DNA from: Paludibacteraceae bacterium
GTDB lineage: Bacteria; Bacteroidota; Bacteroidia; Bacteroidales; Paludibacteraceae
Assembly: GCA_017558065.1 (NCBI GenBank)
Contig: JAFYWK010000058.1
Span: 1 to 51,981, forward strand
DNA length: 51,981 bases
Direction of reading: 5' to 3'
Made by a program: the position numbers and the translations under genes. The stretch's first letter is position 1. Every line of letters begins with the position of its first letter. The notes below the pieces were generated by a model. The model did no database searches. It was not told where the DNA came from and worked only from the letters and a program-made list of their open reading frames with translations. Below, piece by piece: positions 1 through 51,981 of the stretch.

Positions 1-2
1 TC

Positions 3-1445
3 GCCCAGCTCACCGGTTTTGACGACCACGCACAGAGTCTCTCCTCGCTCATGATTGACCGCTTCCACAACGGCAACAAGAAAAACGACTGGAAAATGAA
101 CAGCCCAGAGGTACTCGACATCGTGGATTATCAAGGTGGCGACATCAAGGGTATTCAAAAGAAAATTGAAGAGGGATTCTTCGAGGAACTCGGTATCACC
201 ACTATCTGGATCTCTCCTATCACCCAAAACCCATGGGATGCGTGGGGTATGTACCCATTCCCTAATGGCAACAAATACGACAGCACCAAGACCTATACCA
301 AGTTCTCTGGTTATCACGGTTATTGGCCAATCTTTGCCACCGAAGTGGAGAAACGTTTCACCACCGAGCAAGAGTTGCACGACATGTTGGCTACCGCACA
401 CAAGCATGGCATGAATGTCATTCTCGACTATGTGGCTAACCACATGCACATCAACTCTCCTACCCTGCAAGCACACCCAGACTGGCACACCGATAGCATC
501 TTGCCTGACGGCCGCCGCAACTTCGAACTCTGGGACGAAGCACGCCTCACCACATGGTTTGATGTGCATATCCCTACCCTCGATCTGGAGCGTCCAGAAG
601 TGTGCTCACCTATGACCGACTCTGCATTGGTATGGCTGGAGAAGTTTGCTTTTGACGGTTTCCGCCACGATGCTTGCAAACATATCCCACTCAACTACTG
701 GCGCGAACTGGGTGCAAAAATGAAACAACGCTACCCTGACCGCCACATCTGGATGATTGGCGAGACATACGGCGCCCCTGCACTCATTGGTTCGTATGTG
801 AAAACAGGTATGCTGAACGCACAGTTTGACTTCAATATCTATCACACCGCTATTGATGTACTCGGTAAACCAGAGCAATCACTCACCAAGATGAATAACA
901 CCATTCTGGAGTCGTTGGGCGCATACGGCGCACACCACACCATGGGTAATATCTCTGGCAACCACGACAAGTGCCGCTTCATCTCATTGGCAGGTAAAGC
1001 AGTTAGTTGGGACGAGAACGACAAAGCAGCAGGTTGGACACGCCATATTGGTGTGACCGCCGACGGCAACAAAGAGCTGGAAGCACATGCCTACCGTATG
1101 GCTATGCTCTTGGAGGTCATCAACTTCACTATCCCTGGCGTGCCATGCGTATATCAAGGCGATGAGTATGGCGAGGCAGGCGCTAACGACCCTGACAACC
1201 GCCATATGATGAAGTTCGACGGTCTGAACAAGGAGCAAGCTGCTTTCCGCGCTAAGGTACAAGAGTTGGCGCAACTCCGCCGCAACAACATGGCATTGCT
1301 CTATGGCGAGTATATCCCAGTAGAGGTGACAGACACCCTACTCCACTTCCAACGCACATACATGGGCGACATTGTAGATGTAGTCATTGACCTCAATGGC
1401 GAGAGCAGCATCACCGTGAACGGCGACAAGGTGTGGATATTATAA
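3..1445 (+). CDS. GH13 alpha-amylase family glycosidase (5' end outside window)
   Basis: A GH13 alpha-glucan hydrolase or transferase. The reading frame is open from base 3 to the first ATG at 51, and the encoded stretch before that ATG leads straight into the family's early DRFHNG segment, so the true start lies before the window. Numbering from the ATG at 51, the four GH13 motifs are intact: DYVANH (126-131), GFRHD with nucleophile D207, GET with acid/base E238, and NHD (304-306). A short beta-sandwich-like tail closes the protein. The next gene, 80 bases on, is another GH13 enzyme with a lipoprotein signal, so the pair suggests starch or maltodextrin breakdown. The exact substrate cannot be read from the sequence, and the location is unknown because the N-terminus is missing. 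Confidence 0.9.
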   Translation, partial: AQLTGFDDHAQSLSSLMIDRFHNGNKKNDWKMNSPEVLDIVDYQGGDIKGIQKKIEEGFFEELGITTIWISPITQNPWDAWGMYPFPNGNKYDSTKTYTKFSGYHGYWPIFATEVEKRFTTEQELHDMLATAHKHGMNVILDYVANHMHINSPTLQAHPDWHTDSILPDGRRNFELWDEARLTTWFDVHIPTLDLERPEVCSPMTDSALVWLEKFAFDGFRHDACKHIPLNYWRELGAKMKQRYPDRHIWMIGETYGAPALIGSYVKTGMLNAQFDFNIYHTAIDVLGKPEQSLTKMNNTILESLGAYGAHHTMGNISGNHDKCRFISLAGKAVSWDENDKAAGWTRHIGVTADGNKELEAHAYRMAMLLEVINFTIPGVPCVYQGDEYGEAGANDPDNRHMMKFDGLNKEQAAFRAKVQELAQLRRNNMALLYGEYIPVEVTDTLLHFQRTYMGDIVDVVIDLNGESSITVNGDKVWIL

Positions 1446-1449
1446 ATCA

Positions 1450-1490
1450 CCTAGTACAACTAGTAGCACTAGTACTACTAGCCTAACTAG
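1450..1490. repeat. CTAGT word array between the two amylase genes
   Basis: CTAGT recurs about every nine bases in the gap between the GH13 genes (ctagtacaa, ctagtagca, ctagtacta and similar). The same word array, on the same theme, forms part of the linker of mutS2 around 20170-20235. It has no promoter-like sequence of its own. It belongs to the window-wide set of short word repeats. Confidence 0.6.
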
Positions 1491-1525
1491 CAAATCACTA
1501 ACCCAAATTATAATCATCAACAACA

Positions 1526-2881
1526 ATGAAGAAACTATTTTTCGCAGCGTTAGGATTGCTCTGCTTAGCATCCTGCGCAAAGCAGCCTTGCTGCCAACTG
1601 GAGCATCCATGCTACGCTTACGATGCTACCATTTACGAACTTAACACCCGTCAATTGACCGAAGAAGGTACTTTCAAAGCCGCTGAAGCCGTATTGCCAG
1701 CACTCAAAGAGATTGGCGTGGACATCATCTGGATCATGCCTATCCAACAGATTGGCGTTTTGGAGCGCAAAGGTAGCCTCGGTAGCTACTACGCTATCAC
1801 CGACTACTGCACACTCAACCCTGAGTTTGGTACACGCGCTGACTTCGAGCACTTCCTCGCTGAGGCACACAAGTTGGGCTTGAAGGTTATCCTCGACTGG
1901 GTAGCTAACCACACCGCGCCTGATAGCGAGTGGACCAAGAACGACGGCTGGCACTACCGCGACAGTCTGGGCAACCTCATGGTACAATACGACTGGACCG
2001 ACATCTCCAAACTCAACTACGACAACCAAGACATGCGCGCTGCTATGAAACAAGCCATGCACTGGTGGATGGATACCATCGGCATCGATGGTTTCCGTTG
2101 CGACGTAGCTGGCGAGGTACCAACCGACTTCTGGAACGACGTGATGGCTGAGCTTCGCGTGAAACACCCTAACATGTTCACTTTGGCAGAAGACGAGGCA
2201 GAGGCACAAGACCTCACCGAGACTGCCTTCGACATGTACTATGGTTGGGAACTCCACCACCTCATGAACGGCGCTGCTCAAGGCACCAAGACCGTAGAGG
2301 ATCTCTGGGGTTATTTTGCTAAAGCAGACACCACCATCCGCAAAGAGGCTATCCGCATGAACTTCACCTCTAACCACGATGAGAACTCATGGAACGGTAC
2401 TGAGTTCGAGCGCATGGGCGATGCTGCTAATCTCTTCGCTGCTTTCACATACGTAGTACCAGGTATGCCTATGATCTATACCGGTCAACCAAGTGGCAAC
2501 CACCATCGTTTGGCATTCTTCGAGAAGGACCTCATCGACCGCGTAGAGAACGCACCACAACACGAGATGTACAAGAAACTCAATGCATTGCGTGCTGAGA
2601 ACTTCGCTTTGTGGAGCAACGAGATTGGTGCTCCTATGGTTCGCCTCGCTGCTGACAACGACAAGATCTTCGCTTGCGTTCGCCACGCAGTTTGCCCAAA
2701 GAGCGGAAAGGAGAATACCGTGATTGCAGTGATGAACATGTCGGCTGAGGAGCAAGTGGTGAACCTCACTGTTGACCAATACGCTGGCGAGTACAACTGC
2801 CTCTGCGGTAAGACTATGGCTATCGAGGCACAACAAACCCTCACTCTCCAACCTTGGCAACACATGATCCTGACCAAGTAA
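1526..2881 (+). CDS. GH13 alpha-amylase family lipoprotein
   Basis: A surface or periplasmic GH13 enzyme acting on alpha-glucans. The first 17 residues are a lipoprotein signal with lipobox LASC and lipidated C17. Catalytic motifs are DWVANH (from D124), GFRCD with nucleophile D193, LAED with acid/base E222, and NHD (283-285). At 451 residues it is compact: a TIM barrel and a short C-terminal beta domain, with no carbohydrate-binding module seen. Together with the upstream GH13 it suggests outside-then-inside glucan digestion, but there are no SusC/SusD genes in the window. A terminator hairpin follows directly. The enzyme could be an alpha-amylase, neopullulanase or related activity; motifs alone do not separate these. 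Confidence 0.9.
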   Translation: MKKLFFAALGLLCLASCAKQPCCQLEHPCYAYDATIYELNTRQLTEEGTFKAAEAVLPALKEIGVDIIWIMPIQQIGVLERKGSLGSYYAITDYCTLNPEFGTRADFEHFLAEAHKLGLKVILDWVANHTAPDSEWTKNDGWHYRDSLGNLMVQYDWTDISKLNYDNQDMRAAMKQAMHWWMDTIGIDGFRCDVAGEVPTDFWNDVMAELRVKHPNMFTLAEDEAEAQDLTETAFDMYYGWELHHLMNGAAQGTKTVEDLWGYFAKADTTIRKEAIRMNFTSNHDENSWNGTEFERMGDAANLFAAFTYVVPGMPMIYTGQPSGNHHRLAFFEKDLIDRVENAPQHEMYKKLNALRAENFALWSNEIGAPMVRLAADNDKIFACVRHAVCPKSGKENTVIAVMNMSAEEQVVNLTVDQYAGEYNCLCGKTMAIEAQQTLTLQPWQHMILTK

Positions 2882-2902
2882 TCGTAACCCATCTATACGA
2901 AA

Positions 2903-2934
2903 AAAGAGGGTGTGTCACACGACATACCCTCTTT
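2903..2934. terminator. Bidirectional terminator between amylase and esterase genes
   Basis: An 11-bp stem (AAAGAGGGTGT with ATACCCTCTTT, one G-T pair) and a 10-base loop, with A-rich and T-rich flanks. It lies between two convergent genes and can serve both. Confidence 0.75.
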
Positions 2935-2955
2935 CTTTTATCAATATTCGAAACA

Positions 2956-4110
2956 CTATTTCACAGGGTTATCCTGCAATCCCCAACCCGTGATAGTAGC
3001 GATGTATGGGATATAAGCGTATGAGAATTTCTGATGACCAAGATAATTAGGGTGCATACTCGCACCAAGATCCTCATCGGTAGATAAGTGCAACGATGGG
3101 CAGCAAGCCATAAAATGCACATCAGGCATAGGGCAGAACTTCACCATATCACGCATGTAATCCAGCAATGTGCTATGCGCCTTAGAGGACACACAAAGCA
3201 CAGGATGATCCTCTCCGTAATAGTCTTTGATATAACGTATCAAGCGGTAATAGCCATCGCGGAATTTCTCATAAGATGGTTGCATAGATACCGAGAAATC
3301 GTTACCACCCAAATAAATACACGTCAGCGCAGGACGAATATCCGACTCAGCAGCATTCCAACGGGTAGCTTGCGCAGAGTCCATATCAAAGGTTTGGAGA
3401 TAGCGATCTGGCATATGATAGCCATCAAACTTGGAGTTGTAGTTGCGCGCAGCACCCATTCCCGAGTGAGCTACAACCACATAATCAGCATCAAAATAAC
3501 GCGAAAGAATCGCACAGAACGAACGAGAAGCATTCTCCGTTTCTGGCGTAAACTTAGCTAAACGACTTGGGTCATCCACGCCATAACCACAATCATAACT
3601 TGCTCCGATAAACTCCAGCTGACGTTGGCGAATAGGTTCTGCTTGATGAAACTCGCCCTTCGCGTCCGTGGAGAAAGCATGGATAGTCATCTTACCCTGT
3701 TCGCCTTCCGTGCGCTTTTGCACCACAACATTATGCACCTTCAGCTTCGAGGATTTCAGATAAGCGGGGTCAATCAATTCAATCACGGTATCAGCGCCCG
3801 ACACTTCTATCACACGGTGTGGATCAGCACTCATAGGTGTATCAATCCACACATTATAGTAGTTATGGCGAGTAGCTGCCATCTCAGGTGTAGCATCCCA
3901 CTTGCTGTCTGAAACACGCATAGTCAATGACTTACCCGTAAAAGCAAGGCGAAAATATACACCCGTCCAATCAAACGACACATCATTTCCCTCCACCAAG
4001 GTGCGTCCCACGTAGGTAACACGTTCATCACTTGCAGGAATAGTCTCTGCCATCAGGCAAAGAGGCGATAAGGCGATAAGGCATAGAGCCAAAAATAGAT
4101 TCTTTTTCAT
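2956..4110 (-). CDS. CE2-like SGNH esterase, paralog 1 (GDS changed to GAS)
   Basis: A secreted acetyl-esterase-like protein, third in transcription order of three tandem paralogs. A signal peptide (about 1-21) is followed by a beta-sandwich N-terminal domain and an SGNH hydrolase domain, the layout of carbohydrate esterase family 2. The nucleophile S171 is present, but the block reads FIGASYDCGYG, where both siblings have FIGDSYTCGYG. The G block (SGMGAARN), the GND block (YLGGNDFS) and the catalytic His H353 in HPNY are kept. No Asp stands three residues before the His, as in CE2 members that work with a Ser-His dyad. Likely role is deacetylation of glycans. The GDS to GAS change may alter activity or specificity; loss of activity cannot be excluded. 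Confidence 0.8.
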   Translation of the reverse strand: MKKNLFLALCLIALSPLCLMAETIPASDERVTYVGRTLVEGNDVSFDWTGVYFRLAFTGKSLTMRVSDSKWDATPEMAATRHNYYNVWIDTPMSADPHRVIEVSGADTVIELIDPAYLKSSKLKVHNVVVQKRTEGEQGKMTIHAFSTDAKGEFHQAEPIRQRQLEFIGASYDCGYGVDDPSRLAKFTPETENASRSFCAILSRYFDADYVVVAHSGMGAARNYNSKFDGYHMPDRYLQTFDMDSAQATRWNAAESDIRPALTCIYLGGNDFSVSMQPSYEKFRDGYYRLIRYIKDYYGEDHPVLCVSSKAHSTLLDYMRDMVKFCPMPDVHFMACCPSLHLSTDEDLGASMHPNYLGHQKFSYAYIPYIATITGWGLQDNPVK

Positions 4111-4118
4111 AAAAAAAT

Positions 4119-4186
4119 GGTGTATAGTGTAAAGGCAAGGATCTGCGGCTCTGCCGCCCAGCCTTTAAACTTTAAACTTTTAACTA
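4119..4186. repeat. Composite hairpin repeat element (intergenic copy)
   Basis: Left word array ends with GTGTAAAGGC (4127-4136). A 26-base centre holds the hairpin GCGGC-TCT-GCCGC (4145-4157). The right array starts with GCCTTTAAAC (4161-4170), nearly the inverse of the left arm, and goes on with AAACTTT words. The design matches the in-frame copies in wecB and in two glycosyltransferase genes. Confidence 0.65.
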
Positions 4187-5296
4187 TCACTTCACAGGCA
4201 TATCTTGCAATCCCCAACCAGTGATGGTCGCGATATAAGGGATGATAGAATATGCCAATTTTTGTTGTCCATTATAATTAGGATGCCAACCTGCTCCCAG
4301 ATCCTCATCGGTGCTGAGGTGTTGAGAAGGGCAATAGCCCAACCATTCCACATTCTTCAAGCCGCAGTTGCGTACCACATCACGCACATAGCGGAACTGA
4401 TATTCATTGGACTTGGATGCCACGCAGAGCACAGGGTGGTCCTCGCCATAGTTATTCTTCACATAACTCAAGAGGCGCATATAACCTTTGCGGAACTTGT
4501 TGTAATCAGGCATCATAGAGGATGAGAAATCATTGGTACCCAAATATATAACCGTAATATCTGGACGGAACTCAGATTGATCAACCGACCAACGCGTAGT
4601 GGAGTCGCGGTCGATAGTATATTGATAAATATCGGTCATGACTTCCCATGGGATATTCGAACCTGCATTGCGGCAGATACCACGCCCCGAGTGCGCAATA
4701 GCCATATAATCAGCATCGAAATAACGAGAAACGATACTTGCATAGGTGCGCGAAGCATTCTCAGTCTCATCGGTAAAAGGGTCTTTTCGACTTGGAGCAT
4801 CTACTCCATAGCCACAGGTATAGCTATCGCCAATAAACTCAATCTGACGCTCCTTGAAAGTTGGTGCTTGCAGGAAACGGCCATCAGTGATGAACTCGTG
4901 CACGGTCGTTTTGCCACAACCAGCTTCAGTGCGTTTCTGAATAACTACCTGATGCTCTTTCACTTTCGACTTTTTCACATCGGCAGGAAGAATCAATTCG
5001 ATAATCGTATCGTTGCCCTTGACCTCTACGATGCGTGTAGGTTCGGCACTCGTAGGAGCATCCAACCATACGGCATAGAAGTCGCGTTTGTTATCAGACA
5101 CACGCATGGATAGCGACTTGCCCGTGAAAGCCACACGAAAATAGCTGGCAGGGAAATCAAAAGTCAAAGCACCATTACTCTCCAACGCACGCCCAACGAA
5201 GGTCACACGCGAATCTGTCGCTGGCACCACCTCTGCCATCAGGCGAAGAGACGACATAGCGATAAGGCATAAAGCCAAGAAAATCATCTTTTTCAT
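4187..5296 (-). CDS. CE2-like SGNH esterase, paralog 2
   Basis: A secreted SGNH esterase, second of the three tandem copies, 369 residues. The signal peptide (about 1-21) nearly copies that of paralog 1. The N-terminal beta domain is about 13 residues shorter than in the siblings. The block I motif is canonical (FIGDSYTCGYG), with SGRG, YLGTNDFS and DLGAGWHPNY following. As in the siblings the position three before the catalytic His is not Asp, consistent with a CE2 Ser-His dyad. All three paralogs end in a shared GWGLQD(N/M)PVK tail, which suggests a conserved structural end. Likely function is removal of acetyl groups from plant or microbial glycans; the substrate is not visible. Confidence 0.82.
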   Translation of the reverse strand: MKKMIFLALCLIAMSSLRLMAEVVPATDSRVTFVGRALESNGALTFDFPASYFRVAFTGKSLSMRVSDNKRDFYAVWLDAPTSAEPTRIVEVKGNDTIIELILPADVKKSKVKEHQVVIQKRTEAGCGKTTVHEFITDGRFLQAPTFKERQIEFIGDSYTCGYGVDAPSRKDPFTDETENASRTYASIVSRYFDADYMAIAHSGRGICRNAGSNIPWEVMTDIYQYTIDRDSTTRWSVDQSEFRPDITVIYLGTNDFSSSMMPDYNKFRKGYMRLLSYVKNNYGEDHPVLCVASKSNEYQFRYVRDVVRNCGLKNVEWLGYCPSQHLSTDEDLGAGWHPNYNGQQKLAYSIIPYIATITGWGLQDMPVK

Positions 5297-5327
5297 TTCT
5301 CTAAACGCTAAACTCTAAACACTAAAC

Positions 5328-6476
5328 TCACTTAACAGGCATATCTTGCAATCCCCAACCAGTCATAGTAGCAATATAAGGGATAATGGAATATGCTTTC
5401 TTTTGTTGGCCGTTGTAGTTAGGGTGTACATCAGCCCCCAAGTCCTCATCGGTATGTAGGTGTTGTGCAGGACAGTAACCCAGATAATTCACATTCTTCA
5501 TGCCACAATTATTGACCAAGTCGCGCACATAATTGAAGAGATATTCATGCGTTTTTGTTGCCACACACAGAATAGGATGTTCCTCACCATAATTGGCTTT
5601 GATGTAATCAAAAAGGCGGTAATAATGTTTGCGGAAATCCTCGTATTTAGGAGCCAAAGAGGTGGAGAAATCGTTAGCGCCCAGATATACGATGGTCATT
5701 GCAGGATGGAAATCCGACTGAGTTGCATCCCAACGTGTGTTTTGTGTAGAATCCATATCAAAAGTTTGCAGATAACGATCAGGCATCCACCAACCTTTGA
5801 ACTTGGAGTTGTAGTTGCGAGCAATACCCATACCAGAGTGTGCTATAGCCACATAGTCCGCACCAAAATAGCGAGAAACAATCGCAGCATACGAACGAGA
5901 AGCGTTCTCTGTTTCAGGCGAGAAGCGCTCTTTGCGAGAAGGAGCATCTATACCATAACCACAGGTATAACTATCGCCGATAAACTCCAATTGGCGCTCT
6001 TTGAGCGGAGTAGCTGGATAAAACTTGCCATTCGCTGAAGTAGCAAACTCATGAATGGTTGTTTTGCCTTGTTCACCCTCGGTGCGTTTTTGCACAATCA
6101 CCTCATGAATAGCACGGCGGTTCTTCTTGAGATATACAGGATCAACCAACTCTATAACCACATTTTCGCCTATCACCTCTACCACACGATAAGGTTCTTC
6201 GCTCGTAGGCGAATCAATCCATACACTATAATAATTGTGTCGAGTAGCTGCCTCTTCAGGATTAGCATCCCACTTGGTCTCGGATGCTCTCATGGTGAGT
6301 TTATCACCAGAAAAAGCAATACGGAAATAAGTAGCTGTCCAGTCAAAGGATACATCTGTACCTTCTACCAGTGTACGTCCCACGTAAGTTACACGCGAGT
6401 CATTAGCAGGCATAGTTTCTGCAAAAGCAGCAATTGTCAGCAGCATCGTAGCTGCCAGAAAGAGTAGTTTTTTCAT
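5328..6476 (-). CDS. CE2-like SGNH esterase, paralog 3
   Basis: First of the three esterase genes in transcription order, 382 residues, with a cleavable signal peptide (about 1-19, ending AFA). The beta-sandwich domain shares the stretch RVTYVGRTLVEG with paralog 1. The SGNH blocks are canonical: FIGDSYTCGYG, SGMGIARN, YLGANDFS and DLGADVHPNY. It is closer to paralog 1 in the N-terminal half and to paralog 2 around the active site, as expected from duplication with some gene conversion. The 31-base gap to paralog 2 is an AAACTCTAAAC word repeat, so the three genes are probably cotranscribed. I found no clear TAnnTTTG promoter upstream. Confidence 0.82.
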   Translation of the reverse strand: MKKLLFLAATMLLTIAAFAETMPANDSRVTYVGRTLVEGTDVSFDWTATYFRIAFSGDKLTMRASETKWDANPEEAATRHNYYSVWIDSPTSEEPYRVVEVIGENVVIELVDPVYLKKNRRAIHEVIVQKRTEGEQGKTTIHEFATSANGKFYPATPLKERQLEFIGDSYTCGYGIDAPSRKERFSPETENASRSYAAIVSRYFGADYVAIAHSGMGIARNYNSKFKGWWMPDRYLQTFDMDSTQNTRWDATQSDFHPAMTIVYLGANDFSTSLAPKYEDFRKHYYRLFDYIKANYGEEHPILCVATKTHEYLFNYVRDLVNNCGMKNVNYLGYCPAQHLHTDEDLGADVHPNYNGQQKKAYSIIPYIATMTGWGLQDMPVK

Positions 6477-6546
6477 GATATAGTTAATTTATTATTATTT
6501 TTCTATTTACCCCTATTGTTTATAGGGCATATAGGGTAGATTGCAA

Positions 6547-6574
6547 ACAAAGTGAGAGCGAACTCTCACTTTGT
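6547..6574. terminator. Hairpin after rluB-like gene
   Basis: A perfect 12-bp stem (ACAAAGTGAGAG with CTCTCACTTTGT) and a CGAA loop just after the rluB-like stop codon on the - strand. There is no long T run, so termination may be inefficient; readthrough into the esterase genes is possible. Confidence 0.55.
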
Positions 6575-6586
6575 CAATCACTTGTC

Positions 6587-7642
6587 TTATTCGAAAGCGC
6601 CCATTTGCAGCATTGCTACCTCTTTAGGCGTCAAGAAGCGGTATTTACCACGTGCTACATTTTTCTTGGTCAGACCGGCAAAAGATACACGATCCAACTT
6701 AGTCACGCGATAGCCCACCTTCTCAAACATACGGCGTACCACACGGTTTTGTCCAGAGTGGATTTCGATGCCAATATGTTGGCGATCTTCTTTTGGGAAC
6801 TCCAAGGCATCAGGTGCTACCTTTTCGTCTTCAATCATCACACCGCCGCGCAAAACTGCCTCGTCGGCTTCATCCAGATCGCGGTCCAGTGTCACAGCAT
6901 AAATCTTCTTTTTACCAAACTTAGGGTGAGTCAGTTTCGCTGCTAAATCCCCATCATTGGTTAGCAGAAGTACACCTGTGGTATTGCGATCAAGACGCCC
7001 TACTGGATATATACGCTCCGCGCACGCATTGCGCACGATATCCAATACAGTGTGACGCTCTTGTGGGTCATCCGTAGTTGTTACAGTATTTTTAGGTTTG
7101 TTGAGCAAGATATATACTTTGCGTTCACGACGAACAGGCTGATTGTGGAACATCACCTTGTCGGTTGGCAACACTTTTGCGCCCAAGTTATCTACCACTT
7201 CGCCATTCACAGTGATCACGCCTGCCAAAATAAAGTCATCCGCCTCACGACGCGAGCAGATACCTGCATTAGCGAGATATTTATTCAAGCGGATTGGTTT
7301 GGTAGGGTCTTCATAGGTCTTGATATACTCTTGACGTTTACGTTGCGAATATACACCTGCGTTGTGCTTTGGTCTTGGTCTGAACTGACGTTCACCATTC
7401 GCTTCGCCTTCAGGACGAAAAGAAGGACGTCTTTCGACTTTCTCTACGCGTACGGCTCCTGCGGTACGAGTAAAGCGTTGACGTTGTCTTCCGCCTTCGC
7501 GAGTAGGACGGTCAGTTGGGGCATTAAAGCGAGGACGGATAGATGCTCCGTCAGCAGAAAAATGTGCGCCATTATGCTCACGCGGATTCGCATCTTGCGA
7601 GTAGCCACCACGGCGTGGGGTGCGGTTGTTTGGATCAAACAT
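6587..7642 (-). CDS. rluB: RluB/RsuA-family pseudouridine synthase
   Basis: Isomerises a uridine in ribosomal RNA; the RluB/RluF type acts on 23S rRNA. Residues 1 to about 115 are a basic, low-complexity Arg/Gly/Pro-rich extension, common in Bacteroidota versions. An S4 RNA-binding domain follows (RLNKYLANAGICSRREAD), then the catalytic domain with GRLDRNTTG, where D218 is the catalytic aspartate, and the closing NRVVRRMFE motif. At 351 residues it is longer than the E. coli enzyme because of the extension. It lies after L32 and a terminator, so it may rely on readthrough or on a promoter I cannot recognise. RluB versus RluF is not settled by sequence alone. Confidence 0.85.
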   Translation of the reverse strand: MFDPNNRTPRRGGYSQDANPREHNGAHFSADGASIRPRFNAPTDRPTREGGRQRQRFTRTAGAVRVEKVERRPSFRPEGEANGERQFRPRPKHNAGVYSQRKRQEYIKTYEDPTKPIRLNKYLANAGICSRREADDFILAGVITVNGEVVDNLGAKVLPTDKVMFHNQPVRRERKVYILLNKPKNTVTTTDDPQERHTVLDIVRNACAERIYPVGRLDRNTTGVLLLTNDGDLAAKLTHPKFGKKKIYAVTLDRDLDEADEAVLRGGVMIEDEKVAPDALEFPKEDRQHIGIEIHSGQNRVVRRMFEKVGYRVTKLDRVSFAGLTKKNVARGKYRFLTPKEVAMLQMGAFE

Positions 7643-7714
7643 AATTCTAATAATAAATATTTTGGTTTAGTTAAATAGTTTTTCTTTTCTAAGCAAGGTC
7701 TTGGTTGATTTTCA

Positions 7715-7751
7715 AAATATAGGCTCCGAGTTTTGCTCAGAGCCTATATTT
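7715..7751. terminator. Terminator downstream of rpmF
   Basis: A 16-bp stem with one mismatch (AAATATAGGCTCCGAG against CTCAGAGCCTATATTT) and a TTTTG loop, between the rpmF stop and the rluB-like gene. Confidence 0.75.
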
Positions 7752-7806
7752 GTTGTGTTCAAACGTGGCATGTTCGTCTCTCGACGTGCATACCGAATCG
7801 CCACAC

Positions 7807-7992
7807 TTAGGCTTCTGCAGCTTGCTCTACAGCCAATTTACCACGATAGTATCCGCAAGTAGGGCAGATGGTGTGATAAATGTAGTGAGCGCCACAGTTT
7901 GGGCAAAGTGCCAATGCTGGCATTTTTGCTTTGTCGTGGGTACGACGTTTCGCTTGTCTGGTGTGCGATTGTCTTCTTTTTGGATGTGCCAT
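7807..7992 (-). CDS. rpmF: 50S ribosomal protein L32
   Basis: Small zinc-ribbon protein of the large ribosomal subunit, 61 residues. The start MAHPKRRQSHTRQAKRRTH is the family's hallmark, and the zinc site CPNCG ... CPTCGYY is complete. It follows the YceD gene in the usual yceD-rpmF order and would be transcribed from the promoter in front of yceD. A terminator follows. The usual plsX and fabH genes are not next to it here. Confidence 0.97.
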   Translation of the reverse strand: MAHPKRRQSHTRQAKRRTHDKAKMPALALCPNCGAHYIYHTICPTCGYYRGKLAVEQAAEA

Positions 7993-8083
7993 AATTCTTT
8001 ATTATTTTATTAGTTTATTTTAATAGTTATTCAAGGGGTCCATTTTCTCGGTCAGCCACGCAGAACGACCTTCCTCCATCCTT

Positions 8084-8524
8084 TTACCCTTCTATATCAT
8101 TTTCCTCATCCAACGCGGTGCAGAGGTGGTCTTGGAGAAGCGCAGCCATCTGTGGGTTGCAACCACCATCTTGGTGACTATGCACCAGCGGGAGATTCAC
8201 TATGATCAATTCATATGCCAACCATGCCATGTCAAGCATCTGTGGTTCTTCTTCCAAGTCAACATCCTCTTCATATACATCCACCTCCACGTCCATTGGC
8301 TCCAAACAGCGGTCACAAGTCACTTGTACCGTACCGCATAAATCCACATCTACCGCCACACTATCCTCCTCTACTATCAAACGCACCTTGGCATCCACCT
8401 CGCCACCCAATACTTCGCTGGCTTCTATAGTAGAGAAATAAGAGTTATCCAACTGAAAATCAAACAGATGTTCTCCCAGTTCCAACTTCTCTATCTCAAT
8501 GATATGCGACTGTTGTGTATTCAT
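8084..8524 (-). CDS. YceD family (DUF177) protein
   Basis: YceD proteins are encoded next to L32 and in plants and E. coli affect 23S rRNA accumulation. The family core CDRCLEP and the acidic middle (VYEEDVDLEEEP) are visible, with a C-terminal cysteine (GGCNPQMAAL) typical of the family. The start at 8524 (MNTQQS) is chosen because the promoter TACCTTTG ends 18 bases before it and because a longer reading frame would run into the promoter and overlap the sdaA stop codon. The distance to rpmF is 91 bases with no gene. Function in this organism is inferred from family and position only. Confidence 0.85.
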   Translation of the reverse strand: MNTQQSHIIEIEKLELGEHLFDFQLDNSYFSTIEASEVLGGEVDAKVRLIVEEDSVAVDVDLCGTVQVTCDRCLEPMDVEVDVYEEDVDLEEEPQMLDMAWLAYELIIVNLPLVHSHQDGGCNPQMAALLQDHLCTALDEENDIEG

Positions 8525-8542
8525 TATCCCACAATTGGCGTG

Positions 8543-8574
8543 CAAAGGTACTACATTTTTCTGAAATACGCAAA
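8543..8574 (-). promoter_or_regulatory. Promoter of yceD-rpmF
   Basis: On the - strand: TTTG (8571-8574), 20 bases, TACCTTTG (8543-8550). This is a full match to the Bacteroidota -33/-7 consensus and ends 18 bases before the chosen start codon. Confidence 0.8.
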
Positions 8575-8603
8575 TCTTTCTGCAATTTTTCTTAAAAAAA
8601 TTA

Positions 8604-9794
8604 CTATTTATAGTTTTTTGCCAATCCACCCTGCGCTGTTTCTTTGTATAGCGACGGCAGATCGTGTCCCGTTTGCTTCATCACATCCACCACCCTATCA
8701 AATGACACGGTATGTGTTCCATCCGAGAATGCTGCATACATATTACTATCTAACGCGCGCGCAGCCGCAAAGGCATTACGCTCAATACATGGTATCTGCA
8801 CCAGTCCACATACAGGGTCGCAGGTCATACCCAAGTGGTGCTCCAAGCCCATTTCAGCTGCGTATTCAATCTGCGCCAGCGTACCGCCAAACAGCTGATT
8901 TACAGCAGCCGATGCCATTGCGCATGCCACACCCACTTCGCCTTGGCAACCCACCTCTGCACCCGATATAGAGGCATTCTCTTTCACTACATTACCAATC
9001 AATCCTGCGGTAGCCAACGCATGCAGAATACGCGTTTCGGAGAAGTTACGCGAACGCCATGTATGGTACAACACCGCTGGCAATACGCCACACGAGCCAC
9101 AGGTAGGAGCGGTCACAATCTTGCCACCCGACGCGTTCTCTTCACTCACGGCTAAGGCATAGGAGAACACCAATCCGCGTGTACGGAGGTTATCTTTATA
9201 TCCTGCCACCTTAATATAGTAGCTGGCAGCTTTGCGGCGCAAATGCAGTGGACCAGGCAACACACCTTCGTTATCCAATCCGCGCTCTACAGCTTCGCGC
9301 ATCACTTGCCATACCTCACGCAGATAATCCCATATCTCTTTGCCTTCGCAGTGCTCCACATACTCCCAGTAATCCCAACCCATCTCATCGCAGTAATCCT
9401 TAATATCGCTCAATCGCCCCAATGGATAAATATCTGGACTCACATCTCCCGACTCCTTATTCTCTTCCTCCAGCGCACCGCCACCTACGGAATACACTGT
9501 CCAATCCTCCAACAACTGTCCTTCGCCATCCCAAGCGCAAAAGCGCATACCATTGGGGTGAAACGGCAGAAACTCATCATGCCACACAATTTCCACAGCA
9601 GGTATCACATCTATAATCGCAGCATCGGTCAAGTGTCCTTTGCCTGTTGCAGATAGACTGCCATACAGATGCGCTTCATACCGAGCGGCATCGGGATGAC
9701 GTTCAAGAAACAGTTCTGCCGCTTTGCGCGGACCCATCGTATGGCTCGAACTCGGACCATAACCTATGCGAAATATTTCACGGATTGTTTTCAT
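8604..9794 (-). CDS. sdaA: L-serine ammonia-lyase (serine dehydratase), single chain
   Basis: Converts L-serine to pyruvate and ammonia with an oxygen-sensitive [4Fe-4S] cluster. The N-terminal beta-domain motif GPSSSHTMGP is at about residues 13-22. The alpha domain carries the cluster cysteines in APTCGSCG, GCQGEVG and CDPVCGLVQIPC. Both domains are in one chain of 396 residues, the length of fused SdaA proteins. It has its own promoter, divergent from and overlapping that of the radical SAM gene. With iorAB and the aminotransferase nearby it fits an amino-acid-fermenting anaerobe. Confidence 0.95.
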   Translation of the reverse strand: MKTIREIFRIGYGPSSSHTMGPRKAAELFLERHPDAARYEAHLYGSLSATGKGHLTDAAIIDVIPAVEIVWHDEFLPFHPNGMRFCAWDGEGQLLEDWTVYSVGGGALEEENKESGDVSPDIYPLGRLSDIKDYCDEMGWDYWEYVEHCEGKEIWDYLREVWQVMREAVERGLDNEGVLPGPLHLRRKAASYYIKVAGYKDNLRTRGLVFSYALAVSEENASGGKIVTAPTCGSCGVLPAVLYHTWRSRNFSETRILHALATAGLIGNVVKENASISGAEVGCQGEVGVACAMASAAVNQLFGGTLAQIEYAAEMGLEHHLGMTCDPVCGLVQIPCIERNAFAAARALDSNMYAAFSDGTHTVSFDRVVDVMKQTGHDLPSLYKETAQGGLAKNYK

Positions 9795-9820
9795 TATAGG
9801 GGTACATTCTAAATTTCTTG

Positions 9821-9852
9821 CAAAATTACGCTAAAATTTTGACATATGCAAA
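9821..9852 (-). promoter_or_regulatory. Promoter of sdaA
   Basis: On the - strand: TTTG (9849-9852), 20 bases, TAATTTTG (9821-9828). It overlaps the promoter of the divergent radical SAM gene by 15 bases. Confidence 0.7.
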
Positions 9853-9868
9853 TTTTTTTGTACTTTTG
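9838..9868 (+). promoter_or_regulatory. Promoter of the radical SAM gene
   Basis: TTTG (9838-9841), 19 bases, TACTTTTG (9861-9868). It lies 24 bases before the ATG at 9893 and settles that start over an upstream one at 9818. Confidence 0.78.
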
Positions 9869-9892
9869 CGCTCAAAATACAACTGCTATCAT

Positions 9893-10810
9893 ATGCTACA
9901 CTACATCAAACAACTCTTCTACCTGGCACAATGGTTCTGCCGTGCGCGTTTCTTCGGTCGCCGCGCGCCATTGCAGACGGTTCTTTTTATCACCGACAAA
10001 TGCAATCTGCGTTGCAAACACTGCTCCGTGTATGGCAGTGCAGGATATAAACAACGCACTTTTGAAGATATAGTAGCCGACATGCGCTTCAGTTACGAGC
10101 TCGGCTCACGCTTCATTGACCTCGAAGGTGGTGAACCCACGCTGTGGAAGGAGGGCGATCGCACCATCAACGACCTCATTGACGCTGCACTGGAGATTGG
10201 ATTCTTCTCTATCACGGTCACCACCAATGCACAGCAGGACTTCTCATGGATTCGTCCACAGTCTATCTGGGTGAGCATGGACGGCGTAGGAGAATACCAT
10301 GACCGCGTGCGTGGCGAAGGCTCTTTTGCGCGCTTGGAAGAGAATATTCGTAATTCGGGTTTCAAACATATCTGTGTGAATATGGTGGTCAACTCCCTCA
10401 ACCACGAGTCACTGGATGCGGCTATGGAGTATGCCAAGAACAATCCTGCTATTGAGCAGATCTCTATCAATTTCCACACCCCCTACCCTGGTACGGAATA
10501 CCTGATGTTGCCACCAGAGAAAAAAGCTGAACTCATTGATAAGGTATTGGATTATAAGAAAAAGGGCTACCCTATCATGAACTCTCGTTCGGGATTGAAG
10601 CTCATGAAGCGCAACGCTCTGGGCGAGATTAAGTTGGGCAAAGAGTGTTTTGTGACCAACTTCATCTACACCGATGGCAGCCGCAGTATGTGCCTGGGTT
10701 ATGGCACAGAGCAATGCCGTGTATGCGGCTTCTGTATGGCAGGCGAGATGGCAAGTGTCTTCCACTTCAAACCCGACACGATTCTTTCGGGCTTTAAGTT
10801 GCGCATGTAA
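9893..10810 (+). CDS. Radical SAM protein with C-terminal cysteine cluster
   Basis: A radical S-adenosylmethionine enzyme of 305 residues. The cluster motif is CNLRCKHC (residues about 37-44), followed by the family's GGEP at about 80. The C-terminal part has five cysteines in a tight pattern (ECF ... CLGYG ... CRVCGFC), which suggests one auxiliary iron-sulfur cluster as in SPASM/twitch proteins. The layout, one N-terminal radical SAM domain and a short Cys-rich end, resembles HpnH-like and other small radical SAM proteins, but I cannot name the substrate. No partner peptide gene is seen beside it. The start at 9893 follows the promoter. Confidence 0.8.
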   Translation: MLHYIKQLFYLAQWFCRARFFGRRAPLQTVLFITDKCNLRCKHCSVYGSAGYKQRTFEDIVADMRFSYELGSRFIDLEGGEPTLWKEGDRTINDLIDAALEIGFFSITVTTNAQQDFSWIRPQSIWVSMDGVGEYHDRVRGEGSFARLEENIRNSGFKHICVNMVVNSLNHESLDAAMEYAKNNPAIEQISINFHTPYPGTEYLMLPPEKKAELIDKVLDYKKKGYPIMNSRSGLKLMKRNALGEIKLGKECFVTNFIYTDGSRSMCLGYGTEQCRVCGFCMAGEMASVFHFKPDTILSGFKLRM

Positions 10811-10822
10811 CCTCTCTTGCTA

Positions 10823-10948
10823 TTACCACGGAGGGGTGCAGCGTAACATCCAATACTTGTAGTAACTCCACCAAGGTAAGGCAGTTTCCTTACGCACACG
10901 TGCCCAAAGGCGCTCAATTAGAATGTCAAACATGTTTCTTGTTTTCAT
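10823..10948 (-). CDS. Possible small protein, 41 residues
   Basis: A short frame just downstream of the helicase gene, starting MKTRNMFDILIERLW and ending in CTPPW. It is basic and rich in aromatic residues (six Trp or Tyr in a short stretch), which is unusual for random sequence. The frame is open further upstream, to a TTG or ATG near 11017, two bases after the helicase stop. I do not recognise it. It could be a small gene in the helicase operon, a remnant of a longer gene, or chance. Confidence 0.25.
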   Translation of the reverse strand: MKTRNMFDILIERLWARVRKETALPWWSYYKYWMLRCTPPW

Positions 10949-11019
10949 ATAGGTAGGTTTGTTAGGCGTAACACAACATGTGCTACACCAGTAGAGGTAC
11001 AAAAAACATGCCAACAAGT

Positions 11020-13059
11020 TTACTTATAGAATAAAAGTTGATCCTCTGGTGTGAAATTGGAGATATGGATTATATCCTTATCCATGAAACTACGCATATG
11101 TTTCACGACAGTAGGCACAGTGATTTTGCGCTCTTTGGCAATCTGTGGGATTGTATGTTTCTGAAAAAAGAGCTGAAGCGACTTAAAAGCCGAAGCATCG
11201 CTCCTTATTTTGCGCTGTTGCGAATAGATAGTCAATTCGGGTTCTATCCAGCGGAATGCTTGACGTACTTGGAAGAATCCGTTTGGCGTGAGCGATTGGG
11301 GAACACGCAGTTGGACATATTCGAAACGCGACAATTCGGCATGAATATCCAGCAGGTGCTGCTTGATATATACTGCATCCTCTTTATCGTTGGTTCGCAA
11401 AGGACATGTTGCCAAAGAAGATAATAACTGCTGAATCTTAGGCGAGAAATAATTGGCAGCCGCCATTAGACGATCTGATAAATTAGACCATGAAACGATT
11501 GGGCTATTATGCGCCGAGGAAGTGGTATAAACAATCTGGCGTATCTGCTGTTGAAAACGCTCGGCGATGATTTGCAATCCCTCCAGCCCGCCAATGCATG
11601 TAGAGAAGAAGGCGGACACATCTCCTTGCACCGACCCCATTGTCTTCACTTGTCGTGAGAGTGCAGAGAGACGATTGATAATGGATCGAAAGTCATAGAG
11701 CGAACAGAGAAGAATGGTCAGATACTCAGTTTGCGCAGGCGCCAATCGCTGTTCGGTAGTGGCTATATCCAATTGATTTTGTGTAAAATACAACACCTCT
11801 CGCGCATTAGTCAGCGCACGCATAGGTATTGGCGTGAGTAGCACTATTCCCTCCAGCGAACGACAACGCGAGAGTGCCACGTACACTTGCCCTGCTGCAA
11901 ATGCATCCTCAGCATCAATCACCACATGATCGAAGGTCAATCCCTGCGCCTTATGAATCGTGATAGCCCATGCCAATCGCAAAGGAAAATGGGTAAAAGA
12001 ACCTATGACCTCCACCTCTACCTGATCGGAGCCCGTTTCGGAAATATAGCGCAAGTTCTCCCATGTCTCCGTATGCACATCCACCTCAGTACCATCTTCG
12101 CAGAGGACATGAATCTCATTCTTTGAAAGCGCCGTGACAGTGGCAAGTTTGCCATTATAGTACAATTTCTCGGGTTCCGAATCGTTCTTCACGAACATCA
12201 CTTTGGCTCCCACCTTGAGGGTCAAGGTCCTGTCAATGGGATACATTGATTCAGGAAAAGTATCCTTCACGCGAGCTTGATAGGTGTAGGTTTGCGTTTT
12301 CAGAGCGTCCAATTCGCGTTGGTTGATAGCATCTACTTTGCTATTATGCGTGGAGAGGGTAATATAATGTTCTCCATTCTTATCTATCTGAAAATATGGA
12401 TTATAGCGGCTATTGAGTGTCATACGCGATTCAGGCGTAAGGGCATTATTGCGCACCTGATTGAGTATCTCCACAAAGTCCATATTTGTCTGACGAAATA
12501 CATGGTCAAGTTCAATATACACAGGTTGCAGTTCGAGAAAGACTTGTGCTTGAAAGAAATAGGGTCCGTCGTAATAGTCGCCAAGCAAACGCCACTCATC
12601 TTCGCGTGCCACCGGCGATAGTTGAAATAGGTCACCAATAAAAAGTACTTGTGCCCCGCCAAAAGGTATGTTAGGGCGATGTTTGAAGTGACGAAGGACA
12701 GCATCTATCGTGTCTAATAGGTCAGCACGTACCATACTAACTTCGTCTATCACAAGGAGTTCGAGATTACGCAACACACGCTGCTTATGCGAGCGCATCT
12801 GCATCTCAGAGAAGAGTTTGCGTCGTGCTTCAGGCGTAGGTAGAAACAGTTGTGGGGGCAGTTGAAAAAGCGAATGAATGGTCACACCCTCCGCATTGAT
12901 AGCAGCCACTCCTGTGGGAGCGACTACTGTCATTTGCTTGAGTGTTTCGGTCTTCAGACGGCGCAAGAAGGTGGTTTTACCCGTTCCTGCTTTGCCTGTC
13001 AGAAAGATACAGCGATTAGTGTGCTGCACATATTCATATGCCAGTTCGTACGCATTCAT
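11020..13059 (-). CDS. PIF1-like DNA helicase with C-terminal HTH domain
   Basis: An SF1 helicase of the PIF1/RecD-like group, 679 residues. Walker A is GKAGTGKTT (22-30), Walker B is LLVIDE (D105, E106), and the late motifs include a conserved TIHKAQGLT and VYVALSRCR. After about residue 460 comes a helical region and a C-terminal helix-turn-helix (QIAKERKITVPTVVKHM), as in Bacteroidota PIF1-like proteins with an HTH_40 domain. The start MNAYELAYEY at 13059 is chosen because it lies 4 bases after the aminotransferase stop, while a longer frame overlaps that gene. Likely role is DNA unwinding in replication or repair. It shares its operon with metabolic genes, with no obvious functional tie. 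Confidence 0.88.
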   Translation of the reverse strand: MNAYELAYEYVQHTNRCIFLTGKAGTGKTTFLRRLKTETLKQMTVVAPTGVAAINAEGVTIHSLFQLPPQLFLPTPEARRKLFSEMQMRSHKQRVLRNLELLVIDEVSMVRADLLDTIDAVLRHFKHRPNIPFGGAQVLFIGDLFQLSPVAREDEWRLLGDYYDGPYFFQAQVFLELQPVYIELDHVFRQTNMDFVEILNQVRNNALTPESRMTLNSRYNPYFQIDKNGEHYITLSTHNSKVDAINQRELDALKTQTYTYQARVKDTFPESMYPIDRTLTLKVGAKVMFVKNDSEPEKLYYNGKLATVTALSKNEIHVLCEDGTEVDVHTETWENLRYISETGSDQVEVEVIGSFTHFPLRLAWAITIHKAQGLTFDHVVIDAEDAFAAGQVYVALSRCRSLEGIVLLTPIPMRALTNAREVLYFTQNQLDIATTEQRLAPAQTEYLTILLCSLYDFRSIINRLSALSRQVKTMGSVQGDVSAFFSTCIGGLEGLQIIAERFQQQIRQIVYTTSSAHNSPIVSWSNLSDRLMAAANYFSPKIQQLLSSLATCPLRTNDKEDAVYIKQHLLDIHAELSRFEYVQLRVPQSLTPNGFFQVRQAFRWIEPELTIYSQQRKIRSDASAFKSLQLFFQKHTIPQIAKERKITVPTVVKHMRSFMDKDIIHISNFTPEDQLLFYK

Positions 13060-13063
13060 GTCA

Positions 13064-14395
13064 TTATTTGTCGTGATAATCACGATTGAAGAGCGCGAGA
13101 CGTTGGTCGAGCAATTCGTATTGATCTTCGCGAATACATGACACGCAACCACGCATACCTTCTCTTTTGGCACCTGTACTAGCGAGTGAGATAGCCGATA
13201 TACCGTAGTAAATCAGTTTGTTAACCATCTTTTCGCCTGTCCAATCCTTGTAGCCAAAGGTAAAGAAGAAGCCATCGCCCACTTCCTGCTCATCGGCATC
13301 TTCGTCATAGACAATATGGAAACCATTGCGAAGCATGATTTCTTTGACCAGTTTAGCTCTTCGCGCATATTCGCGGGTGGTGGTTACAAAATCAATCTTA
13401 CCCTGACATGCTGCTTTGAACATGGCAGCCATAGCGAACTGTACGGAGTGCGTCACGCCCGAAGAGAGACTATAGAGCACATTATAGATAAAGTTGCGCA
13501 GGAACTCGCCATCGTTCTGATAGCGGTCAGCCAAAGTGGCAAATCGGCGGTGTGCCAGATAGGGGTTGATAGCAATAATTGCCGCCCGCTGACCCGCATA
13601 GGAGAACATCTTGGAGCAAGAGATCATGTGCAAACAGTTGTTGGTATAGCGACCCACCGTAGGTTGATACGGTGGCTCGTATGGCATACCACGCTCGGCA
13701 TCGCGGAAATCCATATTCAGATAAGCCAAGTCCTCAATAACCAACACGTTATAGAGCGAAGCCAGGCGACCGATTATCTCCAGTTCGCGCTCCGTGAGAC
13801 ACATCCAGGACGGGTTATTGGGGTTGGAGAAAAGCATAGCCGCTATCCTACCCGACTTGAAATGGCGCTCCAATTCGGCAGCCAAGGCTTCGCCACGAAA
13901 ATCTGCCACATCAAACGAGTCCACACGCACGCCAATCACCTTACATTGCTGCTTCTGTACAGGGAAACAAGGGTCGAGGAAGAGGATTGTATCACGTTTC
14001 TCATCCAACTGCGACACCAGCATATTGATGGCAAACGCCGCTTGCATACTGCCCACAGTAGGCACAATGCACTCGGTAGGGATGTCCAAGTTCATGAACG
14101 CACGCACGAACTCACTACCCCAGTGTTTCACTTCTGTGATACCAGTTATAAGAGGATACTTGGAGCCCATGCCCGCCTTGAGCGCTTTGTGCTCTGCCAT
14201 GATACCGATCTGCTCAGCAGGCAGTCCTGGTTCGCCGAGTTCCATGTGGATAAACTCCACACCAGTAGCACGTTCGATATCCTTGACTACGCCCACAAGT
14301 TGGCGAATAGACGATGCGCCAAGTTCTTTGGCGTTGCGCAGACCAAAGTCAATACAGGTTTGGTCCACGAGTTGTTTATTTAACGGAAAACTCAT
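13064..14395 (-). CDS. PLP-dependent class I/II aminotransferase
   Basis: Fold-type I aminotransferase of 443 residues. The PLP lysine lies in SCSKMFSYAGQR, the NPNNPS turn binds cofactor, and the Asp/Tyr pair is in VIEDLAYLNMD. The family moves amino groups between an amino acid and a 2-oxo acid. The gene follows iorA and iorB on the same strand, so a reasonable inference is transamination of aromatic amino acids to arylpyruvates, which IorAB then oxidises. It has no promoter of its own in the 96-base gap before it. Aspartate or other specificity cannot be excluded. Confidence 0.85.
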   Translation of the reverse strand: MSFPLNKQLVDQTCIDFGLRNAKELGASSIRQLVGVVKDIERATGVEFIHMELGEPGLPAEQIGIMAEHKALKAGMGSKYPLITGITEVKHWGSEFVRAFMNLDIPTECIVPTVGSMQAAFAINMLVSQLDEKRDTILFLDPCFPVQKQQCKVIGVRVDSFDVADFRGEALAAELERHFKSGRIAAMLFSNPNNPSWMCLTERELEIIGRLASLYNVLVIEDLAYLNMDFRDAERGMPYEPPYQPTVGRYTNNCLHMISCSKMFSYAGQRAAIIAINPYLAHRRFATLADRYQNDGEFLRNFIYNVLYSLSSGVTHSVQFAMAAMFKAACQGKIDFVTTTREYARRAKLVKEIMLRNGFHIVYDEDADEQEVGDGFFFTFGYKDWTGEKMVNKLIYYGISAISLASTGAKREGMRGCVSCIREDQYELLDQRLALFNRDYHDK

Positions 14396-14491
14396 TCGGT
14401 ATTATTTTTTAAGACAACATAGACAACATCTGCGCGGCACCAACATTGCGCCTTGCCTATGAGCAATAATATAAAATCCATCTACTGTTTA

Positions 14492-15067
14492 CTATTTAGA
14501 AGCACGGAATCCAGCTTCAATGGCAGCCACATTAGCAGCTACAATGGCTTCGCCTTTGCGAGCAAAGATACGCTTCACACCCTCTACTATCTTATCATGG
14601 TCAATACCCAACATCGGAATAGCTGCGCCAAGCAGCACCATGTTCGCTGCTTGCAAAGGTGCACCCGCTTCCTTTGCCAGCGTTTCTACATCCAGCAGCA
14701 CATGATGAGGAATGGCCTCAATATGCTTGATAACCTCCTCTATCTCAGGATAATTAGGGATATTCACAAAGGGCTTACTGCTGGTGACAATCCAACCATC
14801 TTCCTTCAAATAAGGTAGATAGCGGAGCGCCTCCATTGGTTCGAGTGAGATAATAATATCTGCCCCACCCTTGGATATAAGATCGGAATAGATAGGTTCG
14901 CTGGAGAGGCGAAGGTTAGACTGCACATCGCCTCCTCGCTGGCTCATGCCGTGTACTTCAGCTTGTTTGAGATACAGTCCTTCGTTCAATGCTGCATCGC
15001 CTATCACTGTGGCAATAGAGAGGATACCTTGTCCACCTACACCAGCTAAAATTATATCGCGTTTCAT
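14492..15067 (-). CDS. iorB: Indolepyruvate oxidoreductase subunit beta
   Basis: The small, gamma-type subunit of the 2-oxoacid:acceptor oxidoreductase that turns arylpyruvates into aryl-acetyl-CoA. The N-terminal GVGGQGIL motif is diagnostic of the family, with SQRGGDVQSN following at about residue 45. The start MKRDIILAG at 15067 is the only ATG that fits; a longer frame begins with TTG. It lies 46 bases downstream of iorA on the same strand, so the two subunits are coexpressed. Length (191 residues) is normal. Confidence 0.93.
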   Translation of the reverse strand: MKRDIILAGVGGQGILSIATVIGDAALNEGLYLKQAEVHGMSQRGGDVQSNLRLSSEPIYSDLISKGGADIIISLEPMEALRYLPYLKEDGWIVTSSKPFVNIPNYPEIEEVIKHIEAIPHHVLLDVETLAKEAGAPLQAANMVLLGAAIPMLGIDHDKIVEGVKRIFARKGEAIVAANVAAIEAGFRASK

Positions 15068-15113
15068 ATACTTCTTGCCTTTCAACTTTAAACATTAAAC
15101 TATAAAACTTCAA

Positions 15114-16736
15114 CTATTTCTTCGCTTTTAGATGTCGTTTGAGTGTTTGTATACACTCGCGACGAGCGATGACGACCGAAGTGCCATTGTATGCTACCTC
15201 CTCGCGAAGCACTTGTTTGATTTCTTCCATATGCTTTGGCAATGGCACCACCACGCGCACGTGCTCTGGCTCCACACCCAAACCGAGACAGATGGCCTCC
15301 AAGCGACCCGTACCTGCCGAGTCTTGTCCACCTGTCATACCCGTAGTTAGGTTATCAGAGATGAGCACCACCACGTTCGCCTTGCTATTCACGCAGTCCA
15401 GCAATCCTGTCATACCCGAGTGAGTGAACGTACTATCGCCAATCACAGCAAACGATGGGAACTGCCCTGCATCAGCAGCCCCCTTAGCCATGGTGATACT
15501 CGCACCCATCTCTACGCACGCGTGGATAGCATGGAATGGCGACAAAGCACCCAGCGTGTAGCAGCCAATATCGCCAAAAATCTTCGCGTTCTCATGCTCA
15601 GCTGCCACTTCGTTGAGCGCCGCATACATATCGCGGTGCCCACAACCTTGGCATAGTGCGGGTGGACGACCTACGACGATTTCGGGGATCTGGCAGCCAG
15701 GAGCCAGCAGCCGGTCACCTCCTAACGCTTGCGCCACGCAGTCTGGTGTAAGTTCGCCCATACGAGGCAAGTCACCCGTCAATCGGCCCTTGACAGCCAC
15801 AGAGGATGGCACCATACCACGGAGCAACTCTTCCACCACAGGCTGTCCCTCCTCCATGACCAAAATCTCCTCTGCGCCGTCCGCCACCATCTGGTCAATC
15901 AATGCTTTTGGCAATGGGTATTGAGTAATCTTTAATATGCTCTCGCCTTTTGCCTCTCGCCTTTCGCCTATAACCTCCATCAAATAATTATACGCGATAC
16001 CCGTGGTCACAATTGCCTTCTGAGGTTGTGTACCCTTGGTATAGGTATTGTATTGCGACTCTTCGCTTGTCTGCACAAAATCCGCTTGCGCTTCTACCAG
16101 TTCGGCGTAGTTTTTGCGCGCGAATGCAGGCAGGAGAATAAAATGATTCGTATTCTCAGGCGCAGATAGCGCATTTTGCTCACGTGGGGTATCCATCGTC
16201 TCCACTACGGCACGCGAGTGCGCCATGCGTGTAGTCACGCGAAGTAGGACGGGTGTACGCAACGATTCAGAGAGGTCAAAGGCATAATGCATCATGTCGT
16301 ATGCCTCTTGTTGGTTGCTGGGTTCAAGACAAGGAATCATGGCAAACTTAGCATAGAAGCGAGAGTCTTGCTCGTTTTGTGACGAGTGCATCGATGGGTC
16401 ATCGGCAGCTACCACCACCAGTCCGCCATTCACACCCGTGATGGCAGCGTTCATGAACGCATCCGCACACACATTCATACCCACATGCTTCATGCATACC
16501 AGCGCACGCTTGCCCATATAGGACATACCCAATGCGCCTTCCATGGCGGTCTTCTCGTTGGTTGCCCATTGGCAGAAAATCTTGCCTTTCGCCTCATCGC
16601 CTTTACGCTTTTCGCTCAATTGAATATACTCCGTAATCTCGGTAGAGGGTGTGCCTGGATAGGCATACACACCGCTCAGTCCAGCATCAATAGCGCCCTG
16701 CGCTATCGCTTCATCGCCTAAAAGTAGGTGTTTCAT
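15114..16736 (-). CDS. iorA: Indolepyruvate oxidoreductase subunit alpha
   Basis: The large subunit, which carries thiamine diphosphate: the TPP motif is GDSTFTHSGMTG through VVLISDN near residues 425-460, and the cluster-type segment ALCQGCGHRD precedes it. It oxidises indolepyruvate and related 2-oxoacids during amino-acid fermentation. At 540 residues it stops at RRECIQTLKRHLKAKK and lacks the C-terminal ferredoxin-like 2[4Fe-4S] domain of the classic archaeal enzyme, so the electron path may use a separate ferredoxin. Residues about 255-270 (GERREAKGES) are encoded by word repeats (gcctctcgcctttcgcc type), a likely in-frame insertion. It has its own promoter. Confidence 0.93.
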   Translation of the reverse strand: MKHLLLGDEAIAQGAIDAGLSGVYAYPGTPSTEITEYIQLSEKRKGDEAKGKIFCQWATNEKTAMEGALGMSYMGKRALVCMKHVGMNVCADAFMNAAITGVNGGLVVVAADDPSMHSSQNEQDSRFYAKFAMIPCLEPSNQQEAYDMMHYAFDLSESLRTPVLLRVTTRMAHSRAVVETMDTPREQNALSAPENTNHFILLPAFARKNYAELVEAQADFVQTSEESQYNTYTKGTQPQKAIVTTGIAYNYLMEVIGERREAKGESILKITQYPLPKALIDQMVADGAEEILVMEEGQPVVEELLRGMVPSSVAVKGRLTGDLPRMGELTPDCVAQALGGDRLLAPGCQIPEIVVGRPPALCQGCGHRDMYAALNEVAAEHENAKIFGDIGCYTLGALSPFHAIHACVEMGASITMAKGAADAGQFPSFAVIGDSTFTHSGMTGLLDCVNSKANVVVLISDNLTTGMTGGQDSAGTGRLEAICLGLGVEPEHVRVVVPLPKHMEEIKQVLREEVAYNGTSVVIARRECIQTLKRHLKAKK

Positions 16737-16762
16737 AGTATTGTCATTTTATTTAACGTTTG

Positions 16763-16794
16763 CAAAGTTACAAAAAAAATCGCACATGTGCAAA
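16763..16794 (-). promoter_or_regulatory. Promoter of iorA-iorB-aminotransferase
   Basis: On the - strand: TTTG (16791-16794), 20 bases, TAACTTTG (16763-16770). It sits inside the terminator of the upstream operon: the -33 box is in its loop and the T run forms the spacer. Confidence 0.75.
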
Positions 16795-16810
16795 TGCCAA
16801 GTGCGATTTT
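16776..16810 (-). terminator. Terminator of the glucosaminidase-to-rluA operon
   Basis: A perfect 10-bp stem (AAAATCGCAC with GTGCGATTTT), a 15-base loop, and eight T residues on the - strand, 24 bases after the RluA-family stop codon. Confidence 0.85.
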
Positions 16811-16834
16811 AGGGCTATATATGTTGTAAAACAT

Positions 16835-17527
16835 TTATATTTGCTGCTCAAGCGCGTGCCACAGCGCATCATCTGGCACAGGAGCTGTGATAGAGATCGG
16901 CTGTTTGCTCACAGGATGAATCAACTCAATCTTGCGGGCATGCAATGAGATACCGCCATCAGGATTACTGCGTTTAGCTCCGTATTTCAAATCACCTTTG
17001 ATAGGCAATCCGATAGCCGCCAACTGACAACGTATTTGATGATGACGTCCCGTTTCCAGATTGATTTCCAACAACATATACCGTTCAGCACGTGCAACAA
17101 CCTTGTAGCTCAGCACGGCACGTTTCGCATCTTTGGTACCGGGTTTGACCACGAAGGACTTATTCTGCTTCTCGTTGCGCCAGAGATAGTTCTCCAACCG
17201 AACTTCTCCATTATCCGATATCCGATTTCCATTATCCGTCGATACTATCGCCCAATAGGTTTTCTGTATCTGCTCATGCGATTGAAACATGGCATTGAGT
17301 CGTGTCAATGCTTTGCTGGTTCGGGCAAACAATACCACTCCCGTAGTAGGACGATCAAGACGATGTGTCACACCCAGAAAGACTTCGCCCGGCTTCTGAT
17401 ATTTCTCTTTGATATATGCCTTGACCGTCTCGCTCAGCGGTGTGTCACCAGTCTTATCGCCTTGCACAATCTCGTGGCAAGTCTTGCTGACAGCAATAAT
17501 ATGATTATCTTCGTATAATACTTGCAT
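16835..17527 (-). CDS. RluA-family pseudouridine synthase
   Basis: Converts uridine to pseudouridine in rRNA or tRNA. The catalytic motif HRLDRPTTG is at residues 55-63 with catalytic D58, and the GRHHQIRCQLA motif lies near 165. The 230 residues contain only the catalytic domain, without an S4 domain, like E. coli RluA or TruC. Residues about 96-106 (DNGNRISDNGE) are encoded by an array of ccgatttccattatc-type words, an apparent in-frame insert in a surface loop. It is the last gene before the operon terminator. The exact RNA target is not visible. Confidence 0.88.
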   Translation of the reverse strand: MQVLYEDNHIIAVSKTCHEIVQGDKTGDTPLSETVKAYIKEKYQKPGEVFLGVTHRLDRPTTGVVLFARTSKALTRLNAMFQSHEQIQKTYWAIVSTDNGNRISDNGEVRLENYLWRNEKQNKSFVVKPGTKDAKRAVLSYKVVARAERYMLLEINLETGRHHQIRCQLAAIGLPIKGDLKYGAKRSNPDGGISLHARKIELIHPVSKQPISITAPVPDDALWHALEQQI

Positions 17528-17557
17528 GTGTATGGTAGGTAGTGGTGTAGCGTGGTT

Positions 17558-18007
17558 TTAGCAGTGGTGTAGTATTGTTTCTACCTCGCGGAGAGGGACT
17601 TGCACAAAGTCACGTTCCTGCATACGAGGGTGTGGCAGGATGAGGGTATCGCTATGATGTTCTATCTCACTCCGATTTCCGGTTTCCGGCTTCTGGATAT
17701 ACGCTTTTAGCAAATCGATATCAATCACACGATCGTGGTAAACACCATTCTCCGATTTCTGCGTGCGCCCCATATCGCACTCTATCTGCTGAGTGATGCG
17801 TAGCACCTCTTCGGGCGAATGAATCGTTTGGCATACTGCGACGATATTGGCGAACTCATTATCAGACACAAAGCCCTGCGGAGCGCTCCGATAAATGGAA
17901 GAACATGCCAAGCACTCCCCTACTCGTTCGTGCAAGAGCGCCAAAGCGGTGCGCAAGTTTGCATCGCGGTCTCCCAGATTCGTACCTATACCCAAATATA
18001 TTACCAT
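17558..18007 (-). CDS. folK: 2-amino-4-hydroxy-6-hydroxymethyldihydropteridine pyrophosphokinase
   Basis: HPPK of folate synthesis: it moves pyrophosphate from ATP to 6-hydroxymethyl-dihydropterin. The start YLGIGTNLGDR is diagnostic, the metal and substrate segment is HDRVIDIDLL, and the family signature LPHPRMQERDFVQVPL is complete. The start at 18007 (MVIYLG) avoids overlap with the upstream phosphoesterase, whose stop is at 18028. Residues about 105-114 (KPETGNRSEI) are written by ccggtttccggcttctgg words, which resemble those in the next gene, so this loop looks like another repeat-derived insert. No other folate genes are in the window. Confidence 0.93.
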   Translation of the reverse strand: MVIYLGIGTNLGDRDANLRTALALLHERVGECLACSSIYRSAPQGFVSDNEFANIVAVCQTIHSPEEVLRITQQIECDMGRTQKSENGVYHDRVIDIDLLKAYIQKPETGNRSEIEHHSDTLILPHPRMQERDFVQVPLREVETILHHC

Positions 18008-18027
18008 CGCCTCTAACCTCTCACATC

Positions 18028-18930
18028 TCAAGGCACCGCCACGAACGCATAATCAATCTTATCCCCCATCGTAACGAGCATGTAGTATGGATGCTTATCG
18101 TCATCTTCCATCGAATTCACGATAATACATGTCATATCTTTCACTTGGGTTATTTCGCGGCTATGGTCATGTCCCGACCATACCATTTTGACGCCATGTT
18201 TCGTGAAGAGGTTCAGCAGCGCATATGTCTCCTCCAAGGTGTAGTTGGAGGTATGTCCTTGCGACGAATCGCGTTTGAAGAAGTGGGTGTGCGTACAAGC
18301 TATGATATGGCGAAAACCTTGTGTATCTGCCCATTGCAGTGTCTCGCGAAGCCATTGCAGCTGCTTGCTACCCACTGTGCCGTCGGCTGAATCATAGACA
18401 ATGAATAAATCTTGTGCACCGGACTGGGTTTGTACGACAAAATAATAACTGCTGGTTTTGAAAGTCTTGATAAATTTCTCCCACTGTTTGAAATAGATAT
18501 CGTGATTACCGCACACAGCCATCAGTGTATCTGCTTTCATCGGTTGACTGACTGCGTCAGATTCTGGTACGAGAGCTTCTTCTACATAGGCAAAATCGGT
18601 TCTGGCATCAATGATATCACCCAGATGCACCGCTACAGGACACAACTGATCTTCGCGGTATGCATGGATAAAATACTCCCAACGCGTGCGGGTCTTGGTG
18701 ATATGCGTATCGGTGCAGACATACACATGATAATCATCTGGCGCTTGCAGTGTAGCAAAACCCATCTGCTGGTTGTATGCTTGAGATATTTCGAATCGGT
18801 TGTTAATAGTTGGCGAAGTACCAGCAAACATACCTACCATATCCAATCGCGCATCAGGACCGCAAGCGGTGAAGATGGAACCAAGAACAAGGAACAAGGA
18901 GCCAAGACAAATTTGTATATTCTTTTTCAT
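18028..18930 (-). CDS. Calcineurin-like metallophosphoesterase lipoprotein
   Basis: A membrane-anchored metallophosphoesterase of 300 residues. The lipobox FTAC gives lipidated C23. The dimetal site motifs are in the usual order: DTH (in CTDTHI), GDIID, GNHD, THTH (in CTHTHFF) and GHDH. Such proteins hydrolyse phosphate mono- or diesters in the periplasm or at the outer membrane; the substrate is unknown. The signal peptide itself is encoded by words of the caaggaacaaggagccaag type, a repeat array doing the work of a hydrophobic signal. The gap to the upstream OMP gene is 16 bases. Confidence 0.85.
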   Translation of the reverse strand: MKKNIQICLGSLFLVLGSIFTACGPDARLDMVGMFAGTSPTINNRFEISQAYNQQMGFATLQAPDDYHVYVCTDTHITKTRTRWEYFIHAYREDQLCPVAVHLGDIIDARTDFAYVEEALVPESDAVSQPMKADTLMAVCGNHDIYFKQWEKFIKTFKTSSYYFVVQTQSGAQDLFIVYDSADGTVGSKQLQWLRETLQWADTQGFRHIIACTHTHFFKRDSSQGHTSNYTLEETYALLNLFTKHGVKMVWSGHDHSREITQVKDMTCIIVNSMEDDDKHPYYMLVTMGDKIDYAFVAVP

Positions 18931-18946
18931 AATTCAAAATTCTTAA

Positions 18947-19663
18947 TTAAAATCGGTATTCCGCACCTGCACGGAGTTCCGCTCCATAGTAATGTGCATT
19001 CAGGTGGAACATACCCGCTAGTTTCATTTTGCCCGATAGGCGTACGCGCCAATGGTCGTCGATGTCGTACCAGCCACCCAGATAGAACATCGGTTGCCAA
19101 ACGCGCTCCACTTGGTAGTTATCCACATTTGCTACACACAGACTGATATTCCATGGCGACATCTTTGGACGCACAAACGCTTCTACGCGGTAGATGATAT
19201 TAAAGGGTTCCAGCACCATAGCATCAGCGTCCTTGAAGGAGTATGGTTGGGGTATTATGATGCGTGTGGACATACCCACTTGCGCATTCACATACTGCAT
19301 CATGTATCCTATCGATAGGGCGTGCACAAAATCATTGATCTCATCACGCGCCACCCAACGTGCCATCACACGGTCCTCCAGATACAGTTCGCCCACGGGT
19401 AATGCAAATTTTGGTCGCAATTGCACTCCCAGCGTGTAGAAGTCTGCCGTACTGGTACGCAGATTTGCCTGCATATCAAAATGCTTATTGATAGGCATAT
19501 ACGCATCCAAGTCAAAGTTGGCATACGAACCATACGTCAGGTTGTGTGCATAACCCACATGCAGCGACACACTATACTGCGCACTGCCTGGCTGCACTTG
19601 CGCCATGGCTACAGGAGCAAGCAGCATGCCGCAAAAAACAAACATCAAAATCCTTTTTTTCAT
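18947..19663 (-). CDS. Outer-membrane beta-barrel protein, unknown function
   Basis: 238 residues with a cleavable signal peptide (about 1-21, ending MAQ). The mature part alternates polar and hydrophobic residues in strands with many Tyr, Trp and Phe, and ends in F (GAEYRF), the usual C-terminal signature of outer-membrane barrels. I count room for about eight to ten strands. I do not recognise a named family. It sits between mutS2 and the phosphoesterase in one operon, with no functional clue from neighbours. Confidence 0.6.
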   Translation of the reverse strand: MKKRILMFVFCGMLLAPVAMAQVQPGSAQYSVSLHVGYAHNLTYGSYANFDLDAYMPINKHFDMQANLRTSTADFYTLGVQLRPKFALPVGELYLEDRVMARWVARDEINDFVHALSIGYMMQYVNAQVGMSTRIIIPQPYSFKDADAMVLEPFNIIYRVEAFVRPKMSPWNISLCVANVDNYQVERVWQPMFYLGGWYDIDDHWRVRLSGKMKLAGMFHLNAHYYGAELRAGAEYRF

Positions 19664-19673
19664 ATTCTTTCCT

Positions 19674-19756
19674 TTTACACCTTACACTCTACACCTTACA
19701 CTCTACACCCTACACTCTACACCCTACACTTTACACTCTACACCTTACACTCTACA
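19674..19756. repeat. TACACTC/TACACCT word array
   Basis: About 83 bases of 7-base words (tacactc, tacacct, tacaccc, tacactt) between mutS2 and the OMP gene. It ends directly at the mutS2 stop codon. The same words appear in the right arms of the composite elements at 39630 and 45754. Confidence 0.75.
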
Positions 19757-22165
19757 CTACAACTCCACCACCGTGATTCCTGCGCCTCCTCGATCGGGGT
19801 CGCCGTCATGGAAGGTGATTTCGCCTGATTTCAAGCGGCGCATCGATTTCTGACGTTCTGCCAGGTAGTCCCGAACCACTTGCTTGAGTGCGCCCGTACC
19901 TGTGCCATGAAGAATAGACACCTGCTCGGCATTCACCATCAAAGCGTCGTCCACATAGGCAATCAACGCTTCTAACGCCTCATCGACACGCATGCCGCGG
20001 ATATCCAACTCACGACTAAACGACAATTTGCGGCGTCTTAGTTCATCCGCCACATTGCTAATGCGTCTTTGCTCCTGACTCTTGTTTCCTTGCTCCTGAA
20101 TCAACTTCGCAGGATTCTTGGTCAGCACCTTCAGATCGCTGAGATCGCGGAGGAGCTTTTGCTGCTTGGTGGATTGGGTAGTTGTGCTAGTCTTACTAGT
20201 TGGGCTAGCAGGGCTAGTTTTGCTGGCTTGGCTTTCCACCTTCGTTTTCAGCGTTTCCACTTTCTGCCTTGCAGCTTGCGTGGCATTCTTCTCGGCTTTG
20301 GCCTCTTTAATCTCGCGTATAGTGCGCTCGATGGTAGCATTGCTTTTGCGCAGCAAATTCGCGGCCTCCGCATTGGCTTCCTCCAAAATAGCACGTTTCT
20401 TGGCTTTAATACCCGCCATCTGCTCCTCGTAATGAGCAATCTTCTCCTCCAGGTGTTTCTCCTTTTGGCGAATGTTCTGGCGTTTGTTCTCCCAATAGCG
20501 TTTATCGCGCGCAATATCTTGCAAATGCTTGTCGTAGTCGATATGCTCCTCGCCCACAATATCCGTAGCACGCTGAATAATCGTCTCGGGCAAACCAATC
20601 TGGCGGGCAATCTCCACCGCAAAACTACTACCTGCCTGACCGATAGATAATTGGAAGAGCGGCTTGAGTTGTCCACGATCGTATAGCATGGCACCATTGA
20701 TGATACCCTCGGTGCGCTCTGCCAAGTGCTTGAGGTTGCCGTAGTGCGTCGTGATAACGCCAAAAGCATGTTGCTCGTTGAGTTGCGAGAGCACAGCTTC
20801 GGCAATCGCACCACCAATCGTGGGTTCGGTACCGGTACCAAACTCATCGATGAGCAGCAGCGTGCGAGCATCGGCATAACGCACAAAATGCTTCATATTC
20901 TTAAGGTGTGATGAATACGTCGAGAGGTCATCCTCAATCGACTGTTCGTCGCCTATATCAATCAGCAAATTCTTGAAAAAACCCATCCTACTTGCCTCGC
21001 TCATCGGTACAGGCAAACCGCATTGCAACATGTATTGCAACATCGCGACTGTCTTCAAGCAAACCGACTTTCCACCCGCGTTAGGACCACTAATAACCAG
21101 TATCCTCTCGCCTTTCGCCAGCGGGGTCCCCGAAAAATCTGCTGATTTTTGGGGTGCTCTATCGCCTAATAACCTAATCGTTAACGGCACCACCGTCTTA
21201 CCCTGACGGCGGAAATTAAGTAGCAACACAGGGTGATATGCCTCGCGCCAATCTATCATGGGTTGTTGCGACACTTCGGGCACGATGGCGTGCATATCTA
21301 TGGCAAACAGAGCTTTCGCACGCAGAAAATCCACTTCGCCCAAGTAGTTTTCTGTCTCCATGATCTGTGGCACTTCGGGGCGTAATTGTTCGGTCACCTC
21401 TAATAATATGCGAATACGCTCGCGGCGTTCCTCTCCCTCCAATTCGCGTATGCGATTGTTGGCTTCCACCACCTGTTGTGGTTCGATAAAGACGGTTTTA
21501 CCTGTCGCCGATTCATCGTGCACGATACCGCCAATCTTGCGTTTGTATGCAGGCGGCACAGGCAACACCAACCTACCCTCGCGCATCGTAGGCGCTGCAT
21601 CTTTGTCGAGGATACCTTCGGCTTGCGCTTGGCGTAGGATAGCATGCAGCGCGCGGCTCACAGAACCTTGAGAGGCACTAATCTCCTTACGAATACGCGC
21701 CAGTTCGGGCGAAGCATTGTCGCGCATCTTACCATAGCGGTCAAGGATGCAATCGATACAGTTGACAATTGACAGTTGATAGTTGACAGTTGACAGTTGA
21801 CTCAGCAACGGATATTTCGCCTTATCCAGCGTAGCGAAGAAGCGCTCCAGTTGAGCAGCGTAGTCCAACATCTTCCTCAGCGAAAAGAGTTCCACTTCGT
21901 CCATATACAGCCCCTCAATACGAATACGCGACAGTGCTTCGCGCAGGTCGTATATCTCGCCATGCGGAAAAGCCAACGCAGGGTCACTGAGGAGTGCCAT
22001 CATCTCGCGCACGCGTGCCAGGAGCGCACTCACCGCAGGAAAATGCGTGAGCCACTGCATGGCATCCACACACTCCTTGCCCAATATGGACATGCAGCAC
22101 CCTTTCAAGCCATCACGTATAACCTGAAAATCAATCTTCTGCTCTATATTCTCTGGATAAATCAT
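19757..22165 (-). CDS. mutS2: MutS2 family ATPase with Smr domain
   Basis: MutS2 proteins act in ribosome rescue and recombination control; the Smr domain cuts or binds nucleic acid. Of 802 residues, the middle carries the ATPase with Walker A GPNAGGKS (360-367) and Walker B LLLIDEFGTG, followed by a long coiled coil (about 540-650) and a C-terminal Smr domain (ELDIRGMRVDEAL, then HGTGTGALK). At least four spots are written by word repeats: about 122-136 (TVNYQLSIVN), 331-350 just before Walker A with a strong DNA hairpin, 644-669 (Ser/Thr-rich, CTAGT words) and 687-697 (QEQGNKSQEQ). The reading frame is kept through all of them. It has the largest number of inserts in the window. Confidence 0.93.
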   Translation of the reverse strand: MIYPENIEQKIDFQVIRDGLKGCCMSILGKECVDAMQWLTHFPAVSALLARVREMMALLSDPALAFPHGEIYDLREALSRIRIEGLYMDEVELFSLRKMLDYAAQLERFFATLDKAKYPLLSQLSTVNYQLSIVNCIDCILDRYGKMRDNASPELARIRKEISASQGSVSRALHAILRQAQAEGILDKDAAPTMREGRLVLPVPPAYKRKIGGIVHDESATGKTVFIEPQQVVEANNRIRELEGEERRERIRILLEVTEQLRPEVPQIMETENYLGEVDFLRAKALFAIDMHAIVPEVSQQPMIDWREAYHPVLLLNFRRQGKTVVPLTIRLLGDRAPQKSADFSGTPLAKGERILVISGPNAGGKSVCLKTVAMLQYMLQCGLPVPMSEASRMGFFKNLLIDIGDEQSIEDDLSTYSSHLKNMKHFVRYADARTLLLIDEFGTGTEPTIGGAIAEAVLSQLNEQHAFGVITTHYGNLKHLAERTEGIINGAMLYDRGQLKPLFQLSIGQAGSSFAVEIARQIGLPETIIQRATDIVGEEHIDYDKHLQDIARDKRYWENKRQNIRQKEKHLEEKIAHYEEQMAGIKAKKRAILEEANAEAANLLRKSNATIERTIREIKEAKAEKNATQAARQKVETLKTKVESQASKTSPASPTSKTSTTTQSTKQQKLLRDLSDLKVLTKNPAKLIQEQGNKSQEQRRISNVADELRRRKLSFSRELDIRGMRVDEALEALIAYVDDALMVNAEQVSILHGTGTGALKQVVRDYLAERQKSMRRLKSGEITFHDGDPDRGGAGITVVEL
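21128..21154. repeat. Hairpin inside mutS2
   Basis: CCCC (21128-21131), one bulged G, AAAAATC (21133-21139), a TGCT loop, GATTTTT (21144-21150), GGGG (21151-21154). It is flanked by cgcc-type words on both sides and encodes residues inserted just before the Walker A strand of MutS2. Confidence 0.6.
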
Positions 22166-22198
22166 TCGTTTCTTTTTTGGTTATAGAACGCTTCGCTA

Positions 22199-22253
22199 AT
22201 GGTCCATTACCCCTTACCCTTTAGGCGGAACGCCGTCCATTACCCATATCCAA
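22199..22253. repeat. CCATTACCC word array with 11-base hairpin
   Basis: Gap between DUF721 and mutS2. Words tccattacccc/ttaccc surround the hairpin GGCG-GAA-CGCC (22224-22234). The 4-bp stem and 3-base loop are the same shape as in the composite elements elsewhere. Confidence 0.55.
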
Positions 22254-22556
22254 TCACCCCAACAACCTTATATCCTTCAGCACTTTAGCACCTGCGGCAT
22301 CGTTGAGCTTGCGCAACAAATCAAAACGCACATCAAAGAGCTGCGAACGCAGAGCCGCCGAACGGATATGTACATACAGCACACCATTCTTCACCTCGCT
22401 CTCGCCCATGTATTGCACCACTGTCTTACCCAACACTTCGGGCAAGAGCGCAAGCACCTTGCGCTCCAGCAAGGGTTGCTCCAACTCCGATCCGTGGATA
22501 AAATCCGCCAATAGCTCGCCTATCGGGCGCACCTTATGTATCTCTCTTTCTGCCAC
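22254..22556 (-). CDS. DUF721 (DciA-like) family protein
   Basis: A 100-residue DUF721 protein. The family includes DciA, the ancestral loader of the replicative helicase DnaB, which makes a replication role plausible. The pattern PIGELLADFIHG ... LPEVLGKTVVQY ... GVLYVHIRSAALRSQL fits the KH-like fold of the family. The start must be GTG at 22556: the stop codon of the upstream gene, directly before it, is in the same frame, and there is no early ATG. The family match is good, but the DciA role is inferred. Confidence 0.82.
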   Translation of the reverse strand: MAEREIHKVRPIGELLADFIHGSELEQPLLERKVLALLPEVLGKTVVQYMGESEVKNGVLYVHIRSAALRSQLFDVRFDLLRKLNDAAGAKVLKDIRLLG

Positions 22557-23537
22557 TTACCTCAGGTCTAATCGTTGATGCGTTGTCAATGGCGTACCGT
22601 ATGGTATGGCATTCAGTTTGTACAGACTCTTCAGCTTGATACCATATTTCTGCGCTATATCCCATGCCGTATCCTCACCACGGAAATAGCAATAAGGATA
22701 ACGTTTGGCGGCACGATTTTTCTTCGGGTAAATATACACTATATCGCCTTCGCGCAGCTCACGAGTATCCAATGCATCGTTATACTTACGCAAGGTGCGC
22801 TCGTACATATTCAAAAACAGTGCCAACGAAGCAAACGTCTCATTAGGACCAGCTACAATATAGCGCACGCCATTGCGATAGCCCGAACGATGATTATGAA
22901 AAAGCTGCAATTCCTCCATGGGTGGCATGGGGTAATCTTCCACTTTCTCTTGTTCGATAAAAGCAATATCAGTGCCTTCGTCGTCTATGAAAAGTTTTTT
23001 TTTTGAATCGCTATCCGAACGCACAATGGTCTTGTCGAACGTCAGTTTGTTCAAATCATAGAGTTCTATCAGACGAATCAACTTCTCTGGATACTTCGGA
23101 TCGGTGGCATATCCGCACGCCTTCAATCCGTATGCCCAATTCTTATAATCGCCCATGGATAAAGCAAACAAACTCTCGTAACGCTTACGTTTCAAGAACA
23201 ACGAATGATCCTCGTACGAATCAGCCACATCCGCATACTTACGAAAACACTCATTCTGCCGATTATCATCATATTTATAGGTCTTGCCAGGCCAATCAGA
23301 GGTGCATTTGATACCGAAGTGATTATTAGCTTTGGTGGCCAATTCCGACTGCCCTGCGGCTGACTCCAAGATGGCTTGCGCCATGGTGATGGAGGCAGGG
23401 ATGCCATGCCTGCGCTGTTGCTCTATAGCCACCTCACGGTATTCGTCAATGTATGCTTCATAAGTAGCATTTTTCGACTGCGCCCAAAGCCCAACGCTCA
23501 GGCATGATAATACAATAATGCTTGCAATTTTTCTCAT
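22557..23537 (-). CDS. Glucosaminidase (GH73-like) with LysM-like repeats
   Basis: A secreted peptidoglycan hydrolase of 326 residues. A signal peptide (1-19, ending WAQ) is followed by a GH73/FlgJ-type domain: the segment ITMAQAILESAAGQSELA holds the catalytic Glu, with NNHFGIKC and Y-rich parts following. After about residue 225 there are two LysM-like modules (VRYIVAGPNETFASLALFLN and a second ending KLNAIPYGTP) that would bind the wall. Between the parts, the coding strand has a run of ten A (22995-23004) giving SKKKL. It heads the seven-gene operon that ends at 16776. Confidence 0.9.
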   Translation of the reverse strand: MRKIASIIVLSCLSVGLWAQSKNATYEAYIDEYREVAIEQQRRHGIPASITMAQAILESAAGQSELATKANNHFGIKCTSDWPGKTYKYDDNRQNECFRKYADVADSYEDHSLFLKRKRYESLFALSMGDYKNWAYGLKACGYATDPKYPEKLIRLIELYDLNKLTFDKTIVRSDSDSKKKLFIDDEGTDIAFIEQEKVEDYPMPPMEELQLFHNHRSGYRNGVRYIVAGPNETFASLALFLNMYERTLRKYNDALDTRELREGDIVYIYPKKNRAAKRYPYCYFRGEDTAWDIAQKYGIKLKSLYKLNAIPYGTPLTTHQRLDLR

Positions 23538-23554
23538 ATCCTACAATTTTGCCG

Positions 23555-23586
23555 CAAAGGTAGTAAAAAATTTGCAAATATACAAA
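23555..23586 (-). promoter_or_regulatory. Promoter of the glucosaminidase operon
   Basis: On the - strand: TTTG (23583-23586), 20 bases, TACCTTTG (23555-23562), 18 bases before the ATG. It overlaps the divergent promoter of the lipoprotein gene. Confidence 0.8.
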
Positions 23587-23602
23587 AAATATCGTACCTT
23601 TG
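23571..23602 (+). promoter_or_regulatory. Promoter of the lipoprotein-methyltransferase genes
   Basis: TTTG (23571-23574), 20 bases, TACCTTTG (23595-23602). The leader to the ATG at 23641 is about 30 bases. Confidence 0.8.
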
Positions 23603-23640
23603 CACAGATTTTGTAAGAATTATCGGTAAATAGTTTTATT

Positions 23641-24087
23641 ATGAAGAAGATTTTATTTTTGTTAATTTCGAGTATCATCCTTGCAGGATGCAACACCACC
23701 ATTGTTTCTAATCTTGAAATGGAAACTATAGATGTCAATGTGCGAGCTAATGACTGGCAATACACGCATATGTCTGACAATAACTATTTCCGCTGCGTGG
23801 TAGATATACCAGAGATTACATCCAATGTCTTTGACCAAGGCGAAGTGAAAGTATATCGCAAGTTCTATGACAAGCAAAACAACGACTTTTTCAAGCATAT
23901 CCTACCCGATGTCTTTCATGTGAAAGAAAATCAATTCTTATATACCATCACAGTGGACTATATTTATGGTGTTGGTTGGTTGGAATTCAACTACCGTGTG
24001 AGTGATTTTGTATATGATGAGGGTAACTACATGGACTTCGCCCCAGAAGCCATGACTTTTAGCATCGTGGTAACCAAAGGATATTAA
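23641..24087 (+). CDS. Small lipoprotein, unknown function
   Basis: 148 residues with a clear lipoprotein signal: MKKILFLLISSIILAGC, lipidated C17. The mature part is about 130 residues, acidic, rich in aromatic residues and beta-strand-like (QYTHMSDNNYFRCVVDIPEI). No repeat, membrane helix or catalytic motif is seen. It is 9 bases ahead of the methyltransferase and shares its promoter. I do not recognise the family, and the position gives no functional link. Confidence 0.75.
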   Translation: MKKILFLLISSIILAGCNTTIVSNLEMETIDVNVRANDWQYTHMSDNNYFRCVVDIPEITSNVFDQGEVKVYRKFYDKQNNDFFKHILPDVFHVKENQFLYTITVDYIYGVGWLEFNYRVSDFVYDEGNYMDFAPEAMTFSIVVTKGY

Positions 24088-24096
24088 TCTGCAATA

Positions 24097-25287
24097 ATGT
24101 TTAATATCCCCGATTTATCCACTCTACTCAGCCAACACCTGCACGATGATGTGCAGCAGTTGGCATTGCAGCGTAATCGGTTTCCGCACTTATCGGATGC
24201 CGATTTCCGTTTCTTCTTGCAGCAGGTAGAGGGCCGGCAACGTACCAGGGACAAACTACCCTTTTTTGCGCAAATAGAGGATTGGTGGTATCCTGTCCGA
24301 TTATCTTGCGAGCAGTGTTCTAGCGAGGCGACTGCGCGCTACAAAGCTGCACTGGTAGCACCTCTGCACCCCAAGATATTGATCGACCTCACCGCGGGCT
24401 ATGGCGTGGATACTTTCTTCATGTCGGAGCATGCCCAAGAGGCACATTATGTGGAGCGTAATGCGGAATTATGCAGTATTGCTCAGCACAATTTCTCTCT
24501 GGCTCGTCCGCATATCCATGTGCACAACACCACCGCAGAAGACTTTCTCGCCTCATCGCCTCATCACCTCATCACCTCATCACCTCATCGCCTCATCTAT
24601 CTCGATCCTGCTCGTCGCAGTCAATCGGGTGGTAAAGTTTTTCGCATCGAAGACTGCGAACCCAACGTGATAGACTTGCTCCCCGCTCTTCGCAAGCACG
24701 CCAGCCACATCATGATTAAATTCAGCCCCATGCTGGACATTACAGCCGCACTCCGTGCATTGGGAAAAGATTGGGATACGCATATCGTGGCGGTGCATAA
24801 CGAAGTGAAAGAAGTGCTGCTCACGACTGGCACAAACACCATCCATGCGGTGAATATCTGTGCTACGCACACCGACCGCTTTGTCTTCATCCATGAGGAT
24901 GAGAAAAACGCACCAATGCAGATTGCTTCTCATATTGAGCAATATATCTACGAACCCAATGCCGCTATCATCAAGGCGGGTGCCTTCCGATTGGTAGGCG
25001 AGCGATATGGACTACAGAAGCTGGATACCAATACCCACCTCTATACCTCCTCCACGCTCCTGCCCGATTTCCCTGGTCGCGTGTGGGAAGTCATTGATGC
25101 CGAACTCAAAGACCCCAAAAAGCAATTAGACGCACAAGCGAAATATAGCATCATCTCGCGCAATCATCCGCTCATGCCCGAACAGATTCGCAAGAAGTAC
25201 AAACTCCACGACGGCGACGACTATTATCTGCTCGCTGCCCGCCATCAGGGCAAACCGATATTAATCAGTGCCAAGCGCCTTAGATGA
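24097..25287 (+). CDS. Class I SAM-dependent methyltransferase with THUMP-like domain
   Basis: A Rossmann methyltransferase of 396 residues, of the Bacteroidota type that carries a C-terminal THUMP-like RNA-binding part. The SAM loop is LIDLTAGYGVDTFFM (about 94-109), and the catalytic segment is YLDPARR. The C-terminal third (IIKAGAFRLVGERYGL ... LHPNTHLY-like ... YSIISRNHPL) fits the THUMP-like domain. Likely target is RNA, but this is by family. Residues 152-167 are encoded by six 8-base units (cgcctcat/cacctcat), giving an 8-residue peptide repeat SSPHHLIT then SSPHRLIY just before the catalytic DPARR. Confidence 0.82.
   Translation: MFNIPDLSTLLSQHLHDDVQQLALQRNRFPHLSDADFRFFLQQVEGRQRTRDKLPFFAQIEDWWYPVRLSCEQCSSEATARYKAALVAPLHPKILIDLTAGYGVDTFFMSEHAQEAHYVERNAELCSIAQHNFSLARPHIHVHNTTAEDFLASSPHHLITSSPHRLIYLDPARRSQSGGKVFRIEDCEPNVIDLLPALRKHASHIMIKFSPMLDITAALRALGKDWDTHIVAVHNEVKEVLLTTGTNTIHAVNICATHTDRFVFIHEDEKNAPMQIASHIEQYIYEPNAAIIKAGAFRLVGERYGLQKLDTNTHLYTSSTLLPDFPGRVWEVIDAELKDPKKQLDAQAKYSIISRNHPLMPEQIRKKYKLHDGDDYYLLAARHQGKPILISAKRLR
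24549..24596 (+). repeat. Six 8-base units inside a methyltransferase gene
   Basis: Exact order: CGCCTCAT twice, CACCTCAT three times, CGCCTCAT once; 48 bases, so the frame is kept. Three units make 8 codons, hence the 8-residue protein repeat. The same words, inverted, occur in wecB at 34039-34067. Confidence 0.9.
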
Positions 25288-25308
25288 TAGCGATGTCGCA
25301 TCACGCAG

Positions 25309-25400
25309 CCATCTTCAAGCGAAGCGAACTTCCATCTTCAAGCGTAGCGATCTTCCATCTTCAAGCGCAGCGAACTTCCATCTTCAAGCGCAGCGATCTA
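25309..25400 (+). repeat. Four 23-base tandem repeats with GCGnAGC core
   Basis: Units start at 25309, 25332, 25355 and 25378, with consensus ccatcttcaagcg-n-agcga-n-ctt. The core reads GCGAAGC, GCGTAGC, GCGCAGC, GCGCAGC: only the central base changes. It fills the gap after the methyltransferase gene and runs straight into the terminator. Confidence 0.9.
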
Positions 25401-25429
25401 AAAAAAGACCCCTTCAGGAGTCTTTTTTT
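25400..25429. terminator. Bidirectional terminator between convergent genes
   Basis: A stem of AAAAAAAGAC (25400-25409) with GTCTTTTTTT (25420-25429), one mismatch, two more C-G pairs, and a TTCA loop. It has A and T runs on both sides and ends one base before the acyl-CoA ligase stop codon. Confidence 0.85.
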
Positions 25430-25430
25430 C

Positions 25431-27083
25431 TTACTTATACATAAATCGCTTGATACTACGTTTAGGTGTTTTCTCAAACTCCTTCTCGACCAGTTCGATG
25501 GCGATGACTTGGCTGTAAGCGGGCAACATCTTATTGAGTTTCACCACGTTCTCTTTCATCACTTGCTCCACGGTCTTGCCTTGCAGCACTTCTGGTTTCG
25601 CCAATGATGGGTCGCTATACACCAATGCCACCAACTTATGCTCGCGGTCCACTACCACAGACTCTGTCACGAGTGGCAGACTGTTGAGTTTATCCTCAAT
25701 CTCCTCAGGGTAGATGTTTTGTCCGTTAGGGCTGAGCAGCATGTTCTTGCTACGACCACGCAGGAAGAGGTTGCCCTCTTTGTCCAATACACCCAAGTCG
25801 CCTGTACGCATCCAACCATCCTTGGTGAAGGTCTCCTTGGTGGCTTGCTCGTTCTTGTAATAGCCTGCCATCACGTTCACGCCATATACTTGTACCTCAC
25901 CTTCTTTCTTAGTTGGGTCCTCGGAGTCAATACGAATCTGCATGCCTGGAATCACCTTACCGCACGAGCGATATGCATACTTTTGCCAATCTTCGTAACT
26001 GATGAGCGGAGCGCACTCGGTCATGCCGTAGCCCACGCAGTATGGGAAGTGCATATCGTACATACATTTCTCCACCTCTTCGTTGAGCGCAGCACCTCCA
26101 ATAATCAAGAAGCGCAACTCGCCGCCGAAGGCAGATAGCAAGGTGTTACGCACTTTCTTATGCAGCAGGCACTTAATGCCTGGGGTCTTCCACAGCACTT
26201 TCATCACAGGTTTGTTGATGATTGGCAGCACTTTACCCTTGATAATCTTCTCAATCACCAATGGCACAGTCAAAATCATGAACGGATGCACTTGTGCAAA
26301 GGCCTTCATCAGTGTGCTTGGGGTTGGAGCTTTGGTGAGGAAATACACCTCTGCACCGTCGCATACTTGGTACAAGAACTCAAACATCAATCCAAACATA
26401 TGCGCGATAGGCAGCATGGACATCACCTTGTCGCCTGCCTTATGGGGAATCTTCTTCACGGCAAAGTCAATGTTGCCGCTCAGGTTCTTGTGCGTAATCA
26501 TCACGCCCTTAGGATTGCCTGTCGAACCAGAGGTATAGTTGAGCAATGCCAAATCATCGTGATTATCCGTAGGATAATTCATATCCTTTGCGCTATATCC
26601 TTGTGGATATTCAGCGGCAAAAGCAGCATCCACACCCGCGTATGCTTTCTCCACCTCCTCGTTGGCAGCAAAGTGCAAGCTGAAGTCGTCCATCAGCACC
26701 ATGGCTGTCAATCCAGGCATATTCTTCGCATCAATCTTCTTCAACACGTTAGGGCCTGTGTATAGCAATTTCGCCTCTGAGTGATTCACCAATGCCTCTA
26801 CGCCTTCGCCTGTAAAGTCAGGCAAGATACTCACTGCCACTGCCTTGTATGTCTCCACCGCCAAGAATGTCACACCCCAGTTACTACAGTTGCGTCCGCA
26901 CAAAGCAATCTTATCACCCTCTTTGATACCTAACAAACGGAAAGTTGTGTGCAAACGTGCGATTTGGGCAGCCAACTCACCGTAGGTATAAGAGGTTGCG
27001 CCATCTAAATCTTTCATCGCCAAATCCGACCACTTATTAGTAATCGTAGTTTGGAGAGAACTCAAATAATGTTTCAATTCCAT
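25431..27083 (-). CDS. AMP-forming long-chain acyl-CoA synthetase
   Basis: Activates fatty acids to acyl-CoA with ATP, through an acyl-adenylate. 550 residues of the ANL superfamily: P-loop NYTSGSTGNPKG (about 183-194), the YGMTECAP motif (about 350), the TGDLG motif and RSKNMLLSPNGQNIYPEEIE, and near the end the catalytic Lys region KTPKRSIKRF. It is FadD-like, but shorter forms also act on other acids or load acyl carriers. A TetR operator lies in its promoter, and the same operator controls the nearby SDR, so all are likely one acyl/aldehyde regulon. Confidence 0.88.
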   Translation of the reverse strand: MELKHYLSSLQTTITNKWSDLAMKDLDGATSYTYGELAAQIARLHTTFRLLGIKEGDKIALCGRNCSNWGVTFLAVETYKAVAVSILPDFTGEGVEALVNHSEAKLLYTGPNVLKKIDAKNMPGLTAMVLMDDFSLHFAANEEVEKAYAGVDAAFAAEYPQGYSAKDMNYPTDNHDDLALLNYTSGSTGNPKGVMITHKNLSGNIDFAVKKIPHKAGDKVMSMLPIAHMFGLMFEFLYQVCDGAEVYFLTKAPTPSTLMKAFAQVHPFMILTVPLVIEKIIKGKVLPIINKPVMKVLWKTPGIKCLLHKKVRNTLLSAFGGELRFLIIGGAALNEEVEKCMYDMHFPYCVGYGMTECAPLISYEDWQKYAYRSCGKVIPGMQIRIDSEDPTKKEGEVQVYGVNVMAGYYKNEQATKETFTKDGWMRTGDLGVLDKEGNLFLRGRSKNMLLSPNGQNIYPEEIEDKLNSLPLVTESVVVDREHKLVALVYSDPSLAKPEVLQGKTVEQVMKENVVKLNKMLPAYSQVIAIELVEKEFEKTPKRSIKRFMYK

Positions 27084-27126
27084 AATATAGTATATTTACA
27101 TTAGTTTCTATTTTTGTAATCGACTG

Positions 27127-27162
27127 CAAAAGTACAACTTATTTTTCGAACGCGCGTTCAAA
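27127..27162 (-). promoter_or_regulatory. Promoter of the acyl-CoA ligase gene
   Basis: On the - strand: TTTG (27159-27162), 24 bases, TACTTTTG (27127-27134). The long spacer contains operator 1. The SDR promoter has the same 24-base spacing and the same operator position. Confidence 0.6.
27148..27159. promoter_or_regulatory. TetR operator 1 (GAACGCGCGTTC)
   Basis: A perfect 12-base palindrome in the promoter of the acyl-CoA ligase gene. It overlaps the end of the -33 box, so binding should block transcription. It matches the operators at 27927 and 27967. Confidence 0.75.
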
Positions 27163-27220
27163 AACGAAAGAAATATCATTTTTTTTGTATTTATTGCCTA
27201 TTTTTTCACAAATTGCCACC

Positions 27221-27814
27221 TTATTTCCTAATCAAATCGTATAAATAGTTATACTGTTCGGGGAAGATACCGAAGTTCATCGGCACGCCAGAGCGACCTG
27301 GATCCCAACCATCTTTGATGTGCAAGAACATATGAGCCGTGGTCTCAATGGGCACATTGCCACGAATATCGCCGTTGTGCATACTATTCTTGATGGCTTG
27401 TATCCACAAACTCAGTTCGTGTTCGTACAACCGACGCGCTTTCTTGTACAGTTCAGGGAAGCGGCTATATGCCGTGTACATCACTGTGACCACGTTCGAG
27501 GTGTTGATATTCTTGTTCTCCACCAAATTGTAAAACTCCTGCAACTGATTCAGGTAGTACAACATAGCATCTATCATATCAGGTATGGTAGCAGACTCTC
27601 TCACGCGCTCCAATGCACGTTGTTTGGGATTAATCAAGAACATATCCACCACCTCTTGAAACAACTCATCCTTGTCCTTGAAATAGTAATACAATGTCCC
27701 ACGCCCCATATCCAGAGCGGCCTGCAAGTCTGTTATAGACACATTGGCATATCCCTCCACCATGTACAACTCCAATGCCTTGAGCAGGATTTTATCCCTA
27801 CGATCTTCTACCAT
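27221..27814 (-). CDS. TetR/AcrR-family transcriptional regulator
   Basis: A one-domain repressor of 197 residues. The N-terminal HTH is typical: ILLKALELYMVEGYANVSITDLQAALDMGRGTLYYYFKDKDEL (shown here by its two ends, about residues 9-50). The C-terminal ligand domain is helical and not assigned to a named family. It lies between the acyl-CoA ligase and the SDR. Three copies of GAACGnnYGTTC surround it: one in the ligase promoter, one upstream of its own gene, one in the SDR promoter. This makes autoregulation and control of both neighbours likely. The effector is probably an acyl-CoA or fatty acid, by analogy with other TetR-type lipid regulators. Confidence 0.88.
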   Translation of the reverse strand: MVEDRRDKILLKALELYMVEGYANVSITDLQAALDMGRGTLYYYFKDKDELFQEVVDMFLINPKQRALERVRESATIPDMIDAMLYYLNQLQEFYNLVENKNINTSNVVTVMYTAYSRFPELYKKARRLYEHELSLWIQAIKNSMHNGDIRGNVPIETTAHMFLHIKDGWDPGRSGVPMNFGIFPEQYNYLYDLIRK

Positions 27815-27877
27815 AATCCTAACTATCTTAATTCAAAATTCTTAATTCATCATTCAAAATTATCCCATTTTCGCCCG

Positions 27878-27909
27878 CAAAGGTATGCAAAAAATTTTAT
27901 ATACACAAC
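27878..27909 (-). promoter_or_regulatory. Promoter of the tetR gene
   Basis: On the - strand: TACCTTTG (27878-27885) with GTTG in place of TTTG 20 bases upstream (27906-27909). Operator 2 lies just beyond. Confidence 0.6.
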
Positions 27910-27926
27910 ATTTTTTTACAAAAATC

Positions 27927-27938
27927 GAACGTTTGTTC
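27927..27938. promoter_or_regulatory. TetR operator 2 (GAACGTTTGTTC)
   Basis: Same operator with one half-site mismatch, in the divergent region between tetR and the SDR gene. Confidence 0.65.
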
Positions 27939-27963
27939 GAAAAAAACGCACTTTTTCTCTATT

Positions 27964-27999
27964 TTTGAACGTTCGTTCGAAAATAATGCACTACCTTTG
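27964..27999 (+). promoter_or_regulatory. Promoter of the SDR-aldehyde dehydrogenase genes
   Basis: TTTG (27964-27967), 24 bases, TACCTTTG (27992-27999). Operator 3 starts at the last base of the -33 box. Confidence 0.65.
27967..27978. promoter_or_regulatory. TetR operator 3 (GAACGTTCGTTC)
   Basis: Matches operator 1 except for the two central bases. It sits in the SDR promoter at the same place as operator 1 in the ligase promoter. Confidence 0.75.
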
Positions 28000-28032
28000 C
28001 CGCCGTTTGGTATATAATTTGTATCAAATCCA

Positions 28033-28102
28033 TTAAACCCCTTAAAACCTTTAAAACTCTTAAAACCTTTAAAACTCTTAAAACTTTTAAAACTTTAAAA
28101 CT
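28033..28102 (+). repeat. TTTAAAACTCTTAAAACC word array in the SDR leader
   Basis: The leader of the SDR mRNA, about 70 bases right up to the ATG, is made only of words like ttaaaacc, tttaaaac, tcttaaaac. The leader would be unstructured and A-rich. Confidence 0.7.
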
Positions 28103-28909
28103 ATGCAAATCAAATCAGCAAATGTGCTAATCACAGGTGGAGCATCTGGAATTGGCAAAATCATGGGGCGAATGGCGTTGGAGAAAGGGGCGAAGGCGTT
28201 GATTATCTGGGACGTGAATCAAGAGGCATTAGAAACTACTATGGCTGAACTCTCCTCGCGTGGGCGCGTATATATCTATGAGGTGGACATCACCAACAGC
28301 GAGCTCGTTGCCCAAACCTACCAACAGATCAAGCAAGAAGTGGGTGCCATAGACATCCTCATCAACTGCGCTGGCATCGTGCGCGGCAACAAGACCTTCG
28401 ACCAACAGACCGTGCAGGACATCCGCCTCACCTTCGAGGTGAATACCATTGCACCTATGGTCATTGCGCAGCAAATCCTGCCCGACATGATTGCTCGCAA
28501 CCGCGGTCATATCTGCAATATCGCCTCGGCGGGCGGTATGCTCAGCAATCCCAAGATGTCCGTCTATGGTGCCAGCAAGTGGGCTATGATTGGTTGGAGC
28601 GACTCCGTGCGTATCGAACTCCAGCAGATGAAGTCCAATGTGCGTTTCACCACCATCGCCCCATACTATATCAATACGGGCATGTTCAACGGCGTGCACT
28701 CCAGCATCTTCCCAATCCTCAAACCCGAACCAACGGCCAAGAAGATCCTGCGTGCTATCGAACGCAACCAAATCTTCCGTGGCATACCTTTCGGCTTCCA
28801 TTTCATTCGTTTCTGGCAAGCCATACTGCCTTTCCGTGTCTTTGACTTCGTTTTTGGCACAGTTTTTGGTATCTACCATGCAATGGACAACTTCACAGGC
28901 CGTAAATAA
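28103..28909 (+). CDS. Short-chain dehydrogenase/reductase
   Basis: NAD(P)-dependent oxidoreductase of the classical SDR type, 268 residues. The cofactor motif is GGASGIG, the structural motif NCAG is followed by the catalytic Ser in ASAGG, and the YGASK motif holds the catalytic Tyr and Lys. The C-terminal 50 residues are hydrophobic and aromatic (PFGFHFIRFWQAILPFRVFD), suggesting membrane contact, as in retinol- or long-chain-alcohol dehydrogenases. It shares the TetR operator with the acyl-CoA ligase and precedes an aldehyde dehydrogenase. A fatty alcohol/aldehyde step is a reasonable inference. Confidence 0.86.
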   Translation: MQIKSANVLITGGASGIGKIMGRMALEKGAKALIIWDVNQEALETTMAELSSRGRVYIYEVDITNSELVAQTYQQIKQEVGAIDILINCAGIVRGNKTFDQQTVQDIRLTFEVNTIAPMVIAQQILPDMIARNRGHICNIASAGGMLSNPKMSVYGASKWAMIGWSDSVRIELQQMKSNVRFTTIAPYYINTGMFNGVHSSIFPILKPEPTAKKILRAIERNQIFRGIPFGFHFIRFWQAILPFRVFDFVFGTVFGIYHAMDNFTGRK

Positions 28910-29133
28910 CCACTCTACACCACTCTAAACGTACACGAGCCACAGCGAGTGATCGTTCGAGCGGAGCGAGATAAGAACTCTAAACAACTCTACACAACTC
29001 TAAACAACTCTACACCACTCTAAACGTACACGAGCCACAGCGAGTGATCGTTCGAGCGGAGCGAGATAAGAACTCTACACCACTCTACACAACTCTAAAC
29101 AACTCTAAACTACTCTAAACTACTCTACACCAC
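28910..29133 (+). repeat. 224-base gap made of CTCTAAAC/CTCTACAC words with two identical 62-base copies
   Basis: The gap between SDR and aldehyde dehydrogenase genes holds only repeats. A 62-base block at 28921-28982 is repeated without change at 29016-29077. Each block contains GAGCGGAGCGAG, with the GCGnAGC core, and is embedded in 8- to 9-base words ctctaaac(a), ctctacac(c). No promoter was found in it, so the two genes may be cotranscribed through the repeats. Confidence 0.9.
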
Positions 29134-30540
29134 ATGAACCACTACATTTCCACTACACGAAGCAAACAGCGCGCCTACTTCCGCTCGGGTGCTACCCTGC
29201 CTCTCTGTTTCCGTCGTCAGATGCTTCGCAAGCTCTCTGACGCCATGCACCAATACGAGAAACCCCTCGCCGAAGCCCTGTGGATAGACCTCCACAAGTC
29301 TTACGAGGAGGCATACCTCACCGAACTCAGTATCGTCTATGGCGAAATACGCAATCATCTCCGCCATCTCAGCCAGTGGGCAAAACCAGAGCGCAAGTCT
29401 TCTCCTTTGGCTATCCTGCCCGCCAGCAGTCGTATCATCAAGGAACCTTTGGGCAATACACTCATTATTGCGCCATGGAACTACCCCGTCCAACTGCTGC
29501 TCAATCCACTGGTAGGTGCTATATCCGCTGGCTGTACGGCTATGCTCAAACCTTCGCCCTACGTGCCGAATGTGTCGCGCGTACTCACCGAGATGATTCG
29601 CGCCACCTTCCCCGAGGAGTATATCGCTATCGTAGAAGGCAATCGCCAAGTCAACCAGATGCTCCTCGCAGAGCGATGGGACTTGATTTTCTTCACAGGC
29701 AGCCCTTCGCTGGGAAAAATGGTCATGGAGGCGGCCTCCAAGCACCTCACACCAGTCGTGCTAGAGTTAGGCGGCAAGAGCCCTTGTATCGTAGATAAGA
29801 CTGCCAACCTCAAGGTGGCAGCCAAACGCGTAGCATGGGGCAAGGCCCTCAACGCAGGACAAACCTGCATTGCGCCTGACTACCTGATGGTTCACGAGCA
29901 GGTAAAGGACAAATTCCTCAAACTGCTGGTCAAAGAGTGGAAACACCTGCTCACCAAAGACCCAAAAAAGGCGAAACACTTCGTGCGCATAGTCAGCGAC
30001 AAAGCCTTGGAGCGTCTGATTAGCTACCTGCCCATATCCAATAGCGAAGCGTCCAATAGCCCCAAAGAGGCGTCCAATAGCGAAGCATCCATTTACTACG
30101 GTGGAAAATACGATAAAGCTACACGCTACCTCTCCCCTACCATTCTCACAGACGTTAGTCCAGACGCACCTGTGATGCAAGAGGAGATCTTCGGTCCTAT
30201 CTTCCCTGTGCTGACATTCCAGAAGATAGACGAGGTCATTACATTTGTCACGGATCGCGAGAAGCCGTTGGCACTCTACTATTTCGGTACGAATGGCGAT
30301 TATGTGCTGCGCCATACCTCTTCGGGCGGCGCATGTGTGAATGATGTGATCATGCATATCGTGAACCATAAGGTGCCTTTTGGTGGTGTGGGCCATTCGG
30401 GTATGGGCAGTTACCACGGCAAAGAGAGTTTCTTGGCGTTCTCTCACCGCCGTTCGGTAGTCAGCACACCAACATGGGTGGATATGCCTTTCCGCTATAT
30501 GCCATATAAGTTTTTTGCATGGATTAAGCACTTGGTATGA
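29134..30540 (+). CDS. Aldehyde dehydrogenase, class 3 type
   Basis: NAD(P)-dependent oxidation of aldehydes to acids, 468 residues. The general base E211 lies in LELGGKSP, the catalytic C245 in GQTCIAPD, and the cofactor and hinge motifs (APWNYPVQL, FTGSPSLGK, EEIFGPIFP) are intact. The hydrophobic C-terminal tail (PFRYMPYKFFAWIKHLV) is like that of fatty aldehyde dehydrogenases and may touch the membrane. Between SYLP and YYGGKYD there are about 17 extra residues (SNSEASNSPKEASNSEAS), encoded by tccaatagcgaagc words; relatives usually have only a short G-K turn here. It probably follows the SDR in a pathway alcohol-aldehyde-acid, with the acyl-CoA ligase next. Confidence 0.9.
   Translation: MNHYISTTRSKQRAYFRSGATLPLCFRRQMLRKLSDAMHQYEKPLAEALWIDLHKSYEEAYLTELSIVYGEIRNHLRHLSQWAKPERKSSPLAILPASSRIIKEPLGNTLIIAPWNYPVQLLLNPLVGAISAGCTAMLKPSPYVPNVSRVLTEMIRATFPEEYIAIVEGNRQVNQMLLAERWDLIFFTGSPSLGKMVMEAASKHLTPVVLELGGKSPCIVDKTANLKVAAKRVAWGKALNAGQTCIAPDYLMVHEQVKDKFLKLLVKEWKHLLTKDPKKAKHFVRIVSDKALERLISYLPISNSEASNSPKEASNSEASIYYGGKYDKATRYLSPTILTDVSPDAPVMQEEIFGPIFPVLTFQKIDEVITFVTDREKPLALYYFGTNGDYVLRHTSSGGACVNDVIMHIVNHKVPFGGVGHSGMGSYHGKESFLAFSHRRSVVSTPTWVDMPFRYMPYKFFAWIKHLV
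30037..30090 (+). repeat. In-frame word insert in aldehyde dehydrogenase
   Basis: Words TCCAATAGCGAAGC and TCCAATAGCC recur three times. The core GCGAAGC occurs twice. The stretch is a multiple of three and encodes a Ser/Asn/Glu-rich loop. Confidence 0.75.
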
Positions 30541-30578
30541 CTATAATAAGGGCAAAATGCAAAAAAAGCAGTCCAGGA

Positions 30579-30610
30579 TTTGCGAGTAAGCAAAATTTTT
30601 AGTACCTTTG
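30579..30610 (+). promoter_or_regulatory. Promoter of the cupin-ManA gene
   Basis: TTTG (30579-30582), 20 bases, TACCTTTG (30603-30610). The expected transcription start near 30617 rules out the frame's first ATG at 30618 and supports 30651. Confidence 0.8.
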
Positions 30611-30650
30611 CAGTCGAATGGTGGATTCCATTATCCCCATTCGATTTCTT

Positions 30651-32027
30651 ATGAAGAGAAACCTACACGACATATCGCCTCTTGGCACGTCCTATGAGAT
30701 GGGACTCAAGCGTGTTTTGCTCTCTGCCAGCGAGAGTGGTTGCAGCATCACGCAGGTGGCTGTGATTAGTCTGAAGGCGGGCGAGCATAGTGCCAAGCAT
30801 ATCCACCCTGATTTGCAGGACTTGTTTTTTATTCTGGATGGTGAGATTGATATCACCATAGATGGGCATGTGCATCATTGCCAGAAGGAGGATTTTGTAT
30901 TCGTAGAGCACCTCAAGTCCTACGAGCTGCATGCCATCACAGATGTGCGTATGTTGGCTATGGGCTGCGTGATTGAGACGCAGCGTACCAAGCTCTACCC
31001 TATGCTATTGGAGCCCAATCTGCATACCAAGATCTGGGGACACAACCGCTTGACGACATGGAAGGGTTTGCCCGAGCAGCAGCATATCGGCGAGAGTTGG
31101 GAGGTGTCGGCGGTGGCATCGCATCCATCGGTGATTGCCAATGGCACGTGGGCGGGCTATACGCTCACGGATGTGATTCACAAGATGCCTCAGGCTATCT
31201 TGGGCAAGGCGGTAGCGAAGCAGTATGGCGATGAGTTGCCTATCTTGGTCAAACTGATTGATACCAACGATGATTTGAGCGTGCAGGTGCACCCCGATGA
31301 TGCCATGGCGCAGCGCCTACATGGTCAGCGGGGCAAGGCGGAGATGTGGTATGTGATTGATGCACAACCCGGTGCGTCTATTTATGCAGGTTTTCAGCAG
31401 GAACTGACAGCCGAGGAATATGCGCGCAAAGTGGAGGATGGAACGATACTGGATGCCTTGGCTCGACACGAGGTGCATGCGGGCGATGTATTTTATTTGC
31501 CTGCGGGGCGCATCCATGCGATTGGTAAGGGCGTATTGCTGGCTGAGGTGCAACAGACATCTGACCTCACGTATCGTATCTATGACTATGGTCGTCTGGA
31601 CTTGAATGGTCGGCCTCGCGAACTGCATACCGAGCATGCAGCGCAGGCGCTGGATTATAAGGTGTACAAGGAGTATCGCAACTCATATAAGGATACGATC
31701 GATGTGGCTAATCCATGTTTGGATACCGAGCATTTCAGTGTGCGCGTAGTGTCGCTCACCAATCCGATGCACCGCAATATGGTGGGTTATGACTCGTTTG
31801 TCATCTCCACGTGCGTGGAGGGTGTATGCACCCTACGCATACGCAGTACCCGCGATGAGGTGGAGTTGCGCGAGGGCTTCTCATGCCTGATTCCAGCGGC
31901 TATTGCGGATTACGATATTGTGCCCAAGACGGCAGAGGTGAAGCTCATCGAGTCATATATCAACAACAAGCCGCAGAGCGCCCTGCGTCGCATGATCTCG
32001 CAGTTCTTGCACCTCAGTGGCCTCTAA
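30651..32027 (+). CDS. manA: Cupin domain fused to class I mannose-6-phosphate isomerase
   Basis: The C-terminal 345 residues are a class I phosphomannose isomerase, which interconverts fructose-6-phosphate and mannose-6-phosphate with zinc: metal motifs VQVHPDD and E in GKAEMWYV, then AGRIHAIG and LAEVQQTSD. In front sits a separate small cupin (residues about 1-110) with its own HIHPDLQDLFFILDGE and DFVFVEHL motifs. A cupin ahead of ManA is not the usual architecture. It may be regulatory or may bind a nucleotide sugar. The start at 30651 (MKRNLHDIS) follows the promoter. It could supply mannose units for the glycan locus nearby. Confidence 0.88.
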   Translation: MKRNLHDISPLGTSYEMGLKRVLLSASESGCSITQVAVISLKAGEHSAKHIHPDLQDLFFILDGEIDITIDGHVHHCQKEDFVFVEHLKSYELHAITDVRMLAMGCVIETQRTKLYPMLLEPNLHTKIWGHNRLTTWKGLPEQQHIGESWEVSAVASHPSVIANGTWAGYTLTDVIHKMPQAILGKAVAKQYGDELPILVKLIDTNDDLSVQVHPDDAMAQRLHGQRGKAEMWYVIDAQPGASIYAGFQQELTAEEYARKVEDGTILDALARHEVHAGDVFYLPAGRIHAIGKGVLLAEVQQTSDLTYRIYDYGRLDLNGRPRELHTEHAAQALDYKVYKEYRNSYKDTIDVANPCLDTEHFSVRVVSLTNPMHRNMVGYDSFVISTCVEGVCTLRIRSTRDEVELREGFSCLIPAAIADYDIVPKTAEVKLIESYINNKPQSALRRMISQFLHLSGL

Positions 32028-32075
32028 CCCCTCAACCTTCATTCCTTCAACCTTCAACCTCTAACCTATCCCCCC

Positions 32076-33338
32076 ATGCCCGAGATCCTTCTCCACTATA
32101 TTTGGCAGCGGTCTTTATTCGCGTGTATGCAGCAGCATACCACCGACGGTTTGCCCGTTGAGATCCTATCGGTGGGCGAACATAATCGCGATGCGGGTCC
32201 CGATTTCAGCCATGCACAAGTGCGCATAGGTCATCAGGTGTGGGTAGGCAATGTGGAGATTCATGTGCGTGCTTCCGACTGGCGTCGTCATCGTCATCAT
32301 CAGGATCCTGCATATAATAATGTGGTCTTGCACGTGGTGCGCGACAATGATGAACCCACCTATAATGCGCGTGGCGAAAAGATTCCGCAATGCGTGTTGC
32401 GCTATCCCGATCCACAGGATTACTTATCTCAAATGATTGTGCATGCCCAGCAGATGGATACTGCGTGGAGCACTATCCCATGCCATCCCAGTCTGCTGCT
32501 TGACCCATCGCTGCTCACACAGGGGTGGCGAGATGCGCTACTTTGGCAGCGTATGCAGTGCCGCCAGCGCGCTATCATGCAGCTGCTGGATATCACCAAG
32601 CAGAATTGGAACGAGGCATTCTATATCACGCTGGCACATAATTTCGGTTTTCACACCAATAGTATGCCCTTTGAGGCAATGGCATTGCAAACACCCTTGA
32701 TTTATCTGCAGAAGCACCGCAATAGTCTGTTTCAGGTCACGGCTATGTTGTTGGGGCAATCGGGATTATTAACCGAGCAGAGTGTTAGGAGTGATGAGCA
32801 AAAGGCGTTACTCAGTGAATATCGTTTTTTGCAAAAGAAGTTTGGTTTGCAGCCCATTGATGCGGTCATGTGGAAGCGTGCGCGTATGCGTCCGCAGAAC
32901 GCCCCCGAAAGGCGTATTCGGCAGTTGGCACAACTGCTTTGCCAATCGGAGTGGTTGTTCTCAGAGATGATCCATGCGCATAGTATGGATAAGATGCGTG
33001 AGTTGTTGTGTTTGCAACCAGATGATAGTGACACGCGGGTGTTGTCGCCATCGGCGATAGGCAAGCGTTCGGTGGATATTTTGCTCATCAACACGCTCTT
33101 GCCTTATCGCTATGCGTATGCGTTGGCGCATCATGATGAGCAGGCGGCGCAGGAGGTGTTGGAATGGATGCAACGCATTCCTGCGGAGGATAACAGCATC
33201 ATCCGCCAGTGGCGATTGATCGGTCAGCAGGTGCGTTCGGCAGCCGACACGCAAGCGTTGATCCATCTGTATCAGCATTATTGCCAAAACCAACAGTGCA
33301 TCAACTGCGAAGTCGGTAAACTGGTCTTTTTGCAATAA
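32076..33338 (+). CDS. DUF2851 family protein
   Basis: 420 residues of a family found mostly in Bacteroidota, with no known function. The conserved N-terminal part LLHYIWQ ... GEHNRDAGPDF ... WVGNVEIHVRASDW is clear and looks nuclease-like in its G-x-N-x-E-x-H pattern, but that is only a resemblance. A late Cys pair (CQNQQCINCEVGKL) at the end may bind a metal. It follows the manA fusion by 48 bases of repeat words and probably shares its promoter. Confidence 0.82.
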   Translation: MPEILLHYIWQRSLFACMQQHTTDGLPVEILSVGEHNRDAGPDFSHAQVRIGHQVWVGNVEIHVRASDWRRHRHHQDPAYNNVVLHVVRDNDEPTYNARGEKIPQCVLRYPDPQDYLSQMIVHAQQMDTAWSTIPCHPSLLLDPSLLTQGWRDALLWQRMQCRQRAIMQLLDITKQNWNEAFYITLAHNFGFHTNSMPFEAMALQTPLIYLQKHRNSLFQVTAMLLGQSGLLTEQSVRSDEQKALLSEYRFLQKKFGLQPIDAVMWKRARMRPQNAPERRIRQLAQLLCQSEWLFSEMIHAHSMDKMRELLCLQPDDSDTRVLSPSAIGKRSVDILLINTLLPYRYAYALAHHDEQAAQEVLEWMQRIPAEDNSIIRQWRLIGQQVRSAADTQALIHLYQHYCQNQQCINCEVGKLVFLQ

Positions 33339-33340
33339 CC

Positions 33341-33369
33341 ACCCGTCTCTAACCTCGCACCTCTAACCT
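33341..33369. repeat. CTAACCT words between convergent genes
   Basis: ctctaacctcgcacctctaac words fill the gap between DUF2851 and wecB and continue into the last codons of wecB. No hairpin terminator is seen here. Confidence 0.5.
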
Positions 33370-34626
33370 TTAACCTCTAACCTTTAACCCATACAATATC
33401 TCCACGATGCGTTCGGCGGTGTGACCATCCCATAGTGGTGGGATAGCACCTGGTTGCCATTCGCCGGCGAAGAGGGCATCGAGTGCGGGCTTCACCGCTT
33501 GTGGATTGGTACCAATGAGTCGGTTGGTGCCGATGGTGCATGTCTCTGGGCGTTCGGTATTGTCGCGCAGGGTGATACATGGCACACCCATGACGGTGGT
33601 CTCCTCGGTGATACCACCCGAGTCGGTGACTACCACCTTGGCATGCTCGACGAGGTAGTTGAACTCCAGATAGCCCATAGGCGCTACGATATGCAGGTTG
33701 GGGAACAACTGAGCGAGTTGTTCCTCGTTGCCCCAGAGGTTGTAGAATATCTTAGCAGTGCGAGGGTGAATTGGGAAGATGATGGGCAGTCCGTGCACAT
33801 TGGTGATGATCTGCTCCATGAGTGCTTTGAGGTGCTGCTCCTCATCCACGTTAGCTGGACGGTGCATAGTCATGACTACATAGTTCTTCTCTTGTAGGCA
33901 TAGTTCATCATATACGGCAGGACGGCGGAATCGTGCGCGGTTAGCGAGCAGGGTGTCGATCATCACATTACCCACCCACCATACACGTTGTACATTGCGC
34001 TTAAAAGCGTACTGTTCTTCTTCAAGAACAGGTAGGTTATGAGGCGATGAGGCGATGAGGCGAGAGGCATGTATATCGGCTTCGCCGTTCTCCTCGCCTT
34101 TCACCTCTAACCTCTCACCTCTCACCTCCAACGACGCTCCCTGCAACAGCAGGTTCTTATTCGCCACTTCGCTGGTAGTGAACATATAGTCAGCGAGGGA
34201 GTCGGTGACCATGCGGTTGATTTCCTCGGGCATGCTAAGGTCCCAACTGCGGATACCGGCCTCTACGTGGCAGACGCGGGTATTGAGTTTCTTGGCAACG
34301 ATGGAGCAAGCCATGGTGCTGGTGACATCGCCTACAACGAGAACGAGGTCGGTGGGGTTAGCCATGAGGTCGCGCTCGAAAGCCACCATGATGTTGGCTG
34401 TCTGTTCTGCTTGTGTGCCGCCACCGCACCCGAGGTTCACGTCGGGCATAGGTATGCCGAGTTCTTCGAAGAAGGTGTCGGACATATTCTTGTCGTAGTG
34501 CTGACCCGTATGTACGAGACGATAATGGATATCTTTTCCTTCGTTGTTTGCCTTTTGTATGGCTTTGATAAGTGGAGCAATCTTCATGAAGTTTGGACGT
34601 GCTCCTGCGATAAGGGTGATTAGCAT
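33370..34626 (-). CDS. wecB: UDP-GlcNAc 2-epimerase, non-hydrolysing
   Basis: Interconverts UDP-GlcNAc and UDP-ManNAc for surface glycans. The N-terminus (GARPNFMKIAPLI), the HTGQHYD motif, the HVEAGIRS motif and the late GGITEE segment are all present. It is 418 residues, against about 376 for E. coli WecB; the extra residues lie in the insert at about 166-196 (SLEVRGERLEVKGEENGEAD and on), encoded by a composite hairpin element. It is the last gene of the glycan block and has its own promoter. No wecC is in the window, so ManNAc may be used as such or oxidised by an enzyme encoded elsewhere. Confidence 0.92.
   Translation of the reverse strand: MLITLIAGARPNFMKIAPLIKAIQKANNEGKDIHYRLVHTGQHYDKNMSDTFFEELGIPMPDVNLGCGGGTQAEQTANIMVAFERDLMANPTDLVLVVGDVTSTMACSIVAKKLNTRVCHVEAGIRSWDLSMPEEINRMVTDSLADYMFTTSEVANKNLLLQGASLEVRGERLEVKGEENGEADIHASRLIASSPHNLPVLEEEQYAFKRNVQRVWWVGNVMIDTLLANRARFRRPAVYDELCLQEKNYVVMTMHRPANVDEEQHLKALMEQIITNVHGLPIIFPIHPRTAKIFYNLWGNEEQLAQLFPNLHIVAPMGYLEFNYLVEHAKVVVTDSGGITEETTVMGVPCITLRDNTERPETCTIGTNRLIGTNPQAVKPALDALFAGEWQPGAIPPLWDGHTAERIVEILYGLKVRG
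34039..34130. repeat. Composite hairpin element inside wecB
   Basis: Left array of AGGCGATG words ending AGG (34067), a 29-base centre with hairpin CGGC-TTC-GCCG (34077-34087), right array starting CCTTTCACC (34097) with cctctcac words. The centre is almost the same as the one at 46034-46062. In frame it encodes part of a loop ahead of the VGNVMIDTL strand. Confidence 0.85.
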
Positions 34627-34658
34627 AGCAAATATGGTATATTATTCTAAAAACGCTA

Positions 34659-34690
34659 CAAAGGTAGTGAATTTCTGCAATACAAACAAA
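34659..34690 (-). promoter_or_regulatory. Promoter of wecB
   Basis: On the - strand: TTTG (34687-34690), 20 bases, TACCTTTG (34659-34666), about 32 bases before the start codon. Confidence 0.75.
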
Positions 34691-34749
34691 TTTTTAGTAG
34701 AAAATCGTATTTTTGTAGCGAGTGAAATGAGCGTATTTTTGTTAAAACA

Positions 34750-35925
34750 TCATCTAAACTGTGCCCAGAAGGTATCATTTGCCTGATTCTCGCGTGTTTG
34801 CTGTTGACTCTGCGGATAGTTCTCGATGAACCATGTGAGGAACTTGGCGTAGTCGATCTTCTCGCTGAGCATTTTTTCGCGGCGAGCGGCGCAAACATCC
34901 TTGCGATCAGGCATTGCCAACCATTTTTCTATTGAGCGATAGAATCCTTCTACATCTGCTGTTTTATGTCCATATCCTAAGCAGTAATGTACATCATCTG
35001 GCACATGCTTATCTACCATAGGTACATATCCATCTTTACGTGGTGTATAATCAGTAGGTGCTTCCAATTCGTGCAGATATGACAATCGTCCCACAAAGTC
35101 GTTGAATCGCACGAATGGTGTACCGAGTACACCTGCTTCGGCAGCCATAGTTTGACTATCGCCAATGTAGAGAGATGCGAAAGCCATTACGTGGTGCATG
35201 TCAAGTGGATTAATACGAATGCGATATGGTTCAAACTGTGGTTCCAATTCGCGCTCAGAAGTAATGTAAATTTGTCCGTGAGGTTTGAGCAGTTCTACGA
35301 CATGCTCAGCTATCTGCGTATTCATACCATGAATACCGACATCATGGTATGCAGTTAATTGTGCAAAACGAATGACAAAGTAGGGTGTATTTACATCTAT
35401 TCCATATGTGCTCACAATATCTTTGTTTGGTGTAAATTGATTTGGGTGCAAATAACCTAACTCATGGTAAGATGGATACCCTATTTTTTTGTAATTCCAT
35501 TTCCATGCACTACAACAAAATGGATGGATTATACCATCAAATATAGGGAAAAACATTTTAGCATATAACGATATAGCTTCACCATCATCTTCATTACATT
35601 CAAATGCAGGTATTCTCAATATTTTTCCTACTACAGCAATAACTCCGTCAGAACCGATTAGAAGATTTGGTCTTTCTTTAACAGCTATTCGTAATACTTC
35701 AATTATTTTTTCAATCAAAAATATTGCAAGACCAAATAGTCCCCATTTTTTTGGTCTATTTTTTACCTTATAATATGGTACATTTGCTCCTATACATAGT
35801 TGTTCCAAAACATCTTTTGGACGAATAACTACAACTACTTTGTGACCATCTTTTTGGAGATTTTCAATGGTGTACCTGAACATATGAAAATGCGCAGGAT
35901 GACTAATCATAAATAAAAATTTCAT
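34750..35925 (-). CDS. DUF354 family protein
   Basis: 391 residues of the DUF354 family, which looks like a GT-B glycosyltransferase/epimerase fold: N-terminal FLFMISHPAHFHMFRYTIENL, a middle GSDG motif, and a C-terminal YIGDSQTMAAEAGVLGTP segment that resembles the nucleotide-binding half of UDP-sugar epimerases. Such genes occur in surface-glycan loci, but no activity is proven that I know of. It is the last gene of the long operon before the wecB promoter. The 5' half is clearly more AT-rich than the 3' half, so a recombination join within the gene is possible. Confidence 0.78.
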   Translation of the reverse strand: MKFLFMISHPAHFHMFRYTIENLQKDGHKVVVVIRPKDVLEQLCIGANVPYYKVKNRPKKWGLFGLAIFLIEKIIEVLRIAVKERPNLLIGSDGVIAVVGKILRIPAFECNEDDGEAISLYAKMFFPIFDGIIHPFCCSAWKWNYKKIGYPSYHELGYLHPNQFTPNKDIVSTYGIDVNTPYFVIRFAQLTAYHDVGIHGMNTQIAEHVVELLKPHGQIYITSERELEPQFEPYRIRINPLDMHHVMAFASLYIGDSQTMAAEAGVLGTPFVRFNDFVGRLSYLHELEAPTDYTPRKDGYVPMVDKHVPDDVHYCLGYGHKTADVEGFYRSIEKWLAMPDRKDVCAARREKMLSEKIDYAKFLTWFIENYPQSQQQTRENQANDTFWAQFR

Positions 35926-35931
35926 ATTATC

Positions 35932-36729
35932 TTATTTTTTTAGAGTAGCTAATATAGTCTTACGTGTATATACTTGTTGTTTTAACTCTACAACTATCTC
36001 GTATTCGCATGGGAGGATTACATCCACTTGCGAACCAAACTTGATCATACCAAACCACTCACATTGATCCACTTGTTCGCCTACTTGTTTGTAAGTTACG
36101 ATTCGCTTCACCAATTTGGATGCGGTTTGTACTACACCCACTTGGTGACGACCATTATCTATCACAATGGTGTTTCTCTCGTTTTGCGCGATTGCATTAG
36201 GATCTTTCAGCGATAGGAATTTACCATCGAAGTGCTTATTCATTATCAATTTTCCTGCAATTGGCGTAGCATTGCGATGCACATCAAACGGGGTCATATT
36301 GATACCTATAATCCAACATGGATAATTCAATTCCACATTCGCAAACTCGCTCAGTGTAGCAGTCACTCCCTCTTTGGTGGACATAGGTATATCGCCTTTC
36401 TCTATGCGCTTGATGTAGATGATATTGCCATCTGCGGGTGAAACAATGGCATTATCATCTTTCACAGGTTTGCGCAGTGGGAAGCGGAAGAATCGAACCA
36501 TCGTGAGTAGCAATCCTACTGCAGGCACCAATCCAACAATAATTGGCAATAGCCACCAACCCATAATAGCATCCACCCAATAAGCGATAGCGCATACAAT
36601 AGCCATCACAATCAGATTATCCTTGTACAAATACGCCAACGATATATGTGTTTTCTTGTGTAGATACACATACATCATACTACTTTCTGCGATGACCATC
36701 AGCATCGCTGCAATCAAAATCCAAGTCAT
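35932..36729 (-). CDS. Phosphatidylserine decarboxylase-like membrane protein
   Basis: 265 residues. Residues 1-80 hold about three membrane helices. The rest matches the PSD family: VSPADGNI, GINMTPFDVHRN, and FGSQVDVILP near the end, where G232-S233 is the expected self-cleavage site that makes the pyruvoyl group. The GS rather than LGST form is that of the short PSD group. PSD makes phosphatidylethanolamine, but this gene sits in a glycan operon with an ATP-grasp ligase and a FemAB-like protein, so it may decarboxylate a serine- or amino-acid-modified lipid or glycan carrier. Housekeeping PSD cannot be excluded. Confidence 0.8.
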   Translation of the reverse strand: MTWILIAAMLMVIAESSMMYVYLHKKTHISLAYLYKDNLIVMAIVCAIAYWVDAIMGWWLLPIIVGLVPAVGLLLTMVRFFRFPLRKPVKDDNAIVSPADGNIIYIKRIEKGDIPMSTKEGVTATLSEFANVELNYPCWIIGINMTPFDVHRNATPIAGKLIMNKHFDGKFLSLKDPNAIAQNERNTIVIDNGRHQVGVVQTASKLVKRIVTYKQVGEQVDQCEWFGMIKFGSQVDVILPCEYEIVVELKQQVYTRKTILATLKK

Positions 36730-36763
36730 ATTTTATTCTTTATTTTATATTATACACTTTACA

Positions 36764-37921
36764 CTAAAACCGCTTCACATATAATACCGGCGACATCAGT
36801 ATATACATCATTCCTGGCATGGGATCACGCCAACTCCATACTGCATTCTCTTTGGTCTGTTGATATGTTCTGTATGCCTCACTCAGTTTCATTCGTCCTT
36901 TCAGCACTTCCTTGCATATTACTGTCCAATCGGTCAATCGTTCCACCCATGCTGCTTGTCCGCTAAAATGAGTATGCGATACTTCAACTCCATTGTAGTA
37001 ATCTATCATCGCCTCGATGAAGGAATGTCCTAATTGATTACATATCGTGTGCCACTTCCATGCTCGAGTATTGATTTCCAAAAATTTGTATGTTTTTGAT
37101 TGTGAATCGTACATCCATTCTACTTCTCCCAATCCGAAATACTCCACTTGGCGCAGTAGCGCCTCTGATTGTTGTTTTATCTCATCAATATCGCATGTCA
37201 CGGCAAAGGTAGTCGAATTACCGAAATCCATTGGATTCTGACGAATACGATTGGCCATCAACGAAACAACGGGTTTACCATCAGCAGCAAATACACCATA
37301 GGAATATAGGTATTTTGGACCTCCTGATAGAAATTCCTGGATAAGTATGCTATCAATAGGGTAGTTCGCGGCATCTATGCGCTGGAAGATTTGAATCAGT
37401 TCTTCGGCATTATCACAACGAAAAGCTTTTTTGCCAAAGGTGCTATGGAAGCTATACATAATCGCGGGCTTCACTACTATAGGATATGGCAATTCTATTG
37501 ATAGTTGCTCCACGTCTTCCATCGTATTGGGGTACCAACACGCTGGAGCAGGTATACCATTGGCTGTAGCAAACTGATAGGCATTGCGCTTGTTGTTGAA
37601 CAGATTCACTACCTCTGGATTAGGCACCCCCATGGCAAACTGCGATTCGTATTCGCAATAGTGCTCCGTGAGTATCTCCACTGCCTCGTCGTTTGTAGGA
37701 AAAAGGAGTGTAGCACGATTGGGTAATTGCATTTGATTAATCAGTTGGGGCAATTCTTCTTTGCAATTGTAAACACATGTTCGGGTAACACAATTCGAGA
37801 ATCGCGCCACAGACCATGCCGATTCTACCAAAAGAACAACTTCTACTCCCTTTTTGGCTACCTGCCTTGCTAATCCCAAAGCCTGTATATGTCCGCCTAT
37901 TATTGCTACGCGTTGTATCAT
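36764..37921 (-). CDS. ATP-grasp family ligase
   Basis: 385 residues of a carboxylate-amine/thiol ligase type. An N-terminal Rossmann-like part (VAIIGGHIQALGLARQVAKKG) leads to the ATP-grasp fold: PYPIVVKP, IQEFLSGG and the metal motif FLEINTRAW. It would use ATP to join an acid to an amine, for example an amino acid on a sugar or lipid. It lies between a PSD-like gene and a FemAB-like gene, which also handle amino acids. The order suggests a three-step amino-acid decoration of a glycan. The substrate cannot be read. Confidence 0.82.
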   Translation of the reverse strand: MIQRVAIIGGHIQALGLARQVAKKGVEVVLLVESAWSVARFSNCVTRTCVYNCKEELPQLINQMQLPNRATLLFPTNDEAVEILTEHYCEYESQFAMGVPNPEVVNLFNNKRNAYQFATANGIPAPACWYPNTMEDVEQLSIELPYPIVVKPAIMYSFHSTFGKKAFRCDNAEELIQIFQRIDAANYPIDSILIQEFLSGGPKYLYSYGVFAADGKPVVSLMANRIRQNPMDFGNSTTFAVTCDIDEIKQQSEALLRQVEYFGLGEVEWMYDSQSKTYKFLEINTRAWKWHTICNQLGHSFIEAMIDYYNGVEVSHTHFSGQAAWVERLTDWTVICKEVLKGRMKLSEAYRTYQQTKENAVWSWRDPMPGMMYILMSPVLYVKRF

Positions 37922-37941
37922 ATTCGTTGTTTTGCCTTATA

Positions 37942-38928
37942 TTATCTATTCCTTTTCAGCCACCTTACGCCCCATTTCCCGATTCTGTATAATACTGGTT
38001 TATGCACACATACGTATCGTCCATGCTCCACCTGTTCTCCGCCAAACTCCATCTTAAAGTCCCGCACACCGTATGGTATATCGGGTTTACCCGCACCCAT
38101 AAAGTCGAATATCTCTATCTTATACTTCTTGGCATATTCAATAGCTGCATACGTAGCCATCACTGAAGGGTACAATTCGCGATACTCTTCGTCTAATCCA
38201 CATACGTACCACTCATATATGGCTTTGTTGTTAAATACAGGACACATCATACCACCAATGACCTTTCCGTTGAATTTCACAAACAAGTACTTACCTACTC
38301 CATTGCGATAGAACTGCATAAAGAACTCTTCGCTCCATAGCGGTGTACGTACTTTTGTTCGATAAAGTTGCCTGAGTATTTGGTACCAATCGTGAATCTC
38401 TTGTTCCGATTGCGCTTCTGCTATTTCTACTCCGTTCTTAATGGCTTTCTTTACTTGGCGGATGCGCTGATCACTCATACTATGTGTGACATTGCAAGTA
38501 ACATGAATGTTTAAATGTGGTTGGTAGGCAAAACCATTAGCTTCGAATATTGACTGCCAACCACTATAGTCGTGGAGGTTGCGTATTTCGATGTATATTG
38601 CATCGCCTGGCTGTTCTTTTACAGTTTGCAACAGAGTTGTTAATGCGGATTCACTGATATTTTCATCCAACAATGGTCCACCTACGACAATCGCACGCGT
38701 AGTAAAATATTGCTTGAATTTGCATTTTTCCTGGGTGGTGTATCCCACAATCACTCCGACTAACTTATCCTCTTCTACAACTCCGTATGCAAAAGCACAC
38801 ATATCGTTCACCGACTGATAAAAACGATATGCTTCATCAGTCTGAAACCAAGTGGCAACTGGAGATGTTTCTACAAGCGATTTCCAGTATTGTTTATCTA
38901 TTTCACTATATGTACGAATACTAATCAT
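37942..38928 (-). CDS. FemAB/GNAT-like aminoacyl- or acyltransferase
   Basis: 328 residues with a double GNAT fold typical of FemAB-like proteins. The second half (GKYLFVKFNGKVIGGMMCPVFNNKAIYEWYVCGLDEEY ... ATYAAIEYAKKYKIEIFDFMGAG) holds the usual acceptor side, here named by its two ends. FemAB proteins add amino acids from aminoacyl-tRNA to lipid-linked cell wall precursors; relatives act in exopolysaccharide loci. The start at 38928 is ATG (MISIRTY); the longer frame begins with TTG. It is next to the ATP-grasp gene. Confidence 0.75.
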   Translation of the reverse strand: MISIRTYSEIDKQYWKSLVETSPVATWFQTDEAYRFYQSVNDMCAFAYGVVEEDKLVGVIVGYTTQEKCKFKQYFTTRAIVVGGPLLDENISESALTTLLQTVKEQPGDAIYIEIRNLHDYSGWQSIFEANGFAYQPHLNIHVTCNVTHSMSDQRIRQVKKAIKNGVEIAEAQSEQEIHDWYQILRQLYRTKVRTPLWSEEFFMQFYRNGVGKYLFVKFNGKVIGGMMCPVFNNKAIYEWYVCGLDEEYRELYPSVMATYAAIEYAKKYKIEIFDFMGAGKPDIPYGVRDFKMEFGGEQVEHGRYVCVHKPVLYRIGKWGVRWLKRNR

Positions 38929-38956
38929 TGTATTTAAACCCAAAGTAGAAAGTACT

Positions 38957-40048
38957 CTAAACTAGTAATTGTTTGTAGATACAAAGTAATTGCTCAGCAA
39001 CTTGCACATTGCAAAATCCCATCTCCACGATTTTTTCACGGCCGTTAGTTCTCTCCCCGAAAGCTATTGCTTTTTGCAATGCTTTTGCAATATCTTTCGG
39101 TTCGCGAGTTGGAACGACATAGCATCCCTCTACCCCACTCACTCGCTCTGCCACATCACCCACATCCACACTCACGATTGGACAACCGCATGCCATAGCT
39201 TCTTTGATTACTTGTGGACTACCCTCAGTCTTGCTGGTCATGAGTAGCGCATCGCAATTATACATCAAAGCAGTTACCTGATCTCTTGTATATCCTTTCA
39301 GTTCGATTAGTTCTATTTGGCGATTGGTATCCGAGTCTATTGCCCATTGCCTATTGCCCATTGCCTCATTATAAAAAGCAATCACACTTTTTGCAAGTTC
39401 AGGATCTTTTACTGCGTTGTCAAAAGCGCCAGCAAAGAGCACATGTTTTGCGTCTGCGTTCAGCACCTCCTGGACCCACTGATTAAGAGTCAGTTGCTCT
39501 ACCTGCTGATGTTGCATCTCACTCCATGGTTTGGGAAGGTTGACGCCGCAAGGGAGGAGGGTGTTTTTTGGTGTAGGGTGTAGGGTGTAAGGTGTAGAGG
39601 TCTGTTTATCAGCTCCGCTGTTTTCCGTGCCTTTACACTTTACACTTTCAACTTTACACTCATCATTAGCCCTATCACCTAACGCGATAGCAACATTCCT
39701 CTTCGATACAAAAATGTTGTAGGCCGATAGGCGCATAGCCATCTTGGAGAAGCGCAGGATGGATGGAACATTGATATCGCTACCGTGGTAAGTGGTAACG
39801 ACGGGTACAAGGCGTTGCAGGTTAGCGAGCAGTCCGCTTAGACCATAGTGCGCATGGATGATGTCGGGGTGATGTTGTCGGATGGCGCGTCGCAGCGCAG
39901 GCAGCTCGCGCAGGTAGCCGACAATGCCTTTGCCAGTGATACCATAGCGCAGCACCTCCATGCCACGCGCCTCAAGAGCAGTGATTTGCTCTTCGATGAA
40001 TGGCGCGAAGTGCCCGTTTTTATCGGAAGCTACGATGAGGATTTTCAT
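38957..40048 (-). CDS. Glycosyltransferase family 4
   Basis: A retaining GT-B glycosyltransferase of 363 residues. The acceptor side starts MKILIVASDKNGHFAPFIEEQ, with HAHYGLSG and YHGSDINV in place. The donor side has the E-x7-E motif in KTEGSPQVIKEAMACGCPIVS. Two parts look inserted: residues about 130-160 (VESVKCKGTENSGADKQTS and on), written by a composite hairpin element, and about 228-237 (MGNRQWAIDS), written by ttgcccattgcc words. Both sit at loops: one between the acceptor domain and LPCGVNL, one in the donor domain. Sugar specificity is unknown. Confidence 0.88.
   Translation of the reverse strand: MKILIVASDKNGHFAPFIEEQITALEARGMEVLRYGITGKGIVGYLRELPALRRAIRQHHPDIIHAHYGLSGLLANLQRLVPVVTTYHGSDINVPSILRFSKMAMRLSAYNIFVSKRNVAIALGDRANDECKVESVKCKGTENSGADKQTSTPYTLHPTPKNTLLPCGVNLPKPWSEMQHQQVEQLTLNQWVQEVLNADAKHVLFAGAFDNAVKDPELAKSVIAFYNEAMGNRQWAIDSDTNRQIELIELKGYTRDQVTALMYNCDALLMTSKTEGSPQVIKEAMACGCPIVSVDVGDVAERVSGVEGCYVVPTREPKDIAKALQKAIAFGERTNGREKIVEMGFCNVQVAEQLLCIYKQLLV
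39571..39660. repeat. Composite hairpin element inside the GT4 gene
   Basis: Left array GTGTAGGGTGTAAGG ending GTGTAGAGG (39600), a 29-base centre with hairpin CAGC-TCC-GCTG (39610-39620), right array starting CCTTTACAC (39630). The arms are nearly inverse. The stem differs from the wecB copy at paired positions (G-C to A-T). Confidence 0.85.
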
Positions 40049-40049
40049 A

Positions 40050-40442
40050 TTATTTGGTGATTGGCAATTGGCGATTGGCTATAGGCGAAGATGTTCGATG
40101 CATTTTCAATGATCGAATCATTTTGGCTATATCATTGATTTCTATATCTAATAGTTGCTTCATTTCGTTAGAAATATAGCCTAAATCCAAAGATATATCT
40201 AACTGACAATCTACCTCCATCAAAGAGCCGTAGGCTATATCTAAAAAGTGTGCTTGTTCCTTGATTGCAGAACGTGACAATCCTTCTGCTATATTTGAGG
40301 GAACCGATATCACTGCCCGACGCATCTGGTCTATTAACGCAAATCGCTCATCAGTAGGATAGTGTTTTAATAAAGCATAAACACTCACTACTAATTGCCT
40401 TGCCTTCACATACACATCTAATTTTTTATAACTATTATTCAT
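40050..40442 (-). CDS. Four-helix-bundle (S23/IVP-like) protein
   Basis: 130 residues of the four-helix bundle family first found within intervening sequences of 23S rRNA. The conserved core YKKLDVYVKARQLV, RAVISVPSNIAEG and FLDIAYGSLMEV is complete. Function is unknown; free-standing copies are common in Bacteroidota. It lies in the glycan operon, not in an rRNA gene. The last ten residues (IANRQLPITK) are encoded by ttggcgattgg words; an unrelated transporter at 49211 ends with nearly the same peptide. Confidence 0.88.
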   Translation of the reverse strand: MNNSYKKLDVYVKARQLVVSVYALLKHYPTDERFALIDQMRRAVISVPSNIAEGLSRSAIKEQAHFLDIAYGSLMEVDCQLDISLDLGYISNEMKQLLDIEINDIAKMIRSLKMHRTSSPIANRQLPITK

Positions 40443-40537
40443 AATTCTCTTTCTCCAATATCCAATGGCCTATTACCCAATAACCAATCGCCAATATCCA
40501 ATACCCAATCGCCGATGATTTAAATCCGCACGCGGAT
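40443..40537. repeat. CCAATCGCC word array with long palindrome
   Basis: The gap is filled by ccaatatcc, ccaatagcc-like, ccaatcgcc words. It ends in a perfect 15-bp inverted repeat (40515-40529 with 40532-40546) that runs into the last codons and stop of the membrane glycosyltransferase gene. Confidence 0.7.
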
Positions 40538-40546
40538 TTAAATCAT
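40515..40546. terminator. Perfect 15-bp palindrome over a stop codon
   Basis: ATGATTTAAATCCGC, two bases, and the exact inverse. The TAA stop of the gene at 40538 is inside the right arm. There is no T run, so this is a hairpin or binding site rather than a proven intrinsic terminator. Confidence 0.5.
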
Positions 40547-42013
40547 TCCTCGTCCTGCCAATTTAAACCAGTTCCATGCTATGGCAGCCACGAACATCAG
40601 CGCGCACCAGTATGGGAAATACTTCTTAATCCACCATACCTCTTTCATTTTGCTGATCCCATACCCCGCAAACATCAGCGTCAGTGGCAAAATCGGCAAG
40701 TGGAATCGCTCCGACTGGGCAAAACTACTAAATACCAACACCACCAAATAACCGCACAATACTGCTAGCGGCAGTACATACTTCCGCCAATCACCACTTA
40801 TAAGCAATGTGGCTAAAGCAGCGATAGTAAAGAACGAGAGGATATTTTTCACAAAGTTTCCACCGTGAATCATCTTTTGGTTTTCTTGACCTGGCACTTC
40901 GTTCATAGTAGGAAACGGGATAGTAAAAATCATCGGTGCAAATACAGCGGCACCTGCATATTTTGCAAATCGATTATTCAAGCCTCCAGCCATATCTGTA
41001 CGCACAGCTCGCCACTCCATATTGGTACGCTGACCCGAACCTCGTGTACGCCACATCTGTTGAATATCCTGTCCGATACTAGTACTTGTCATCAACGTCA
41101 TTCCGGCAAATAGGATAGCCATAATCAGCATCAGTGTACGCCTACCCCAACTGACTACACGCTCGCTACTGAGAAGGGTCGTACAAAAAAAGGCCATAAC
41201 CAATGTGGCAGCCAAAGCCGTACGAAACATAAACATAACAGCCGGTATCAGCATCAACGTAGCCGTAGGCATAAAGGCCAATTTCCCTTTTCGCAATAAG
41301 TGGTCAGCACGTTCAATGAATAACACCGCGAGAAACACCATCTCCACCTCCTTCAATTGGAACGAACAATAGTATATTATGTTGGGCATCAAGGCACACA
41401 TTATAGCCACCATTCGCCCTGTTTGCTCGCTGAAATTACGCTTGGTTAAGCGATACATTAGAATAACCGTCCAAGCACTTAAAATTGCTTTTATGACACG
41501 TGCAATAAAAATACTATTCCCAAAAATCCAATATACGAATGTTAGATAGATAGGATATCCCATATCCGAGAATTCTGTTCCACCAGAATAGTCCTGGATA
41601 TTACTGTAGATTTTCCAATTGCTATTGCGCATCATATTGGCTGCATATTGAGCCACTTCATCATAAAACAACTCATCTCCTGCTTCAATTGAGAATGCAG
41701 TACCTGTCCATTTTTGATATAGTAAATAAGATATAAATACCCATAATAGCCGTAAAAACAATGCTATCCAAAATAGTTTCTGAGTAAAATGTATAGACTT
41801 AAGGTGGAACCACTGTTTAGACAATTTATTAGCAAAATAGAAGAACCCAAGCACCTCAATCGCTCCAAAAAACCACCATTGCCATGCTAATATGTGCGAT
41901 GCAAAAAGTATATTACAACACATAATGGCTGCCACGTAGGTAAGCATCGCTACGCTTGTAACAGATTTTGGAATGAATTCTTGTATCTTATTATTTACTG
42001 TTTGTATAGTCAT
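40538..42013 (-). CDS. Polytopic membrane glycosyltransferase, GT39/PMT-like
   Basis: 491 residues with about eleven membrane helices. An early loop after the first helices contains acidic residues (SIEAGDELFYDEVAQY), as in GT-C enzymes that use lipid-linked sugars, and a positively charged loop follows (RLTKRNFSEQ). Such proteins move a sugar from an undecaprenyl or dolichyl phosphate donor onto an acceptor outside the cytoplasm. The gene shares the operon with an ArnC-like GT2 and two EmrE-like flippase halves, which would supply that donor. The family assignment is by overall shape; I cannot exclude a polymerase-like role. Confidence 0.7.
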   Translation of the reverse strand: MTIQTVNNKIQEFIPKSVTSVAMLTYVAAIMCCNILFASHILAWQWWFFGAIEVLGFFYFANKLSKQWFHLKSIHFTQKLFWIALFLRLLWVFISYLLYQKWTGTAFSIEAGDELFYDEVAQYAANMMRNSNWKIYSNIQDYSGGTEFSDMGYPIYLTFVYWIFGNSIFIARVIKAILSAWTVILMYRLTKRNFSEQTGRMVAIMCALMPNIIYYCSFQLKEVEMVFLAVLFIERADHLLRKGKLAFMPTATLMLIPAVMFMFRTALAATLVMAFFCTTLLSSERVVSWGRRTLMLIMAILFAGMTLMTSTSIGQDIQQMWRTRGSGQRTNMEWRAVRTDMAGGLNNRFAKYAGAAVFAPMIFTIPFPTMNEVPGQENQKMIHGGNFVKNILSFFTIAALATLLISGDWRKYVLPLAVLCGYLVVLVFSSFAQSERFHLPILPLTLMFAGYGISKMKEVWWIKKYFPYWCALMFVAAIAWNWFKLAGRGMI

Positions 42014-42020
42014 GATTGTA

Positions 42021-42066
42021 TTGTGTAGAATGGTGTATAGTTGTGTAGAATAGTGTAGAGTTGTTT
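42021..42066. repeat. GTGTAGAATGGT word array
   Basis: Words ttgtgtagaa, tggtgtatag, tagtgtagag fill most of the gap before the GT32 gene. The rest of the gap has no feature. Confidence 0.6.
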
Positions 42067-42083
42067 GACATTATGTAAGATTG

Positions 42084-42845
42084 TTATTTATGTATTAATC
42101 TTTTTATTAGTACAAGCATGTTAATAAATTCTCTTACGATCCAACAATCTCGTATTCCCGATTTTTTGCCATCTACCCAAGTACCTGCAAAGCGATGAAT
42201 GCAGTAGGTATTCTTCGTTTTGCGCATCACGCGAGTGGAAGTAATTGGCGAGAAATAATCGTGGGTATATACTCGAAGTCCCCATTGTGGCAAGTATTGC
42301 ACTTTGCGTTCGTGCAGCAAACCACCTTGCAGCATTCGCTCACCCAATCGTTGCACATTCGTTGTCATATCCAGTGTACCATCTTCTAGCATGAAATGCG
42401 TGTCATCGTAAGTCGCCAACATATCCTTTACCCATTGACAATGCGCTTCGCATGCTATCACGCAAGTACCAGGTAGCAATGCGAGTGACTCTTCTAATCC
42501 GATAAATGCTGTATCATTCATCAATGGTTCAAACGAACACAGTACTTCCACATCAGTATCCAAATACAATCCACCTTCATGCTCAAGTGCCCACAACCGA
42601 ACATAATCACTAACAAAGGCATACTTCTTAGCTGCATAAGCTTCTTGCACGTATGCAGGCATATATTCTAACCAACAATCCTCTCTTCCCTTTAGGGGGG
42701 AGAGGGTAAGGGAGAGGGAGGCTTCATTCCACAATCGATATTCCCAATTAGGCATATGGGAACGCCATGAGGTAATACATTTTTGCACCAACTCTGGCAT
42801 TTCGCCCCGACCGAACCAGCAGTAGTGTATTATCTTCGGAATCAT
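42084..42845 (-). CDS. GT32-like capsular glycosyltransferase
   Basis: 253 residues starting MIPKIIHYCWFGRGEMPE, the typical opening of the GT32 (Gly_transf_sug/OCH1-like) family. The DxD motif is YLDTDVEV near residue 97, and FVSDYVRLWAL precedes it. The enzyme adds a hexose to a surface glycan. Residues about 42-55 (SLSLTLSPLKGRE) are written by ctctcccttaccctctcc words with an inverse stretch, a loop that is usually absent in relatives. It lies 1 base after the acyltransferase gene. Confidence 0.88.
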   Translation of the reverse strand: MIPKIIHYCWFGRGEMPELVQKCITSWRSHMPNWEYRLWNEASLSLTLSPLKGREDCWLEYMPAYVQEAYAAKKYAFVSDYVRLWALEHEGGLYLDTDVEVLCSFEPLMNDTAFIGLEESLALLPGTCVIACEAHCQWVKDMLATYDDTHFMLEDGTLDMTTNVQRLGERMLQGGLLHERKVQYLPQWGLRVYTHDYFSPITSTRVMRKTKNTYCIHRFAGTWVDGKKSGIRDCWIVREFINMLVLIKRLIHK

Positions 42846-42846
42846 A

Positions 42847-43374
42847 TTATTTTCTCATTCTAATAACCTTTGCAGGATTTCCTCCCACAATGGCATAATC
42901 GGGAACATCTTTGGTAACCACCGCACCCGCACCGATTATGCTATGCGCGCCGATGCGTTTGCAACCTGGCAATATTATACACCGCGCTCCAAACCATACA
43001 TCCTCACATACTTCAAGAGGCGTTGGTTGTAATCCTTCTGCTTCATCCATGCGCATATCTGGATTGTCGTAACCATGTCCACCGCCTTGAAACAGCACAT
43101 CTTCTGCCATCATAATATGACTATACATAGTTAAGATACGAGAATGGCAGGTAAAGTTTCTTCCAAATCCGACCTTTTCGCCTAACACATGTATTTGTTT
43201 GCCACTACCAAAATAAGCACCTTGCTCTACATTAATAAGAGAGCCACATTCTGCAAATAGGTGCTCGGCACAGGCACGGCGCAGGTGCTTTGCAATGGTG
43301 CCAATGACGGGGACGGTGGACTTTGGCAAGTGCTTTGCCAACCCGTAGTATAGTATTAACCAAAATGTTCTCAT
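42847..43374 (-). CDS. Left-handed beta-helix acyltransferase
   Basis: 175 residues of hexapeptide repeat acetyltransferase. The last part, [47 protein letters not shown] (named here by its ends), is the family signature, and the catalytic His is likely in GGGHGYDN. It would O- or N-acetylate a sugar of the glycan, using acetyl-CoA. It overlaps the upstream GT2 gene by 4 bases (ATGA), so translation is coupled. Confidence 0.9.
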
Positions 43375-44366
43375 TTCTTAAACATTTGTTTCAAATGCAA
43401 TAATTTCACGTATAACGTTGGAGATATATTAATAAATTTAATCTTACATTTAATACGAAGACTTTCTAATTTATAATCGGATAAAGGGAATACTCTCAAA
43501 GAGTATATTTTTTGTAAATATTGTTTATGTGTATCATAATGGTATAAACCTATCAAAGTCAACAATGTAGAAACTGCCAAACGAATATTACGTTTGTACC
43601 AAACAACCACATTTTTGTTGTCAATGTCTTTTAATTGTTTGGTAAGTAATTCTAATAACATAAATCCACCATCTATCTTTCGCTGCACAGCTTGTAGGGA
43701 TTGTGCATTCACCAAAGAATCAGATCGTTCCAAATAGTTATATACTATCTTATTACAAATATTCAATCGTTCTGCTTTCATCAACACTAGCGGTAGCCAT
43801 GGAGTGTCATCGTAATAATCGCCGACAAAACACCAGATATTATTATCTACAATGATATTTCGACGATAAATATATCGCCAAATATTGCATGCTATATCCA
43901 ATCGTTCAGACAAGAACTGTGTTCCTGTCATTAATTGTGGCGTATAGTCGAATTTATATTCAAAAGGACGTTTAGGTATAATCTGATAATTCTCATTTAC
44001 CACCTGATAATCAAATCGTAGCATATCCAATTGCTCTTCCTCCATCTGTTGCACCAAACCTCCATACACCATTGGCTGAACAAAATCATCGGGATCGACA
44101 AAGCAGAGGTATTTACCCGTAGCTGCACGCATACCTGTATTACGCGCTCCAGAGGGTCCTTGATTTTCTTGATCAATCACGATAATACATGGATGTTCCT
44201 CGGCTATCTCTCGAGCAATATCCGCAGAGTTATCAGGACTTCCGTCGTTTATGCAAATGATTTCCACTTCATCCTCAGGAATATCCTGATTTAACACAGA
44301 ATACAAACACTTCTGCAGCCAGGTTGCCGAATTATAGAGCGGGATAATATAGGATAGTATTTTCAT
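43371..44366 (-). CDS. Glycosyltransferase family 2
   Basis: An inverting GT-A enzyme of 331 residues. The nucleotide-sugar part is typical: [29 protein letters not shown], and the metal motif DPDD ([10 protein letters not shown]). The C-terminal 150 residues are basic and less conserved and may bind acceptor or membrane. Codons here are AT-rich compared with the first 33 kb, in line with transfer of the glycan block. Sugar specificity is unknown. Confidence 0.9.
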
Positions 44367-44373
44367 AACTTTC

Positions 44374-45198
44374 TCATTTATAATGATTAGCTTGATTACA
44401 TGGTATTATCTCACCAGATAAACATCTGCTTGCAGGAGACATTAAGAAAACTGCCATTTCGGCTAATTCTTCTGGCATGATATAGCGTTTCCCTATTGCG
44501 CCTTTTAAATAAGCATCATCGTATAATTCTGGTTTCTTTACTACATCTGCTGTTACTCCAGGAGCAATAGCATTACAATGTATTCCCTTGCTTGCAAACC
44601 GGCGAGCTACACCTGCTACGATATTACCGATAGCGGCCTTAGTCATACCATATGGCGCATCATCAGGATATAAACCGCGCTCTGATGTTACAAACAAAAT
44701 GCTTGCAGACAGAACCTCATTTTCCTCACAATGACGCAAGAATGCCTGTGTCAAAAAAAATGGACTTTTCACATTCAGCAGGAACTGCTCATCATAACTC
44801 TGCTCCGTCACATTCAAAAAACCATTATCAATATTGCATATACCTGCATTATTGACTAATCCATCTAACCCTCCTAATAGTTCAACTGTTTCTTGTATGA
44901 GATTAGGTAAATCTGCAATATTTGTCAGATCAAATGCAATACATTTACACCCAATGGTTTGTGCAGCATCTCTTAACTTGTGAGTATCACGTCCCACAAT
45001 TACCACTTCTGCACCCTCTGCTACAAATCGTTTAGCAATTTGCAAACCAATGCCTTGACTACCTCCCGTAATAAGGATCTTTCGTCCCTGCAATTGATTA
45101 GAAGGAAATATAGTCGTAACACCAGCATTCACTTTCATAACAGGAATGCCTTTATACAACCATTGCCATAGTCGATATAAATATTGCTTCATACTCAT
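44374..45198 (-). CDS. Short-chain dehydrogenase/reductase in the glycan locus
   Basis: 274 residues of classical SDR type: cofactor motif GGSQGIG (after an N-terminal extension of about 40 residues), NNAG, catalytic Ser in FVTSERG, and YGMTKAA with Tyr and Lys. It may reduce or oxidise a sugar nucleotide or a lipid-linked intermediate. The start ATG at 45198 overlaps the stop of the upstream GT2 (ATGA), which decides among several Met codons. The N-terminal extension (YLYRLWQWLYKGIPV) is aromatic and could touch the membrane. Confidence 0.85.
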   Translation of the reverse strand: MSMKQYLYRLWQWLYKGIPVMKVNAGVTTIFPSNQLQGRKILITGGSQGIGLQIAKRFVAEGAEVVIVGRDTHKLRDAAQTIGCKCIAFDLTNIADLPNLIQETVELLGGLDGLVNNAGICNIDNGFLNVTEQSYDEQFLLNVKSPFFLTQAFLRHCEENEVLSASILFVTSERGLYPDDAPYGMTKAAIGNIVAGVARRFASKGIHCNAIAPGVTADVVKKPELYDDAYLKGAIGKRYIMPEELAEMAVFLMSPASRCLSGEIIPCNQANHYK

Positions 45199-46277
45199 CT
45201 TAATATATGCCATTTTTCTAATTTAAACAATACTCGCTCTACAAAATAAACCAATCCCCACAAATGATGTTTTTTAAGTCGTTTATATTGATCAACAACG
45301 GAATGATAATTATCGTAGTCACGCAATATGCCTACAGGAATCATTGCTTTAAGCAATTGTTTACGCTCGTTATTCAGCAAATCTTTGTTGGATTCTGATA
45401 TACCGGTCATATCAAACAGAGTCATGTCAACATCGACATACTGAACCTTTTCGCCTCCTAATACGATGGACTGCATATAGAATTTCCAATCGGAACATAT
45501 ACGAAGAGTCTCATCATACATCCCGTATTTATCAAAAAGAGAGCGTTTGATATATGCAGGAGAGTGATTTAGGCATCCACGATAGAACATATCCAATGTA
45601 ACATCGTTTCCTCCATTGCAAGCATCATGAAGGATTTTTCCATTAGGAAGCATTTTTTTCATATTTCCGTAGAAAATAGTGGGCATGCTTTGAAAACTAT
45701 GGGCGATAGGCGAGAGGCAAGCAGCTTGTTGATCAGCGGCGACATCTTCCTTGCCTATACACTTTACACTTTCCACTTTACACTGATGCGCATTTATCGC
45801 ATTTGCCATTCGTTCCGTTACATCATCAGCGGCTAACATATCGCCCGAGTTTAGAAATTGGCAATATTCCCCCGTCGCCATGCGGATACCTTTATTCATG
45901 GCGTTGTAAATGCCTTTGTCAGGTTCGGATATCCAACGCACAATGTGCGTTGATGGTATAGAATTGTGTAGATTGGTGTAGATTGATGTAGAAATTTCAG
46001 TTGGTGTAGAGTGTAGAGTGTATAGTGTAGAGGCTGGGGTATCGGCTTCGCCGTTCTCCTCACCTTTAACCTCATTACCCACGCCTTTAGCCTCTAACCT
46101 TTCGCCTTTCGCCTGACTATCCGCATATTGGCGGATAACCTCGACGGAACCATCCGTCGAACCGCCATCTACAATGATATGCTCTATATGCGGATAGGTC
46201 TGCGAAGATACGGAGGCAAGCGTTTTGCGCAAGCCATCAGCGTTGTTGTAGTTTATTGTGATGATAGAAAGGAGCAT
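45195..46277 (-). CDS. Glycosyltransferase family 2 with two repeat-derived inserts
   Basis: A GT-A enzyme of 360 residues: LLSIITINYNNADGLRKTL, VDGGSTDGS, and the block WISEPDKGIYNAMNKGI with the typical FLNSGD motif. In relatives the VDGGSTDGS block and the ISEPD block are joined by a short stretch. Here residues about 54-106 are extra, encoded by a composite hairpin element and its word arrays. A second extra part lies at about 163-193, before PTIFYGNM. Both keep the frame, and the catalytic blocks are intact, so the gene looks functional. Confidence 0.9.
   Translation of the reverse strand: MLLSIITINYNNADGLRKTLASVSSQTYPHIEHIIVDGGSTDGSVEVIRQYADSQAKGERLEAKGVGNEVKGEENGEADTPASTLYTLHSTPTEISTSIYTNLHNSIPSTHIVRWISEPDKGIYNAMNKGIRMATGEYCQFLNSGDMLAADDVTERMANAINAHQCKVESVKCIGKEDVAADQQAACLSPIAHSFQSMPTIFYGNMKKMLPNGKILHDACNGGNDVTLDMFYRGCLNHSPAYIKRSLFDKYGMYDETLRICSDWKFYMQSIVLGGEKVQYVDVDMTLFDMTGISESNKDLLNNERKQLLKAMIPVGILRDYDNYHSVVDQYKRLKKHHLWGLVYFVERVLFKLEKWHILR
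45701..45790. repeat. Composite element B in the GT2 gene
   Basis: Left words ggcgataggcgagagg, a 36-base centre with hairpin CAAG-CAG-CTTG (45718-45728) and a second part that is like the other centres, right words starting CCTATACAC (45754). The encoded peptide (GKEDVAADQQ) is related to GEENGEAD of the other copies. Confidence 0.7.
45962..46116. repeat. Composite element A in the GT2 gene
   Basis: Left words gtgtagattg and gtgtagagtg ending AGG (46033), a 29-base centre with hairpin CGGC-TTC-GCCG (46043-46053), right words starting CCTTTAACC (46063) and ending in cgcctttcgcc. About 155 bases in total. Confidence 0.85.
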
Positions 46278-46280
46278 ATC

Positions 46281-47762
46281 CTATTCTTGTTTTAATACTA
46301 TATCGAAATCCCACTTGTACAATCGTTTCATATGGTCAGCATATTCATCAAATGCTTTTGTATTCTCTGATGTATAATACAATGATGGCATAGATGTCGT
46401 CTTACCTAATGTACGAAACATAATATATTTTACATCAACAGTATTTGCCATTGCCAATGGTTCTACTTCTAATATACCTTTATATCCATCTATCTGCTTA
46501 TCGTTACAATACGCCATACGATTATCTACTGATTCGGCATAAGACCTTGCTATAGAAAAATCTAAGTTGCAATTAATAACAGTGATACTGAATAAAGTCA
46601 CTAATCCAACAACTGACATATATTTTGCTAATTTTTCTACACTTGGTTCCCAATACCCCAATATAAATCCTGTAGCACATAACGTCAACATGGTCATAAA
46701 TACTGTATGCGTGTAATTGCGCTGAATACCAAAATTACCAAATAAGAATACAGAAGGCAATATGGTGCAGAATATATAAATTACATACAACAATATTATC
46801 CATAACATAACAGAATTCTTATTGTCGAATTTATCATAGAACCAATTATTTACTTTAGCTTTAATACCTAACAAATACGAGAGTGCAATTAATACAGTAT
46901 AATAAGGGATGTAAAATAACAGGAAATAATGATACGTAGCGCCAGCATGAGATAATCCTTTGATCCATGCAACCATTGATGCAGGACGATGAAATTGCGT
47001 AGTATCACTCATACGCGCATAATTCCCTGGAGCCAAAACTACAATAACCATTAAAACAACAATAGTTGCTGCAGCAATGCATAATCTTCTCACACGATTA
47101 TCGGCAAATGTTTTTCGAAGATTGTAGTGATTGCTATATAAGTAATACATACCATTAATAAATAAAAACACAAGCATCAATGGCGAAAACGCCTCATTTC
47201 CTGCACCAACTGTAATTATAGCAAGTGTCAAGATTATCCATTGCCAAATGTTCAGTTTTTGTTTGTTTATAAAATAAAATAGCAGTAGTGCTATAGGAAA
47301 TTTCAAATAATATCCCATTGCGCATAACCAATATACCACTGCAAAATCTATATTTGTCAGCAAATATACAAAATAAAATAACATAACACCATTGCACAAC
47401 CAAAAAGAATTTACTTTAGGCAATGCTTTTGTAGCCACATAACTGCTAATTAGTATTCCTAATGCTATAAAGAGCAACGGAAAGAACCATGATATCCCAA
47501 CAGCATTAATTATACTAAACACTACACCATTTAGAAAATACGCGCCGAATCGTCCTGAACGCGAAAAATACATATCTTTGACATAATCAAAGATTGACAT
47601 CTCCTGCATTTTCCACATAAAATGCAAATCATCGTAATGTGGACGAGCATAGATTGCTAAAACAACAAAATATACTAAAAAAGCGATATTCGTTGCCAAT
47701 AGCAGTCCCTTGATTATATTGGCCAAGGTATCCTTTTGTGTTAAATTAGTTATCGCTTGCAT
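46281..47762 (-). CDS. Polytopic membrane protein (DUF6056-like), possible GT-C
   Basis: 493 residues with about eleven membrane helices. An early periplasmic loop has YARPHYDDLHF, and acidic pairs there are usual in GT-C enzymes; the protein resembles the DUF6056 group found in surface-glycan loci. The end (after about 400) is a soluble domain outside the membrane. Possible roles are a polymerase, a lipid-linked sugar transferase or a glucosyl-type modifier. It lies directly after wecE with overlapping ends. The family name is my best match, not certain. Confidence 0.65.
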   Translation of the reverse strand: MQAITNLTQKDTLANIIKGLLLATNIAFLVYFVVLAIYARPHYDDLHFMWKMQEMSIFDYVKDMYFSRSGRFGAYFLNGVVFSIINAVGISWFFPLLFIALGILISSYVATKALPKVNSFWLCNGVMLFYFVYLLTNIDFAVVYWLCAMGYYLKFPIALLLFYFINKQKLNIWQWIILTLAIITVGAGNEAFSPLMLVFLFINGMYYLYSNHYNLRKTFADNRVRRLCIAAATIVVLMVIVVLAPGNYARMSDTTQFHRPASMVAWIKGLSHAGATYHYFLLFYIPYYTVLIALSYLLGIKAKVNNWFYDKFDNKNSVMLWIILLYVIYIFCTILPSVFLFGNFGIQRNYTHTVFMTMLTLCATGFILGYWEPSVEKLAKYMSVVGLVTLFSITVINCNLDFSIARSYAESVDNRMAYCNDKQIDGYKGILEVEPLAMANTVDVKYIMFRTLGKTTSMPSLYYTSENTKAFDEYADHMKRLYKWDFDIVLKQE

Positions 47763-48885
47763 GGTTATTAATCAATTTGCAGATTTCTATCACTTCTTCA
47801 TCTTTCAAATCATAGTACATTGGTAATCTTACCAAGCAATCGGCATATCGGTCACATTCAGGTAATTCACGACCATCGTGTTTATCTGTGTAGTATGGAC
47901 TACTATGCAAACTCAGATAATGGAATACTGCTAAAATACCATTATCCTTCAAATGTTTGATTAATGCTGTACGTTCTTCCAAACTGTTGCACACTAAATA
48001 GAACATGTGAGCGTTGTTGGTGGCATAATCAGGCAAGCCTGGTAAGGCGATGAGGCTATTAGGCGATAAGGCGAGAGGCGAGAGATTGGAGTAATATAAC
48101 TCCCACAAATGTTTGCGGCGGGATTGGATGTCATCCAGATTCTCCAATTGTGCCCATAGGAAAGCAGCAATCACTTCGCTTGGAAGAAAACTGCTACCCG
48201 TATCTACCCAACCATATTTATTGACTTCGCCACGGAAGAATTCTGCGCGATTAGTCCCCTTCTCCCAAATAATCTCTGCACGGCGAATAAATCGCTCATC
48301 GTTGATACAGAGCATACCACCTTCGCCGGAAATAATATTCTTAGTTTCATGAAAAGAGAATGCAGACAAATGACCGATACTGCCTAAAGGGCGACGTTTG
48401 TAGTATGAGTCAATGGCTTGCGCAGCATCTTCCACGACGATGAGGTTATACTTATTGGCTATCTCCATGATGCCATCCATATCGCATGCTACACCTGCAT
48501 AATGCACAGGTACGATTACCCTTGTACGAGGAGTGATAAGCGATTCTATCTGTTCCGCATCTATGTTTGGATTACTCTTCATCGAATCAACGAACACAAT
48601 TTTCGCACCTGCACGTACAAACGCCAATGCAGATGAAACGAAGGTATAACTCGGGACAATCACCTCATCACCAGGTTGGATATCACAAAGAATTGCCGCC
48701 ATCTCTAATGCATCTGTGCAGGAGGTGGTTAGTAGGCACTTCCTGAAGCCATAACGATTCTCGAAAAACTGTTGGCATTTCTTAGTAAATGCACCATTGC
48801 CAGAGAGTTTGCCCTCTGCTACTGCTTGGTACATATAATGTGCTTCTTTGCCCGTAAGATGGGGTTTATTGAAGGGTATATTCAT
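47746..48885 (-). CDS. wecE: dTDP-4-amino-4,6-dideoxygalactose transaminase
   Basis: A DegT/DnrJ/EryC1 aminotransferase of 379 residues that makes dTDP-Fuc4N from dTDP-4-keto-6-deoxyglucose. It follows E. coli WecE closely through its length: MNIPFNKPHLTGKE, LSGNGAFTKKCQQ, VIVPVHYAGVACDMD, the PLP lysine in FSFHETKN, EKGTNRAEFFRGEV and AVFHYLSLHSSP. The start at 48885 overlaps the upstream transporter stop (ATGA). Residues about 267-281 (SPLALSPNSLIALPG) are partly written by gcgataaggcgagagg words at 48043-48085. With the WecD-like gene just upstream it would supply Fuc4NAc. Confidence 0.92.
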   Translation of the reverse strand: MNIPFNKPHLTGKEAHYMYQAVAEGKLSGNGAFTKKCQQFFENRYGFRKCLLTTSCTDALEMAAILCDIQPGDEVIVPSYTFVSSALAFVRAGAKIVFVDSMKSNPNIDAEQIESLITPRTRVIVPVHYAGVACDMDGIMEIANKYNLIVVEDAAQAIDSYYKRRPLGSIGHLSAFSFHETKNIISGEGGMLCINDERFIRRAEIIWEKGTNRAEFFRGEVNKYGWVDTGSSFLPSEVIAAFLWAQLENLDDIQSRRKHLWELYYSNLSPLALSPNSLIALPGLPDYATNNAHMFYLVCNSLEERTALIKHLKDNGILAVFHYLSLHSSPYYTDKHDGRELPECDRYADCLVRLPMYYDLKDEEVIEICKLINNHASDN

Positions 48886-49214
48886 ACAAAAAAGACAACT
48901 ATTCCAATTATTATTACTCCTATCGCGCACACTTTTCGCCATGTTAATCGCTCCTTAAATATAACAAACGACAATATCGGCACAAATAAATAACTCATTG
49001 ATTCTATAACACTCACTTCTTTTACTTCTACTCCTCTACTCATTGCGAAAATGTTCATCATCATCGTCCCCAACATAATTGTATATCCTCCGATTACCCA
49101 TCCGTTGATATATTGTCGCCACCAAGTATTATACTGCTGGCACGCCCCCTGCTTGAGTAGCATTTGTGCACAAGCGGCGAGAAAGACAGATAATATGACT
49201 ATTATGTACATCAT
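48882..49214 (-). CDS. EmrE-like small transporter half (ArnE/F-like)
   Basis: 110 residues and four membrane helices of the DMT/EmrE type: a first helix with LAACAQMLLKQGA, a Glu in the third helix region (VKEVSVIESMSYLFVPILSF), and a last helix ending IIIGIVVFFV. Two such genes lie side by side and overlap by 4 bases, as ArnE and ArnF do, which together flip a lipid-linked sugar. Next to an ArnC-like GT2, this is a good guess here too. A drug transporter is the alternative. Confidence 0.78.
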   Translation of the reverse strand: MMYIIVILSVFLAACAQMLLKQGACQQYNTWWRQYINGWVIGGYTIMLGTMMMNIFAMSRGVEVKEVSVIESMSYLFVPILSFVIFKERLTWRKVCAIGVIIIGIVVFFV

Positions 49215-49585
49215 TTGGCAATTGGCGATTGGCGATTGGCGATTGGTTCAGCAGAATTTGCAAAAAGCACAATTCCACTAATGATAATTATTGCACCAAC
49301 AATATTATTCCATGTAATTTGCTCACCGAAAATGAAATTGGCCAATAACATTACAGATATTAGACTCGTTCCTTTAAACATATACGCTAATGATAGTTCT
49401 ATGCGCTTCAACACTTGCTGCCATAGCACTGCATACAATCCCATTATACTAACAGCACCTATCAGCCCCAACACATAGTTCCACGACATGAAATCTTGTT
49501 GCGAAGCGTATTTAGTAAATAGCGATACACATGCATACAACATATTGATACCTATCAGCACGATATAAATCACCCACTTTCTCAT
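49211..49585 (-). CDS. EmrE-like small transporter half with repeat-coded tail
   Basis: 124 residues, four membrane helices, partner of the next gene. MRKWVIYIVLIGINMLYA opens the first helix. The end of the protein after the last helix (SAEPIANRQSPIAK) is encoded by ttggcgattgg words at 49215-49247; the unrelated protein at 40050 ends in IANRQLPITK from the same words. The start ATG at 49585 overlaps the WecD-like stop (ATGA). Likely half of a heterodimeric flippase for undecaprenyl-phosphate-linked sugar. Confidence 0.76.
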   Translation of the reverse strand: MRKWVIYIVLIGINMLYACVSLFTKYASQQDFMSWNYVLGLIGAVSIMGLYAVLWQQVLKRIELSLAYMFKGTSLISVMLLANFIFGEQITWNNIVGAIIIISGIVLFANSAEPIANRQSPIAK

Positions 49586-50274
49586 AGCCACCAATGGTAG
49601 ATATTTGTCTTCTCTTCTACAACAAAACCATTCTTCTCATATAGATGACAGGCAGGTTTATTCGCCCACTGTGTAGCCACTTTCAGATGCCGCACTGTTG
49701 TATTACTTTGCAGATGCGCCTCCACCGCCCTGATAAGCATCGTTCCAACACCTCTTCCTTGTGATCCTTCATCTACAGATACCAAACCGATATGCGCCAC
49801 ATCTGCTTCTATCTTCATGGTAATCATTCCATCAATTTGATTATCCGTACAGTGTACCAACACTAAATCGGCCATAGCACCATCTACACTCCGTTCAATC
49901 CAACAACGGTACAGACGTTCATAGGAGTCGCTTGGTAAACTATTATCTAATCGAAAACGAGAATATACACCACTAACCAATGCCAACCGATATAAATCAT
50001 CATTCGGTACAGACTCTTGATAACGCTCTATAGTAGCAGGCATAATAGCAGAAGAGTCTATTGATTTAGCATAAATCGTTTTCGTATCTACTAAGTGCAT
50101 ACCATTAGTTTCAGTTGGTAGTTCCTGGTCCGAAAAAACATAAATCAAATCATATTGCTTGCGCAATGTAATTACCTCTTGCTGAAGCTTATACCATCTT
50201 TTATTGGATGCTATATCGGTTCTACCTATACGCAATCCAAAAAAATCCGAATCCCACTGCAAACATTCCACCAT
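49582..50274 (-). CDS. WecD-like dTDP-Fuc4N acetyltransferase
   Basis: A GNAT protein of 230 residues. The N-terminal part (LQWDSDFFGLRIGRTD) is a hallmark of dTDP-fucosamine acetyltransferase (WecD) and close relatives. The C-terminal half has the acetyl-CoA loop GSQGRGVGTMLI and the ending HLYEKNGFVVEEKTNIYHW. It would acetylate the product of WecE. The start at 50274 (MVECLQW) lies directly after the GT2 stop; a longer frame overlaps that gene. The order wecD-transporters-wecE differs from E. coli, but the pair is the same. Confidence 0.85.
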   Translation of the reverse strand: MVECLQWDSDFFGLRIGRTDIASNKRWYKLQQEVITLRKQYDLIYVFSDQELPTETNGMHLVDTKTIYAKSIDSSAIMPATIERYQESVPNDDLYRLALVSGVYSRFRLDNSLPSDSYERLYRCWIERSVDGAMADLVLVHCTDNQIDGMITMKIEADVAHIGLVSVDEGSQGRGVGTMLIRAVEAHLQSNTTVRHLKVATQWANKPACHLYEKNGFVVEEKTNIYHWWL

Positions 50275-50275
50275 A

Positions 50276-51211
50276 TTAATCCACATTTAATGCTTTGTCC
50301 ACAATAAACGTAGGACGATGCTTTACAGTATCAAACATTTTGCCTACATACAACCCCAACACGCCCAAAAGCGAAATAATAATACCAGCAATCATCCATA
50401 ATGAAAGAATCAACGTAGTAAAACCTGCCACCTCTATATCACCCAACAAATATTTCACCAAAAATATCAACCCTATAATGACAGCAACGAATGTAACTAC
50501 AGTTCCAAACTTCACCATCAGTCGCATAGGCTTGTCAGAGAAAGCAATTATTGTATCCAACGCCAAACGCATCAGGCGCGACCAGTTATAAGTTGATTTG
50601 CCTTCCATTCGTTCACAATGCTCCACTGGTAAATACGCTTTCTTGAATCCTACCCATTGCACCATTGTAGGGAAATAACGAAAACGATCCCCCATCTGCA
50701 AAATAGATTGGATGACACTTCGATGATATATACCAAAATTCGCAACTGATGGGTCTTGCTTTGTATCTGTCAAATAGCCAAATACAGCATAAAAAGCCTT
50801 TGACGACAAACGCTTCAACCAAGCATCCTCTCTTTGCACTCGTTGTGCAAATACCGAATCATACCCCTCCATTGCCTTCTGATACAATGCAGGAATCTCT
50901 TCAGGGCGGTCCTGTAAGTCGCAGTCCATGACCACCACCCATTCGCCTTTAGCATAATGCAACCCCGCCGTAATAGCATAATGCTGCCCAAAATTGCGGC
51001 TGAGATTGATGCCCTTCACTCGTTTGTCTTTGGCGCACTCCTGCTCAATCATCTGCCACGAAGCATCAGGCGAAGCATCATTCACGAGAATAATCTCGTA
51101 GTCCTCGGTGATAGTGCTCACACTTTGCATGATGCGCTCTACCAACATGTGCACCATCTTTTCCGCACGATAGACGGGGGATACGATTGATATTTTTATG
51201 TTTTGTGTCAT
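50276..51211 (-). CDS. ArnC/GtrB-like polyprenyl-phosphate glycosyltransferase (GT2)
   Basis: 311 residues of the dolichol-phosphate-mannose-synthase group. The GT-A domain has SIVSPVYRAEKMV, VNDASPDAS, and the metal motif DCDLQD. The last 90 residues hold two membrane helices (FGTVVTFVAVIIGLIFLV and the one ending LLGVLGLYVGKMF), as in ArnC, GtrB and relatives, which put a sugar on undecaprenyl phosphate. Start: the promoter at 51233-51264 excludes all upstream starts; I take MTQNIK at 51211, though MYSMTQ at 51220 is possible. It is the first gene of the long glycan operon. Confidence 0.88.
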   Translation of the reverse strand: MTQNIKISIVSPVYRAEKMVHMLVERIMQSVSTITEDYEIILVNDASPDASWQMIEQECAKDKRVKGINLSRNFGQHYAITAGLHYAKGEWVVVMDCDLQDRPEEIPALYQKAMEGYDSVFAQRVQREDAWLKRLSSKAFYAVFGYLTDTKQDPSVANFGIYHRSVIQSILQMGDRFRYFPTMVQWVGFKKAYLPVEHCERMEGKSTYNWSRLMRLALDTIIAFSDKPMRLMVKFGTVVTFVAVIIGLIFLVKYLLGDIEVAGFTTLILSLWMIAGIIISLLGVLGLYVGKMFDTVKHRPTFIVDKALNVD

Positions 51212-51232
51212 CGAATACATATTTTTCCGCGA

Positions 51233-51264
51233 CAAAGGTACGATTTTTTTTTGAGATACGCAAA
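51233..51264 (-). promoter_or_regulatory. Promoter of the glycan operon
   Basis: On the - strand: TTTG (51261-51264), 20 bases, TACCTTTG (51233-51240), 21 bases before the chosen start. No other such promoter was found between here and wecB, so the operon may be about 16.5 kb. Confidence 0.8.
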
Positions 51265-51396
51265 TATTCAAGGATTTTTGCTGAAAATTTGTTGAAAATA
51301 GCCCTTTTTTGCTAAAAATCGTGAGAAGTCGCACACAATGGTAGTATTCACGCATAGCTATTTGGCCTGATCGGCAACACCTAACAAACAACAAAT

Positions 51397-51426
51397 CCCC
51401 ACTCTACCAGCATGGGTAAAGTGGGG
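51397..51426. terminator. Terminator after the small HTH gene
   Basis: CCCCACT (51397-51403) with AGTGGGG (51420-51426), four more pairs inside (TACC with GGTA) after one mismatch, and a six-base loop. It lies 24 bases after the stop codon at 51451. The rest of the gap up to 51232 holds only the promoter. Confidence 0.6.
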
Positions 51427-51450
51427 AGAATTTTTGCCTTCTTAGCCTCA

Positions 51451-51630
51451 CTACACGTCTATGCAGTATTTCTCACAGAGGTATTTTACGACTACAGGAG
51501 GAAGACACTTGGTTTTCGGAGTGACATGATGCGCTCTCAGAAACGCCTCATCAGTCTTCAACCAGCGGCGAAACGTCTCGCCGCTGACGCCTGCTGCGCG
51601 TGCCAGTTCGATCTTGGTATATGATTTCAT
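51451..51630 (-). CDS. Small helix-turn-helix protein, 59 residues
   Basis: Starts MKSYTKIELARAAGVSGETFRRWLK, a helix-turn-helix of the MerR/HTH_17 kind, and ends in LPPVVVKYLCEKYCIDV. It may bind DNA, perhaps as a regulator of the gene before it. The start at 51630 overlaps the stop of the upstream gene (ATGA), which excludes a longer frame. I do not know the family by name. Confidence 0.7.
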   Translation of the reverse strand: MKSYTKIELARAAGVSGETFRRWLKTDEAFLRAHHVTPKTKCLPPVVVKYLCEKYCIDV

Positions 51631-51950
51631 ACGTCGATTTCTTTGATGATACTCATCACTTTTGTCATTACGTAGCCACGTAAGGTTTTGGGGCAATTTC
51701 TGCTAGTGATGGATTTGTGTTTTCGTTGGAATATAGTTCGCAATTCGGGATTCTCCAATACTGCGCAGGCGATGCGCGTGGCGATAGCAAAGCGCTTGCG
51801 TTGGAGGATTTCCTTCTCCGTGAGAGGAGAAGTGCGGGACTGACGTCGTTGATAAGCGATGGTTTTACCCGAAGGGGTGGTGCGGTAGATGGTGTCGCCT
51901 AACTTACCGCGGATGGACATGATGCCATTCATAAAAGTTACTTGTGCCAT
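51627..51950 (-). CDS. Unknown basic protein, 107 residues
   Basis: Very basic and rich in Arg, Lys, Ile. The beginning MNGIMSIRGKLGDTIYRTTPSGKTIAYQ is glycine- and threonine-rich, and the second half is helical (EKEILQRKRFAIATRIACAVLENPELRTIF). It may bind nucleic acid. It is translationally coupled with the small HTH gene. The promoter is beyond the end of the window or within the repeat words at 51951-51981. I do not recognise it. Confidence 0.6.
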   Translation of the reverse strand: MAQVTFMNGIMSIRGKLGDTIYRTTPSGKTIAYQRRQSRTSPLTEKEILQRKRFAIATRIACAVLENPELRTIFQRKHKSITSRNCPKTLRGYVMTKVMSIIKEIDV

Positions 51951-51981
51951 AATTGTGCAGAATTGTTTAGAGTTGTTTAGA
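51951..51981. repeat. TTGTTTAGAG words at the window edge
   Basis: gaattgtttagagttgttta-type words, the same theme as the arrays at 28910 and 42021, continue beyond the window. Confidence 0.5.

Follow-up and report, generated by a model that had tools for sequence, protein, structure and literature searches.

What are the composite hairpin elements that recur along this contig, and how did two of them come to lie within one glycosyltransferase gene? The window, that is the whole contig of 51,981 nt (C70), belongs to a draft genome of 2.44 Mb in 83 contigs (94% complete; G000, hereafter the source genome), and a sequence-only reading had taken the elements at 4119, 34039, 39571, 45701 and 45962 for a single mobile palindromic family that tolerates or selects for in-frame insertion. 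The layout described there, a word array followed by a hairpin centre and an inverse-like word array, is present at all five loci (Table 1). Under fixed criteria (AGG, a 4-bp/3-nt/4-bp hairpin whose stem has three or more G/C, CCT, and a periodic flank on both sides), the design was found three times in the window and five times in a 452-kb sample of the source genome that includes the window, and was absent from five first-order Markov surrogates, from 51 named loci totalling 934 kb, mostly of other Bacteroidota, and from 904 kb of same-genus stretches. Two window elements fall outside these criteria: the stem of 45701, CAAG, has two G/C and CCT is absent within 16 bases, and one flank of 45962 reaches 0.47 where 0.55 is required.

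The two extra segments proposed between the motifs of the GT2 glycosyltransferase proved to be real, as matches with most of the closest relatives end near query residue 57 and restart near 111, then end near 164 and restart near 197. The best solved epimerase structure aligns to the source epimerase in two stretches, one on either side of its insert.

Table 1. Elements and host genes of the window, with E values of the R1 covariance model.
Feature	Position	Strand	Context	E value
R1 element 4119	4119..4190	+	Intergenic, not intragenic, with one CE2/GDSL-type gene on each side; core 4128-4170; hairpin GCGGC-TCT-GCCGC; 17 nt upstream of the start of gene 2956-4110(-)	3.7e-9
23-bp word-plus-hairpin tandem repeat	25309..25396	+	At the junction where the sister G025 has R1 (C8:6534)
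Epimerase host gene	33370..34626	-	UDP-N-acetylglucosamine 2-epimerase (PF02350); insert at query residues about 165-213
R1 element 34039	34033..34135	-	In frame within the UDP-GlcNAc 2-epimerase gene; core 34059-34104; arrays 34033-34067 and 34097-34132	4.1e-11
Glycosyltransferase host gene	38957..40048	-	PF13692/PF13439
R1 element 39571	39561..39663	-	In frame within the group-1/4-type glycosyltransferase gene; core 39592-39637, flanked at either end by GTGTAAA-type words	2.9e-11
GT2 host gene	45195..46277	-	GT2 glycosyltransferase (PF00535), 360 aa; two inserts between conserved motifs
Insert 2 of the GT2 gene (45701)	45701..45790	-	Array-flanked, at query residues about 164-197, with the words GGCGATA and TTTACAC; R1 not recognised in its core	8.3
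R1 element 45962, insert 1 of the GT2 gene	45952..46116	-	Query residues about 57-111; core 46025-46070; 10-mer array 45959-45992, surrounded by 7-mer arrays	3.3e-12

The R1 family and its copies

The family, named R1, consists of an imperfect palindrome of about 46 bp, which contains a mini-hairpin with a triloop and has 7-bp words arrayed on both of its sides. In the aligned centres, the core reads about AAAGGC-nnGGAATA-GCGGC-NNN-GCCGC-ATATTACC-nGCCTTT. The words repeated before it (e.g. GGCGAWA, GGTTAAA, GTGTAAA) and after it (e.g. TTTAACC, TTTACAC) form a small set used in several combinations across the two sides, and the triloop is variable, with 15 different triplets among the 33 three-base loops of 39 elements (45701 included, one G014 copy left out). 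The covariance model was built from seven training rows, four from the window and three from elsewhere in the source genome. Four of the five window elements belong to R1 (E 3.3e-12 to 3.7e-9, values that are low by construction as all four are training rows), while the fifth, 45701, is array-flanked but was not recognised, so that the supposed family of five was retained for four.

Far from lacking further copies, as mere local low-complexity sequence would, the source genome contained 16 at E ≤ 0.01 in the covariance model search, as that reading had expected, and two closely related species, G025 and G014, contained 10 and 13, respectively; 32 of these 39 copies lie outside the training set (9 in the source genome, 23 in G025 and G014). 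At the same threshold, no copy was found in G061-G064, sister species G063 included (best 150 first-look candidates per genome), nor in 58 further relatives (34 of the same genus, 24 of other families), a search with stricter filters in which the best 100 candidates per genome were scored and weak copies may be missed. In this search, which covered 61 genomes, the best match outside the three carrier genomes had an E value of 0.042 (best 100 first-look candidates per genome). These searches support R1 being a probably clade-specific family. No Rfam 15 family was matched at gathering score by R1 or the rest of the window (window and six other loci). Among the literature matches listed, under a coverage that leaves out most subscription journals, no title describing R1 was found, and no paper combining Paludibacteraceae with repeats and intergenic regions.

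The stems had been described as varying at both partners yet staying paired, which holds among the five elements; over 35 copies, the stem is mostly invariant, with few compensatory changes (four cells in the inner stem and one in the outer helix). Four copies are missing from the 35-row alignment, two that duplicate other copies and two weak ones of G014; three of its rows were turned to the gene-facing strand, against the better strand of the model. Its covariation score is not above that of shuffles (389 of 500 reach the observed value). Covariation was discarded as proof of an R1 RNA structure, being weak or absent. Pairing of the inner stem is maintained within elements, with 33 of 5000 permutations reaching the observed value, and the outer arms fit their own partner no better than the partners of other copies (4794 of 5000 permutations reach the observed value).

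R1 copies beside genes and the same sites in relatives

Based on a simple greedy ORF call, only three of the 39 R1 copies (34039, 39571 and 45962) lie inside an ORF of 80 aa or longer, all three in the sense direction of the host gene, and two of the non-genic copies lie within longer open frames (216 and 121 codons from stop to stop). Among the 36 non-genic copies, 28 lie no more than 60 nt, on one side, from the start of an ORF of 100 aa or longer, compared to 25.6% of 3000 random non-coding positions; with a looser control, the values were 27 of 35 copies and 7.9% of random positions of any kind. In-frame insertion, which the window alone had suggested to be a habit of the elements, is thus not what most copies do. 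Non-coding arrays of any word were within 50 nt of a start codon in 23 of 51 cases.

The state of the same junctions was compared between species. The ychF DNA tree (YchF named by TIGR00092) has the topology (G063,(own,(G014,G025))), own being the source genome, with support of 96/96 for own+G014+G025 and 96/67 for G014+G025. Both junctions flanking ychF are empty in G063 and hold R1 in the source genome and G025, and both are occupied in G014 by a different composite with GTAGATC words, mini-hairpins and an inverse half. On the 5' side of a 150-aa gene, which we take to be YqeY-like (weak GatE matches only in NCBIfam), the junction is short and without R1 in the source genome and holds R1 in G025 and G014. 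Upstream of a 474-aa gene with weak glycosyltransferase matches, R1 is present in G025 and G014, and the source genome has a different insert, an 11-bp word array, the edges of the site being conserved (as aligned between the source genome and G025; the G014 copy was read separately). No target duplication was evident by eye at either ychF junction or at the 5' junction of the 150-aa gene, where heptad-like flanks blur the ends.

A role as selected 5'-UTR elements, controlling translation or mRNA stability and spread by selection in operons, would picture R1 as an intergenic hairpin with a C/A-rich leader ahead of the start codon. The proximity of non-genic copies to starts agrees with it, as does their orientation, the start lying on one side of the core in 21 copies and on the other in 5 (counted by hand with one ambiguous copy left out; several near-symmetrical copies score almost alike on both strands). 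Some copies are also conserved at the same genes between species, and a role of this kind was proposed for TAACTGA heptamers (PMC4679880). This explanation nevertheless seems unlikely: next to near-identical YchF proteins the element is absent (G063, 97% identity) or unrelated (G014, 100% identity over the match), three copies lie in the middle of genes, the 39 elements have modest fold z-scores with a mean of -1.65, and covariation does not exceed that of shuffles.

Within genes, the picture is similarly varied. The loop of the glycosyltransferase encoded at 38957-40048 contains R1 in the source genome, a 9-bp word array in G014 and an 8-bp word array in G063, and is short in most of the 17 other relatives aligned; in G002, a GGCGAAAG-like word occurs at two nearby places. 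The epimerase loop was compared among the closest relatives, 20 distant epimerases with short or other loops (L049-L068) not being counted. It is filled with the words GAAAGTG (L041 and L160), GGGTTAC (L044 and L101), ATTGCCA (L099) or a GTGTACAG-like word (L100), with a GAGGC-AAA-GCCTC hairpin (L042) or with filler without an evident word (L040 and L043), and is empty in L045-L048, L102-L107, L109 and L111. The loop of L041, from G012, is identical in every letter to that of L160, a yak-rumen MAG, and the two may be one genome. The inserts of the source GT2 protein were present in none of the 29 loci aligned to it, several of which hold other words at the same loops. The GT2 gene of G035 (L070; G035:C6:104722-105645) has the same 38 bp at both loops, with a CGTT-CCG-AACG hairpin (CGTTCCGAACG), and those of L071 and L075 have different words at their two loops.

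Empty sites, which the sequence-only reading had predicted, were therefore found in relatives at the GT2 loops, the epimerase loop and the ychF junctions. Its single mobile family did not survive the comparison, as sister species hold unrelated word arrays at the same sites; the observation that had been named as fatal to it, the same loops with unrelated DNA in relatives, was made in part. By these alignments, R1 is one of several such families, and the wider phenomenon is that permissive sites are filled recurrently, and differently between species.

An artefact of assembly or binning could be suspected because the records with filled epimerase loops L099, L100, L101 and L160 are metagenome-assembled or uncultured genomes. 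It is hardly credible, given that differently filled loops keep an open reading frame in several genomes and that orthologous copies are conserved between species; the match of L041 with L160 was not counted against it, as both may be the same genome.

Further composites and insertions were noted in passing. The GTAGATC composite of G014 (L296 and L360; G014:C9) has varied mini-hairpins, and its two junctions, with one gene (1.1 kb) between them, are largely alike. At L184:4619-4728 (G000:C5), a 9-bp word and the hairpin GCACC-TGC-GGTGC form another composite of this layout, and G014 has a TGTTAGA/TCTAACA composite at that junction instead. The GT2 relative L077 (G009:C45) has a 25-residue insertion after its NAMN motif, a third place.

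Comparison with known repeat systems

R1 was compared with known systems by description. Like the Rickettsia palindromic elements, it is a dispersed palindrome with in-frame copies within unrelated genes (PMC10969869). Those elements measure about 150 bp and lie mainly within ORFs (PMC10969869), whereas R1 has a core of about 46 bp plus arrays and is mainly outside genes, with its three intragenic copies among 39.

The TAACTGA-type heptamer repeats of Beggiatoaceae, Cyanobacteria and Bacteroidetes, described as spreading without a known mechanism and present as two sets in Paludibacter propionicigenes, are likewise tandem heptad words, many of them just upstream of starts and occasionally within ORFs (PMC4679880). 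That study follows one fixed heptamer (PMC4679880), whereas many words of 7-11 bp occur here. R1 does have tandem heptamers some tens of nucleotides before starts, and the arrays of the source genome are not made of the fixed word TAACTGA. Unlike these repeats, R1 has a palindromic core in common, inverse second arrays, and different word families at the sites of sister species. STRR repeats are grouped with heptamer direct repeats.

Resemblance to REPs of the GTAG/CGTC families lies in short palindromes with many copies, mostly intergenic and some intragenic (PMC3733652). REPs are mostly downstream of coding regions (PMC3733652), whereas R1 lies near start codons with word arrays on both sides; no GTAG or CGTC column exists in the 35 aligned R1 copies, whose ends are AAAGGC and GCCTTT. 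For GTAG-type REPs, an association with a Y1 transposase (RAYT) was hypothesised (PMC3733652). The source genome gave no match to this RAYT-type transposase (PF01797), in a search whose control was detected in 5 of 14 genomes, and a RAYT/Y1 transposase was consequently rejected as the disperser of R1.

MITEs are defined by constant terminal inverted repeats and a target-site duplication. The outer arrays of R1 differ between copies, and only its internal core is conserved. The BrickBuilt MITE of Porphyromonas gingivalis, with 19 occurrences in one genome, also combines tandem words with small inverted ends and is intergenic (PMC4596501). It has IS5-like terminal repeats and a 23-bp word, and always lies 49-591 nt from genes (PMC4596501); in R1, the palindrome is internal, the arrays lie outside it and the ends are not constant.

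Against this background, a MITE- or REP-like non-autonomous transposon moved in trans by a transposase, with arrays as secondary expansions of its ends, was weighed for R1. Dispersed copies, restriction to a clade, empty sites in relatives and the precedent of in-frame palindromic elements in Rickettsia (PMC10969869) all fit such an element. The lack of PF01797 in the source genome, outer parts that are variable arrays rather than constant terminal repeats, junctions at which reading by eye gave no evident target duplication, and sites that are occupied by differing word families make it improbable. R1 was filed among the dispersed palindromic repeats as a variant, the word-homology mechanism considered below being a bolder proposal and unproven.

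Word arrays and the spread of R1

Arrays of 6-12-bp words are abundant in the source genome, with 77 in the 452-kb sample (17.0 per 100 kb), of which 33 are in the window. The density was 10.8 per 100 kb in 13 same-genus stretches (0 to 25 within the genus, in small samples). Nine loci from named close relatives had 17.1, seven stretches from other families in the order had 0.7, and a further 51 named loci had 1.9 per 100 kb; the Markov controls for the five samples gave 0, 0, 0, 0 and 1 arrays. By a greedy ORF call, coding sequence covers 91% of the source sample and contains 26 of its 77 arrays. By period, word families of the sample include TACACTT and TTTAACC (7), CGCCTCAT (8), TTAAAACTC (9), AACTCTACAC (10) and GGTAACGATGT (11).

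This abundance would be an argument for local low-complexity slippage alone, in which the five elements look alike since the genome is full of similar heptads. As an account of all five it is very unlikely: the core is common to unlinked loci outside the training set, in the source genome as well as in G025 and G014, and the design is absent from Markov surrogates and other samples. Slippage alone is contradicted for R1 and stays viable for the 45701 element.

Neighbouring arrays share words more often than distant ones. In the source genome, words are shared by 11.5% of 96 pairs under 1.5 kb apart, 7.0% of 115 at 1.5-4 kb, 5.0% of 220 at 4-10 kb, 3.1% of 351 further apart in the same locus and 2.6% of 12,739 at other loci. 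Under 4 kb, the sharing of 0.090 exceeds the permutation mean of 0.029 and the maximum of 300 permutations (0.066), and in the genus set it is 0.135 (permutation mean 0.015, maximum 0.054); direct sharing prevails over inverted sharing under 1.5 kb (9 to 2 in the source genome, 13 to 0 in the genus set). These pairs are not independent of each other, at least one is a coding repeat, and R1 copies or ychF were the reason for retrieving 3 of the 24 source loci and 7 of the 20 genus loci. Pairs of R1 copies themselves occur within 1.5 kb three times in the source genome (0.15 expected, P 4.8e-4), three times in G025 (0.06 expected, P 2.9e-5) and once in G014 (0.12 expected, P 0.11), with one G025 copy (C109) left out and the ychF pair counted in both the source genome and G025.

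The R1 family and the reuse of its sites are direct observations, from which we infer how the family spread. On balance, we favour a reading in which R1, a non-coding palindrome with array flanks and dispersed copies, spread from one permissive site to another by slippage, template switching and copying through word homology. R1 cores would have been copied rather than invented many times. Arrays would grow via replication slippage, and snap-back template switching at the mini-hairpin could write the inverse array. Template switching can create and keep hairpins (PMC8794818), and could in this way account for small stems that are perfect and for a nearby stretch being copied in inverse form; the hairpins described there are mutations in RNA genes, whereas R1 is a dispersed family. 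With portable word homology, a composite might then be copied from array to array by gene conversion or strand annealing, the recipient often being the next junction, and protein inserts would be tolerated by-products that survive only if in frame and stop-free.

Several results bear on this model of word-homology copying. The outer-arm result counts against it, because template switching within elements would predict a match with the own partner, and covariation no higher than in shuffles counts against the proposed mechanism as well; the inner stem, kept within elements, counts for it. In these draft genomes, neither a donor/recipient event nor slippage or a template switch was seen. The one-strand bias of R1 relative to the downstream gene is not required by it. 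Among GT2 genes, the differing words at the two loops of L071 and L075 count against local copying, and the 38 bp shared by both loops of G035 count for it.

A more far-reaching version, transposase-free colonisation of genomes, can be put forward only tentatively: a lineage-wide store of short words would serve as portable homology, and hairpin composites would copy from array to array, often to the next junction, with fast turnover. If so, words would in effect direct the making of new leaders between genes and of new protein loops in frame, and with fast turnover sister species with near-identical proteins would hold different composites at the same junctions and enzyme loops. Should word homology drive the spread, these repeats would disperse without an enzyme of their own and provide a recurrent source of in-frame insertions in polysaccharide-type enzymes. 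The empty, array-only, hairpin-composite and differently filled states amount to a natural experiment on the origin of intergenic DNA and protein segments, and they warn that proteins of this group can hold lineage-specific inserts within conserved enzymes.

Other sources were considered and set aside. Loss of SbcD was rejected as the cause of arrays, its absence not being sufficient, because other families without it have almost no arrays (one array in 140 kb of six other-family genomes without SbcD over the cut-off). SbcD exceeded the curated cut-off in 5 of 37 same-genus genomes (G012, G016, G019, G023 and G024) and in 9 of 24 other-family genomes, with no match over the cut-off in the source genome, G014 and G025; within the genus, array density was associated with SbcD at p = 0.05 among genomes that are related. 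For phage carriage, two exact pattern matches were found in viral contigs, neither array-flanked, and no phage matched. For plasmid carriage, there were five matches in a plasmid collection, three in GT2 genes and two in E. coli records without an annotated feature. A gapless inverted-repeat scan gave 5.3 per 100 kb in the source genome, not distinct from others (3.8, 6.4, 14.8 and 3.9), and a stricter composite scan found only two copies, on C68. A resemblance of TTTAAC/GTTAAA to attC was dropped, the ends facing the wrong way for attC sites. Reverse transcription as the source of R1 was not adopted, the one RVT_1 gene being in an apparent diversity-generating retroelement. That locus (L371:1-3537; G000:C83) encodes an FGE-sulfatase-domain protein, an HRDC protein and a reverse transcriptase, with 144-bp repeats (565-708 and 2282-2425) that are 87% alike, a gene set that we take to be a diversity-generating retroelement.

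Apart from the composites, the window has a heptad array (ACAGTTG; 21758-21803) within the ORF of a MutS2-like protein with MutS-domain-V and Smr domains, and an octad array (CGCCTCAT; 24545-24599) within an ORF having PG_1098 and THUMP-like domains. At 28908-29120, a 95-bp unit with 10-bp words (AACTCTACAC) and hairpin-like stretches is present in about two copies, directly upstream of the ATG at 29134.
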